A DNA stretch of 39,886 nucleotides from Candidatus Saccharimonadota bacterium (GTDB taxonomy: Bacteria; Patescibacteriota; Saccharimonadia; Saccharimonadales; Saccharimonadaceae). The DNA is taken from positions 1 through 39,886 of the forward strand of contig JAFWKY010000006.1 in NCBI GenBank assembly GCA_017514105.1. Direction: 5' to 3'. Of this stretch, positions 1 to 39,886 are shown piece after piece. The translations under genes and the position numbers were made by a program. Positions within the stretch are counted from its first letter, which is position 1, and every line of letters begins with the position of its first letter. The notes under the pieces were generated by a model. That model was given only the letters and a program-made list of their open reading frames with translations, did not search any database and was not told where the DNA came from.

Positions 1-252
1 AATTGTCTTTACGCCATAGAATCCTTCTTCTACATCAAAATCGAGCGTTATATCTTTTTGATCGTCGATGGAAACAACATAAACGTTGTTATAAATATCT
101 ACTACGTCTTGATCGTAGGTCATTGTTACTGCGTGGAGTACGTCCTTGCCTGCAGAATCTTCCGCAAAAGTATTTGGAGATCCAAGAAATGCTGCCGATG
201 CAAAAGCAAATAATGTAAATAATAATATCCCCCGTCGTTTGATGATTCCCAC
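1..252 (-). CDS. Secreted protein of unknown function, N-terminal part only
   Basis: The reading frame starts at a GTG (250-252) and runs open to the window edge, so only the first 84 codons are visible. The start is supported by a strong Shine-Dalgarno AAGGAGG four bases upstream. The first residues form a signal peptide: basic GIIKRRG, a hydrophobic run LLFTLFAFASAAFL, then a likely cleavage after NTFA, followed by EDSAGK. The mature part begins with an acidic stretch rich in D and V, typical of a surface or secreted beta-rich domain, but no family is recognised. Candidate extended -10 boxes lie at 288-293 and 266-271, giving a short leader. It follows the membrane protein at 310-810 on the same strand. 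Function unknown. Confidence 0.7.
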   Translation of the reverse strand, partial: MGIIKRRGILLFTLFAFASAAFLGSPNTFAEDSAGKDVLHAVTMTYDQDVVDIYNNVYVVSIDDQKDITLDFDVEEGFYGVKTI

Positions 253-309
253 TCTACCTCCTTATATTATATATAACGCTTATTTTAATTATATCACAAG
301 TTTTTTGTA

Positions 310-810
310 TTATTTAAAAATGCAGGAATATGTAATATCAGCGTGATAATCTTTTTGGCCAAATGGCGCAACAGGATAATAATGAATGGTAGTTTCGTAT
401 TCATCACAATAGCGCGACAAAATAGAAGCAGCGTTGGCGTGACGTTGATTGTCAAATAATAGCAGTTGATGTAATGTAATAGTGTCAAAACCGTTTTTGG
501 CGTAGTTGCCGATAATCTCTGTGACGGGCTTGGTGTTATTAATGGAACTAGAACTCGCGATAGAACTATACAAGTAATTTTCGTAGTAATCGGCGGCGAT
601 ATTTTCAATTTTTTTGGTAATAGTGCGTTCTGGCGTGGTGAAAATGTTAAAAAGTAGAGCCAGCACTACGGTCATTGCGGCAACTATAATAATAGTCAGA
701 ATTGCGCGTTTACTAAAAAGAAAATTCTTGCGCGCGGCTGTTTTCGCTGCGGCACGATGAGAAGATTTTATATGAGTGCGACCACTGTGAACACTCTTAC
801 TGTATGCCAT
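310..810 (-). CDS. Single-pass membrane protein of unknown function
   Basis: This is a 166-residue protein with a basic, His/Arg/Lys-rich cytoplasmic N-terminus (about residues 1-34), one transmembrane helix (about 36-58, AILTIIIVAAMTVVLALLF) and an external domain of about 105 residues. The external part holds two cysteines (about 134 and 163) that could pair. No enzymatic motif is recognised. The start at 810 is supported by an extended -10 (TGA then TATGAT) ending six bases before the ATG, with no Shine-Dalgarno site, so the transcript is probably leaderless. It is divergent from pyk. A role at the cell surface is only inferred from topology. Confidence 0.75.
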   Translation of the reverse strand: MAYSKSVHSGRTHIKSSHRAAAKTAARKNFLFSKRAILTIIIVAAMTVVLALLFNIFTTPERTITKKIENIAADYYENYLYSSIASSSSINNTKPVTEIIGNYAKNGFDTITLHQLLLFDNQRHANAASILSRYCDEYETTIHYYPVAPFGQKDYHADITYSCIFK

Positions 811-855
811 AACAATATCATATCATAAAAATACAACTTATGGTAATATAATAAT

Positions 856-2289
856 ATGAGTAAACTATTTAAACGAACTAAAATTTTGGCGACAGTAGGT
901 CCTTCTGTATTTGGTGCAGAAAAAATTGAAGAAATGATAATGGCGGGCGTGAATGGCTGCAGGTTGAATTGTTCACATGGCACGAATGAAGAACGCGATG
1001 AACAGATAAAATGGATCCGTGCGGCGGCTGAGAAAAAAGGACGAAGCGTGGCGATTTTGCAAGATTTGCAAGGACCAAAAATTCGTTTGGGAACATTAAA
1101 GGATAACCATTTGGATTTGCTAAAAGATGATGAGTTGATTCTGGAATCGGCGGAGGGATTTGTGCATGATGGTGGCTATACAGTGCCAGTGCAGTACAAT
1201 TTGGCAGAAAAAGTGAAGGTGGGCGAGCCGCTATCGCTGTTTGATGGAAAGATAAAATCTGAAGTTGTAGAAATCGTTTCTGATACTGCAATTAGAGTGC
1301 GCATATTAAATGATGGTTTTATTATGTCAAAGAAAGGCCTGAACCTGCCAGATACGGATTTCGGCGGAGACATTTTGACGCCAAAAGATTTGGCAGATAT
1401 CGAATATGGTGCAACGCAAGATTATGATTATGTGGCGCTTTCTTTTGTGCAGACAGCAGATGATATCGTGCGATTAAAACAATTATTGCTGTCTTATGGT
1501 TCCACTGCGAAAGTGATTGCAAAAATTGAAACTAAGAAGGCGATTTCGTCAGATGAAAATTTGGAGGAAATCGTAAAAGTGGCAGACGGGATCATGATTG
1601 CACGTGGTGATATGGCAGTAGAAGCGGGCGCAGAAGTGGTACCAATAATCCAGCGAAAACTAATCGCGATGTGTCGTCGTCATGGCAGATTATGTATTGT
1701 AGCAACACAAATGTTGTCGTCAATGGTGGATTCGCCAGAGCCAACGCGCGCAGAAGTGAGCGATGTGGCGACGGCGGTGGTACAAGGTGCAGACGTAGTG
1801 ATGCTTTCTGACGAAACTGCGAATGGAAAATATCCAATTGAGACGGTGAAAGCGATGAAAAAAGTGATATTATATACGCAAAATCATTCGCGGATTGCGC
1901 CGATGTCGCATTTGCCAGAAAATAAAGATGCGGTCTATGATGCGATTTCGGGTGCTGCGGCGAGGTTGGCGGAAGAAATTGAGGCTGACGTAATTGTGTG
2001 CCAAACGGCGTCTGGTAATACTGCCATGGCAATAGCCGCACAGCGGCCAAATGTGCCGATCATTTCGGTGACACCAAATCAACGTGTGGCGAATCAATTA
2101 GCGCTGCTCTACGCAAATTCGGCATTTGTTAGGACATACTCAGAAGAATTCGGTTATGAGTTGGCAAAAGAATTGAAGGCGTCAGAGTATTTGCATACGA
2201 AGGAAGGTGAAAAAGATTTGCTCGCAGTGATTGTTTCGGGTGACAAAAATAAGGTCGGAACTGATACAATTATGGTAAGGAATGTTTAA
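856..2289 (+). CDS. pyk: Pyruvate kinase
   Basis: Converts phosphoenolpyruvate and ADP to pyruvate and ATP, the last step of glycolysis, in the cytoplasm. The 477-residue length matches the bacterial family. Visible marks are KRTKILATVGPS at the N-terminus, the NCSHG strand end, LQDLQGPKIRLG, the active-site segment IAKIETKKAI with catalytic Lys, the metal/substrate segment MIARGDMAVEAG, and DVVMLSDETANGKYP. A C-terminal regulatory-type domain follows (about 350-477). The next gene, pgk, begins 14 bases downstream, so two ATP-making glycolytic steps share an operon. Upstream, TGG-TAATAT (841-849) ends six bases before the ATG, suggesting a leaderless transcript. Confidence 0.97.
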   Translation: MSKLFKRTKILATVGPSVFGAEKIEEMIMAGVNGCRLNCSHGTNEERDEQIKWIRAAAEKKGRSVAILQDLQGPKIRLGTLKDNHLDLLKDDELILESAEGFVHDGGYTVPVQYNLAEKVKVGEPLSLFDGKIKSEVVEIVSDTAIRVRILNDGFIMSKKGLNLPDTDFGGDILTPKDLADIEYGATQDYDYVALSFVQTADDIVRLKQLLLSYGSTAKVIAKIETKKAISSDENLEEIVKVADGIMIARGDMAVEAGAEVVPIIQRKLIAMCRRHGRLCIVATQMLSSMVDSPEPTRAEVSDVATAVVQGADVVMLSDETANGKYPIETVKAMKKVILYTQNHSRIAPMSHLPENKDAVYDAISGAAARLAEEIEADVIVCQTASGNTAMAIAAQRPNVPIISVTPNQRVANQLALLYANSAFVRTYSEEFGYELAKELKASEYLHTKEGEKDLLAVIVSGDKNKVGTDTIMVRNV

Positions 2290-2303
2290 ACGAGAGGCAG
2301 ATT

Positions 2304-3353
2304 ATGAAAACAATTCGCGATATTAATGTAAAAAATAAAGTTGTTTTGGTGCGAGTAGATTATAATGTGCCATGTGAGGATGGAAAAGTAACAAGCGATT
2401 TGCGCGTGCGGGCGAGTTTGCCAACACTTAATTATCTGCGGGAGCATGGCGCAAAGAAAATCATATTGATTTCGCACCTCGGCCGTCCTGAGGGACGCGA
2501 CAAGAGTTTGTCGCTTGCGCCGGTGGCTAAAGTTTTGGAAAAATTGATCGGTAATGTGTCATTTGTGGATGATGTTTCTGGGCCGGACGTGGAATCGGCA
2601 GTGCGAAAAGTAAAAAATGGTGGCATTTTGCTTTTGGAAAATCTGCGATTTTTTGCGGGAGAAAAAAAGAATTCAGATGATTTCGTGCGTGAAATAATTG
2701 ATAGTACCGGAGCGCAAGTTTTTGTGCAAGATGGTTTTGCAGTGATTCATCGCGCACATGCGTCAACGTCTGCGATCGCGAATCATTTGCCAGTTTATGC
2801 GGGACTTTTGCTTGAAAAGGAAATCGTAAATCTTGAACGGGCAATAAAAAATCCGAAACACCCAGTTTTGTTGATTATTGGTGGCGCAAAGGTGGACGAC
2901 AAGCAGCCTTTGGTTGATAAATTTGCAAAAATCGCAGACCATATTGTGGTTGGTGGAAAAATTGCAGCGGATGGATATGACGGAAAATCTGACAAGATTT
3001 ATGTGGCGGAAGATTTTGACGAAAATAGCGAAGGCGAGAAATTGGATGTTGGTCCACTATCAATGACGAAAATTGCAAATTATATTACTGACGCAGAAAC
3101 AATTATTTGGAATGGGCTGATGGGTAAGGCGGAGGACCCGGCTTATGCGACGGCTTCGGTAATTGTGGCGGAAATGATGGGTGAGAAACATGATGCGACG
3201 ACAATTGTGTGCGGCGGCGATACGACTGGGTTTGTAGAACATTTGATGACTGAACATGAGGAACTGGAATATTCTTTAGTTTCAACTGGTGGCGGCGCGG
3301 CGCTAGAATTCTTGCTCGGAAATGACTTACCTGGCCTAGAAGCAATAGAGTAA
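2304..3353 (+). CDS. pgk: Phosphoglycerate kinase, short form
   Basis: Transfers phosphate from 1,3-bisphosphoglycerate to ADP in glycolysis. Family motifs are clear: VLVRVDYNVP, LRVRASLPTL, ISHLGRP, LLENLRFFAGE, VQDGFAVIHRAHAST, GGAKVDDK, IWNGLMG, CGGDTT and STGGGAALEFL. At 349 residues it is roughly 40-50 shorter than usual bacterial enzymes. The missing part lies mainly in the C-terminal nucleotide domain after VVGGK, where the usual helix and loop are reduced. The segment IWNGLMGKAED replaces the common VWNGPMGVFE. Translation is supported by a Shine-Dalgarno-like GAGAGG before the ATG. It is the second gene after pyk. Confidence 0.95.
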   Translation: MKTIRDINVKNKVVLVRVDYNVPCEDGKVTSDLRVRASLPTLNYLREHGAKKIILISHLGRPEGRDKSLSLAPVAKVLEKLIGNVSFVDDVSGPDVESAVRKVKNGGILLLENLRFFAGEKKNSDDFVREIIDSTGAQVFVQDGFAVIHRAHASTSAIANHLPVYAGLLLEKEIVNLERAIKNPKHPVLLIIGGAKVDDKQPLVDKFAKIADHIVVGGKIAADGYDGKSDKIYVAEDFDENSEGEKLDVGPLSMTKIANYITDAETIIWNGLMGKAEDPAYATASVIVAEMMGEKHDATTIVCGGDTTGFVEHLMTEHEELEYSLVSTGGGAALEFLLGNDLPGLEAIE

Positions 3354-3360
3354 TAATTTG

Positions 3361-3398
3361 TTTACAAAATATTCATACAGTGATATAATTTTTGTATG
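3361..3398 (+). promoter_or_regulatory. Promoter of the HTH-murA gene, leaderless type
   Basis: This is the best full promoter in the window: TTTACA (3361-3366), 17 bases, then TGA-TATAAT (-10 at 3384-3389), then exactly six bases to the ATG at 3396. No Shine-Dalgarno site is present, so transcription probably begins at or next to the start codon. Confidence 0.8.
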
Positions 3399-4946
3399 AA
3401 AAAGAATAAGACTTACCAAGAAGTAATTGGTGAAACGATTGAACAAATGCGTCTAGAAAAAGGTTGGACGCAAGAAGAATTGGCGCAGGCTACTGGCTCT
3501 TCGCAGTCGGCGATTCACCGTATTGAAAAAGGCGGACAGAACATTTCGTTGGAGATGATTAAAAAGTTATCAGAAGCGCTTGGTAATCAAATTCTCTCTA
3601 TAAATGATTCAGTTTCGCAGAGCTTTCGCATCCGTGGCGGGAAGGAATTGTCGGGCGAAATTACGATAAACACGTCAAAGAATGCAGCGGTAGGATTATT
3701 GTGTGCGGCGCTTTTGAATGAAGGTCGTACAGTGCTGAGGCGGGTAGCGAGAATTGAAGAAGTGTTTAGAATTATTGAAGTCTTGGAGTCGGTTGGTGTA
3801 AAATGCCGCTGGCAAAACCGTCGTCGTGATCTAGAAATTATATCACCACGCGAATTGAAATTAGGCGAAATGGACGTGGAAGCAGCGCGCAGAACGCGTT
3901 CAATTATTATGTTTTTGGGCCCGCTTTTGCACCGTTATGACAAGTTTACTATCCCGTACGCGGGTGGTTGCTCGCTCGGCACTCGTACGGTAGAACCACA
4001 CATGAAAGCGTTGGAATCTTTTGGACTAAATGTGGATGCGGAATGTAACAGTGGGTTTTATGAAGTAACGGTGGACAAGCGAATTTTGAATGAGGTTGAT
4101 GATAGATACATCGTGTTGACGGAACGCGGTGATACGGTGACCGAGAATGTGCTGATGGCGGCGGCGTTGTTTGCGGGAAAGACGACGATCGTGGGCGCTT
4201 CGCCGAATTACATGGTGCAAGATATGTGCTTTTTCCTAGAAAAATTGGGAGTGAAAATTGAGGGAATTGGCACTACGCGGTTGGTAGTTTATGGCAGAAG
4301 ACGCATCGATGTGGATGTGGAATATCATTTGTCGGAGGATCCAATTGAAGCAATGAGTTTTATCGCTGTAGCACTCGTAACAAATTCTGAAATCAAGATT
4401 TCGCGCGCACCGATTGAATTTTTGGAAATTGAACTTGAAGTTTTGAAAAATATGAATGCGCATATTGAGAAATCGGCAGAGTATTTGTCGGCGAATGGAC
4501 GGACGAGGTTGGTAGATTTGGTGATAAAAAAATCGCAACTTGTAGCGCCAGTTGACAAAATTCATCCGATGCCGTTTCCTGGATTGAACATTGATAATTT
4601 GCCATTTTTCTCGGTAATCGCGGCGGTGGCGCATGGGCGAACTTTGATACATGACTGGGTGTTTGAGAATCGTGCAATTTATATTACGGAACTTGCGAAT
4701 TTGAATGCGAAGGTAGAACTTTTGGATGCACATCGTGTTTACGTGGAAGGACCGACGAATTGGCGACCTTCTGAGATGGTGGCGCCGGCGGCGCTCCGTC
4801 CAGCAGTAGTGGTACTAATCGCGATGCTTGCGGCGCCTGGCACGTCGGTACTGCGTAATGTTTATTCAATTAATCGTGGTTATCAAGATTTTGCGGCGAG
4901 ACTCAGACATCTCGGTGCTGATATTACGACGTTGACTGGTATTTAG
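3396..4946 (+). CDS. murA: UDP-GlcNAc enolpyruvyl transferase (MurA) with N-terminal XRE-type HTH domain
   Basis: The 516-residue protein joins two parts. Residues about 1-70 are an XRE/Cro-type helix-turn-helix (EQMRLEKGWTQEELAQATGS, then SAIHRIEKGG). Residues about 76-516 are a MurA/EPSP-synthase fold, which transfers enolpyruvate from PEP to UDP-GlcNAc, the first committed step of peptidoglycan synthesis. Catalytic positions are kept: Lys95-Asn96 (TSKNAA), Cys192 (AGGCSLG), Asp400 (GLNIDNLPFF) and Arg494 (SINRGYQ). Cys at the PEP-adduct position predicts fosfomycin sensitivity. The gene has its own promoter and no Shine-Dalgarno site. The HTH may bind DNA or be a structural add-on. Enzymatic activity is likely but the sequence is divergent, so a regulatory paralogue cannot be excluded. 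Confidence 0.88.
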   Translation: MKKNKTYQEVIGETIEQMRLEKGWTQEELAQATGSSQSAIHRIEKGGQNISLEMIKKLSEALGNQILSINDSVSQSFRIRGGKELSGEITINTSKNAAVGLLCAALLNEGRTVLRRVARIEEVFRIIEVLESVGVKCRWQNRRRDLEIISPRELKLGEMDVEAARRTRSIIMFLGPLLHRYDKFTIPYAGGCSLGTRTVEPHMKALESFGLNVDAECNSGFYEVTVDKRILNEVDDRYIVLTERGDTVTENVLMAAALFAGKTTIVGASPNYMVQDMCFFLEKLGVKIEGIGTTRLVVYGRRRIDVDVEYHLSEDPIEAMSFIAVALVTNSEIKISRAPIEFLEIELEVLKNMNAHIEKSAEYLSANGRTRLVDLVIKKSQLVAPVDKIHPMPFPGLNIDNLPFFSVIAAVAHGRTLIHDWVFENRAIYITELANLNAKVELLDAHRVYVEGPTNWRPSEMVAPAALRPAVVVLIAMLAAPGTSVLRNVYSINRGYQDFAARLRHLGADITTLTGI

Positions 4947-4964
4947 CGATTTGTATTGGTTTTT

Positions 4965-4981
4965 GGTATAATGGTTAAATG
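4965..4981 (+). promoter_or_regulatory. Extended -10 of uvrD, leaderless type
   Basis: TGG-TATAAT (hexamer 4967-4972) ends six bases before the ATG at 4979. No convincing -35 and no Shine-Dalgarno site are seen. Confidence 0.65.
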
Positions 4982-7060
4982 GCGAATGAATTAAATGCAG
5001 CACAACAGGAAGCAGTAGATACTTTGTCTGGGCCGGTATTGATATTGGCGGGAGCGGGGTCGGGGAAAACGAAGACTTTGACGTATCGTATCGCAAATTT
5101 GATTAAGCATGGCGTAAAACCGTCGCATATTCTTGCGGTGACTTTTACAAATAAGGCAGCAAATGAGATGCGGGAGAGATTGTGGAAATTGGTTGGTGGC
5201 GCGCTCTCGCTTGATTCGGGGCCGCGTCTGTCCGGCCCGCCGCGATCGTTTATGCCTTATATGGGGACGTTTCATGGGATTTGTGTAAAGATTTTGCGTC
5301 AAGAGCATGAAACGGCAGGGTTGATGCGTGATTTTGTGATTTATGACGCGGATGATCAGATTTCTTTGATTCGGCGAGTGATGCGAACTCTGAACATGAA
5401 TGACGATAAGCAATTAAAGCCGAAGTCTATTCAGGCGGTTATTTCTTCGGAGAAAAATCAAGGAAATGGGCCGGAAGAATATGCAGCGAACGCGTTTTAT
5501 CCGAACCAACAAAAAATTGCAAAGATCTTTGCGCGGTATGAGGAGGAAAAGGACAAGGCGTCGGCGTTAGATTTTGATGATTTGCTTTTGAAGACGTTGG
5601 AGTTGTTTGCTAAAAATCAAGAAGTGAGAAAAAAATGGCAGGCGCGATTTGAACATATTTTGATTGATGAGTATCAGGATACGAATGTAATTCAATATAA
5701 GTTGGTGAAGTTATTGGTCGGGCCGGCTCGTAATATTTGCGTGGTGGGTGATGACTGGCAGTCGATATATTCGTGGAGAGGTGCAGACTTTACGAACATT
5801 TTGAATTTTGAGAAAGATTTTCCTGGTGCTAAGGTGGTGAAGTTGGAACAGAACTATCGTTCAACCGGGAATATATTGAAGGCTTCGCAGAAAATTATTC
5901 GTGAGAATAAAACGCGGACAGACAAGGAACTCTATACGGAAATTGGTGATGGCGCGCCGGTGGAAATTGAGAGTCTGCGCGATGAAACAGAAGAAGCGAG
6001 ATTTGTGGCGCTGAAAATTATGAGCCTCACAAAGGAATTCTCTGATTATGGTGACTTTGCGGTGCTTTATCGGACGAATGCGCAGTCATTTGCAATAGAA
6101 AAAGCCTTTATCGATATGCAGTTGCCTTACAAAATCGTGGGCGGTGTGAGATTCTATGATCGTAAGGAAGTGAAGGATGTGCTGGCGATTTTGCACTTGG
6201 TGACGAATGGACGTGACAAGGTGGCACTGGAGCGCGTAATGAAGAACGTTTTGTCGGGAATTGGCGAGGTGTCAGTTCGCAAGGTATTGGCGGCGGTTGA
6301 TGCATATAGCGGCGAGGGTAGTCCGCTTTGCGACGCAGATTTTCCGGATGTATTGAATACGGCGAAGGGGAAAAATAGCCTGAGGTTGCTTTGCGATTTT
6401 GTGCGAAACGCTGGTGAGGCGGGAAATCCTGGCGAAATTGTGAAGTCTGCTGTGAAAAAATTTGACTTTGAGAAACTTACTGATGACGGTACACCGAGTA
6501 GCGAAGAGCGCATGAAAAACTTGGAAGTACTCGCTATGACGGCCGGCGAGTATGATTCGCTGGAGGAATTTTTGGCGGATGCGGCGTTGATGTCCTCGGC
6601 GGATGAAACAACTGGACAAAATGCGGTGACATTGATGACGATGCATGCGGCGAAAGGTTTGGAGTTTCCGGTAGTCTTTATTGTGGGGATGGAAGAAGGA
6701 CTGTTCCCGAGCGGTAGGGCTGTGGAATCGCCGGAAGGTTTGGAAGAAGAACGGCGGTTGGCTTATGTCGGGATGACGCGGGCGATGAAAAGGTTGTTTT
6801 TGACTTATGCGGAGTCGCGATTTTCATTTGGCAGCAGAAATTACAATACGCCATCACGATTCTTGATGGAACTCGGATATAATCCTTATGGTTCGTCTGG
6901 ATATGGCGCGAGCGGTTTTCATGATGAAGACAACGATGGCTTTACAGATATTAAAACTGGTTTGCGTGGTGGAATAAAAGATGATTTTGATGAGTCAGAC
7001 TTTGAAACAGACGGGTTTGATGTGGATCCGTTTCCAGATGATGGGCCAGTATGGGAATAA
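4979..7060 (+). CDS. uvrD: UvrD/PcrA/Rep family DNA helicase
   Basis: Superfamily 1A 3'-5' DNA helicase that unwinds DNA in repair and in clearing of replication forks. Motifs in order: LNAAQQEAV (Q motif), LAGAGSGKT with Lys30 (Walker A), TFTNKAANEMRER (Ia), LIDEYQDTN near residue 230 (Walker B), VGDDWQSIYSWRGA (III), LEQNYRST (IV), TLMTMHAAKGLEFP (V) and AYVGMTRAM (VI). The acidic tail after about 630 is family-typical. An insertion of roughly 15 residues between motif Ia and TFHGICVKIL is encoded by GC-rich DNA that matches the 68-base repeat found elsewhere in the window. Whether it is UvrD or PcrA proper cannot be told from sequence alone. rnhA follows after 16 bases. Confidence 0.95.
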   Translation: MANELNAAQQEAVDTLSGPVLILAGAGSGKTKTLTYRIANLIKHGVKPSHILAVTFTNKAANEMRERLWKLVGGALSLDSGPRLSGPPRSFMPYMGTFHGICVKILRQEHETAGLMRDFVIYDADDQISLIRRVMRTLNMNDDKQLKPKSIQAVISSEKNQGNGPEEYAANAFYPNQQKIAKIFARYEEEKDKASALDFDDLLLKTLELFAKNQEVRKKWQARFEHILIDEYQDTNVIQYKLVKLLVGPARNICVVGDDWQSIYSWRGADFTNILNFEKDFPGAKVVKLEQNYRSTGNILKASQKIIRENKTRTDKELYTEIGDGAPVEIESLRDETEEARFVALKIMSLTKEFSDYGDFAVLYRTNAQSFAIEKAFIDMQLPYKIVGGVRFYDRKEVKDVLAILHLVTNGRDKVALERVMKNVLSGIGEVSVRKVLAAVDAYSGEGSPLCDADFPDVLNTAKGKNSLRLLCDFVRNAGEAGNPGEIVKSAVKKFDFEKLTDDGTPSSEERMKNLEVLAMTAGEYDSLEEFLADAALMSSADETTGQNAVTLMTMHAAKGLEFPVVFIVGMEEGLFPSGRAVESPEGLEEERRLAYVGMTRAMKRLFLTYAESRFSFGSRNYNTPSRFLMELGYNPYGSSGYGASGFHDEDNDGFTDIKTGLRGGIKDDFDESDFETDGFDVDPFPDDGPVWE
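5215..5238 (+). repeat. Fragment of the GC-rich palindromic element inside uvrD
   Basis: These 24 bases match 8911-8933 with one mismatch and one extra G. The 18-base stretch GCCGCGTCTGTCCGGCCC (5221-5238) differs from the full element at one position. It codes for an insertion in the helicase between motif Ia and the following strand, and it is read in a different frame from the copy at 8915. The palindromic arms are degraded here (GGGCCG against CGGCCC remains). An old, decayed copy is the simplest reading. Confidence 0.55.
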
Positions 7061-7076
7061 AATAGAAAGGAGAAAA

Positions 7077-7514
7077 ATGAGAATATTTTGGACAGATGGA
7101 AGTGCGGACCCAAACCCTGGACCTGGCGGCTGGGCAGTGATTGAACAAATGAATGCTGATGACGTTGAAGGTAAACCGGTGGCGCTAGGAGGCGAACCAG
7201 AAACGACGAATATTCGGATGGAGGGGAGCGCGTTAATTGCGGCAATGAAGTTGGCTAAAGGTGAGGCTTGTGAAATTCACACGGATTCGGAGTTTTGGGT
7301 GAATGTGCTAACGAAGTGGGCGCCAAGGTGGAAGGCTAATGGATGGAAAAAGAAGACTGGGCCGATTAAGAATCTGGAACTGGTGCAGGAATTGTATGGA
7401 TTATATTCTGCTGGAAACGTGAAACTAGTCTGGGTGCGTGGACACGTGGGAACGGAGCTAAACGAGATGGCCGACGAATGGGCGAATAAGGCGCGGCTCG
7501 GTGAGAGAATATGA
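7077..7514 (+). CDS. rnhA: Ribonuclease HI
   Basis: Cleaves the RNA strand of RNA-DNA hybrids, removing primers and R-loops. The start at 7077 is set by the Shine-Dalgarno GAAAGGAG just upstream; a longer in-frame start at 6981 would lie inside uvrD and is rejected. The protein has 145 residues, a normal length. The four carboxylates and the histidine are present: Asp7 (WTDGSA), Glu49 (MEGSAL), Asp70 (HTDSEF), Asp133 (NEMADEWA) and His123 (VRGHVG). A basic handle-like stretch (WKANGWKKK, about 85-93) contacts substrate in the family. Its TGA stop is part of the tyrS promoter. Confidence 0.95.
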   Translation: MRIFWTDGSADPNPGPGGWAVIEQMNADDVEGKPVALGGEPETTNIRMEGSALIAAMKLAKGEACEIHTDSEFWVNVLTKWAPRWKANGWKKKTGPIKNLELVQELYGLYSAGNVKLVWVRGHVGTELNEMADEWANKARLGERI

Positions 7515-7529
7515 TATAATAATGGTATG
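7512..7529 (+). promoter_or_regulatory. Extended -10 of tyrS, overlapping the rnhA stop codon
   Basis: The rnhA stop TGA (7512-7514) is also the TGN of an extended -10, followed directly by TATAAT (7515-7520) and six bases to the tyrS ATG. No Shine-Dalgarno site is seen. Confidence 0.65.
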
Positions 7530-8816
7530 AAATTATCGGAAGAATTAATCTATCGTGGCTTTAAGGCCGAGAATACCATTGAAAATCCAGCAGATTTGGA
7601 TACGCATGAGAATAAAACCTTTTATTGGGGAGCAGATCCGTCGGCAGATTCGCTTACGATTGGCAATTTGGCGGCATTGATGATGTGTGCGTGTTTTGTG
7701 CGGCACGGTTGGAAGCCGTATCTTTTGATTGGTGGAGCGACTGGACAGATTGGTGACCCAAAAGAAAATGGCGAGCGAGATTTGAAGACACTTGATGAAG
7801 TTGAGCATAACAAAAATTGTATTCGTGAACAAGTGGAGAGGGTAATTAATTCTGCTGGATATCTGACCGAAGATCTTGTTTCGGGTGATGCCAAGAAAGG
7901 TGACGATGAGTCTCTCACCATGGTTGACAATTATGATTGGTTCAAGGATATCAATTATCTTTCGTTCCTACGTGAAGTAGGGAAGAATTTCTCAATGACG
8001 CAGTTGCTAGACCGTCAATTCGTGCAGAATCGTATCGGTGAGGGTGGTAGTGGAATATCGTATGCGGAGTTTTCATATACTTTGATTCAGGGTTATGATT
8101 TCTTGCATTTGTTCCGTGAGTACGGTGTAGCAATGCAACTTTGTGGAGCGGATCAGTTTGGAAATTGTACAACTGGTATGCATTTAATTAAACGTCTGGA
8201 AAATGCGGACGTGGATGTCTGGAGCACGCCACTCGTGATAGATCCGGTAACAGGTCGTAAATTTGGCAAAAGCGAAGGCAACGCAATTTGGCTAGCCGGC
8301 ACTGATAATGGGTCAGGGAATTACACCTCGGTATTTGATTTTTACCAGTTCTGGCTAAATCAGCCGGATGAGAGCGTAGAATATTTGCTGAAGATTTATA
8401 CGCTAATTCCGAGCACGGGAATCGAAGATTTGATTATGCGCCACAAGGAGGCGCCAGAGAAACGCTTGGCGCAGCGTGCATTGGCACACGAAGTAACTAC
8501 GGTAGTGCATGGGCGTGAGGCAGCGGATGCGGTGGAGAGTTTGACCGCAACTTTGTTCAATCGTGATACAGATCTTACGGAGTTTACTGAGGACGAGATT
8601 ACCGAGTTTGCGGCGTATTTGCCGGTGGTGGCTAAGGGTACGGCTCTGGTTGATGTATTAGTGAGTACCGGACTTGCCGAGTCAAAGAAGAAAGCGCGCG
8701 AATTCATCACTCAGGGTGCAGTGTCTGTAAATGGTGTAAAAGTTCGTGAAGATGTTCCTATTAATCAGACAGCTATTGTAAAGAAGGGTAAAAATAAGTT
8801 TGCGATTGTGAAATAG
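7527..8816 (+). CDS. tyrS: Tyrosyl-tRNA synthetase
   Basis: Class I synthetase that charges tRNA-Tyr. The 429-residue protein has a Rossmann catalytic domain (about 30-325) with WGADPSADSLTIGN, GGATGQIGDP, the tyrosine-binding YTLIQGYDFLHL, GADQFGN and the KMSKS-type loop KFGKSEG. An S4 RNA-binding domain follows at the C-terminus (about 360-425, VSTGLAESKKKAREFI and GAVSVNGVKV). The HIGH-type signature reads TIGN, so the first histidine, catalytic in the Bacillus enzyme, is Thr. The rest of the fold looks intact, so it is taken as functional. It has its own leaderless-type promoter and is followed by the methyltransferase gene after 5 bases. Confidence 0.95.
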   Translation: MKLSEELIYRGFKAENTIENPADLDTHENKTFYWGADPSADSLTIGNLAALMMCACFVRHGWKPYLLIGGATGQIGDPKENGERDLKTLDEVEHNKNCIREQVERVINSAGYLTEDLVSGDAKKGDDESLTMVDNYDWFKDINYLSFLREVGKNFSMTQLLDRQFVQNRIGEGGSGISYAEFSYTLIQGYDFLHLFREYGVAMQLCGADQFGNCTTGMHLIKRLENADVDVWSTPLVIDPVTGRKFGKSEGNAIWLAGTDNGSGNYTSVFDFYQFWLNQPDESVEYLLKIYTLIPSTGIEDLIMRHKEAPEKRLAQRALAHEVTTVVHGREAADAVESLTATLFNRDTDLTEFTEDEITEFAAYLPVVAKGTALVDVLVSTGLAESKKKAREFITQGAVSVNGVKVREDVPINQTAIVKKGKNKFAIVK

Positions 8817-8821
8817 ATAAA

Positions 8822-9988
8822 ATGAAATATTTAGCGGTACTTGGCAGACAACCTGAAATATCTATCGCAGAACTTGAGGCGTTAGGTTTAGAGTGTATTC
8901 AAATACCCTCTTCGGGCCGCGTCCGTCCGGCCCATCGCCATGGGCGGACGGCGCTATCTCTCGCGCTGCCGCGCTCCGAAATGCCCGCAGAGGATATTTT
9001 GAATTCACACTTAATCAACCGTCTCGGTGGGACGCTGAAATTGGCGGTTGAAATTCCTGGACAGCCACTAGACTATTTGCGGAATTTGCCGGAAGGCAAA
9101 ATCACGCTTGGCGTGAGCGATTATTCTGATAGAGCGTCGCGGAAATCTGCCACAATGGAAGCATTGAAATTCAAAAAGATTTTGGTGCGACATGGACGAA
9201 GCGTGCGCGTGGTAGAGAATAAAGACGCAACGCTTTCTACTGCAACATCATTACATAATGGTCTGTCTGGGAAAAATCCCAAAAAAGTGGAATTAATCAA
9301 GACTGATAAAGGATGGTACCGCGTAATAGGGGTGCAAGATATTGATGCTTACGCGAGACGTGATCAGGCGAGGCCGGCGCGTGATGCAAAAGTTGGCATG
9401 TTGCCACCAAAATTGGCACAGATATTGATTAATCTATGTGGGCCGTTGCCAGATGGAGCGCGAATTTTGGATCCGTTTTGTGGAACTGGCGTAGTTTTGC
9501 AAGAAGCGCTTTTGATGGGCTATCGTGCGTATGGCACGGATATTAGCGAAAGAATGGTTGAGTATAGTGAAAAGAATTTGCGATGGCTTATCGGGGAGAC
9601 CGAGGAAGATCCTTTTTCGGTCTCTCAGGGCGACGCGACTTCTTTTACTTGGACCCAACCGATAGACGCAGTGGCGTGCGAGGGGTATCTTGGAAGACCG
9701 ATGTCGCAAATTCCGCCAGAAATTAAGTTAAAAACCGAAAAACAGGAGTGCGGCGGAATAATGCTGGGGTTTTTGAAGAACTTGTTTGGGCAGATAAAAT
9801 CTGGTACACCGGTAGTGGTAGCAATGCCAGCGTGGCTGCGTGAAGATGGTCATTATTCTCGGCTTGAAATCCTTGACGAGATTGAGGAATTGGGGTATAA
9901 TGTTAATAATAAATCGCGCGAGGGGCTTATTTACGCACGTGAAGGGCAAATCGTTGCGAGGGATATAATAATATTAAGGAAGAATTAA
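8822..9988 (+). CDS. Trm11/THUMP-like SAM-dependent methyltransferase carrying an inserted palindromic element
   Basis: Probable RNA (tRNA guanine N2-type) methyltransferase of the UPF0020/Trm11 group. The N-terminus (MKYLAVLGRQPEISIAELEA) and RLGGTLKLA are typical of that group, followed by a THUMP-like region. The C-terminal Rossmann methyltransferase has motif I DPFCGTG (217-223) and GYRAYGTDIS. The usual catalytic (D/N)PPY motif is replaced by EGYLGRP (in AVACEGYLGRP), so the substrate may differ from classical Trm11. Residues about 31-54 (SGRVRPAHRHGRT onward) are coded by an exact 68-base repeat and interrupt the N-terminal domain in frame. It follows tyrS closely and precedes rpmA with no gap. 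Confidence 0.8.
   Translation: MKYLAVLGRQPEISIAELEALGLECIQIPSSGRVRPAHRHGRTALSLALPRSEMPAEDILNSHLINRLGGTLKLAVEIPGQPLDYLRNLPEGKITLGVSDYSDRASRKSATMEALKFKKILVRHGRSVRVVENKDATLSTATSLHNGLSGKNPKKVELIKTDKGWYRVIGVQDIDAYARRDQARPARDAKVGMLPPKLAQILINLCGPLPDGARILDPFCGTGVVLQEALLMGYRAYGTDISERMVEYSEKNLRWLIGETEEDPFSVSQGDATSFTWTQPIDAVACEGYLGRPMSQIPPEIKLKTEKQECGGIMLGFLKNLFGQIKSGTPVVVAMPAWLREDGHYSRLEILDEIEELGYNVNNKSREGLIYAREGQIVARDIIILRKN
8901..8999 (+). repeat. Palindromic GC-rich element, intragenic copy
   Basis: A 68-base core (8915-8982) is identical to 22358-22425. It contains a hairpin of 12 base pairs with one bulge (8923-8951: CCGTCCGGCCCAT against ATGGGCGGACGG, loop CGCC). The core is bracketed by arms 8901-8917 and 8983-8999, which are complementary at 15 of 17 positions. 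These arms differ in sequence from those of the other copy. It keeps the reading frame of the methyltransferase open. GC content is far above that of the flanking gene. This is seen directly; the reading as a mobile or propagating element is inferred. Confidence 0.85.
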
Positions 9989-10261
9989 ATGTCACACGTA
10001 AAAGCTGGCGGTACCGCCAAAAACGTCCATAACAATGCTGGCCAGCGCCTTGGCGTCAAGCGCTTTGGTGGCCAAAAAGTCAAAAACGGCGAGGTTCTCG
10101 TTCGTCAGACTGGTGCAACCAAACTTGCAGGTCCTGGCACCTATATGTCTCGTAATTTCACGATTCATGCAGCCAAGGATGGTGTAGTTACTTTCGTGAA
10201 GACCAAGAAAACTCATTTTTCTGGTAAATCTTTGCCGAGAGTGCGCGTTGAAGTTAGATAA
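9989..10261 (+). CDS. rpmA: Large ribosomal subunit protein bL27
   Basis: bL27 sits near the peptidyl transferase centre with its N-terminal tail. The 90-residue protein shows the family block RLGVKRFGGQKVKNGEVLVRQ and the later DGVVTFVKTKK. The N-terminus is SHVKAGGTAKNV, with no Firmicutes-type cleaved extension. A Shine-Dalgarno AAGGAAG precedes the ATG. It directly abuts the methyltransferase stop codon, so it is probably cotranscribed, and it is separated from its usual partner rplU, which is not in the window. A terminator follows at 10286-10326. Confidence 0.95.
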   Translation: MSHVKAGGTAKNVHNNAGQRLGVKRFGGQKVKNGEVLVRQTGATKLAGPGTYMSRNFTIHAAKDGVVTFVKTKKTHFSGKSLPRVRVEVR

Positions 10262-10285
10262 TAACGTTATATACCATTAATCAGT

Positions 10286-10326
10286 ATCTCCTATACACCT
10301 TGAGTTTATGGGAGATTTTGTTTTTT
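10286..10326 (+). terminator. Rho-independent terminator after rpmA
   Basis: ATCTCCTATA (10286-10295) pairs with TATGGGAGAT (10307-10316), a ten-base-pair stem with one G-T pair, followed by a T-rich run TTTTGTTTTTT. Confidence 0.85.
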
Positions 10327-10327
10327 G

Positions 10328-10345
10328 TGCTATAATCATTGTATG
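10328..10345 (+). promoter_or_regulatory. Extended -10 of the YbhN-like gene
   Basis: TGC-TATAAT (hexamer 10331-10336) ends six bases before the ATG at 10343. It lies right after the rpmA terminator. It decides the start: the upstream in-frame ATG at 10325 would lie in front of the -10 box. Confidence 0.7.
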
Positions 10346-11398
10346 GCTAAGCATAAGTTTAAGTTTCCTTGGAGACCGATTATTTCATTGGCGACTTTTG
10401 TTTTGGTTGGATATGTTGTATACGAAAATCGTGAAGGTTTCGTTGCGACATTTGAGACTCTAAAAAATGAAGCGAATATTTTTGTGATTTTGCTTTTGGT
10501 TCCGGAGCAACTTTTTATGTATTATGCTTGTGGTCAAATATTCTTTAGTTATTTGGAATCTAAATTCAAGAAGATTTTTAGTCGCAAAGAAAAATTGTTA
10601 ATTTCTACAGAACTTAACTTTGTAAATCGTGCAGTGCCGGCGGGTGGAATTGGCGGGTTGGCATATCTGACATTTCGTTTGCGACCGTTTGGGGTGTCGG
10701 CAGGGGAGGCGAGTTTTCTTTACATTTTTCGTTATGCGATTACGACGGTAGTAAATTATGTGCAGGCGCTTGTTGCAATTGTGATTTTGTATTTGCTTGG
10801 TCAAGTTCCGCCGGAAGCGACTTGGATTATATGGGTGTCGCTACTGATGAACATGGGTGTTTTTGCGATACTTGGACTGATAGTCTTCGTCGCTAGCAGC
10901 AAGAAAAGAATTGAATTTTTTGGTAAAATAACGTCGCGAATCTTGGATTTTGTAGCGAAAATCGTAACGTTTGGGCACAAAAAGCATTTTTTGAAATATC
11001 GTAAAATTACTGATTATTTGGATAGTATTCATGACTGTGTCGTAATCGTCAAAAAAGATAAGAAATCATTGATAAAACCGACAATTTGGGGGGTTATTTA
11101 CAGTTTGTGCGAAATTGGCGTGTACTGGATCGTGGCAATTTCGCTGGGTCGCCCGGAGATTTTGCCGGTAATCATGGTAGGCGAGGCGATTGGGTCGGTA
11201 TTTGATGGAATTGTGCCGTATGGACCATACGAGTTAGGCATGGCGGGAGTGATGGGATTATTGCTTGGTGGAACGGAGGAAGCGGTGGCGTTGTCGTTGA
11301 TTATTGTGGTGATGTCGCGTGCGCTGTCGCTCTTCTTTACAATTGCGAGCGGATATTGGCCATATAATCAGGCAATACGAGGTAAAACAAATGAGTAA
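10343..11398 (+). CDS. YbhN/UPF0104-type multi-spanning membrane protein (LPG synthase TM-like)
   Basis: A 351-residue integral membrane protein with about eight hydrophobic segments. It resembles the transmembrane flippase-like region of lysylphosphatidylglycerol synthase and the YbhN/UPF0104 family. Family-type features are the segment NRAVPAGGIGGLAYLTFRL (about 94-112) and a late glycine/proline-rich loop FDGIVPYGPYELG. No aminoacyl transfer domain is present, so it is a stand-alone membrane unit, perhaps moving a lipid or glycolipid across the membrane; the substrate is unknown. The start at 10343 rather than 10325 follows from the promoter position. It overlaps xseA by 8 bases. Confidence 0.75.
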   Translation: MAKHKFKFPWRPIISLATFVLVGYVVYENREGFVATFETLKNEANIFVILLLVPEQLFMYYACGQIFFSYLESKFKKIFSRKEKLLISTELNFVNRAVPAGGIGGLAYLTFRLRPFGVSAGEASFLYIFRYAITTVVNYVQALVAIVILYLLGQVPPEATWIIWVSLLMNMGVFAILGLIVFVASSKKRIEFFGKITSRILDFVAKIVTFGHKKHFLKYRKITDYLDSIHDCVVIVKKDKKSLIKPTIWGVIYSLCEIGVYWIVAISLGRPEILPVIMVGEAIGSVFDGIVPYGPYELGMAGVMGLLLGGTEEAVALSLIIVVMSRALSLFFTIASGYWPYNQAIRGKTNE

Positions 11399-12572
11399 TT
11401 ACAGCGGGCAATTGAACTATTCTACTGAGGACACGCTCGAGGCCGCTCGGCCAAGCTTACGGTCCTCAGTAGAACAGTTCCAATCGCCCGCTGCGTTGAC
11501 ACCATCGGTGTTTATTAGTATCACTAATGATTTGCTCGCGGCGAATTATGAGATGCTGGAGATAGTTGGTGAGGTAGCGAGTTTTAAGGTAAATCAAGGT
11601 AAGTGGGTATTTTTTGACATCAAAGACGACGAGGCAAGTGTTTCGTGTTTTATGACTTTATATCAAATGAAGATGCCGATTGAAGACGGCATGAAAGTAA
11701 TCGTACGAGGTACGCCGAAATTAACGAAATGGGGAAAGTTTTCTTTTACGGTGAACGCCGTAAAGCCAGTAGGCGAGGGCAGTATTAAGAAGTCGTTTGA
11801 GATTTTGAAAAAGAAATTGACCGATGAAGGGTTATTTGATCCAGCGAAAAAACGTCCTTTGCCGAAGTATCTTACAAAACTTGGCGTAATTTCATCGCTG
11901 CAGGCGGCTGGATATGCGGACTTTATTAAGATTTTGAATGCTCGGTGGGGTGGTATTCATGTGCAAGTGGCGCACACGCAAGTACAAGGGCTGGATGCGC
12001 CGGCGCAAATTGTGAAGGCCTTAAAATATTTTAATGAACGCGGCGAAGTGCAGACAATTGCGATATTGCGTGGTGGCGGTAGCGCGGATGATTTGTCGTG
12101 TTTTAATGATGAAGAATTGACTCGCGCAATTGCTGCGTCAAAAATTCCGATTATCACTGGTATCGGACACGAAATAGACGAATCATTGGCGGATCTTGCG
12201 GCGGATGTGAAAGCATCAACGCCGTCAAATGCGGCGGAGATGCTAACGCCCGATCGCAACGACATGAAGCTGGGTGTTGGGATGATGATTGATAGAATTG
12301 ACACGGTACTTTATAATCGTGCGGATGCAGAAAAGAAGGCGGCAAAGGAAAAAATCGCTCAGGCTACCAATGCAATTTATGCACAAATTCGCGATGCACA
12401 AGCAAAGGTGTCACACCAACTGAAAGTGCTTGTTGCAATGAATCCGGAAATGGTGTTAAAGCGTGGGTATGCTATATTAAATGGTGATATTTCTCCAGGA
12501 AATGTTGTAAAGATTACAACAATTAATAAAGAAATTAAAGCAGAAGTAAAGGAAGTAAATGACAGAAAATAA
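11391..12572 (+). CDS. xseA: Exodeoxyribonuclease VII large subunit
   Basis: Catalytic subunit of exonuclease VII, which degrades single-stranded DNA. The start at 11391 follows GAGGT and overlaps the upstream gene by 8 bases; a longer frame from 11319 would lie inside that gene. After a non-conserved N-terminal segment (residues about 4-34, coded by a large palindrome) comes the OB-fold (about 35-130, VGEVASFKVNQGKWVFFDIK). The catalytic domain follows, with LGVISSLQAAGYADF, ILRGGGSADDLSCFNDEEL, ITGIGHEIDESLADLAAD and STPSNAAE. The coiled C-terminal part ends with KRGYAILNGD. At 393 residues it is on the short side for XseA. xseB overlaps its 3' end. Confidence 0.95.
   Translation: MSNYSGQLNYSTEDTLEAARPSLRSSVEQFQSPAALTPSVFISITNDLLAANYEMLEIVGEVASFKVNQGKWVFFDIKDDEASVSCFMTLYQMKMPIEDGMKVIVRGTPKLTKWGKFSFTVNAVKPVGEGSIKKSFEILKKKLTDEGLFDPAKKRPLPKYLTKLGVISSLQAAGYADFIKILNARWGGIHVQVAHTQVQGLDAPAQIVKALKYFNERGEVQTIAILRGGGSADDLSCFNDEELTRAIAASKIPIITGIGHEIDESLADLAADVKASTPSNAAEMLTPDRNDMKLGVGMMIDRIDTVLYNRADAEKKAAKEKIAQATNAIYAQIRDAQAKVSHQLKVLVAMNPEMVLKRGYAILNGDISPGNVVKITTINKEIKAEVKEVNDRK
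11402..11493 (+). repeat. 92-base palindrome inside the start of xseA
   Basis: The left arm 11402-11432 and right arm 11462-11493 are complementary over about 30 positions, with two mismatches and one bulged base. The innermost 18 bases, ending ATTCTACTGAGGAC, are nearly perfect. The 29-base centre holds a further hairpin (GGCC-GCTC-GGCC, 11441-11452). It is translated in frame into xseA residues about 4-34, which have no counterpart in ordinary XseA proteins. Seen directly; the origin is not known. Confidence 0.85.
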
Positions 12573-12756
12573 AAGCATTACGCAAAAAATTGAAGAACTA
12601 ACAAAAAGCACAGACTGGTTTTATTCGGATGATTTTAATCTTGATGAAGCCGTTAAAAAATACAAGGAAGCGATAGAACTCGCCAAAGAACTTCAAAAAG
12701 ATTTAAGCGATTTGCAAAATGAAGTGGAAGTTTTGACGGAAGATTTCCAAAAATAA
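12559..12756 (+). CDS. xseB: Exodeoxyribonuclease VII small subunit
   Basis: A 65-residue, largely helical protein that packs several-to-one on XseA. It matches the family in length and pattern, with DDFNLDEAVKKYKEAIELAKELQKDL forming two amphipathic helices (the visible core is NLDEAVKKYKEAIEL). A Shine-Dalgarno AAAGGAAG precedes the ATG, and the gene overlaps the end of xseA by 14 bases, which implies coupled translation. The pairing of xseA and xseB confirms both calls. Confidence 0.92.
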   Translation: MTENKSITQKIEELTKSTDWFYSDDFNLDEAVKKYKEAIELAKELQKDLSDLQNEVEVLTEDFQK

Positions 12757-12767
12757 TTATGGTTTTG

Positions 12768-12785
12768 TGATATACTAGTATTATG
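12768..12785 (+). promoter_or_regulatory. Extended -10 of the anchored protein gene
   Basis: TGA-TATACT (hexamer 12771-12776) ends six bases before the ATG at 12783. It is the only one of this set with TATACT. Confidence 0.6.
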
Positions 12786-13622
12786 GATAACTCACAAGGA
12801 CTGAATTTTCCTGGTATGATGCCTGAGCAACCGATTGCTTCTGGCGGAACGCCGTCTGGTGGACCGCAAAATTTTGATATGACCGGGCAAGGCGGAACTA
12901 ATCCAATGACTTTTTCGCCAACTCAACCTGGCGGAGTGGCGTCGCAGGGCGCGCAGGTTATTGAAAAGCCAATGAAGAAAGATATTGGCGGTTTGATAAA
13001 AACTATCGCTATTGTTGTGTTGACATTGATTTCTCTGACATTTATTGGGCTGTTTATTTGGATGTTTATTCGCTATGACGAAGTACAAATGGACATTAAT
13101 GGCCAGATAGATGTGGCTGTCGCAGAAGCCAAGGACGAACAAGCGGCCAAGGATGAGGAGGAGTTTTTGCAACGTGAAAAGTATCCGTATCGTACTTTCA
13201 AAGGACCGGCAGATTACGGCGAGTTGACTTTTCAATATCCAAAGACTTGGAGTGTTTATGTGGCGGCGGATGCTAGCAACGGCGGAGACTATGAAGCATA
13301 TATGAACCCAGTTGAGGTAAATGTAGTGGCAAAGGATACGATTAATGCTCTCAGGGTTTCTATTTTGAACAAGAGTTTTGAAGCGGTCGCAGAAGAATAT
13401 CAGAAAGCGATGGAACGCCGTGACGCGAATTTGACCATGCAGTCAGTGACATTTAATGGAATTACTGGAAATCGTTACACGGGCACAATTCCTGGAACGG
13501 ATTTGTCTGGTTTTATTGTGATTTTCAAGATTCGTGATAAAACTGCGATTTTGCAGACCGATTCGGTATTGTTTGAAGGTGATTATAATACTCTATTAGA
13601 AACTGTACAGTTTAACGCCTAA
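12783..13622 (+). CDS. Single-pass membrane protein with Gly/Pro/Gln-rich N-terminus
   Basis: A 279-residue protein. Residues 1-60 are low-complexity, rich in G, P, Q, T and S, and probably disordered and cytoplasmic. A transmembrane helix follows at about 77-100 (IAIVVLTLISLTFIGLFIWM), then an acidic, Ala/Glu-rich helix (about 115-135). The external globular domain (about 140-279) resembles the small PsbP/LpqN-like or DUF-type lipoprotein folds (LTFQYPKTWSVYV, then VTFNGITGNRYTG), but no family is assigned. It has its own promoter and lies between xseB and a histidine kinase gene. A sensory or surface role is speculative. Confidence 0.7.
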   Translation: MDNSQGLNFPGMMPEQPIASGGTPSGGPQNFDMTGQGGTNPMTFSPTQPGGVASQGAQVIEKPMKKDIGGLIKTIAIVVLTLISLTFIGLFIWMFIRYDEVQMDINGQIDVAVAEAKDEQAAKDEEEFLQREKYPYRTFKGPADYGELTFQYPKTWSVYVAADASNGGDYEAYMNPVEVNVVAKDTINALRVSILNKSFEAVAEEYQKAMERRDANLTMQSVTFNGITGNRYTGTIPGTDLSGFIVIFKIRDKTAILQTDSVLFEGDYNTLLETVQFNA

Positions 13623-13640
13623 GGTGATATAATAGTATGT

Positions 13641-14327
13641 ATGGATACGGAGGTAGATGGTATTTTGGTAGCGGCGCACGAGTTGAAAGCGCCGCTTACT
13701 GTTCTCAGGCAGTTAGCGCTTACGCTTGATGATACCAGTATGCAGAATGACGAGATTCGCGACGAGATGGTATGTGTGTCTGAGCGTGCGATTAAACAAG
13801 TGAACGATTTGACGAAAATAAAAAAGTTGAATGATGGGCTGTTTGAGATGGAGCCGGTAGCGGTGCGTGGGGTGTGTGATGATGTGACGCGAGAGCTGAT
13901 GTATCTTTTTAAGTTTAATCGGCGAGATTTGTTTGTAAAATATGCGAATCATTCGCGGTTAGTAACGGCGAATGCGGAGTTGCTCAGGAGCGTGGTCTAT
14001 AATTTCTTGTTGAGTGCGGTACATTATTCTGGTGACGGCGCAAGAGCAGAACTAAATGTATCGGAGACGCGCGGCAAAATAAAAATTGCAGTTCGTGATT
14101 ATGGTCCAATGTTGCCATCGGATGTGTGGCGTGAAATGAAACGTGGTTGGGTAGAAAAGCCCACGTCTGTTGTTATGCGGCCTGGCTCGTCTGGACTAGG
14201 ACTCTACATTGCGTCGCGATTTTCGCGCTATATGCATGCCGACGTGGGAGCAGTGCGGCATCGGGACGGCTCCACTTTTTATGTATCTTTGCCGGTGTCT
14301 AAGCAAGCGACACTTTGGGAGATGTGA
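13641..14327 (+). CDS. Soluble histidine kinase without a sensor domain
   Basis: A 228-residue protein made only of a dimerisation/phosphoacceptor part and a GHKL ATPase part. The H box is AAHELKAPLTVLRQL with His13. The N box is LLRSVVYNFLLSAVHYS with Asn121, the G1 box is reduced to VRDYGPML, and the G2 box is SSGLGLYIASRF. No membrane segment or PAS/GAF sensor is present, so input must come from a partner protein. The adjacent single-pass membrane protein upstream is one candidate (inference). The next gene, a receiver-only regulator, overlaps its stop by one base. An extended -10 (TGA-TATAAT, 13628-13633) lies seven bases before the ATG. Confidence 0.85.
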   Translation: MDTEVDGILVAAHELKAPLTVLRQLALTLDDTSMQNDEIRDEMVCVSERAIKQVNDLTKIKKLNDGLFEMEPVAVRGVCDDVTRELMYLFKFNRRDLFVKYANHSRLVTANAELLRSVVYNFLLSAVHYSGDGARAELNVSETRGKIKIAVRDYGPMLPSDVWREMKRGWVEKPTSVVMRPGSSGLGLYIASRFSRYMHADVGAVRHRDGSTFYVSLPVSKQATLWEM

Positions 14328-14686
14328 TGATATTCGTAATTGATGATGATCGTATTATGGCGAAATGCGTAGCGCGAGCAACTGGGCGTGATGCAAAAGA
14401 CGTACGAATATTTGGTAATGTATATGATGCAATAAATGAGTTGTCAGAAGAATTGCCAGAAATAATTTTTATGGATGTACTTCTGACTGGGCCGGATGGT
14501 TTTACTTTGCTCAATGAACTTTCTTCGTATAGTGATACGGCGGCAATTCCAATCGTGATAGTGTCAGCGTTAAATTTTGCGAAAGCAGACCTTAGCGAGT
14601 ATGGCGTGGTTGGCGTATTGAATAAGGAAAAGATGTTGCCAGAGGAAATAAAGGAATATGTCACAAAATACACAAAAAGATATTAA
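14327..14686 (+). CDS. Single-domain response regulator (receiver only)
   Basis: A 119-residue CheY-like receiver. The acidic cluster IDDD (6-8), phosphoacceptor Asp50 (IIFMDVLL), Ser80 (IVSALN) and Lys100 (LNKEK) are all in place. There is no output domain, so it should act by binding another protein. The ATG at 14327 shares its A with the TGA of the kinase gene, which makes translational coupling and a cognate pair likely; an alternative ATG at 14315 would add four residues. Its 3' end overlaps recO by 29 bases. Confidence 0.88.
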   Translation: MIFVIDDDRIMAKCVARATGRDAKDVRIFGNVYDAINELSEELPEIIFMDVLLTGPDGFTLLNELSSYSDTAAIPIVIVSALNFAKADLSEYGVVGVLNKEKMLPEEIKEYVTKYTKRY

Positions 14687-15344
14687 AACTTTGGCCTATG
14701 TACTAAGACGTACCAATTATGGTGAGGCCGATAGGATTTTGAATCTGATTACGCCGAATGGAAGAATGACGGCAATTGCGAAGGCCGCAAGAAAAGAAAG
14801 ATCCAAACTGGCGGGCGGGATAGAAATGTTTTCGTTGATTGAAATTAATATTCATTTTGGTAAAGCAGAAATGGGCTTGGTTACTGGCGCAAAAATGTTG
14901 AAATACTACGGAAACATTTTGGCGGATTTTGATAGGATGGAACTCGCTGCGTTGATTTTGAAGAAGATTAGTTTGGTGGCGGAGAGTTTGGACAGCGAGG
15001 AATGTTTCGGTATCGTAAATGCAACTTTGCCAGCACTTGACCGTGGAGTACAAAAAGATTTGGTAGAGGCATGGTTTTGGCTAAATTATGCGAAATTGAC
15101 TGGTGAACAAATAAATCTATACCGCGATGTGTACGGCGATAAATTAGATGCCGAAAAATTATACGACTGGAACATTGACGAAGCAGCCTTTATGGAAAAA
15201 ATGGAGGGGAATTTTGACGCAGATGCGATTAAACTGATGAGGTTGATGACGGCAGCGGACCTGGAGGTAATAGAAAGAGTAAAAGACATTGGCGATAAAT
15301 TGCGTCCGATACTTAGGGTAGCGCGGGGTATCAACAAGATTTAA
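14658..15344 (+). CDS. recO: DNA repair protein RecO
   Basis: RecO works in RecF-pathway recombination, annealing single strands and loading RecA together with RecR. The 228-residue protein has the OB-fold N-terminus (about 10-85: AYVLRRTNYGEADRILNLIT, AIAKAARKERSKLAGG) and the helical C-terminal domain. The Cys4 zinc site found in some RecO proteins is absent. The start overlaps the response regulator gene by 29 bases, with AAAGGA just upstream of the ATG. The placement with a two-component pair is unusual, but probably reflects operon compaction rather than a shared pathway. Confidence 0.9.
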   Translation: MSQNTQKDIKTLAYVLRRTNYGEADRILNLITPNGRMTAIAKAARKERSKLAGGIEMFSLIEINIHFGKAEMGLVTGAKMLKYYGNILADFDRMELAALILKKISLVAESLDSEECFGIVNATLPALDRGVQKDLVEAWFWLNYAKLTGEQINLYRDVYGDKLDAEKLYDWNIDEAAFMEKMEGNFDADAIKLMRLMTAADLEVIERVKDIGDKLRPILRVARGINKI

Positions 15345-15347
15345 ATA

Positions 15348-15381
15348 TGATATAATGTATATTGTAAAAGGAGATATTATG
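15348..15381 (+). promoter_or_regulatory. Promoter and Shine-Dalgarno site of ppa
   Basis: TGA-TATAAT (hexamer 15351-15356) is followed by a leader of about 16 bases with AAAGGAG before the ATG at 15379. The Shine-Dalgarno site sets the start there and not at the in-frame ATG at 15355, which overlaps the promoter. Confidence 0.75.
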
Positions 15382-16017
15382 GCAGACTTTAACAAAGTTT
15401 TGACACCGGGGGATTACGAAAAAGGTGAGCTCAATGTCGTGATCGAGATTCCGACTGGCTCAAATCATAAAATTGAGTGGGACAGAGAGCATGCTTGTTT
15501 TATGCTGGATCGCGTAGAGCCAGTGGCCTTTGCTAAGCCATGCAACTATGGTTTCATTCCACAAACACTAGATGAAGATGGTGACGAACTGGACGTTTTG
15601 ATGATTACCGATCAGCCACTTACGACTGGTATTTGGATGAAGGCACGCATCCTTGGCGTGATGAAGTTTGTTGATGGTGGCGAAGTTGATGATAAAATAA
15701 TCTGCGTGCCAGCGGATGACCGCAATAACGGCGATTGCTACAAGACGCTTGAAGATTTGCCAGCGCAGACTTTGAAGCAAATTGAGTTCCATTTTAGTCA
15801 TTACAAAGATTTGAAGAAACCTGGCACTACTGAAGTAAAGGGATTTGAAGATGTAAAGTCGGCAAAGAAAGTAATTGCTGCTTCGGTCAGAAGATTCTTG
15901 GATGCACATCCGGATGTGGAATTTGCTAACAACGCAAAGCAATTCGCATCAGATGCAAAAGATGCAATTGAAGAAACCGTCAAACAAGCGAAAAAAGCAT
16001 TTGAAGATATGCAATAA
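15379..16017 (+). CDS. ppa: Inorganic pyrophosphatase (family I)
   Basis: Hydrolyses pyrophosphate released by biosynthesis, pulling synthetase reactions forward. The metal-binding signature DEDGDELDVL (about 65-74) is intact, along with IEIPTGSNHKIEWD and PCNYGFIPQT. The core ends near residue 175. A C-terminal extension of about 35 residues, rich in Ala and Lys (SDAKDAIEETVKQAKKAF), is predicted to be helical and is not part of the usual enzyme. A bidirectional terminator follows, with glyS convergent. Confidence 0.95.
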   Translation: MADFNKVLTPGDYEKGELNVVIEIPTGSNHKIEWDREHACFMLDRVEPVAFAKPCNYGFIPQTLDEDGDELDVLMITDQPLTTGIWMKARILGVMKFVDGGEVDDKIICVPADDRNNGDCYKTLEDLPAQTLKQIEFHFSHYKDLKKPGTTEVKGFEDVKSAKKVIAASVRRFLDAHPDVEFANNAKQFASDAKDAIEETVKQAKKAFEDMQ

Positions 16018-16046
16018 AAAATAATCCCCGAAAGGGGATTATTTTT
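16017..16046. terminator. Bidirectional terminator between ppa and glyS
   Basis: AAAAATAATCCCC (16017-16029) pairs perfectly with GGGGATTATTTTT (16034-16046) around a GAAA tetraloop. A and T runs on both sides let it serve both convergent genes. It overlaps the glyS stop codon. Confidence 0.92.
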
Positions 16047-17394
16047 ATAGTTCATCAATTTTGATGCGAACTTGTTCGGTAGTGTCGCGGTCGCGGACGG
16101 TGACAGTGCCGTCTTCCAAAGTATCAAAGTCGATAACTACGCATTTCGGTGTGCCGATTTCGTCCTGTTTGCGATAACGTTTGCCGATATTGCCAGAGTC
16201 GTCCCAAGTGACGAAGGTATATTTTTGTTTCAGCAAATCATAGACTTCTTTGGCCTTTGCGACGAGTTCTGGTTTGTTCTTGAGGAGTGGGGAAACGCAG
16301 AATTTGTATGGAGCGAGGTTGGCTGGAAGTTTGAGAACAGTGCGAGTTTCGTCTTTGCCGTCAACTTGTTCTACGACGTATGCATTACTAAGTACGGCGA
16401 GGAACAGACGTTCGACGCCAATTGATGGTTCAATGACGTGTGGAACGAAAGTTTCGCCAGTATTTTTGTCGCGATATTCCATAGACTTGCCAGATTCGCG
16501 AGCAATATTAGAAAGGTCAAAGTCGGTGCGATATGCGAGGCCCATGAGTTCCTCTTCGCCGTTTGGATATTCATACATAAAATCGATAGTGCGCTTGGAA
16601 TAGTGAGCGCGATCTTCGGCTGGGACGTCGTAATCGTGAATTTTGTCGTGTGAGAGACCACAGATATTTTCGAGAAATTCGTGATTTAATTTTAGCATTT
16701 TGTTGAAGTTCTCTTCCCAGGTGTCTGGACGAACGAAATATTCAATTTCCATTTGCGAACATTCGCGGTCGCGCAAGATAAAATCGCGTGGGCTAATTTC
16801 GTTGCGGAAAGATTTGCCCTGTTGAGCGATGCCGAATGGAATGTTTGGATAAATTGTGTCAACAACATTTTTGTAGTTCGTAAAGATGCCCTGAGCGGTT
16901 TCTGGGCGAAGATAGGCGATATTCTTGGCGGCGAGTTCGGCGTCGTCATCTGGTAAAACTGCACCGACATGTGTGGTGAACATCATGTTGAATTTGCGAA
17001 TCGGACCCCAGTTTTCTTTGCCACAGACTGGGCATTTGGTGTGAGTATTTAAGAACTCTTCGGTAGTGACAGATTCGGTGATGCCGTCGGCAATTTTGTC
17101 GGCACGAAAACGAGACTTACATTCTTTGCACTCTACTAATGGATCGGCAAAAGTAGCAGTGTGACCAGAGGCATCCCAAGTGCGTGGATTCATCAGAATA
17201 GCGGCGTCAACGCCGTACATATCATCACGACTCTCCACAAAGAAATGCCACCAGGCGTCCATGAGGTTTTTCTTGAGCATCACGCCGAGCGGGCCAAAAT
17301 CCCAAGTGCCGGCGAAACCGCCATAAATATCAGAGCCAGGGAAAACAAATCCGCGGCGCTTACATAGGCTAACAATATCTTCTAGATTATTCAT
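16045..17394 (-). CDS. glyS: Glycyl-tRNA synthetase, dimeric class II type
   Basis: Charges tRNA-Gly. The 449-residue protein is the single-chain alpha2 type (as in eukaryotes, archaea and Actinobacteria), not the alpha/beta tetramer. Visible features are the N-terminal CKRRGFVFPGSDIYGG, an inserted zinc knuckle (ECKECKSRF and KCPVCGKE, about 93-140), motif 2 around QQGKSFRNEISPRDFILRDRE, motif 3 IEPSIGVERL and a C-terminal anticodon-binding domain (about 350-449). The TGA-TATAAT promoter (minus strand, hexamer 17401-17406) lies six bases before the ATG. That -10 box contains the rarA stop codon. Confidence 0.96.
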   Translation of the reverse strand: MNNLEDIVSLCKRRGFVFPGSDIYGGFAGTWDFGPLGVMLKKNLMDAWWHFFVESRDDMYGVDAAILMNPRTWDASGHTATFADPLVECKECKSRFRADKIADGITESVTTEEFLNTHTKCPVCGKENWGPIRKFNMMFTTHVGAVLPDDDAELAAKNIAYLRPETAQGIFTNYKNVVDTIYPNIPFGIAQQGKSFRNEISPRDFILRDRECSQMEIEYFVRPDTWEENFNKMLKLNHEFLENICGLSHDKIHDYDVPAEDRAHYSKRTIDFMYEYPNGEEELMGLAYRTDFDLSNIARESGKSMEYRDKNTGETFVPHVIEPSIGVERLFLAVLSNAYVVEQVDGKDETRTVLKLPANLAPYKFCVSPLLKNKPELVAKAKEVYDLLKQKYTFVTWDDSGNIGKRYRKQDEIGTPKCVVIDFDTLEDGTVTVRDRDTTEQVRIKIDEL

Positions 17395-17409
17395 GACACA
17401 ATTATATCA
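17395..17409 (-). promoter_or_regulatory. Extended -10 of glyS, containing the rarA stop codon
   Basis: On the minus strand TGA-TATAAT (hexamer 17401-17406) lies six bases before the glyS ATG. The rarA stop TAA (17402-17404) is inside the hexamer. Confidence 0.65.
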
Positions 17410-18622
17410 CGAAACAGGTTGAGTGATGAAATGTTGTACTACTCAGTGCGGGTGTTTTTAATATTTTGGTATCTTTGATAGAATCTGGGAGATAGTTTTT
17501 GTCTAGATGGAAGCCGGATTCCCATTTTTGGCCTTTGCCGTAACCGAGGTCTTTCATGAGTTTGGTCGGTGCATTGCGGAGCCAAATAGGGACGGGTTCG
17601 TTCGGCGTTTTGCGAGCGAGATCTAGGGCGGCGTACCAAGCGTCGGCGGAGTCGCGATTTTTCTTGGATTTTGAAAGAGCAATGCAGGTGTGAGCGAGGA
17701 TGAGGCCGGACTCTGGCATACCGACGCGCTCAACGGCTTGGAAACAGGCGGTAGCGAGACTAAGCGCGCCGTTGCCGGCAAGTCCAATATCTTCGGATGC
17801 GAAAATTACCATGCGGCGAGCAATGAATTTTGGGTCTTCGCCGGCTTGTACCATACGTGCGAGATAATAAAGGGCAGCATCAGTGTCGGATCCGCGCATA
17901 GATTTGATAAATGCGGAAATCGTGTCGTAATGATTATCGCCTTTTTTGTCATAACCGGGGAGTTTGCGGCCGGCGGCCTCCACGACAGTGTCTTTGGTGA
18001 CGTGATTAGTGAGAGAAAGAGCGAGTTCGAGATCGCCGAGGGCGGAGCGGGCATCACCGCCAGAAAGTTCGGCGAGATAGTCGATGGCATCGAGGTCGAC
18101 TTTGACGCCTTCGGCTTTGCAAGCGCGCTTTAGGACTTTTGTGATGGCGTCTTTGGACAATGGCTGAACGATGACAACGCGAGAACGAGAAAGAAGTGGC
18201 GAAATGACTTCAAAAGATGGATTTTCAGTGGTGGCTCCGATTAAAGTTATGAGACCAGATTCTACGTGTGGCAAAAAAGCATCTTGTTGGGCTTTATTGA
18301 AACGATGAATTTCGTCTACAAAAAGAACTGTGCGAATCTTGAGATTCCAATTGGTTTTGGCGCGTTCAACTACTGCTTCAACGTCTTTTTTGCCAGATGT
18401 GACTGCAGAAATTTCAATGAAATCTGCGTTGAACTCTTTGGCGAGGATGCGGGCGAGAGTGGTTTTGCCGGTGCCTGGTGGACCCCAAAAAATCAGGTTG
18501 ACAGGCTCGCCTTTTTTGGCAATTTCAGTCAAAATCTTGCCTTCACCAACAATTTCGTCTTGGCCTAGGACGTCATCAAGTTTTTGCGGACGCATGCGTT
18601 CGGCAAGTGGAACTCTATTCAT
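17402..18622 (-). CDS. rarA: Replication-associated recombination protein A (RarA/MgsA)
   Basis: AAA+ ATPase related to clamp loaders and RuvB, acting at stalled replication forks. The start at 18622 ([20 protein letters not shown]) is fixed by a -10 TATAAT six bases upstream and by family alignment; the longer frame to 18727 is rejected. Motifs: Walker [13 protein letters not shown], Walker [19 protein letters not shown], sensor 1 [10 protein letters not shown] and the arginine finger region SRSRVV. The tetramerisation C-terminal domain (about 250-395) has [20 protein letters not shown]. The last residues ([13 protein letters not shown]) are not conserved and run into the glyS promoter. Confidence 0.94.
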
Positions 18623-18634
18623 AATACTATTATA
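18623..18634 (-). promoter_or_regulatory. -10 box of rarA, leaderless type
   Basis: On the minus strand TATAAT lies six bases before the ATG at 18622. This one lacks the TGN extension. There is no Shine-Dalgarno site. Confidence 0.55.
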
Positions 18635-18715
18635 TAATATATAGTGGTCTTTTGCAATCAGTGGTGATGGACTTACTCTGTGCAAAAATATGTGGTAATA
18701 TGAAAAAGTTTTTGC

Positions 18716-18744
18716 TTTACAATTCAATTATTTTAAGTTATTAT
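18716..18744 (+). promoter_or_regulatory. Promoter of the small membrane protein gene
   Basis: TTTACA (18716-18721), 17 bases, TATTAT (18739-18744). The leader then carries AAAGGAG before the ATG at 18776. Upstream, TTTTGCA and TGCAAAA (about 18651-18686) form an inverted repeat of unknown role. Confidence 0.55.
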
Positions 18745-18775
18745 TAAGGTAGAGTAAAAATAAAGGAGTTATAAA

Positions 18776-19213
18776 ATGCAAAATTTAATAACAACTTATG
18801 ATCCAGATGGCGGTATGCTTATTTCGACCAACTCGTCAGCTTTTGACGGTGCGCAGGTTTGGGCGGTTATTGCGTTGATCCTCGCGATAGTCGGTGGCAT
18901 CTTGACATATTTCTTGTTTGTTAAGGCTAAGAATAGTCCAAAGGGCAAATTCGTCAGTTGGTTAAAGAAATTCTTGGATTTCAAGTCAATGTGGATTGAA
19001 GCGCTTTTGAAGATTTCATATTACTTTTTGACTATTTTTGTGATTTTGTCATCATTCTCATATTTGGCACTGGGCGGCAATGGTGTACTGTTGTGGCTAG
19101 GTAACTTGATTCTCGGCCCAATCGTTGTGCGCGTTGCTTATGAAATGTTCATGATGTTTGTCATGATTTGGCGTAACACCCAAGATATTGCTGACAACAC
19201 CAAGAAGAAATAG
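18776..19213 (+). CDS. Small multi-spanning membrane protein, DUF4282-like
   Basis: A 145-residue protein with three or four hydrophobic segments (about 28-50, 75-97, 103-125) and short charged ends. The segment FLDFKSMWIEALLKISYY followed by two membrane helices resembles DUF4282 proteins, but the match is made by eye and is weak. A clear Shine-Dalgarno AAAGGAG supports the start. It is a single-gene unit closed by a strong terminator. Function unknown. Confidence 0.65.
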   Translation: MQNLITTYDPDGGMLISTNSSAFDGAQVWAVIALILAIVGGILTYFLFVKAKNSPKGKFVSWLKKFLDFKSMWIEALLKISYYFLTIFVILSSFSYLALGGNGVLLWLGNLILGPIVVRVAYEMFMMFVMIWRNTQDIADNTKKK

Positions 19214-19224
19214 TTCTAGACTAC

Positions 19225-19251
19225 AAAAACCACCCGCGAGGGTGGTTTTTT
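19225..19251 (+). terminator. Rho-independent terminator
   Basis: AAAAACCACCC (19225-19235) pairs with GGGTGGTTTTT (19240-19250) around a GCGA loop, followed by more T. Confidence 0.9.
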
Positions 19252-19270
19252 GATTTTTGATCAACGTTTT

Positions 19271-19300
19271 GCGACAAAAAAGAAGCCGGTATTGGCTTCT
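19271..19300 (-). terminator. Terminator of the tRNA operon
   Basis: On the minus strand AGAAGCC and GGCTTCT (19281-19300) form a seven-pair stem with a six-base loop, followed by a run of T (19275-19280). It lies just downstream of tRNA-Val. Confidence 0.85.
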
Positions 19301-19302
19301 GC

Positions 19303-19379
19303 TGGTGGACGCTAGAGGAGTTGAACCTCTGACCTTGTCTACGTCAAAGACACGCTCTAGCCAACTGAGCTAAGCGTCC
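19303..19379 (-). tRNA. tRNA-Val (anticodon GAC)
   Basis: A full cloverleaf on the minus strand: acceptor GGACGCT with AGCGTCC, D arm GCTC/GAGC, anticodon stem TGTCT/AGACA with loop TTGACGT (anticodon GAC), and T arm AGAGG-TTCAACT-CCTCT. The CCA is encoded. It is the last of three tRNAs in the operon. Confidence 0.95.
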
Positions 19380-19386
19380 TTATTTT

Positions 19387-19463
19387 TGGTGAGTCGGGAG
19401 GGGCTCGAACCCTCGACACCGGGCTTAAAAGGCCCGTGCTCTAACCAGCTGAGCTACCGACCC
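19387..19463 (-). tRNA. tRNA-Lys (anticodon TTT)
   Basis: Minus strand: acceptor GGGTCGG with CCGACTC, anticodon stem CGGGC/GCCCG with loop CTTTTAA (anticodon TTT), T arm with GAGGG-TTCGAGC-CCCTC, encoded CCA. It is separated from tRNA-Val by only seven bases. Confidence 0.95.
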
Positions 19464-19530
19464 AGATTGTTAATGCGGGCGCCGTCCACGAAGTATCGGC
19501 GACATATTTTTAGATGTGTAGCATCCTTAG

Positions 19531-19606
19531 TGGTGGCGCCGACTGGACTTGAACCAGTGACACAAGGCTCTTCAGGCCTCTGCTCTACCAACTGAGCTAC
19601 AGCGCC
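19531..19606 (-). tRNA. tRNA-Phe (anticodon GAA)
   Basis: Minus strand: acceptor GGCGCTG with CGGCGCC, anticodon stem GAGGC/GCCTT with loop CTGAAGA (anticodon GAA), T arm ACTGG-TTCAAGT-CCAGT, encoded CCA. It is first in the tRNA operon. The 67 bases to tRNA-Lys hold no recognisable gene. Confidence 0.95.
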
Positions 19607-19617
19607 AACACTTACAT

Positions 19618-19651
19618 ATTATAGCACAGTTATGATATAATTGGAAGTATG
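19618..19651. promoter_or_regulatory. Divergent promoters: tRNA operon (minus) and hisS (plus)
   Basis: Minus strand TGC-TATAAT (hexamer 19618-19623) drives the tRNAs. Plus strand TGA-TATAAT (hexamer 19636-19641) lies seven bases before the hisS ATG. The two -10 boxes are only 12 bases apart, so the polymerases should compete. Confidence 0.65.
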
Positions 19652-20920
19652 AAAAAGATTAATACTTCACCGATTTCTGGTATGCAAGAACTACTGCCGG
19701 CTGCACAAGCGGGCTTTGATAATTTGAAAAAGAAAATTTCTGACGTTTATCGCCGTCATGGATATTTGCATATTGAAACTCCAGTGATTGATAGATGCGA
19801 GATTTTGCTAGCAAAGGCTGGTGGTGACACCGAAAAGCAAATCTACAAAGTTGTGAAAACGGCCGAGGCGGCGGATGGAGCCGATCAAGCGATGCGCTTT
19901 GATCATACGGTACCACTAGCAAGATATGTGGTGGAGCACGAGAATGAACTGGCGTTTCCATTTAAGGTGACACAGATTGGTCGCAATTTTCGTGGTGAAA
20001 GAGCCCAGAAGGGTAGATTTCGTGAATTTTATCAGTGCGACGTGGATGTAATAGGACGGGGAAGTTTGCCGATTTATTATGATTCTGATGTAATTGCGAC
20101 TTTGTTGGATGCTTTTGGGACGTTTGGACTAAAAACACCGGTGCTTGCGCGTATTAATAACCGTAAAATCGTCAGCGGATTAATAAAAGAATATAATTTG
20201 GATCTGAAGACCAAAGAAATCTTGGGAATAATTGACCATGCAGAAAAGATTGCGCCAGAAAAGGTTGTGGAGGCATTGAACGAACTCGGTATTGGCAGTG
20301 ATAGAGTTGAGAAGATTTTGCAATTCGTGGAAATAAAGGGTAGTCGCGAGGAAGTGGTACGCCGGTTGAATGATTTGGGTGTTGAGGATGATACATTTGA
20401 GGAAGGCGTGAGAGAACTTGATATGGTGATGGGCTTGCTCGAGAAGGCTGGGTTTGGCAAAAACATCTCTGCGGATATGAAAATTGTGCGCGGGCTAGAC
20501 TATTATACGGGAACGGTGTTTGAATTTAATTTACCGGAATACCCTGGTATCGGCTCAGTGTGTGGTGGCGGACGTTATGAAAATCTGGCAAGTTACTTTA
20601 CCGAGCAAAAACTGCCTGGCGTGGGTGGTTCTATTGGGCTAACGCGACTATTCTATGTATTGAAAGAAAATAATTTGATTGATATAAGTACGGAAAAACC
20701 AATTGACTATGCGATAATACCTGTGACGGACGCGGAAATTGAATATGCTGAAAAAGTGGCACAAGATTTGCGTGCGGAAGGTAGTTCTGCGATGGTAGTG
20801 GCTTCCGGCAAAAAGTTTGGTGACAAAATGAAATATGCTGGAAATCTTGCCGCAAAGGGAATCGTGATCGGGGAAAGCGAAGTCCAAAGTAACGTGTACC
20901 TAGTGAAGGAATTCAAGTAA
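19649..20920 (+). CDS. hisS: Histidyl-tRNA synthetase
   Basis: Class II synthetase that charges tRNA-His. The 423-residue length is normal. Motifs: SGMQELLPA at the N-terminus, motif 1 YLHIETPVID, MRFDHTVPLARYV, motif 2 QIGRNFRGERAQKGRFREF YQCDVD (split here), the histidine A loop RGLDYYTGTVFEF and motif 3 GGSIGLTRLF. The anticodon-binding domain (about 330-423) is complete. The promoter is of the leaderless kind with a seven-base gap. The stop codon is separated by one base from the convergent DsbA-like gene, and no terminator is visible between them. Confidence 0.96.
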   Translation: MKKINTSPISGMQELLPAAQAGFDNLKKKISDVYRRHGYLHIETPVIDRCEILLAKAGGDTEKQIYKVVKTAEAADGADQAMRFDHTVPLARYVVEHENELAFPFKVTQIGRNFRGERAQKGRFREFYQCDVDVIGRGSLPIYYDSDVIATLLDAFGTFGLKTPVLARINNRKIVSGLIKEYNLDLKTKEILGIIDHAEKIAPEKVVEALNELGIGSDRVEKILQFVEIKGSREEVVRRLNDLGVEDDTFEEGVRELDMVMGLLEKAGFGKNISADMKIVRGLDYYTGTVFEFNLPEYPGIGSVCGGGRYENLASYFTEQKLPGVGGSIGLTRLFYVLKENNLIDISTEKPIDYAIIPVTDAEIEYAEKVAQDLRAEGSSAMVVASGKKFGDKMKYAGNLAAKGIVIGESEVQSNVYLVKEFK

Positions 20921-20921
20921 G

Positions 20922-21644
20922 TTATTTACTCTTTAGGCCTTCTTCAAAGAACATAAGTGCCTCGTTCCAACCCCAAGTGAGGTTGAATCCTGGCGGTGAG
21001 TATTTGTTAAATTTGAAGGCCGGTAGGCCGCTGACGTTCTTGGCGGTCTTTTCGGCGATGGCGTCAATTTCGGCGAGAGGCTTTTCTTCTTCGTAGCAAG
21101 ATTTGAATGAGTCGGTGTCTAATTTGATATCTTTGGCGAGGTTTAGCCAGTAGGATTTGTCTTGCTTGTCTAGGATGGTGAGGGCTTCTTTGCCGTAGGT
21201 TTCGAAATAGTCGTGCCAAATAGTAGTAATGGCGTGGCGATAGTAATCCCAGAAGCGGTCTTCGTCTCTGGCGCAGTAGGCAGCAACGGCGGAGTATCTG
21301 GAGTGAACGGTCGGGAATTGACCATAGCGATAAAGGAAATCTGAGAGACGGACTTCGAAGAGAATGTCGTTTGACTCGATGTATTTTTCGAAATCTTCCT
21401 CGTGTTCTATGAGGGTGTTTTCAAATGCGACGCAGTATGGGCAGACGATATCGGTATAAGTGACGAAATAGTTTTTGGCGTCTTTGTTGCCTAGGGTCAT
21501 TTTCTCGTCCCAGATTTTGTCGGCTGGGGTGGAATTATCGGTCATTGAGGTGGTAATGATAACGCCGATAAAGACGACGACAATTGCGATAATGCCGAAA
21601 ATTCTGAAGTATTTACCGATATCAGTTGTTTTTGGACTGTCCAC
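20922..21644 (-). CDS. Membrane-anchored DsbA-like thiol oxidoreductase
   Basis: A 240-residue protein with a cytoplasmic N-tail, a membrane anchor (about 12-33) and an external thioredoxin-fold domain with a helical insertion. The active site is CPYC (Cys68, Cys71, in IVCPYCVAFE). The cis-proline loop SGLPAFKF is near residue 207. It should introduce or shuffle disulphides in exported proteins. The start is GTG at 21644, supported by AAAGGA upstream; there is no suitable ATG. It overlaps the membrane protein gene upstream by 23 bases, implying cotranslation. That partner also has a CxxC motif, so the two may form a redox relay (inference). Confidence 0.88.
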   Translation of the reverse strand: MDSPKTTDIGKYFRIFGIIAIVVVFIGVIITTSMTDNSTPADKIWDEKMTLGNKDAKNYFVTYTDIVCPYCVAFENTLIEHEEDFEKYIESNDILFEVRLSDFLYRYGQFPTVHSRYSAVAAYCARDEDRFWDYYRHAITTIWHDYFETYGKEALTILDKQDKSYWLNLAKDIKLDTDSFKSCYEEEKPLAEIDAIAEKTAKNVSGLPAFKFNKYSPPGFNLTWGWNEALMFFEEGLKSK

Positions 21645-22308
21645 GATGTTTCCTTTCTAGATATTTCTCGTTTATTATTATAACATAGGTTTCTTCGCCG
21701 ATGCGTTTTAGTGAGAGGACTGCGACGATAATTGCAATAATGGTGACGATAGTGGAAATAGTACCAGTGATGGCGAGGCTGCTAGAGGAGAAAATCGCGC
21801 CAACTAGCGGAGTGATTAAAGTGGTGCCACAGGTAGGGCAACCGGCGCCAAGGGCGATTAAGCCAGTGATGATGCCGGCTTTCTCAACGTTGGCGGAGTT
21901 GGAAGTGGCGTTTGCTGGAACTGCGCTAGATTTGGCTGGGGATTTTACTGGGGTGACACCAGATTTCGTGGTGACGGCTGAATGTCTTTTCTTGTGCCAG
22001 AGAAAAACAATGAGACCGATCAAAATACTCTGTAAAAGTGTGATGGCAAAAACGTAAAGCCAGTCTAGGAATGGTACGTTGATGCCAAAAATACCCAAGA
22101 ATGATTTGCCGATTATCTGCAAATTGGCTGGGAAGCCGATAAGTTTCATCATTTCGTAATTTGATAGGCCGCCAGAAAGAAAATTGAGTAAAGTGCCAAA
22201 AAAGATAAAAGACGGGACGAAACCTGCCCAGAAGCGTTTTTCTTTGGTGGCAAGCAAAATGCCTTTTCCGGCCAAAACGAAGCCGTCTAACCATTTCCTC
22301 CAATTCAT
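21622..22308 (-). CDS. Membrane protein with a CPTC motif, partner of the DsbA-like protein
   Basis: A 228-residue protein with about five hydrophobic helices. A Ser/Ala/Lys-rich linker (about 106-143) separates the N-terminal part from a pair of helices. The motif GAGCPTCGTTLITP (Cys157, Cys160) lies at a helix entry, as in membrane electron-transfer partners of thioredoxin-fold proteins. It is not clearly DsbB, VKOR or CcdA. The start at 22308 is set by TGT-TATAAT six bases upstream; a longer frame to 22329 would cross that promoter. The operon with the DsbA-like gene suggests a redox partner or a copper/thiol function; unproven. Confidence 0.75.
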   Translation of the reverse strand: MNWRKWLDGFVLAGKGILLATKEKRFWAGFVPSFIFFGTLLNFLSGGLSNYEMMKLIGFPANLQIIGKSFLGIFGINVPFLDWLYVFAITLLQSILIGLIVFLWHKKRHSAVTTKSGVTPVKSPAKSSAVPANATSNSANVEKAGIITGLIALGAGCPTCGTTLITPLVGAIFSSSSLAITGTISTIVTIIAIIVAVLSLKRIGEETYVIIINEKYLERKHRGQSKNN

Positions 22309-22342
22309 ATAAGAATTATAACATAACATTGGCCAGATAACC

Positions 22343-22443
22343 AGAAGTTCTTTTTACGGCCGCGTCCGTCCGGCCCATCGCCATGGGCGGACGGCGCTAT
22401 CTCTCGCGCTGCCGCGCTCCGAAATACCGCAAAAAGAACTTCT
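22343..22443 (+). repeat. Palindromic GC-rich element, intergenic copy
   Basis: The 68-base core 22358-22425 is identical to 8915-8982. It sits inside perfect 13-base arms AGAAGTTCTTTTT (22343-22355) and AAAAAGAACTTCT (22431-22443). The core hairpin is 22366-22394. The T run is on the inner side of the left arm, so this does not look like a terminator. It lies in the 454-base region between two divergent genes. Confidence 0.88.
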
Positions 22444-22456
22444 AATTATCTCGCTA

Positions 22457-22500
22457 GTGTTCGGTTTTTGATTTTTCTCTCTGTTGGAAAAACCGAACAC
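22457..22500. repeat. Perfect 13-base inverted repeat
   Basis: GTGTTCGGTTTTT (22457-22469) and AAAAACCGAACAC (22488-22500) are exact complements around an 18-base pyrimidine-rich loop. The architecture (GC part outside, T run inside) matches the arms of the neighbouring element at 22343-22443 and is opposite to a terminator. It may be an element arm pair that lacks or has lost the core. Confidence 0.8.
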
Positions 22501-22540
22501 GGGTAAAATATTATGACATAAAGAATTTGAAAAATCAATA

Positions 22541-22568
22541 TTGACATGGAATACGCCTATGCTAAAAT
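22541..22568 (+). promoter_or_regulatory. Promoter with -35 and -10 in the intergenic region
   Basis: TTGACA (22541-22546), 16 bases, TAAAAT (22563-22568). It is the only consensus TTGACA promoter noticed in the window. It is about 190 bases upstream of the next gene, which has its own leaderless-type promoter, so it may serve a separate RNA. Confidence 0.6.
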
Positions 22569-22574
22569 AGAATT

Positions 22575-22715
22575 AGGTTCGGGCCAACCGACGTTGAGAG
22601 AGGCCAGAATCGATAGAGTTTAGGGTGGAGTGTTGAAGTTAAATTGGTTGTATTACCACCTAGAAATAAATCGTGAAGTTTGATTATCTGAATGTCGCAA
22701 GATTATGATTTATTT
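22575..22715 (+). ncRNA. Possible structured RNA or long 5' leader
   Basis: Downstream of the TTGACA promoter no convincing open reading frame is found, but three stems can be drawn. They are GGTT/AACC (22576-22589), TAGGGTGG/CCACCTA (22621-22662, one bulge) and AAATAAATC/GATTTATTT (about 22665-22713, nine pairs). There is no match by eye to RNase P, SRP, tmRNA, 6S or the ydaO (c-di-AMP) switch. It could be a small RNA or a conditional leader of the wall protein gene. Confidence is low. Confidence 0.35.
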
Positions 22716-22747
22716 GGACTCTGAGATTGACTTTACGATAATAGTTA

Positions 22748-22765
22748 TGATATAATTAGAGAATG
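22748..22765 (+). promoter_or_regulatory. Extended -10 of the wall protein gene
   Basis: TGA-TATAAT (hexamer 22751-22756) ends six bases before the ATG at 22763, with no Shine-Dalgarno site. Confidence 0.65.
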
Positions 22766-23827
22766 AAGTTATCAAGAACTTTTGATAAGATATTGGCTGC
22801 TTTTGCAGTGATTTTTGGGTTCTTGCTGGTTGGAATTGCTGTTTTTACCACAAAAACTACTTACGCCGGTAATGAGACGGGCGTTTATGAGGCCAGAGAG
22901 GAACATTTTGTGACTTTCTATGATGATGGACAGAAGTTAATCGTACGCACGAACGCGGAAACTGTCGGTGAGGCGCTTGAGCGCGCTGGATACGCGATTA
23001 ACGATACGGACATTGTTGAACCGGCGCGAGACGAGAAGATTAACAGCGATAATTTCTTTATTAATATTTATCGCGCACATCCGGTGGTGGTAAAGATGAA
23101 TGCGGTGACAAAGTATGTCATGACGGCGAGTTATGATCCGCGAATTGTGGCCGAACAGGCTGGATTTACGGTTTATGATGGTGATGAAATTAATTTGGTG
23201 CCGAATGACAACTTTTTGGAAATGGGTGTTGCTACGGTTTATGAACTTGTTAGAAATGGTGGGCGTGAAATAACTGTGGAAACCGAGATACCTTATGACG
23301 AGACGAGGGTGAAAGATTATAATCTGGCACCTGGACAGGAAGAAGTGCGACAATTGGGTGAGGTAGGCACGCTGTCATCCGTTTATGAGGTTTGGTATGT
23401 GGACGGAGTAGAAACGAAACGCGAACTCGTTTCTGAGACTATAACGCGTGAGCCGGTAGAGAGAATTGTAGCGGTGGGTGCTAGCGCGATAGAAATGAAT
23501 CCTTTGACGCCTAGTAAAGGCCGCAATAGATATACCGTAACAATAAACGGCGTAGTGATTGAGCGCGAAGAAACTTATTATGATTTACCGATGAGCGGCG
23601 TAATGGGCTACTGTGGTGGTGGTAGTTATAGAGTGCGCGAAGATGGCGCTAAGGTAGATAGCGAAGGTTATGTGCTGGTGGCAGCGAATTTGTCGCGTTA
23701 CCCACGTTGTTCTGTGGTGGAAACTTCGTTGGGGTTGGGTAAAGTATATGATACCGGCGGTTTTGCGGCGGTAAATCCAGAGCAGTTTGATATTGCAACG
23801 GACTGGAGCAACCACGACGGTAGGTAA
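22763..23827 (+). CDS. YabE/RpfB-like cell wall protein (DUF348, G5, 3D domains)
   Basis: A 354-residue exported protein. A signal anchor (about 8-35) is followed by two DUF348 ubiquitin-like repeats (about 46-105 and 106-165), a G5 domain (about 168-242, with VETEIPYDE and VETKRELVSE) and a C-terminal 3D-type beta-barrel domain (about 250-354). The last has GKVYDTGGF and a closing FDIATDW, which hold the conserved acidic residues of MltA/YabE-type enzymes. Relatives cut or remodel peptidoglycan; a lytic transglycosylase-like activity is inferred. Its neighbours are rsmA and serS. The arrangement with rsmA is also seen in Bacillus and Actinobacteria, where yabE or rpfB precedes ksgA. Confidence 0.85.
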   Translation: MKLSRTFDKILAAFAVIFGFLLVGIAVFTTKTTYAGNETGVYEAREEHFVTFYDDGQKLIVRTNAETVGEALERAGYAINDTDIVEPARDEKINSDNFFINIYRAHPVVVKMNAVTKYVMTASYDPRIVAEQAGFTVYDGDEINLVPNDNFLEMGVATVYELVRNGGREITVETEIPYDETRVKDYNLAPGQEEVRQLGEVGTLSSVYEVWYVDGVETKRELVSETITREPVERIVAVGASAIEMNPLTPSKGRNRYTVTINGVVIEREETYYDLPMSGVMGYCGGGSYRVREDGAKVDSEGYVLVAANLSRYPRCSVVETSLGLGKVYDTGGFAAVNPEQFDIATDWSNHDGR

Positions 23828-23850
23828 AAGTGAGAGTTTGCTAAAAAAAG

Positions 23851-24615
23851 ATGAAAAACAATAAATCACTTGGACAACATTGGTTGAACAATCGGGAAAT
23901 TTTGGACTACATTGCGGACGAAGCAAGCGCGCCTGAATCTCCCGCAGAACAGGGGAAAAAGCCACTTTGCGTGGAAATTGGGCCGGGGCTCGGGACTTTG
24001 ACTAGTTCGCTACTCAAACGTTTTGAGAAAGTAATTGCGGTGGAGTTTGATGATAGGCTGGCGGCGAATTTGCCTGGATCTTTTCCTGGGACAAATTTGG
24101 AGGTGGTGAACACAGATTTTTTGAAATATGATTTAGAAAGTGTACCTGCACCATATATAATAGCGGGAAATATACCGTATTATATTACGAGTCCGATAAT
24201 TGAGCATATTTTGATGGCGAAGAATCAGCCAGAGCGAGCGGTGCTATTGATACAAAAAGAGGTGGCCGAGCGAATTGTAGATGAGAAAGAGACGGTTCTG
24301 TCGCTAAAATGTAAGAATCGCGCAAAAGTGAAATTGGGTGCGGTGGTGGATAGAGAAGAATTTACACCGCCACCAAAAGTAGATTCGCAAGTTTTGATTT
24401 TGGAACCACACGCACCAGAGGTAGATGAGGCGGTATTCAAAATTATTGCGTTGGCATTTTCGTCACCGAGAAAAAAATTACTGCACAATTTGTTGCCATT
24501 AAAGAGTAAAAATGAGTTAATTGAGATATTCAACAAAGAAGGTATTTCGCGAGATGCGCGGCCGGCAGACTTGCATCTAAAAGATTATGAGCGGCTTTTC
24601 AAAAGTATGCTATAA
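23851..24615 (+). CDS. rsmA: 16S rRNA dimethyladenosine transferase (RsmA/KsgA)
   Basis: Dimethylates two adjacent adenosines in the 3' terminal helix of 16S rRNA during small subunit assembly. The 254-residue protein has the start KSLGQHWLNN, SAM motif I EIGPGLGTLT, VIAVEFDD and the catalytic motif IAGNIPYYITSPI, then PPPKVDSQVL and the small helical C-terminal domain. A short extra stretch (SAPESPAEQGKK, about 27-38) precedes motif I. The start is placed at the first ATG; no clear Shine-Dalgarno site is visible. The TAA stop is embedded in the serS -10 box. Confidence 0.94.
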   Translation: MKNNKSLGQHWLNNREILDYIADEASAPESPAEQGKKPLCVEIGPGLGTLTSSLLKRFEKVIAVEFDDRLAANLPGSFPGTNLEVVNTDFLKYDLESVPAPYIIAGNIPYYITSPIIEHILMAKNQPERAVLLIQKEVAERIVDEKETVLSLKCKNRAKVKLGAVVDREEFTPPPKVDSQVLILEPHAPEVDEAVFKIIALAFSSPRKKLLHNLLPLKSKNELIEIFNKEGISRDARPADLHLKDYERLFKSML

Positions 24616-24625
24616 TTGACTTATG
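24608..24625 (+). promoter_or_regulatory. Extended -10 of serS, containing the rsmA stop codon
   Basis: TGC-TATAAT (hexamer 24611-24616) ends six bases before the serS ATG. The rsmA stop TAA (24613-24615) is part of the hexamer. Confidence 0.65.
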
Positions 24626-25867
24626 TTAGATGTGAAGTTTATACGAGAAAATCTTGAACTAGTAGAAAAGTCTGCTAAGGAAAAGGGATACAAGGTAAAT
24701 GTCCAGGAGGTACTCGGGCTGGATGACAAACGCAAGGCAGTTTTGGCTGAAGTAGAGGCGTTGCGCCAGAAGAGAAACGAAATTGCTGCCCAGATGAAAG
24801 GCGGTAAGCCATCGGCGGATTTGATTGCGGAAGGTAAGGCCATTAAGGCGAAACTTGCCGAAAAAGAAGAGGCTTTGTCTGCGGCCGAGGCAGAGGTAAA
24901 CAACCTAGTAAAACGCATACCAAATGTGATTTTTGATGATGTGCCATTAGGTGGCGAAGAATGCTCGGTAGAGGTTAAGGCTTGGGGGGAGCATCACAAG
25001 ACCGGCGTTGATCATTTGGATTTTGCTACCAGCAGAGATTGGTTAGATTTTGAGCGGGGTGCGAAAGTGGCTGGTGCGAAGTTTTATTATCTGAAAGGTG
25101 ACTTGGCACTCTTAGAGAATGCTTTGCTGCAATATGGACTGTCCAAGGTATTAGAACATGGCTTTACTTTTATGACGGTGCCAGATATGGTATGTTCGCG
25201 AGTGCTGGAGGGCTGTGGGTTTAATCCGCGGACGAGTGACCAGTCTGATGAATATTATATTGAGGGTGAAGATTTGGCGCTAATTGCGACGGCAGAGATG
25301 TCACTCACTGGTTATCATATGGATGAAATTATTGATGAGGACAAGTTGCCACTGTTTTATGCTGGCTATTCGCCGTGTTTCCGCAAAGAGGCTGGTGCCT
25401 ATGGCAAGTACACGCGTGGTTTGTTCCGCGTGCACCAGTTCAATAAACTAGAAATGTATGCGTTTTGTTTGCCAGAACAGAGCAAAGAGATTCATGAGAA
25501 AATTTTGGCGATCGAGGAAGATATCTGGCAAGGACTCGGTATTCCGTACCACGTGATTAACATTGCAGCGGGTGATCTTGGTGCTCCGGCAGCAAAAAAA
25601 TACGATATGGAATATTGGTCGCCAGTGAACCAGAAGTATCAGGAGATTACGAGTTGTTCTAACTGTACAGATTTTCAGGCGAGAGCGGTGAATTGCCGGG
25701 TACGTCGCAAGGATGGTACGGTGGAATTTGTACATACCCTGAACGGTACAGCGATTCCTCTGGCACGAGCGCTCGTAGTTCTGCTTGAAAATTACGCCAC
25801 CGAAGACGGCAAGTTTAAGGTACCGGAAGTTTTGCGGCCTTATCTGGGCGGACGAGAAGAACTTTAA
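24623..25867 (+). CDS. serS: Seryl-tRNA synthetase
   Basis: Charges tRNA-Ser. The 414-residue protein has the N-terminal antiparallel coiled-coil arm (about 25-105, AEVEALRQKRNEIAAQMK and KAKLAEKEEALSAAEAEV) that grips the long variable arm of tRNA-Ser. The class II core follows, with LIATAEMSLTGYH, motif 2 CFRKEAGAYGKYTRGLFRVHQF, split around Arg, and motif 3 VHTLNGTAIPLARALVVLLE. Its promoter overlaps the rsmA stop. hpf follows after 16 bases with its own Shine-Dalgarno site, in the same operon. Confidence 0.96.
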   Translation: MLDVKFIRENLELVEKSAKEKGYKVNVQEVLGLDDKRKAVLAEVEALRQKRNEIAAQMKGGKPSADLIAEGKAIKAKLAEKEEALSAAEAEVNNLVKRIPNVIFDDVPLGGEECSVEVKAWGEHHKTGVDHLDFATSRDWLDFERGAKVAGAKFYYLKGDLALLENALLQYGLSKVLEHGFTFMTVPDMVCSRVLEGCGFNPRTSDQSDEYYIEGEDLALIATAEMSLTGYHMDEIIDEDKLPLFYAGYSPCFRKEAGAYGKYTRGLFRVHQFNKLEMYAFCLPEQSKEIHEKILAIEEDIWQGLGIPYHVINIAAGDLGAPAAKKYDMEYWSPVNQKYQEITSCSNCTDFQARAVNCRVRRKDGTVEFVHTLNGTAIPLARALVVLLENYATEDGKFKVPEVLRPYLGGREEL

Positions 25868-25883
25868 TTAAAAAGGAGAAAAT

Positions 25884-26246
25884 ATGATTGAAAAAATCGA
25901 CATCAACGGCAACGATTATAAGGTAGAAGAAAGTTTTAAGAAGTACGTTGAGAAGAGAATCGGCAAATTGGACCGCTACTTGCCGCGCGGATCCAAAAAA
26001 GATGTGCACGTCAGGGCGTTAGTAACGGAAATTGGAAAAGGTAAAACCGAAAAATATGAAATCTCTATCGCGATGGAGATTCCTGGCGGTAAGGTAATCG
26101 CAGCACGCGACGAATGCACAAATGTATTTGCTGGCGTAGATCTAGTAGAAGCAAAATTGACCGGACAAATCCGTCGGTATAAATTGGAAATGCAACCACA
26201 TCGCCAAAAGCGAAGCCTGAAAAATCTCTTTATTAAGAGAAAATAA
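25884..26246 (+). CDS. hpf: Ribosome hibernation promoting factor, short form
   Basis: A 120-residue HPF/RaiA (YfiA-type) protein that blocks the mRNA and tRNA channel of the small subunit in resting cells. The pattern MIEKIDINGNDYKVEESFKK-YVEKRIGKLDRYL, the central basic strand and LVEAKLTGQIRRYK match the family. It lacks the C-terminal dimerisation domain of long HPF. The basic tail (HRQKRSLKNLFIKRK) fits RNA contact. A good Shine-Dalgarno AAAGGAG precedes the ATG. It follows serS in one operon. Confidence 0.9.
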   Translation: MIEKIDINGNDYKVEESFKKYVEKRIGKLDRYLPRGSKKDVHVRALVTEIGKGKTEKYEISIAMEIPGGKVIAARDECTNVFAGVDLVEAKLTGQIRRYKLEMQPHRQKRSLKNLFIKRK

Positions 26247-26248
26247 TG

Positions 26249-26291
26249 TGGTATAATACAGAGGAAAACTAATTCCGTTTGGAGGTTTATG
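26249..26291 (+). promoter_or_regulatory. Promoter and Shine-Dalgarno site of secA
   Basis: TGG-TATAAT (hexamer 26252-26257), a leader of about 25 bases, then GGAGG (26281-26285) before the ATG at 26289. Confidence 0.75.
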
Positions 26292-29105
26292 ACGAAAAAG
26301 ACCGAAGAGGCTGTGAAGTCTGCTGTGAAAAAAGTTGACAAGACAGAAAAGCCTAAGAAAGCACGCGAAGAAAAGAAGCCAAGCGATAAATTGGCAGACA
26401 AGAGTGCATTGACGAAGTTCTTGCAGGGTATTTTTGGTGATCCACAGAAAAAGATATTGAAAAAACTCTGGAAGCGTGCTAAGGAAATTGGCGATTTGGA
26501 GCCAAAATACGAGGCAATGAGCGACGACGAATTGAAGGCGCAGACCGAGAAGTTCCGCAAGAAGATTGATAAGGCATTAAAGCAGGTACGCACCGAAGAT
26601 GGTGTTGCTTCCAAGAAACAGAAGAAAAAAGCACCAGTAGATGATACAAAAGTGCTAGACGAGATTTTGAATGATGCTTTTGCAGTAGCGAGAGAAGCCT
26701 CGCGACGTGTGCTCGGCATGCGTCCGTATGATGTACAGTTGATCGGTGGTATGGTACTGAACTCTGGCGCGGTAGCAGAGATGAAGACTGGTGAGGGTAA
26801 GACTCTCGTTGCAATGTTGCCAGCATATCTTAATGGTTTGACTGGTAAGGGCGTGCACGTGGTAACGGTGAATGATTACCTTGCGCAGCGTGATGCTGGA
26901 TGGAATGGTCCAGTGTATGATTTTTTGGGACTGTCCGTAGGTGTAATTATCAATAACGCCTCTTTTGTGTATGACGCGGAATATGAGAACGAAGAGCACG
27001 AAGATGAGCGTTTCCGTCATCTAAAGCCAGCAACGCGCAAAGAAGCATATAATGCTGACATTACTTATGGCACAAATAATGAGTTTGGCTTTGATTACTT
27101 GCGTGATAATATGACTAGCGAAGTGCAGTATTTGCGCCAGAGAGAGTTGAATTTTGCAATTGTGGATGAGGTAGACTCAATCTTGATCGATGAGGCGCGA
27201 ACATCACTTATCATTAGTGCTCCAGCGGGCGATAATCCAGAAGCATATTATCAATTCGCAAAAATTGCCGACAGATTAACGCCGGAGGACTACGTACTTG
27301 ACGAAAAGCGTCGTTCGGTAACTCTGACAGATAAAGGTATTGAGAAAGTTCAGCAGATTTTGGGCGTAAAGAATCTATATTCTACGGCAAATACGCGCTT
27401 GGTGTACCACATGGAGCAGGCGCTTCGCGCAGAAGTTTTGTTCAAACGTGATAAAGATTACGTGGTAACGAATTCTGGTGAAGTGATTATCGTAGACGAA
27501 CATACTGGGCGTTTGATGCAGGGACGTCGTTATAATGAAGGTTTGCATCAGGCAATTGAAGCAAAAGAAGGCGTGGTAGTAAAACAAGAATCTATGACGC
27601 TTGCAACGATTTCGTTCCAGAATTTCTTCCGTTTGTATAATAAATTGTCTGGTATGACGGGTACTGCGTTCACGGAAGCGGAGGAGTTCCAACAGATTTA
27701 CGCGCTGGATGTGATTCAGATTCCACCGAATCGTCCAATTCAACGTGTTGACAAAGACGACTTGATTTACAAAACCAAGGCTGGCAAACTAAAAGCCATT
27801 GCTAAGGAGATTCAGAAATATCACGAAAAAGGTCAACCGGTATTGGTGGGTTCTGGCTCAATTGCCAACAACGAGGAAATCGCGAGATATCTGGATCAAT
27901 TTGGGCTGCCGTATGAGATTTTGAATGCAAAGAATAATGAACGTGAGGCGGCAATTATCGCGAAGGCTGGCGAAAAGGGCGCGATCACGCTCGCAACGAA
28001 TATGGCAGGTCGTGGTACGGATATTAAGTTGGGCGAAGGAGTGGCAGAACTCGGTGGTCTAGTGGTGATTGGCTCGGAACGTCATGACTCGCGGCGCGTG
28101 GATAATCAGTTGCGTGGTCGTGGTGGTCGTCAGGGCGATCCTGGTACGACACAATTCTTTGTGAGTTGCGAAGACGATTTGATGAGAATTTTCCAGGGCG
28201 ATAGAGTAAAGATGTTGCTTACTCGTTTAGGCGTGGACGAAGACACCCCGATTCAAACGAAGTCCATCTCAAAGACTTTGGAGTCGGCGCAGAAGCGTAT
28301 TGAAGGGTTCAACTTTGACTCGCGTAAGAATGTGGTGCAGTACGATAACGTAATCAACCGTCATCGTAAAGTTGTCTACATGATTCGTCGTAAGATTTTG
28401 ATGGGTGATGATATTTATCCAGAAATCAAGCGTTTGATGCGCGATGAAGCCGAGGCGCTTACGATGTTTTCGTCACGCGTAAACAAGAACTTTGACAAAG
28501 AGTTCAAAGCGATATTTAACTTTGATGATGATTTGATTCATGGTATCGGTCTAAAGCGCAAGGAAAAGGAACGTCAGAAGTTAGCACTTGAGGCAATTGA
28601 AGAGGCTTACAAGAAAAAGGAAGAGGAGTTTGGTCCTGAAACTATGCGTAAGGTAGAGCGCGAAGTTTACCTGAAGGTACTCGATATGCTCTGGATGCAA
28701 CATTTGGAAAATATGCAACATTTGCGTGAAGGAATTCATTGGCGTAGCGTAGGCCAGCGCGATCCGTTGGTAGAGTATCGCTCTGAGTCGCAAAAGCTAT
28801 TTGATGGTTTACAGAGAAACTTGCGCGAAGAAGTACTAAAGATTTTGCTAACTATTACCCCAGCGGAAGCACGCGCGGATGATGTGATGGATGGCGAAGA
28901 ATACGAGTCTGAACTCACCAAGATGGCAGAATCGCAGACCGAGAAGGGTGTGAACGAGGTTTCGGCCGGAGACAAGAACTTGGATGACGAATTCAAGAAG
29001 AAAACACCTGGTGCGGGCGTAAAGGCACCGTCTAGACCAGCAAAAAAGAACTCCAAGAAGAGTTCTAAGAAGAAGAAATCCAAGAAAAAAGGAAAAAGAA
29101 AGTAA
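26289..29105 (+). CDS. secA: Preprotein translocase ATPase SecA
   Basis: Motor that drives unfolded preproteins through SecYEG. The 938-residue protein has all core parts: Walker A MKTGEGKT (165-172), the DEVDSILIDEAR box, the preprotein cross-linking region, TNMAGRGTDIKLG, RGRGGRQGDPG, and the helical scaffold with LDMLWMQHLENMQHLREGIHWRS. A Lys-rich N-terminal extension of about 40 residues precedes the core. The C-terminus lacks the zinc-binding Cys/His motif used for SecB and lipid contact. It ends instead in a tail of almost only Lys and Ser (from about residue 907). Another oddity is the Lys-rich linker KKQKKKAP near residue 117. Confidence 0.96.
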   Translation: MTKKTEEAVKSAVKKVDKTEKPKKAREEKKPSDKLADKSALTKFLQGIFGDPQKKILKKLWKRAKEIGDLEPKYEAMSDDELKAQTEKFRKKIDKALKQVRTEDGVASKKQKKKAPVDDTKVLDEILNDAFAVAREASRRVLGMRPYDVQLIGGMVLNSGAVAEMKTGEGKTLVAMLPAYLNGLTGKGVHVVTVNDYLAQRDAGWNGPVYDFLGLSVGVIINNASFVYDAEYENEEHEDERFRHLKPATRKEAYNADITYGTNNEFGFDYLRDNMTSEVQYLRQRELNFAIVDEVDSILIDEARTSLIISAPAGDNPEAYYQFAKIADRLTPEDYVLDEKRRSVTLTDKGIEKVQQILGVKNLYSTANTRLVYHMEQALRAEVLFKRDKDYVVTNSGEVIIVDEHTGRLMQGRRYNEGLHQAIEAKEGVVVKQESMTLATISFQNFFRLYNKLSGMTGTAFTEAEEFQQIYALDVIQIPPNRPIQRVDKDDLIYKTKAGKLKAIAKEIQKYHEKGQPVLVGSGSIANNEEIARYLDQFGLPYEILNAKNNEREAAIIAKAGEKGAITLATNMAGRGTDIKLGEGVAELGGLVVIGSERHDSRRVDNQLRGRGGRQGDPGTTQFFVSCEDDLMRIFQGDRVKMLLTRLGVDEDTPIQTKSISKTLESAQKRIEGFNFDSRKNVVQYDNVINRHRKVVYMIRRKILMGDDIYPEIKRLMRDEAEALTMFSSRVNKNFDKEFKAIFNFDDDLIHGIGLKRKEKERQKLALEAIEEAYKKKEEEFGPETMRKVEREVYLKVLDMLWMQHLENMQHLREGIHWRSVGQRDPLVEYRSESQKLFDGLQRNLREEVLKILLTITPAEARADDVMDGEEYESELTKMAESQTEKGVNEVSAGDKNLDDEFKKKTPGAGVKAPSRPAKKNSKKSSKKKKSKKKGKRK

Positions 29106-29129
29106 TCTTCCGTCAACTTATTTGGGTAT

Positions 29130-30401
29130 ATGAAACATTCTGTAGAAGAGGTACAACTAAAAAATGGCGCCAAGGGGTTGTTGATAAATATCCCTGGTGC
29201 CAGCGTAATGGCGACGCGAGTAGAATTTCGTGCGGGTATGCTCTATGCGAAAAACCGCGATATCTATGAGTTACCGCACGTGGTAGAGCATCTGGCATTT
29301 GGTGCTAATGCGAAGTTTCGTGACGAGCAGGCGTTTGAGGCAGAGTTCACCAAAAACGGTGCTTATCACAATGCTTGGACTAGTGATGTGTCGGTATGCT
29401 ATGAAACTGAATGTGCAGATTTTGAGTGGGATAGGATTATGGAACTGCAGCGAGTGTCTATTTGCGAACCGAGATTCAATGAGGAAGAACTAAAGTCGGA
29501 AAAGGCCAATGTGCGGTCGGAGTTGACCGGATATATGAATGATTATTATCGTTTGCTTTGGCCACGAGTGCAGCAGGCGGTGGGTGAGGAGATTTTGGAC
29601 TTACCGGAACGCCTGAAGACAATTTCAAATATTGAACTGAAAGACATTCGCGAGCACTATCGTCGTACGCATACGGCGAAGAATATGCTTTTTATTATTG
29701 CGGGCAAGATTCGTGGGCGCAAACACAAAATTATCAATGAGTTAGAAAAATGGCCACTTAAGGAAGGCGAGAAGTTTGAGATTCCACGGGCAGATCTTCA
29801 TTCTTCGGAGGCAGTATCAATTCGCCGCAAAGATGCCTCTAATATCACCTTTGGTTTTTCTTTGGTGACGCCGCGACATCTGGAAATTAACGAAGTTTTT
29901 GCAATGAATTGTCTGAACCATATCTTGAATGGGACGACCAATTCACGAATTTTTGGTGCAGCGCGGAAAAAAGGTTTGGTCTATGGGATGGGCAGTTCGG
30001 TGGCCAGCAATTCACATCATACTTATTGGGATTTTGACGGTGAAGTGAACGTAGAAAATGCTGAGGAATTGTTCCTCTTGATTCAAAAGGAATTAATGCG
30101 GACGCTGAACGGCGAGATTTCGGATAGGGATTTTGAGGCAGCGAAGTCTTATGCGCTGGGACGTTTTCAGATGGGAGCGCAGACGGTCGGACAGGTCGCA
30201 GATTATTACGCAGAGAATTATTTCGTGAACGAAGGTGTGCTAAAGTACGATACGGTGCCGAATTTGATTCGGGGAATAGATAAGGCAAAAATGATAGAAC
30301 TCGCACGCGAATTTGCGGGGTCTGGAATTAAGGGGTTTGCTACGGTGTCGTCAGTAGAAAAGGCAGTGATTTCGGGGTTGGAAACGCATCTGAATTTTTA
30401 G
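29130..30401 (+). CDS. M16-family zinc metallopeptidase (insulinase-like)
   Basis: A 423-residue single-chain M16 protein with two half-domains. The inverted zinc motif HxxEH is present as PHVVEHLAFG (about 50-59), with the distal zinc-ligand Glu in EELKSEKANVRSEL. The second half keeps the substrate-handling pattern ARKKGLVYGMGSS. There is no signal peptide, so it is probably cytoplasmic and may cut peptides. It lies 24 bases after secA without an obvious promoter, so cotranscription is likely; a role in clearing signal peptides or export leftovers is speculation. Confidence 0.88.
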   Translation: MKHSVEEVQLKNGAKGLLINIPGASVMATRVEFRAGMLYAKNRDIYELPHVVEHLAFGANAKFRDEQAFEAEFTKNGAYHNAWTSDVSVCYETECADFEWDRIMELQRVSICEPRFNEEELKSEKANVRSELTGYMNDYYRLLWPRVQQAVGEEILDLPERLKTISNIELKDIREHYRRTHTAKNMLFIIAGKIRGRKHKIINELEKWPLKEGEKFEIPRADLHSSEAVSIRRKDASNITFGFSLVTPRHLEINEVFAMNCLNHILNGTTNSRIFGAARKKGLVYGMGSSVASNSHHTYWDFDGEVNVENAEELFLLIQKELMRTLNGEISDRDFEAAKSYALGRFQMGAQTVGQVADYYAENYFVNEGVLKYDTVPNLIRGIDKAKMIELAREFAGSGIKGFATVSSVEKAVISGLETHLNF

Positions 30402-30404
30402 GTG

Positions 30405-30422
30405 TGCTATAATTGAATTATG
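30405..30422 (+). promoter_or_regulatory. Extended -10 of murD
   Basis: TGC-TATAAT (hexamer 30408-30413) ends six bases before the ATG at 30420. No Shine-Dalgarno site. Confidence 0.65.
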
Positions 30423-31715
30423 AAAATTGCAGTTTTGGGGTATGGTAAAGAGGGGAAAGCAGTTGAGAAGTATTTTTCTCGGCGAGGTGACGAGGTGGAG
30501 ATTTTTGATAATTTCACGTTGGACGACCTCAAAGGAATTGATTTTTCGGGATATGACATGGTCTTTAGGAGCCCATCTGTGCATCCGAGAGAAGGTTTTA
30601 CTAGTGTAACGAGGTATTTTTTTGAAAAGTGCCCGGCGCCAATTATTGGTGTGACGGGGACCAAGGGGAAGGGCACGACTTGCTCGCTAATTACTGCGAT
30701 TCTTCAGGCGATTGGTAAGAAAACCTATCTAGTGGGGAATATCGGTAAGCCGGCGATAGATGTGTTGGACGATTTGACGAGTTCGGATGTCGTGGTGTAT
30801 GAAATGAGTAGTTTTCAGTTGTGGGATCTTGAAAGGTCGCCGAAAGTGGCGGTGGTATTGAGGATAGAAGCAGACCACCTCAATGTGCATGATGGATTTG
30901 ATGATTATGTGGGCGCGAAGGCGAATATCGCAAGGCATCAGACGGTGGATGATACGTTGGTGTATTTCAAAAACAACAAATGGTCAGTGAAGGTTGCGGA
31001 AGAATCTTCTGCACATAAATTGGCTTATCCACTACACGATATGTCTGAAAAAATGCGTAATCTGCTGAATTGTCTGGGTGTGCCGGGAGAGCATAACAAG
31101 GAAAATGCCGAAGCAGCGTTACTGGCAGTGGCGGGATTTTTGTGCCTGCCGGTAGAGGATGTGGTATCGGAATACTATGAGGAAATCGCGCGGGCCTTTA
31201 GAGATTTTAAGGGTTTGCCGCATCATATTGAATATGTAAGAACCTTGAACGGCGTAGATTATTATGACGATAGTTTTTCGGCGTCATATCCGTCACTTGA
31301 CGTAGCGATTAAAGCATTCGCCGACCGACCATTGGTGCTAATCGCGGGTGGCAAAGACCGAGGACTAAATCTGACCATGGAAAAACGGGCGATTTTTGAC
31401 GCGCCGAACCTTCTCAAAGTGATTTTAATCGGCGAAACTAGGCAAAAATTGGCGGATGGTGAAGACGCAGAAAAATACCTGCTGAGTAATAGTTTGGAAA
31501 GGGCCGTAGTGAGTGCGCGCAATGAGGCGGAGCGTTTGAGCGAGAATGAGCGAGCAGGGCGGATGGTGCAAGATGCGAACGGAGAGAGTTACGAGGCAAG
31601 CAACGGCACTGGCCCAGTGGTGTTGCTCAGTCCTGGAGCGGCGAGTTTTGACATGTTTAAAGATTTTTATGAGCGAGGCGACAAATTCAAAGAATTAGTA
31701 AAGGAATTAAAATGA
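30420..31715 (+). CDS. murD: UDP-MurNAc-L-Ala--glutamate ligase (MurD, probably MurD2 type)
   Basis: Mur ligase that adds glutamate to UDP-MurNAc-L-alanine in the cytoplasm. The 431-residue protein has an N-terminal Rossmann domain (VLGYGKEGKAV), the ATP loop GVTGTKGKGTT (about 75-85), VYEMSSFQLWDL, IEADHLNVH and EHNKENAEAALL. The C-terminal domain has YYDDSFSASYPSLDVAI, LIAGGKDRGLNL and LLSPGAASFDMF. The downstream murL, overlapping by 4 bases, implies that this ligase uses L-Glu (MurD2 chemistry) and that the product is then epimerised. Substrate preference cannot be read from the sequence itself. Confidence 0.92.
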   Translation: MKIAVLGYGKEGKAVEKYFSRRGDEVEIFDNFTLDDLKGIDFSGYDMVFRSPSVHPREGFTSVTRYFFEKCPAPIIGVTGTKGKGTTCSLITAILQAIGKKTYLVGNIGKPAIDVLDDLTSSDVVVYEMSSFQLWDLERSPKVAVVLRIEADHLNVHDGFDDYVGAKANIARHQTVDDTLVYFKNNKWSVKVAEESSAHKLAYPLHDMSEKMRNLLNCLGVPGEHNKENAEAALLAVAGFLCLPVEDVVSEYYEEIARAFRDFKGLPHHIEYVRTLNGVDYYDDSFSASYPSLDVAIKAFADRPLVLIAGGKDRGLNLTMEKRAIFDAPNLLKVILIGETRQKLADGEDAEKYLLSNSLERAVVSARNEAERLSENERAGRMVQDANGESYEASNGTGPVVLLSPGAASFDMFKDFYERGDKFKELVKELK

Positions 31716-32953
31716 GTTTTGAATTTTTGAATTATTCGTTTGATGAAGCAACTGGCGTGGCGGAGTTTCGGTATCGGAACGGTGCGGAGACTTTTGCAGA
31801 AAAAGTAACTTTCGCGATAAAACGCTCTGAGAGATACGACAAAAAAGCTTTGGAACGGGCGTTGTTTTTGGCATTTATGGTACTAGGTACGTCGTATTAC
31901 AAAGTTGCGGCTGGGAGAGAAGTGAAGGTCGGTGGCAAATTGGACGAGTGGCAGGCGAAGTTTTTTGATAAAGTTTATCAGGAAGGACTGAGCCAGTTTG
32001 CTTTTGAGAATGGGCTGACGCGGGATAACTTGGCGCATTTTGTGGCGAACGAGGACGCTAACGGTGGCGTCGTGAACAGCAATAGCGAAGCGTCGGTTGC
32101 GTGGTCTGGTAGTACTGAGGCCGACGTATTGGAAGATGAGCGTGTGTTGGTGCTGGTGAGCGGCGGAAAGGATTCGCTACTTACACTAGAAATGCTACGA
32201 GAACAGGGCGCGAAGTGTTACGCAATGTATATTACTTCGCAAGAAAGTTATCCAGAAATTGTGGACGAGGCCGCGGGAGAAATGAACCCGGTAATTGTGC
32301 GGCGTGAGATAGACAAAGAAGCTCTAAAACGTGCTGGCGGAATGAATGGTCATGTGCCAGTGACGATTATCAACGAGGCGTTAGCGTTGGTGCAGGCGAT
32401 TTTGCTCAGGTGCGGCAAAATTGCGCTGGGAATTGGCATGGAAGGCATGGAAGCGCACGCGTGGATTGATGATTTGCCGGTAAACCACCAGTGGTCCAAG
32501 ACGGCAGAGGCGCAGAAACTTTTGCGTGAATATGTGAAACAATACATTTCTGCGGATTTGACAATAGATTTGCCGCTAGAAAAATATGACGAACTTGCGA
32601 TTGCACAGATGTTTGCAGAAAAATGTTGGACAAAATATGGTGATAAGTTTTCGTCTTGTAATGTGGCGAATTACAAACAGGATGCGAACAATCGTGAATT
32701 GAAATGGTGCGGAAAATGTGCGAAGTGCGCGAACTCATACTTGTTGTTTGCGCCATTTGTGGCATACGAGGAGCAAAAGAAGATTTTTGGGCATGATTTG
32801 TTTGAGGATGCAGATTTGACAGAAATCTATAAGGGACTTTTGGGCGTGGATGGCGTAATGAAGCCGTTTGAGTGCGTGGCGAGCAGGGCAGAACTAAAAA
32901 AAGCCTATCGCGATAGGCTGCCCGGATATGGTGAGTTGCCGTTTGAGATATAA
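31712..32953 (+). CDS. murL: UDP-MurNAc-L-alanyl-L-glutamate epimerase (MurL)
   Basis: Two-domain enzyme that turns the terminal L-Glu of UDP-MurNAc-L-Ala-L-Glu into D-Glu, using ATP. The N-terminal domain (about 1-125) has the family pattern AFMVLGTSYYKVAAG. The C-terminal ATP-pyrophosphatase-like domain starts with LVSGGKDSLLTLEML (Ser150-Ser155), then GHVPVTIIN, VNHQWSKT and SSCN, and a CxxCxxC cluster WCGKCAKC. These blocks agree with remembered MurL proteins of Xanthomonas and actinomycetes. The start overlaps murD by 4 bases, with AAAGGAAT upstream. The genetic link to murD supports both assignments. Confidence 0.87.
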   Translation: MSFEFLNYSFDEATGVAEFRYRNGAETFAEKVTFAIKRSERYDKKALERALFLAFMVLGTSYYKVAAGREVKVGGKLDEWQAKFFDKVYQEGLSQFAFENGLTRDNLAHFVANEDANGGVVNSNSEASVAWSGSTEADVLEDERVLVLVSGGKDSLLTLEMLREQGAKCYAMYITSQESYPEIVDEAAGEMNPVIVRREIDKEALKRAGGMNGHVPVTIINEALALVQAILLRCGKIALGIGMEGMEAHAWIDDLPVNHQWSKTAEAQKLLREYVKQYISADLTIDLPLEKYDELAIAQMFAEKCWTKYGDKFSSCNVANYKQDANNRELKWCGKCAKCANSYLLFAPFVAYEEQKKIFGHDLFEDADLTEIYKGLLGVDGVMKPFECVASRAELKKAYRDRLPGYGELPFEI

Positions 32954-32982
32954 AATATACCCCCTTTCGGGGATATATTTTA
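32952..32982. terminator. Bidirectional terminator after murL
   Basis: AAAATATACCCCC pairs with GGGGATATATTTT (one mismatch) around TTTC, flanked by A and T runs. It serves murL and the convergent small gene whose stop it overlaps. Confidence 0.85.
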
Positions 32983-33231
32983 TTGTGTGAGATGCCAGGA
33001 AAGGTCGCGAGAGTTGAACTCTAGCGTCATTTTTTCCCGACCAACTAGAACGTCGAAGATGTGCAAGACCGCTTCGCCCGCAAAGCGAACGTGCGTTTGC
33101 AAAAGATCGGTAATTTCCGTTTCGGATTCACCCCGTCGCCTAAATGTGAGCGGCTGACACGGAGTCATTTCGTATCCGAAGAGGGCCATTACCTCCACGC
33201 GTTCTGTTTTGTTTTTGTTAAAGTTTTTCAT
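32980..33231 (-). CDS. Small protein of unknown function with structured leader
   Basis: An 83-residue soluble protein, with a basic N-terminus (KNFNKNKTERVEVM) then a mixed charged body without membrane segments. The centre has ETEITDLLQTHVRFAGEAVL and the end GREKMTLEFNSRDLSWHL. No family is recognised. Translation is well supported by AAGGAGTC upstream. The leader of about 136 bases can fold in ways that hide this ribosome site, so expression may be regulated. It lies downstream of dus, with a promoter that contains the dus stop codon. Confidence 0.75.
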   Translation of the reverse strand: MKNFNKNKTERVEVMALFGYEMTPCQPLTFRRRGESETEITDLLQTHVRFAGEAVLHIFDVLVGREKMTLEFNSRDLSWHLTQ

Positions 33232-33367
33232 AAAGACTCCTTCAAATTATTATTGTTAGAGTCATTTATGTGAGCCTGATTTATTGGCTCCTGGTTACGA
33301 GCATAAATGACAAATACTCGCAACTTTGAACTTTTCTCATTGCCAGTGACCTAGGTTTAGCATGAGT
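33232..33367 (-). promoter_or_regulatory. Structured 5' leader that can hide the ribosome binding site
   Basis: On the minus strand, arms 33302-33310 and 33262-33270 are perfectly complementary (TCATTTATG/CATAAATGA) and enclose a second stem GAGCC/GGCTC (33286-33290 with 33272-33276). Next, GACTC (33259-33263) can pair with GAGTC of the Shine-Dalgarno site (33235-33239). This last stem shares two bases with the first, so the two folds compete. That is the layout of a translational switch; no known class is recognised. Confidence 0.45.
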
Positions 33368-33373
33368 AATTTA

Positions 33374-33382
33374 ATTATAACA
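33374..33382 (-). promoter_or_regulatory. Extended -10 of the small gene, containing the dus stop codon
   Basis: Minus strand TGT-TATAAT (hexamer 33374-33379). The dus stop TAA (33375-33377) is inside the hexamer. It gives a leader of about 136 bases. Confidence 0.6.
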
Positions 33383-34337
33383 CATTGTTTCGTAAATCAA
33401 CCGTTTCTAAAATGGCGCGCGCTTCGGAAATGGAATGAGTCTCCATGAGTTTGGCGCGGATGTCTGATGCGCCCGGGAAGTTGTTGACGTAGATTTTGAA
33501 AAAATGCTTTAGAGGCTCGTAAGACAGTGCCCGAGAAGATGCTTTTTCGTACAAGTCCAAATGCAAATTTAAAAGTTCCATCAATTCTTCGCGGGTGGGT
33601 TGGTGGTCGGTAAAGCAGTAAGGATTTTGGAAAACGCCACGGCCGATCATAAAACCATCTACTTCCGGATACTTGGCGTGAAGTTCTAGAGCATGTGCGC
33701 GGTCCTTGATGTCGCCATTAATAACCAGTTTGGTAGTTGGGCTAATTTCGTTGCGCATTTTGATGATTTCTGGAATAAGTTCGTAATGCGCGGGAACTTT
33801 GCTCATTTCCTTTTTGGTACGAAGATGAACTGTGAGAGCGGCTGGTTGTTCGCGGAGTAGCATTGGCAGCCATTCGCGGAACTCGTCTGGTTGGCTCCAA
33901 CCGAGGCGGGTTTTGATGGAAACTGGTAATTCTGTGTGAGCGCGGGCGTTACGGTAACATTTTGTGGCGAGATCTGGTGTTTTGATCATGGCAGCGCCGC
34001 CGCCGGTACGATTGACGTTCTTGTCTGGGCAACCAAAATTGAGGTCTACTCCCGAAAAACCTAGCGATTGGAGCGCGCCGGAAACTTCCGCAAAATGTTC
34101 AGGATTTTTACCCCAAATTTGGGCAATAATAGGGGAATCTGATGGCGCAATCCTTAGGCGTTCCAAGGCGTTCCAGCGGCCTTTTTCGGAAGCGTAACTC
34201 GAAACGTTGGTAAATTCTGTAAAAAACAAATCTGGCCGTCCGGCATGAGCAATAACTTGGCGGAAAGCGATATCGGTGACGCTTTCCATGGGTGCCAAGA
34301 TTAGAAATGGTTTAGGTAATTCGTTCCAAATATTCAT
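33375..34337 (-). CDS. dus: tRNA-dihydrouridine synthase
   Basis: FMN enzyme that reduces uridine to dihydrouridine in the tRNA D loop. The 320-residue protein starts at MNIWNELPKPFLILAPMES; the longer frame to 34421 crosses the divergent prfB promoter and is rejected. The TIM barrel shows LAPMESVTDIAFR, FTEFTNVSS, IAQIWGKNPEHF, the catalytic Cys in DLNFGCPDKNV, SIKTRLGW, LTVHLRTK, VINGDIKD and FMIGRGVFQNP, then a helical C-terminal RNA-binding domain. The usual KGGAGSALM loop reads RTGGGAAMI. Which Dus subgroup (A, B, C) is not clear. TGC-TAGATT upstream is a weak -10. Confidence 0.93.
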   Translation of the reverse strand: MNIWNELPKPFLILAPMESVTDIAFRQVIAHAGRPDLFFTEFTNVSSYASEKGRWNALERLRIAPSDSPIIAQIWGKNPEHFAEVSGALQSLGFSGVDLNFGCPDKNVNRTGGGAAMIKTPDLATKCYRNARAHTELPVSIKTRLGWSQPDEFREWLPMLLREQPAALTVHLRTKKEMSKVPAHYELIPEIIKMRNEISPTTKLVINGDIKDRAHALELHAKYPEVDGFMIGRGVFQNPYCFTDHQPTREELMELLNLHLDLYEKASSRALSYEPLKHFFKIYVNNFPGASDIRAKLMETHSISEARAILETVDLRNNVL

Positions 34338-34400
34338 AAACGTACTCTTTAATCTAGCACGAGTGGCGCAAGAAATCAACCCCCCACCCCCAGGAAATAA

Positions 34401-34418
34401 TGGTATAATGAATACATG
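34401..34418 (+). promoter_or_regulatory. Extended -10 of prfB
   Basis: TGG-TATAAT (hexamer 34404-34409) ends six bases before the ATG at 34416. No Shine-Dalgarno site. Confidence 0.65.
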
Positions 34419-35528
34419 CAAGATTTACTTAAACGTCTGAATATACTAGAACAAGATTTCAAACAGGTATATGACAAACTGAAAATTGATGAAAAAATCA
34501 GCGAAATATCCGCATTAGAAAAAGAAGTTGCGGAGCCGGAAATTTGGCATAATGTGCAGTTGGCGACCGAAAAAAATCAACGTTTGGCGCAACTTTCCGA
34601 CGAAGTGCAACCTTGGCAGTTGTTGGATACGCAAATTGCAGACATCAAAGAATTAATTGAACTTGCAGACGATAGTTTGCGCGCTGAAGTCGAGACGCAA
34701 ATTGCAGCGATGGAAAATCAACTGGCCGAATTAAAAAAGGCTCTCAGATTTACTGGAAAATACGACGAGAATGACGCAATTCTCAGAATTACTTCTGGTG
34801 CCGGCGGTACAGAAGCAATGGACTGGGCCGGGATGTTGGAACGAATGTATGTGAGATTTGCGGAAAGAAATGGACTAAAAATGGCCCTGATAGAAAAAGT
34901 CGCGGGCGAAGAGGCAGGCATAAAGACTGCTGTGTACGAGATAACGAAAAATGGAGTAGGTGGCGATAATACAGATAACTTTATGGGCGCAAAAGCATAC
35001 GGGATACTGAAATCTGAACATGGCGTGCATCGTTTGGTGCGCTTGTCGCCGTTTAATGCGAATAATTTGCGCCAAACTTCGTTTGCCTTGGTGGAGATTT
35101 TGCCAGTCATCAAGGCCGATACGGATGTGCAAATAGACGATAAAGATCTCAGAATTGACGTTTATCATTCTGGCGGTCATGGTGGACAGTCTGTGAATAC
35201 TACTAATTCGGCGGTACGAATTACGCATCTTCCTACAAATACAGTTGTGGCGATTCAAAACGAGCGCTCGCAACTACAAAACAGAGAGAAGGCGATGGAG
35301 ATTTTGCGTGGCAAATTGGTACAAATGCAACTGGAACAGCACGCTGAGTCAATTGACAAATTACGCGCTGGCGAGTCGGCCGGATGGGGACAGCAAATCC
35401 GAAATTACGTTCTGCAGCCATACAAGTTGGTCAAAGACACGCGAACTGGCTACGAAGAAACCGACCCGGACGCAGTGCTTGACGGCAAAATTGAAGGTTT
35501 TATTGATAATTATCTTGAAAATAATTAA
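34416..35528 (+). CDS. prfB: Peptide chain release factor 2
   Basis: Terminates translation at UGA and UAA. The 370-residue protein has the helical N-terminal domain (about 1-110), the codon-reading tripeptide Ser211-Pro212-Phe213 (RLSPFNANN), and the GGQ motif at 256-258 (SGGHGGQSVN) with NSAVRITHLPT. The SPF tripeptide separates it from RF1. The frame is continuous, so the autoregulatory +1 frameshift of Escherichia coli prfB is not used. Its presence, and TGA as the stop of rnhA and of the histidine kinase gene, show the standard bacterial code. Confidence 0.95.
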   Translation: MQDLLKRLNILEQDFKQVYDKLKIDEKISEISALEKEVAEPEIWHNVQLATEKNQRLAQLSDEVQPWQLLDTQIADIKELIELADDSLRAEVETQIAAMENQLAELKKALRFTGKYDENDAILRITSGAGGTEAMDWAGMLERMYVRFAERNGLKMALIEKVAGEEAGIKTAVYEITKNGVGGDNTDNFMGAKAYGILKSEHGVHRLVRLSPFNANNLRQTSFALVEILPVIKADTDVQIDDKDLRIDVYHSGGHGGQSVNTTNSAVRITHLPTNTVVAIQNERSQLQNREKAMEILRGKLVQMQLEQHAESIDKLRAGESAGWGQQIRNYVLQPYKLVKDTRTGYEETDPDAVLDGKIEGFIDNYLENN

Positions 35529-35534
35529 TTTCTG

Positions 35535-35739
35535 TGCTATAATTAGGTAGTTATTTCTAGACACAAGGTTAGGTCCACAAATCTCACGTTGGAAACCGTC
35601 CTCAAAGTCTAGTTTTAATAGTGCAGTTTTGCCTGTTGTACAGAGGCAAAACGGCAACCTGTAAAGGTGTCTACTTATAGGGTAGACGTTTCACCTTTTA
35701 AAGAGGTGGAGTTAAACAAACTTAAAGGAAAGGAATAGA
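35535..35739 (+). promoter_or_regulatory. Promoter and structured leader of the ribosomal protein operon
   Basis: TGC-TATAAT (hexamer 35538-35543) begins a leader of about 190 bases. Stems: CTAGAC/GTCTAG (35557-35562 with 35607-35612), GTTTTGCCT/AGGCAAAAC (35626-35634 with 35644-35652) and AAAGGTG/CACCTTT (35663-35669 with 35692-35698) enclosing GTCTAC/GTAGAC. CACCT can instead pair with AGGTG at 35704-35708, giving two exclusive folds just before the ribosome binding site. Feedback by an operon product such as L4 is plausible from other bacteria but is not shown here. Confidence 0.55.
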
Positions 35740-36360
35740 ATGCAAGTCATTCTCGGCACCAAAATTGGTATGACCCAGATCATCGGTGAAGACGGCGTTG
35801 TGACTCCAGTCACGATTCTGCAAGCCGGTCCGTGCGCAGTGACTCAGATAAAGACTGTCGAAACCGACGGTTATAATGCTGTGCAAGTGGGCTACGGTCA
35901 GGGTAAGAATCTGAGCAAGTCGGTTACTGGCCATGTAAAAAAGGCTGGTGAAAATATCAACCCTAAAGTTCTCAAAGAATTTCGCGTAGAAGTTTTGCCT
36001 GAAGGTATTAAACTCGGCGATACTTTGACGGTAGAAAGTTTCAAACTCGGTGACAAGGTTAGCGTCACTGGCACGAGCAAGGGTAAAGGTTATGCAGGTA
36101 CGGTAAAGCGTCACAACTTTAACGAATCTCGTAATACCCATGGCTTTAAGGGTGATATTCGTAAAGTTGGTTCAATTGGTTCAATGTACCCACAAAAAGT
36201 CTGGAAAGGCAAGAAAATGCCAGGACGTATGGGACACGATACTGTGACCGTAAAGAATTTGGTAGTGGCTTATATTGATGCTGCTAACAACTTGATCGGT
36301 CTCAAAGGCGCAGTGCCTGGCCCGAAGCGCTCAATTGTAACCGTGGAGGGAAAGGAGTAA
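35740..36360 (+). CDS. rplC: Large ribosomal subunit protein uL3
   Basis: One of the earliest assembly proteins of the large subunit, reaching the peptidyl transferase centre. The 206-residue protein has the start VILGTKIGMTQI, the central loop GKGYAGTVKRHNF with RNTHGFKGDIRKVGSIGSM, and the end VPGPKRSIVTVEG. Family length is normal. AAAGGAAAGGAAT upstream gives a strong ribosome site. It is the first gene of the operon here; the rpsJ (S10) gene usually found in front is missing from this place. Confidence 0.97.
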   Translation: MQVILGTKIGMTQIIGEDGVVTPVTILQAGPCAVTQIKTVETDGYNAVQVGYGQGKNLSKSVTGHVKKAGENINPKVLKEFRVEVLPEGIKLGDTLTVESFKLGDKVSVTGTSKGKGYAGTVKRHNFNESRNTHGFKGDIRKVGSIGSMYPQKVWKGKKMPGRMGHDTVTVKNLVVAYIDAANNLIGLKGAVPGPKRSIVTVEGKE

Positions 36361-36361
36361 T

Positions 36362-36964
36362 ATGGCTACACTTAATAAAGATATTTTCGGTCTCTCCGTA
36401 GAAAATCATGAGTTAGTAAAATTGGCTTATGATGCATATCTTGCTAATTCTCGTTCTTCACACGCAAAGACTTTGAAGCGTGGTGAAGTACGTGGTGGTG
36501 GCAAGAAACCATGGAAGCAAAAAGGAACAGGGCGCGCTCGTTTTGGTAGCACCCGCAACCCGATTTGGCGTCATGGTGGTGTGGCATTTGGTCGCACTGG
36601 TGAAGAAAATTTCACCAAGAAGATTAGCAAATCCGCAAAGCGTCAGGCTGTTTGCCAAGCACTCTCACTAAAGAATGCAGACAAGGCAGTAGTAACGATT
36701 GCAGATTTCAAGATCAAAGAGGGCAGGACGAAGGAGATAGTAAAAATATTAACAGACAATAAAATTGACAGTAATGCAAATATATTGTTTGTTGTTCCTG
36801 AAAAGGACGAATTGACTGTGCGTGCAACTCGCAACATTGCAAATTTGAAGGCGGTACGCCCAACTTATCTTAATGTCTTTGACATTATGAACGCTGACAA
36901 GGTAGTAGTTGTGGAAGCAGCATTGCCAGCAATGGAAGCATGGCTCATTGGAGAGGAGAAGTAA
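36362..36964 (+). CDS. rplD: Large ribosomal subunit protein uL4
   Basis: Binds 23S rRNA domain I and lines the exit tunnel; in Escherichia coli it also represses the S10 operon. The 200-residue protein has the extended loop with RSSHAKTLKRGEVRGGGKKP, WKQKGTGRARFGSTRNPIWR and GGVAFG, then the globular C-terminal Rossmann-like part. AAGGAG precedes the ATG, overlapping the end of rplC. Confidence 0.97.
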   Translation: MATLNKDIFGLSVENHELVKLAYDAYLANSRSSHAKTLKRGEVRGGGKKPWKQKGTGRARFGSTRNPIWRHGGVAFGRTGEENFTKKISKSAKRQAVCQALSLKNADKAVVTIADFKIKEGRTKEIVKILTDNKIDSNANILFVVPEKDELTVRATRNIANLKAVRPTYLNVFDIMNADKVVVVEAALPAMEAWLIGEEK

Positions 36965-36965
36965 G

Positions 36966-37370
36966 ATGGCAGAAGCAGAAATCAAACTCAACATCCTAGA
37001 ACCACGCGCTACTGAGAAGACCTACGCGGAACAAACCAAGCGTACTTATGTTTTCCCAGTAAAACTCAGTATGAGCAAGCAAGAGATTGCGAAACTCGTT
37101 GAAAAAGAATTCGGAGTAACAGTTACTGATGTTCGCACGCTCGTGCGCAACGGTAAGGCAACTAAATACAGCAAGGGTAAGCATGCTTATCCTGGTATCA
37201 CTTACCGCAAGGACAAGAAGTACGCATACGTTACTTTGAAGGATGGCGATTCGATCAAAGTATTTGAAGAGCCGGAAAAAGAAGATAAGAAAGCCAGCGC
37301 AAAGGAAGCCAAAAAGGCGGAAAAGTCCACCAAGAAGGCAGACAAGAATGCAGGTAAGGAGAATAAATAA
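36966..37370 (+). CDS. rplW: Large ribosomal subunit protein uL23 with Lys/Ala-rich tail
   Basis: Sits at the tunnel exit and docks trigger factor and SRP. The start MAEAEIKLNIL at 36966 follows a GAGAGGAG ribosome site; a longer frame from 36909 lies inside rplD. The core (about 1-100) has EPRATEKTYAEQTKRTYVF and TVTDVRTLVRNGK. Beyond about residue 100 there is an added tail of about 35 residues rich in Lys, Ala and Glu, predicted to be helical or disordered. Its stop overlaps the rplB start by one base. Confidence 0.95.
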   Translation: MAEAEIKLNILEPRATEKTYAEQTKRTYVFPVKLSMSKQEIAKLVEKEFGVTVTDVRTLVRNGKATKYSKGKHAYPGITYRKDKKYAYVTLKDGDSIKVFEEPEKEDKKASAKEAKKAEKSTKKADKNAGKENK

Positions 37371-38206
37371 TGGCAATTAAAGCATATCGCCCGATTACTC
37401 CGGCGCAGCGTCAGAAGACGACTGAGGACTACGACCAAATCACGACTAAAAAGCCGATGAAGTCGCTCCTCAAGGCCAAGAAGCAACAGGCGGGTAAAAA
37501 CAACCAAGGTCGCATTACAGTGCGCCACCGCGGTGGTGGTGTCAAGCGTCATTATCGCTTGATGACCTATAATTTACCAAAAGATTTGACTTTTGTCATT
37601 GAAGAAATTGAGTACGACCCAAATCGTTCAGCACGTATCGCACGTGTCAAAGATGAAAACGGTACATATTATTATGTACTCGCTGACACCAAGATGACCA
37701 AAGGCACTACGTTCAAGACTGGCGATGAGGTTGAAGTTGAAGATAGTAACCGTTTGCCACTTGAGAATATCCCAGTAGGTACATTTGTTTACGCAATTGA
37801 ACTTACTCCTGGTAGAGGTGCTCAAATGGTACGCGCGGCTGGCGCATCAGCCCAACTCATGGCAAAGGAAGATGGCTATGCCACTCTAAAAATGCCATCT
37901 GGCGAAGTTCGCAAAGTACTTGCTACTTGTGAGGCTTCAATTGGTACGGTGTCAAACTTGCAACACCAGAACGTAAAGATTGGTGCTGCTGGTCGTCGTC
38001 GTCGCAAGGGCATCCGCCCAACGGTGCGTGGTGTCGTAATGAACGCTACGGATCACCCACACGGTGGTGGTGACGGTGGTCGTCACGGTAGCGGCAAGGC
38101 TCCTCGTACACCTTGGGGTCAGTTGACGCTCGGTTACCGTACTCGTCATAATAAGAAAACTAATAAGATGATCGTGCGCAGTCGCCACGAAGGAAAGAGG
38201 AAATAA
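37370..38206 (+). CDS. rplB: Large ribosomal subunit protein uL2
   Basis: Needed for subunit joining and peptidyl transfer. The 278-residue protein has normal length, with [31 protein letters not shown], the centre [10 protein letters not shown] and the C-terminal [18 protein letters not shown], whose histidine is the functionally key one. Start and stop each overlap the neighbouring gene by one base (TAATG), so translation is coupled. Confidence 0.97.
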
Positions 38207-38499
38207 TGTCTCGGAGTCTTAAGAAAGGTCTATTTGTAGACTATAAACTCGCGAAGAAGGTTGCTGCTCTCTCCGCCGAAGATCGCACTGTGATCAAAAC
38301 TTGGTCTCGCCAGTCTACTATTTCGCCAGAAATGGTAGGTAGGACAATCGCTGTCCATAATGGCAAGGTCCATGTACCAGTTTTCGTTTCCGAAAATATG
38401 GTCGGTCACAAACTCGGCGAGTTTGCGCCAACTCGTAAATTCAAACGCCACGGTGGCAAAAAAGCTGCTGAGGCTGCTGCTGCGAAAGGAACTAACTAA
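38206..38499 (+). CDS. rpsS: Small ribosomal subunit protein uS19
   Basis: Head protein of the small subunit, near the A-site finger. A 97-residue protein with [46 protein letters not shown] and the end [14 protein letters not shown] short Ala-rich tail follows. It overlaps rplB by one base. Confidence 0.97.
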
Positions 38500-38501
38500 T
38501 T

Positions 38502-38933
38502 ATGGCTACGATTTTTGCACACGCATATGAAAAAGGCATTGATTCGCAACCACGCAAGACCAACATTGTTGCGTCGCTAGTTCGCGATCGTTATGTATCT
38601 GACGCGGTGGTAATTCTTGAAAATACCCCACGCCGTGCAGCAAGAGCAGTATTAAAGGCTGTGGAATCTGCAAACGCTAATTTGCTTAATAATTCAGGTA
38701 AATCGATTGATCCAAAGACGATTCGGATTGCTCGTATCTCTGTAACGAGTGGCACTCGTATGCGCCGTTACGTACCAGCATCTCGTGGTCGTGCTTTGCC
38801 ATTTGAGAAGATTAGTAGTAACATCTTTGTCGAGGTCGCAGGCGAAGAAAAAGTAAAAAAGACTGCCGACAAGGCGGCTGAGGCCAAGAAAGGCGATAAG
38901 CCAGCCAAGAAGGCAGATAAGGAGAAAAAGTAA
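38502..38933 (+). CDS. rplV: Large ribosomal subunit protein uL22 with Lys/Ala-rich tail
   Basis: Its long hairpin lines the exit tunnel. The core (about 1-112) has PRKTNIVASLVRDRYVSDA, the Ala/Asn-rich helix, and the hairpin RIARISVTSGTRMRRYVPASR. A tail of about 30 residues made mostly of Lys, Ala and Glu follows, similar to the rplW tail. The family is usually 110-120 residues, so the tail is an addition. Confidence 0.95.
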   Translation: MATIFAHAYEKGIDSQPRKTNIVASLVRDRYVSDAVVILENTPRRAARAVLKAVESANANLLNNSGKSIDPKTIRIARISVTSGTRMRRYVPASRGRALPFEKISSNIFVEVAGEEKVKKTADKAAEAKKGDKPAKKADKEKK

Positions 38934-38934
38934 T

Positions 38935-39561
38935 ATGGGTCAGAAGGTTAATCCCATCTCTTACCGTCTCCAGATTAGCAAGGACTGGTCATCAAAGTGG
39001 TTTACCCGCAAGAGCGACTTTCGTCATTGGCTAGTGGAAGACGTAAAGATTCGTGAGATTATTGAGAACCGCTTCAAGAGCCGTCCAACAATCGCACGCA
39101 TCAACATTGATCGTTCTGCCAACCTTACAACGATTACGATTTTGACTGCCAAGGCAGGTGCCGTAATCGGCAAGCAAGGTGCAGGCATCAACGAACTCAA
39201 GAAACAAATTGAGAAAATCGTTGACGGTCCTATCCGCATCAACGTAGAAGAAGTCAAAAAGCCAGAACTTAACGCCAAACTCGTGGCTGAGAACATCGGT
39301 TTTCAACTTGGAAAGCGTATGAACTTCCGCCGCGCAGTAAAGACCGCGCTTCAGTCAACTATGAACGCTGGCGCTAAGGGTGTGCGTATTGAGGTATCTG
39401 GACGTCTAAATGGCGCCGAGATGAGCCGTCGTGAGAAATTCATTGAAGGTTCGGTGCCTCTACACACGCTTCGTGCTGATATTGATTTCTACTGCCATCA
39501 CGCACCAACAATTGCTGGTATCGTCGGCGTGAAGGTTTGGATTTACAAGGGGGAGAAATAA
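38935..39561 (+). CDS. rpsC: Small ribosomal subunit protein uS3
   Basis: Forms part of the mRNA entry channel and helicase. The 208-residue protein has the start MGQKVNPISYRLQISKDWSS, the KH domain with the loop VIGKQGAGINELKKQIEK, and the C-terminal domain with ISGRLNGAEMSRRE-type sequence (seen as VSGRLNGAEMSRREKF). The end, WIYKGEK, is short; some relatives carry long tails here. Confidence 0.97.
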   Translation: MGQKVNPISYRLQISKDWSSKWFTRKSDFRHWLVEDVKIREIIENRFKSRPTIARINIDRSANLTTITILTAKAGAVIGKQGAGINELKKQIEKIVDGPIRINVEEVKKPELNAKLVAENIGFQLGKRMNFRRAVKTALQSTMNAGAKGVRIEVSGRLNGAEMSRREKFIEGSVPLHTLRADIDFYCHHAPTIAGIVGVKVWIYKGEK

Positions 39562-39562
39562 T

Positions 39563-39886
39563 ATGGCGATTTTAATTCCAAAGAAAGTAGCGCACCGCAA
39601 GGTTCGCAAAGGTAAAAATGCTGGCGTAGCAACTCGCTGCAATACAGTAGCATTTGGCGATTTTGGTTTGATGTCTCTAGACAATGAACGCATCAATAGT
39701 CGCCAAATCGAGGCTGCACGTCAGGCGATTACACGTTATATTAAGCGTGGTGGTAAAATCTGGATTCGGATTTTCCCACATACCCCAGTCACTAAGAAAC
39801 CTTTGGACGTAAAAATGGGCTCCGGTAAAGGTGAACCACAATTTTACGTAGCTAAGGTAAAGGCTGGTACAGTAATGTTTGAAATT
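39563..39886 (+). CDS. rplP: Large ribosomal subunit protein uL16, cut by the window end
   Basis: Binds near the A-site tRNA elbow and helps late assembly. The visible 108 codons read [19 protein letters not shown], then [46 protein letters not shown] and [18 protein letters not shown]. All are uL16 signatures, including the conserved arginine region after IEAAR. A GGGAG ribosome site precedes the ATG. The last about 30 residues lie beyond the window. Confidence 0.95.

Follow-up and report, generated by a model that had tools for sequence, protein, structure and literature searches.

The exonuclease VII genes and the palindrome at the start of xseA

The window analysed here is a stretch of 39,886 nucleotides from Candidatus Saccharimonadota bacterium (assembly GCA_017514105.1, contig JAFWKY010000006.1). 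It contains the two genes of exonuclease VII, whose identification as xseA and xseB in the initial annotation agrees with the Pfam matches PF02601 and PF02609. A long palindrome lies at the 5' end of xseA, and elements of a second family of like build are found elsewhere in the window. The features are the following:

11391 to 12572, plus strand: xseA, exonuclease VII large subunit; open reading frame with PF02601 (E 4.6e-66) and an OB fold, homology from about residue 34
11402 to 11432, plus strand: left arm of the palindrome, a locus-specific sequence (fold and sequence check)
11429 to 11465, minus strand: conserved 37-base tip GGACCGTAAGCTTGGCCGAGCGGCCTCGAGCGTGTCC, tip superfamily B (pattern search, orthologues, covariance model)
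11462 to 11493, plus strand: right arm, complementary to the left arm (fold and sequence check)
12559 to 12756, plus strand: xseB, small subunit of exonuclease VII, whose first bases overlap xseA (PF02609, E 1.2e-07, and sequence); context only
8915 to 8985, plus strand: core A element in a methyltransferase-like gene; second family of like build (conserved core, own complementary arms)
22358 to 22428, plus strand: another core A copy, not within a long open frame, whose arms are again complementary but different ones

The two arms of the palindrome (31 and 32 nt) enclose a loop at 11433-11461 that itself contains a GGCC hairpin. Checked base by base, the stem consists of 29 pairs with two opposed mismatches and one bulged base on the right, confirming the initial description of arms of about 31 bases with two mismatches, one bulge and a nested GGCC hairpin; the onset 11 bases past the A of the xseA ATG (11391) is also as first described. 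Folded as RNA, the hairpin reaches -56.9 kcal/mol compared to -28.3 +/- 3.6 kcal/mol for 200 dinucleotide shuffles (z -7.9), none of which folded as well, and DNA folding parameters gave a z of -7.4. It had been counted among the strongest structures, and in a GC-corrected scan that covered 249 kb (the genome has 498 kb) it indeed came 4th of 16,542 scanning windows. The same scan returned further strong hairpins within genes. The xseA reading frame stays open through the hairpin, which encodes an N-terminal tail of about residues 5-34. The claim that this is the only non-conserved segment of the protein holds in part: homology begins at about residue 34, yet matches to some orthologues also end farther along, near residue 260-325.

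We read 110 distinct xseA starts from 167 genomes of the genus with a match (at most 110 of the 167 are covered; 8 duplicates were removed from 118 and 5 unparsed loci were left out). Most of these starts have few residues ahead of the F/L-T-P-T/S-E-F motif. Inspection by eye placed an in-frame N-terminal hairpin in about 9 of the 110 (G000, which is the genome of the window, G107, G133, G148, G188, G006, G100, G101 and, weaker, G081) and a strong hairpin just upstream of xseA in four (L280, L282, L286 and L308). A 37-base tip is common to the xseA genes of G000, G133, G148 and G188, the nested tip stem being GGCC/GGCC in two of them and GGGC/GCCC in two. Among these four orthologues both partners have changed in 11 of 12 inner arm pairs, with Watson-Crick pairing in 42 of 48 cells, and when arms from different genomes are combined only 1 to 10 of the 12 pairs form. 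The compensatory changes that the initial annotation had proposed to look for are therefore present, and the opposite pattern, a protein segment that is kept while pairing is lost, was not seen: the segment is lost or changed and the pairing is kept through compensation. Homology between the arms of G000, G133 and G148 is still recognisable, which means that the arms there evolved by compensation. G133 and G188 carry identical 37-base tips on unrelated arms, and in G188 the tip is translated in another frame; what is conserved is hence not a peptide. In the nearest relative, G107, the conserved part of XseA is 92% identical to that of the window; its xseA site has a different tip, with outer arms partly similar to those of the window as judged by eye.

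A conserved tip on stems particular to each site

When the hairpin was searched against its own genome it gave a 33-base match (88%) in a gene named tgt from its protein motif. This copy, together with the hairpin at the xseA start of G006, led to a tip superfamily that we call B. Its core B was found in 37 of 116 genomes of the genus; 53 of 116 have another form, B'. A covariance model built on 31 core B copies returned the window copy as its best hit in the window, on the minus strand (14.1 bits, E 0.009); over half of the genome the same model scored this copy weakly (E 0.056). The sub-type of the window was searched on its minus strand as a 32-base pattern, RTAAGCTTGGSCGARCGSCCTYGARYGTGTCC, with 2 mismatches allowed. 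It is present in 63 of 170 genus genomes with up to 15 copies each (the maximum in G142), and the reversed pattern had no match in the same 170 genomes. Positions 11429-11460 (minus strand) have no mismatch to the pattern, for which this copy and its orthologues had served as the source. Across the 170 genomes the presence of the tip varies from genome to genome. Superfamily B has copies in either orientation, in genes that are unrelated as well as in intergenic sequence; 68 of 142 are inside open frames and 74 of 142 outside long open frames.

Among the GTDB species genomes, at least 105 stretches contain the exact 26-base motif AAGACTTGGCCnAGCGGCCCGGAGCG; among the matches listed the hosts are Saccharibacteria, Kaiserbacteria, Adlerbacteria, Nomurabacteria, other Parcubacteria and Peregrinibacteria, as well as Bifidobacterium hapali and B. 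goeldii. Each of the 12 stretches inspected after folding was a long hairpin that carried the motif at its tip, and the predicted energies of the 79 stretches with full flanks range from -44.7 to -93.8 kcal/mol. No tip of the AAGACTTGGCCnAGCGGCCCGGAGCG type was found in viral contigs, and 30-base queries (E up to 0.05) found none or nearly none in phages and plasmids, leading us to reject all three as carriers. An assembly or amplification artefact was ruled out because the copies recur in Bifidobacterium strain records and covary. Judged by its sequence matches, the tip is old and widespread. The idea that the xseA palindrome is another in-frame palindromic element is thus supported by a tip that is multi-copy in the genus and by the in-frame hairpins of the xseA orthologues. 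In a separate observation, the arms of the Bifidobacterium copies (L326, L356 and L362) are semi-conserved and GGACATAnGTnnCTCGACC-like, unlike those of the Patescibacteria copies.

The element consists of a conserved tip of about 26-37 bases on a stem of 20-30 bp whose sequence is particular to the site. We scored arm pairing in 179 copies, which are non-independent and exclude those near contig ends (limits of 50 to 120 bases). The mean is 19.8 for a copy's own arms and 6.2 when arms are swapped between copies, and 96% of the copies exceed the 99th percentile of the swapped-arm scores. Between copies, left arms resemble each other (6.6) about as little as swapped arms complement each other (6.5). 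What the superfamily B copies share is the tip, and their arms are site-specific.

Core A, which is the 68-base core of the initial annotation, forms the second family. As far as the two were compared there is no sequence link between it and the xseA hairpin, as had been stated, the hairpin centre belonging to a different tip family. G000 has seven close copies with cores 96-100% identical and differing, complementary arms, as well as three more divergent matches; these lie in the window and on C2, C4 and C10. A core A match was found in 71 of 118 genus genomes, and 42 of 46 copies lie inside open frames. At one site in TatD, core A is found in both orientations, along with several other cores, in different species. 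This site, between GIHPE and VAIGE (L104-L133; G000:C10:38086), holds many differing in-frame hairpins across species. The G000 family at C10:33586 and C10:38086 has arms that are shared between copies, contrary to cores A and B. We also observed that a long open reading frame of the window, aligned with the gene of L046 and L049 (frame +1), has an extra ALSLDSGPRLSGP where these two carry core A. Short remnants of core A (GCTCCGAAATACC; SSLRN peptide) were seen in L126, around the TatD site, and in L063, in a gene with a PYPGGP motif, and suggest decay by deletion.

Insertion and the strand that folds

Compared with empty orthologues, 29 coding copies of B show a net gain of 18-49 aa (median 26), gains under 18 aa not being counted by the criterion used, and for core A the gain is up to 40 aa. 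By these alignments, the hairpin together with most of its arms is sequence that was added, in frame where it lies in genes. In L067 the flank on the right is native sequence, of which the left arm looks like an inverted copy. A model in which a core arrives with an inverted copy of one native flank is attractive for L067 and, in part, for L110 and L117, but is not supported as a general one. For 15 core A copies the mean side preferences scatter round zero. For the 29 B copies, removal of both arms fits best in 21, a fit that is favoured by the extra freedom in this comparison, while one side is preferred in 6 and the opposite side in 3. A look for target-site duplications gave no close empty site and no resolvable insertion boundaries. 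At the TatD locus G128, G125 and G080 have a similarity of 93-95%, and a gapped alignment showed no clean insertion. These close genomes differ by a hairpin that is present in two of the three (G128:C2:60107-60225, G080:C2:55300-55420 and G125:C2:37180-37500, the last being L151 17180-17500). The difference at G128:C2:60107 involves another core in a locally diverged flank, and G125 has an additional palindrome nested within the core. Among the genomes compared we saw no movement of the element and found no mobility enzyme. Y1 transposase gave no match in G000 (75.6% complete) and was rejected as the mover because it is present in just 5 of 116 genus genomes.

Mismatches in the arms carry information on the strand that pairs, G-T being tolerated as a wobble on one strand and reading as A-C on the other. 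On the tip strand of the 179 copies the ratio of G-T to A-C is 182:73 (p 6e-12), compared to 188:170 in the swapped-arm control. For superfamily B it is 62:30 in intergenic copies, 39:19 where the tip is sense to the gene and 35:12 where it is antisense. Core A gave 29:67 on the reference strand, a bias opposite in sign to that of core B, so the folding strand of core A would be the reverse complement of the reference strand used. A pairing requirement on the mRNA strand predicts more G-U than A-C there; the sense strand of the host mRNA gave 96:94, with no excess, and on this ground regulation of xseA was rejected as the reason for the pairing. A smaller, early set of copies scored on the mRNA strand had also seemed unbiased (38:34 for A and 17:11 for B), the bias being visible on the element strand only. 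From the mismatch counts, the fold appears to be demanded by the element and one of its strands, not by the xseA mRNA. The element strand in the window is the minus strand, antisense to xseA. A similar wobble bias could also arise from a mutation process that is linked to the element and favours one strand.

Covariation links two positions in the apical loop to two that lie 3' of the tip stem. In 181 copies the purine of the loop and the 3' pyrimidine are G-C in 164 and A-T in 17, with no other combination, and the loop pyrimidine and 3' purine are C-G in 176, T-A in 3, T-G in 1 and C-A in 1. The 170-genome pattern listing contains a few exceptions. In these copies, which are related to one another, the covariation suggests a small pseudoknot, possibly of 2 bp, and so RNA or folded single-stranded DNA.

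A probable dispersed hairpin element and its alternatives

Taken together, our results make it probable that xseA carries, as a passive tail and in antisense orientation, one copy of a dispersed hairpin element with a shared tip, a site-specific self-matching stem and an acting form of a single strand. It is most likely a selfish single-strand hairpin element that is tolerated at the N-terminus. The acting form would be a single strand of RNA or DNA corresponding to the tip strand (minus in the window), and the tip could be the part recognised by a mobility or maintenance factor. The stem would be maintained by selection on the tip strand with the aid of template switching, which may supply the complementary arms on which selection for folding would then act. 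For xseA the element would be a passive tail, adding about 30 residues ahead of the OB fold in a place that holds just a few in most orthologues.

Several known systems share parts of this description. REP/RAYT and other hairpins of Y1 transposases are dispersed and have a strand-specific folded form. Here, Y1 transposase is rare in the genus and was not matched in G000, and conservation is found at the tip instead of the foot. Small size, dispersal and many copies are features that our element shares with MITEs. The definition of a MITE rests on conserved terminal inverted repeats and target duplications, whereas here the ends of the element are the variable part and the arm ends are site-specific. 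By comparison, superfamily B as defined here, a tip on a locus-specific paired stem, describes the xseA hairpin, which matches its sub-type pattern without mismatch. Coding palindromes of nematomorph mitochondria are long inverted repeats in genes, actively kept paired and gained or lost between species (parts of PMC6649704). They resemble our element in lying in coding genes, in their upheld pairing and in their variable presence. In the part of PMC6649704 that deals with them, however, conserved protein is encoded by each of the arms and there is no mention of a common tip, while here the sequence is added and the tip is common.

A further likeness, in the host genes, is to the Rickettsia palindromic elements, short hairpins that lie in frame in many unrelated genes whose protein survives; xseA and the copies of A and B in open frames share this in-frame insertion. 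That the xseA palindrome is an ordinary selfish element of this type, slowly decaying, as the remnants in L126 and L063 might indicate, is unlikely. The Rickettsia families have a conserved peptide (as described in part of PMC10969869) and lose their repeat identity with time (from part of PMC6649704). Here, copies have neither arms nor a peptide in common, the arms are particular to the locus and upheld by compensatory change, and the tip alone is common, conserved as nucleic acid across differing frames and orientations.

It is improbable that replication template switching at quasi-palindromes is the sole cause of the pairing and that the hairpin has no function. Template switching is able to create and correct stems (according to part of PMC8794818), and in the TatD hairpins the outer pairs extend into native codons with matching third positions, as judged by eye. 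Yet a strand-blind process would not be expected to give a wobble bias set by the orientation of the tip, and tips as well as arms are conserved, across phyla. A similarly low probability attaches to the tip strand being a small structured RNA, regulatory or ribozyme-like, that is spread by recombination and serves the host. The strand-specific G-U tolerance and the loop covariation are RNA-like and the 74 copies outside long open frames would suit such an RNA; against it, genic copies occur in both orientations, presence differs among genomes and no Rfam family was matched. At gathering score Rfam found only tRNAs in the window, and the weaker matches, none of them credible, were mostly microRNA-type hairpins far under their cut-offs. 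Finally, a cis-acting mRNA structure controlling translation or transcription of xseA and xseB, which the initial annotation had offered as an alternative, would account for a very stable hairpin 11 bases past the ATG of a two-gene operon and for arm covariation, but it is very doubtful and unsupported, because the bias in the pairs is set by the strand of the element, wobble tolerance being indifferent to the sense of the host mRNA, and in-frame hairpins occur in just about 9 of 110 orthologues. The tip family, moreover, is spread over unrelated genes and intergenic sites in either orientation.

There is a real chance that the kind of element is itself new. More tentatively, we speculate that it may represent an undescribed class of mobile single-strand hairpin, in which a pseudoknotted tip of 26-37 bases moves between genes and phyla (tiny episymbiotic bacteria and an actinobacterial genus) as RNA or single-stranded DNA of one strand and rebuilds a fresh complementary stem on site. 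Topic and sequence-word searches of the open-access literature, in one library where absence is not proof, found no description of it. The usual layout of small mobile repeats is reversed here, the centre being conserved and the ends private. If confirmed, the element would represent a new mode of spreading for a minimal element, a natural case of stems rebuilt with compensation at every site, and an element common to Patescibacteria and Bifidobacterium. For annotators, it would explain odd N-terminal and loop insertions in Saccharibacteria proteins.

Three other strong hairpins of G000, at C10:66031, C10:92251 and C3:15241 (L177, L178 and L184), have short or no open frames and private arms. 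Their apical parts are similar (GGCAyC..AAGG..CCT), an AGCACC-like sequence follows some of them, and they are perhaps another family.

Follow-up and report, generated by a model that had tools for sequence, protein, structure and literature searches.

The window analysed here is one whole contig of 39,886 bases, belonging to a Saccharibacterial genome of 497,967 bases in 17 contigs that is estimated to be 75.6% complete; the genome searches covered all contigs except 353 bases of one contig. Two ORFs on the forward strand, at 30420–31715 and 31712–32953, encode proteins of 431 and 413 residues. The first matched the MurD profile TIGR01087 at 269 bits, above the curated cut-off of 211.95, and the second matched the MurL profile NF041275 over residues 2–398 (237 bits, E 2.5e-70; runner-up family, E 0.0035), confirming the assignment of murD followed by murL at 30420–32953 in an earlier sequence-only reading of this DNA. 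The murD stop and the murL start overlap in ATGA (31712–31715), suggesting probable translational coupling. The MurL motifs quoted in that reading are all present, beginning at residues 61 (SYYKVAA), 150 (SGGKDS), 213 (GHVPVT), 257 (VNHQWSK), and 333 (CGKCAKC), and they fall on the most conserved, invariant or near-invariant columns of the family (18–33 MurL relatives aligned). The pair is flanked by secA and an M16 peptidase gene on the left (26289–30401, forward strand) and by dus (reverse strand) and prfB (forward strand) on the right (33375–35528), and both flanks are conserved in relatives. The window also contains murA, and murC, mraY, ftsW, murG, murJ, ftsI, ftsA, and ftsZ are found in the genome. 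Searches of the genome with E. coli queries found no murB, alr, or ddl, and thus the rest of the D-amino-acid route is documented only in part; the missing matches may be due to absent sequence or to divergence.

The score of the window MurL lies below the strict NF041275 equivalog cut-off of 700 bits, which is set for Xanthomonadales. The MurL proteins of Dyella (690 bits) and Micromonospora (374 bits), the latter a genus with a verified MurL enzyme (PMC8788868), also lie below it, and therefore the cut-off marks a taxonomic subgroup rather than a function. The window MurL is 33–35% identical to these two proteins, and the nearest named relatives retrieved with a MurL profile belong to Candidatus Saccharibacteria, the closest being contigs from sheep and goat gut. 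Wherever both genes could be placed in murL-bearing relatives (20 genomes), murL adjoins murD, indicating that the pairing is not due to chance. The two are also fused into single ORFs in both orders in various Patescibacteria, as murL-murD in eleven loci (L155, L157, L162, L173, L174, L199, L212, L217, L223, L240, and L241) and as murD-murL in two Saccharibacterial ones (L180 and L185). No MurL was found in the viral contigs searched. In a human stool contig filed as 'Bacteriophage sp.' (MT836755.1, 3878–6536; L304), murD follows murL, and the record is probably bacterial and misfiled. Another contig, labelled Bifidobacteriaceae (L182), carries a Saccharibacterial-type murD-murL pair, and its label is likely a binning error.

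The glutamate pocket and descent of MurD

In E. coli MurD bound to D-Glu mimetics, K348 and T321 bind one carboxylate, and S415 and F422 bind the other (PMC3527612). In Xanthomonas oryzae MurD2, the substitutions R358K and E197D alter the specificity, and the double change yields a D-Glu enzyme (PMC8788868). Alignment of the window MurD (residues counted from Met) to the E. coli enzyme places Ala288 (codon 31281–31283) at T321, Arg314 (31359–31361) at K348, which corresponds to R358 of X. oryzae MurD2, and Phe416 (31665–31667) at F422. At E. coli position 182, the equivalent of the specificity residue E197 of X. oryzae MurD2, the window MurD has retained Asp; D or E at this position was considered as a marker and rejected, because it does not separate the groups.

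Among 132 MurDs, T321 and K348 are both kept in all 63 from genomes without MurL and are never both kept in the 69 from genomes with MurL. The same rule holds inside the genus of the window (25 without and 10 with MurL). One MurD (G117) was first classed as canonical despite bearing the Arg; murL was then found on another contig of that genome, and the rule held. The 321/348 pair was fixed after inspection of the alignment, position 348 having been named by the earlier paper, and a blind scan agrees with the choice: when all columns were ranked without bias by their mutual information with the presence of MurL, those leading in the Saccharibacterial clade were E. coli positions 422, 321, 322, 346, 350, and 348, in that order, so that the column of Phe416 separates best.

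This association might be a by-product of shared ancestry, in which a single murL-bearing MurD lineage has drifted; such an explanation would weaken the residue argument but not the homology argument. On the MurD tree of the genus, the MurDs of murL-bearing genomes indeed need only three changes, and most carry related cassettes. On a tree of 135 MurDs, however, parsimony over the Saccharibacterial portion gave seven changes of murL, seven of the pocket, and seven joint changes with no discordant ones, and therefore every switch coincides. A SecA-M16-SerS tree, in which MurD is not used, provides seven independent pairs, and all seven show the association (sign test, p 0.016). In addition, a murI-bearing genome with T321 and K348 (G032) nests inside a murL clade with a support of 99–100, a Saccharibacterial MurD with S321 and R348 (L238) is paired with an actinobacterial-type MurL, and the D-Glu pocket is where the changed columns are concentrated. 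The association between the pocket and MurL is not accounted for by shared ancestry, and we regard drift of a single lineage as improbable.

The likeness to the Xanthomonas MurD2-MurL pair proposed in the sequence-only reading holds for the homology of MurL but not for the descent of MurD. In our trees, which are quick or FastTree trees, the window MurD lies within the Saccharibacterial clade among canonical MurDs (support 0.999), and MurD2-type enzymes form a separate clade. The latter unites the MurL-linked MurDs of Micromonospora, Actinoplanes-type Actinobacteria, Dyella, and many Patescibacteria; its signature is E or D182, T321, and R348, and its gene order is mostly murL-murD, or a fusion in this order, with divergent neighbours in Actinobacteria being only loosely examined. 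The Saccharibacterial MurL-linked MurDs show the order murD-murL, and most have A or S321 and R or K348. Three further MurDs (L166, L170, and L249) fall outside both of these regions of the tree. Given these several positions, MurDs of the L-Glu type seem to have had more than one origin. The X. oryzae system (XOO_1320/XOO_1319), also verified in Micromonospora and Salinispora (PMC8788868), thus resembles the window in the adjacency of a MurD-type ligase and a MurL homolog, in the Arg at the K348/R358 site, and in that neither MurI nor a D-amino-acid transaminase was found. It differs in its gene order (murL-murD) and in the clade of its MurD. The window enzyme has Asp at the E197 site and Ala at T321, where MurD2-clade enzymes mostly keep Thr, and the pair resides in a Saccharibacterium and is passed between closely related genomes as a cassette.

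Other sources of D-glutamate

The sequence-only reading had expected the genome to lack murI and had suggested a search for a D-amino-acid transaminase. Neither was found: PF01177, TIGR00067, and a MurI profile derived from relatives gave no match in the 75.6%-complete genome, and no aminotransferase of class IV was found in this genome or in the genus. Nor did the genome or the genus yield DapF, which doubles as a glutamate racemase in Chlamydia (PMC5885031). The ORFs of the genome with racemase-like motifs turned out to be ribosomal protein L16, a DUF362 protein, and two proteins with no Pfam match, and none is a recognisable racemase. Because the genome is 75.6% complete, the absence of murI from it is by itself weak evidence, and the near-complete murL-bearing relatives carry the argument. 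No true MurI was found in G007 (98%), G162 (100%), or G206 (99%); the only TIGR00067 matches in these genomes were weak (41 bits in G007 and 29 bits in G162), and in the protein from G007 the first catalytic cysteine is missing.

MurI-like proteins of relatives scoring about 25–45 bits were considered as hidden racemases and rejected, since those aligned lack the first catalytic cysteine (CNTA changed to ANYL or similar). A MurI-like paralogue was also observed at seven loci (L048, L049, L051, L052, L053, L054, and L047, with the match at about 1501–2190), in which the region of the second catalytic cysteine is kept and CNTA is replaced. It occurs in genomes with or without MurI or MurL, and for this reason it is probably not a glutamate racemase.

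MurL and MurI are distributed in a nearly exclusive manner. Among 60 relatives, 21 have MurL, 21 have MurI above the cut-off, and one has both; among 381 genomes of the phylum, the numbers are 61 (MurL, >200 bits), 114 (MurI, >100 bits), and one, with 18 expected to have both. The hypergeometric P of 1e-9 ignores relatedness and serves only as a guide. The sole genome with both genes among the 60 relatives (G038; L036/L062 and L024/L020) has two MurDs, a canonical one beside murI and one of the Arg348 type beside murL. Contamination of the bin may account for this co-occurrence.

The murD product might still be an ordinary D-Glu ligase, supplied with D-Glu by import or by a murI located in the quarter of the genome that was not recovered, with MurL doing other work. 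Besides the incompleteness of the genome, this explanation can draw on 14 of the 36 genomes of the genus (the window's included) in which the searches found a canonical MurD with T321 and K348 but neither a true MurI nor MurL, DapF, or a class IV transaminase (G001, G004, G005, G008, G012, G015, G016, G022, G023, G026, G028, G029, G031, and G035); G022 is 98% complete. D-Glu from outside may thus be possible, uptake from other cells being one idea, and a lack of MurI alone would not prove the MurL route. In the genomes lacking both MurI and MurL, however, T321 and K348 are intact without exception, at least one of the two has been lost in every MurL genome, and the near-complete murL-bearing relatives likewise lack a true MurI. 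We therefore consider an ordinary D-Glu ligase very improbable here. Compared with the canonical combination of MurD and MurI, the window shares the MurD fold, the locus, and the Saccharibacterial MurD clade, but its D-Glu pocket is altered and no MurI was found. MurI activity has reportedly been observed in Candidatus Saccharimonas aalborgensis (pmid 38558504). The sequence-only reading remarked that a reduced bacterium could in this way do without glutamate racemase. Genome reduction is insufficient as an explanation on its own, because MurI persists in close relatives with genomes of similar size, and still others possess neither gene. A different arrangement was seen in L106 (G049:C9:20083-22112), where a gene for a class IV aminotransferase of the D-amino-acid type lies directly 3' of a canonical murD, possibly representing a third source of D-Glu beside murD.

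Predicted fold of MurL

The published MurL requires ATP, produces AMP, and has been described as having no known domains. Pfam, including QueC (PF06508), gave no family at E <= 0.001 for the window MurL, and a sequence search of the PDB found no MurL chain. An AlphaFold2 model of the protein (pLDDT 91.7) was compared with solved structures. The best match was QatC (Z 19.4; 327 residues, rmsd 3.7), followed by QueC (Z 14.1; 190 residues) and Cap9 (Z 13.2), with the next row at 9.6, and MurL is accordingly predicted to adopt the fold of a QueC/QatC-type PP-loop ATPase. In QueC and QatC, an SGGxDS loop holds the ATP phosphates, and QueC has a zinc motif, C(x)8CxxCxxC. The corresponding elements of MurL are the putative pyrophosphate-binding loop SGGKDS (residues 150–155; 32159–32176) and CGKCAKC (residues 333–339; 32708–32728), which together with C316 likely forms a metal site as in QueC, although the spacing differs, being C(x)16CxxCxxC in MurL. 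MurL thus resembles the PP-loop proteins QueC, QatC, and Cap9 in predicted fold, SGGxDS loop, and cysteine-rich metal-type motif, and QueC also carries out ATP-dependent work on a carboxylate; it differs from them in partner and substrate and in giving no Pfam QueC match. The fold is a computed one, and for the chemistry we infer that a PP-loop ATPase adenylating the glutamate α-carboxylate would explain both the use of ATP and the one-way epimerisation. We found no mention of MurL as a QueC-family fold in the open-access literature, the range of our search.

Since the best full-length structural match belongs to the qatABCD anti-phage system, one could suppose that MurL is a defence or nucleoside-modification protein standing beside murD by chance, but its sequence kinship to MurL (E 2.5e-70) and the missing Pfam QueC match, its constant pairing or fusion with MurD, its near-exclusion of MurI, and its neighbours (secA, M16, dus, and prfB) make this scarcely credible.

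Probable exchange of the cassette and its meaning

The locus is constant in position but variable in content. The frame of serS-secA-M16 and prfB is shared by most of the genus, with dus present in the subgroup of the window, and between M16 and prfB lies either murD alone or murD-murL, each in either orientation. A contig from sheep jejunum (L175) has serS, secA, M16, murD-murL, dus, and prfB as in the window, with 72–91% identity outside the cassette, which places the window in the Saccharibacteria. Between close relatives, murD and murL (30420–32953) are about 45–66% identical, as against mostly 74–89% for the adjacent secA, M16, and serS (24623–30401) within the same subgroup. The contrast is sharp in one subgroup of genomes that have murI or lack MurI, in which M16 is 81–89% and SecA 85–89% identical to the window proteins but MurD only 45–49%. 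On a tree of the flanking genes, the five genomes G000, G007, G025, G162, and G206 lie dispersed between genomes that have murI or lack MurI; G206 neighbours G010, G025 neighbours G003, and the flank data reject a grouping of the five (AU p 7e-89). MurD with its pocket columns removed groups the same five and rejects the flank clade (AU p 0.0008). Given this conflict between the trees, murD-murL travels as a cassette from one close relative to another, and horizontal swapping at one fixed site is the simplest reading.

The proposal in the sequence-only reading, that L-Glu is ligated and then epimerised by MurL, is supported by four lines, namely the lack of matches to MurI, a transaminase, or DapF, the exclusion between MurL and MurI in 381 genomes, the perfect association of MurL with an altered D-Glu pocket in MurD, and the joint horizontal transfer. 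MurD would ligate L-Glu onto UDP-MurNAc-L-Ala, and MurL would then epimerise the glutamate in place on the precursor through adenylation, epimerisation, and hydrolysis, following the published proposal for X. oryzae MurL; the substrate, the stereochemistry, and these steps we infer, whereas the gene order, the homology, the near-exclusion of MurI, the residue association, and the tree conflict are observed directly. In this genus the module would sit between secA-M16 and dus/prfB as a murD-murL cassette that has been exchanged horizontally for a murD of the D-Glu type, in many cases with a murI at another place in the genome. We hold it highly probable that murD-murL is a module making D-glutamate on the precursor and that it is a horizontally swapped cassette in this Saccharibacterial genus. 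A broader picture, which we consider likely, is that L-Glu MurDs arose more than once from D-Glu MurDs, each together with MurL, by changes at T321 and K348 (and 422), and that in gut Saccharibacteria the cassette is exchanged with a D-Glu-type murD at one site, so that the stereochemistry of a core step of wall synthesis would be swappable within a genus.

The further suggestion that this route separates the wall synthesis of the organism from that of its hosts is speculation, because some Actinobacteria (Micromonospora and Actinoplanes) use MurL as well. D-Glu is almost universal in bacterial walls. In Vibrio fischeri, attempts to evolve a new D-Glu route led to mutations in a racemase or in transport (PMC12502697). 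The open-access literature that we searched yielded no mention of MurL in Patescibacteria or Saccharibacteria, and our analysis adds much of the Patescibacteria to the few Proteobacteria and Actinobacteria that make up its described range. It also gives MurL a predicted fold and thus a testable mechanism. Whether T321 and K348 are both kept provides a sequence rule predicting the D-Glu route of a genome, and inhibitors of MurI should not act on users of MurL. The repeated and closely matched switches offer pairs of near-sisters in which to study how a ligase comes to accept the opposite hand of its substrate.
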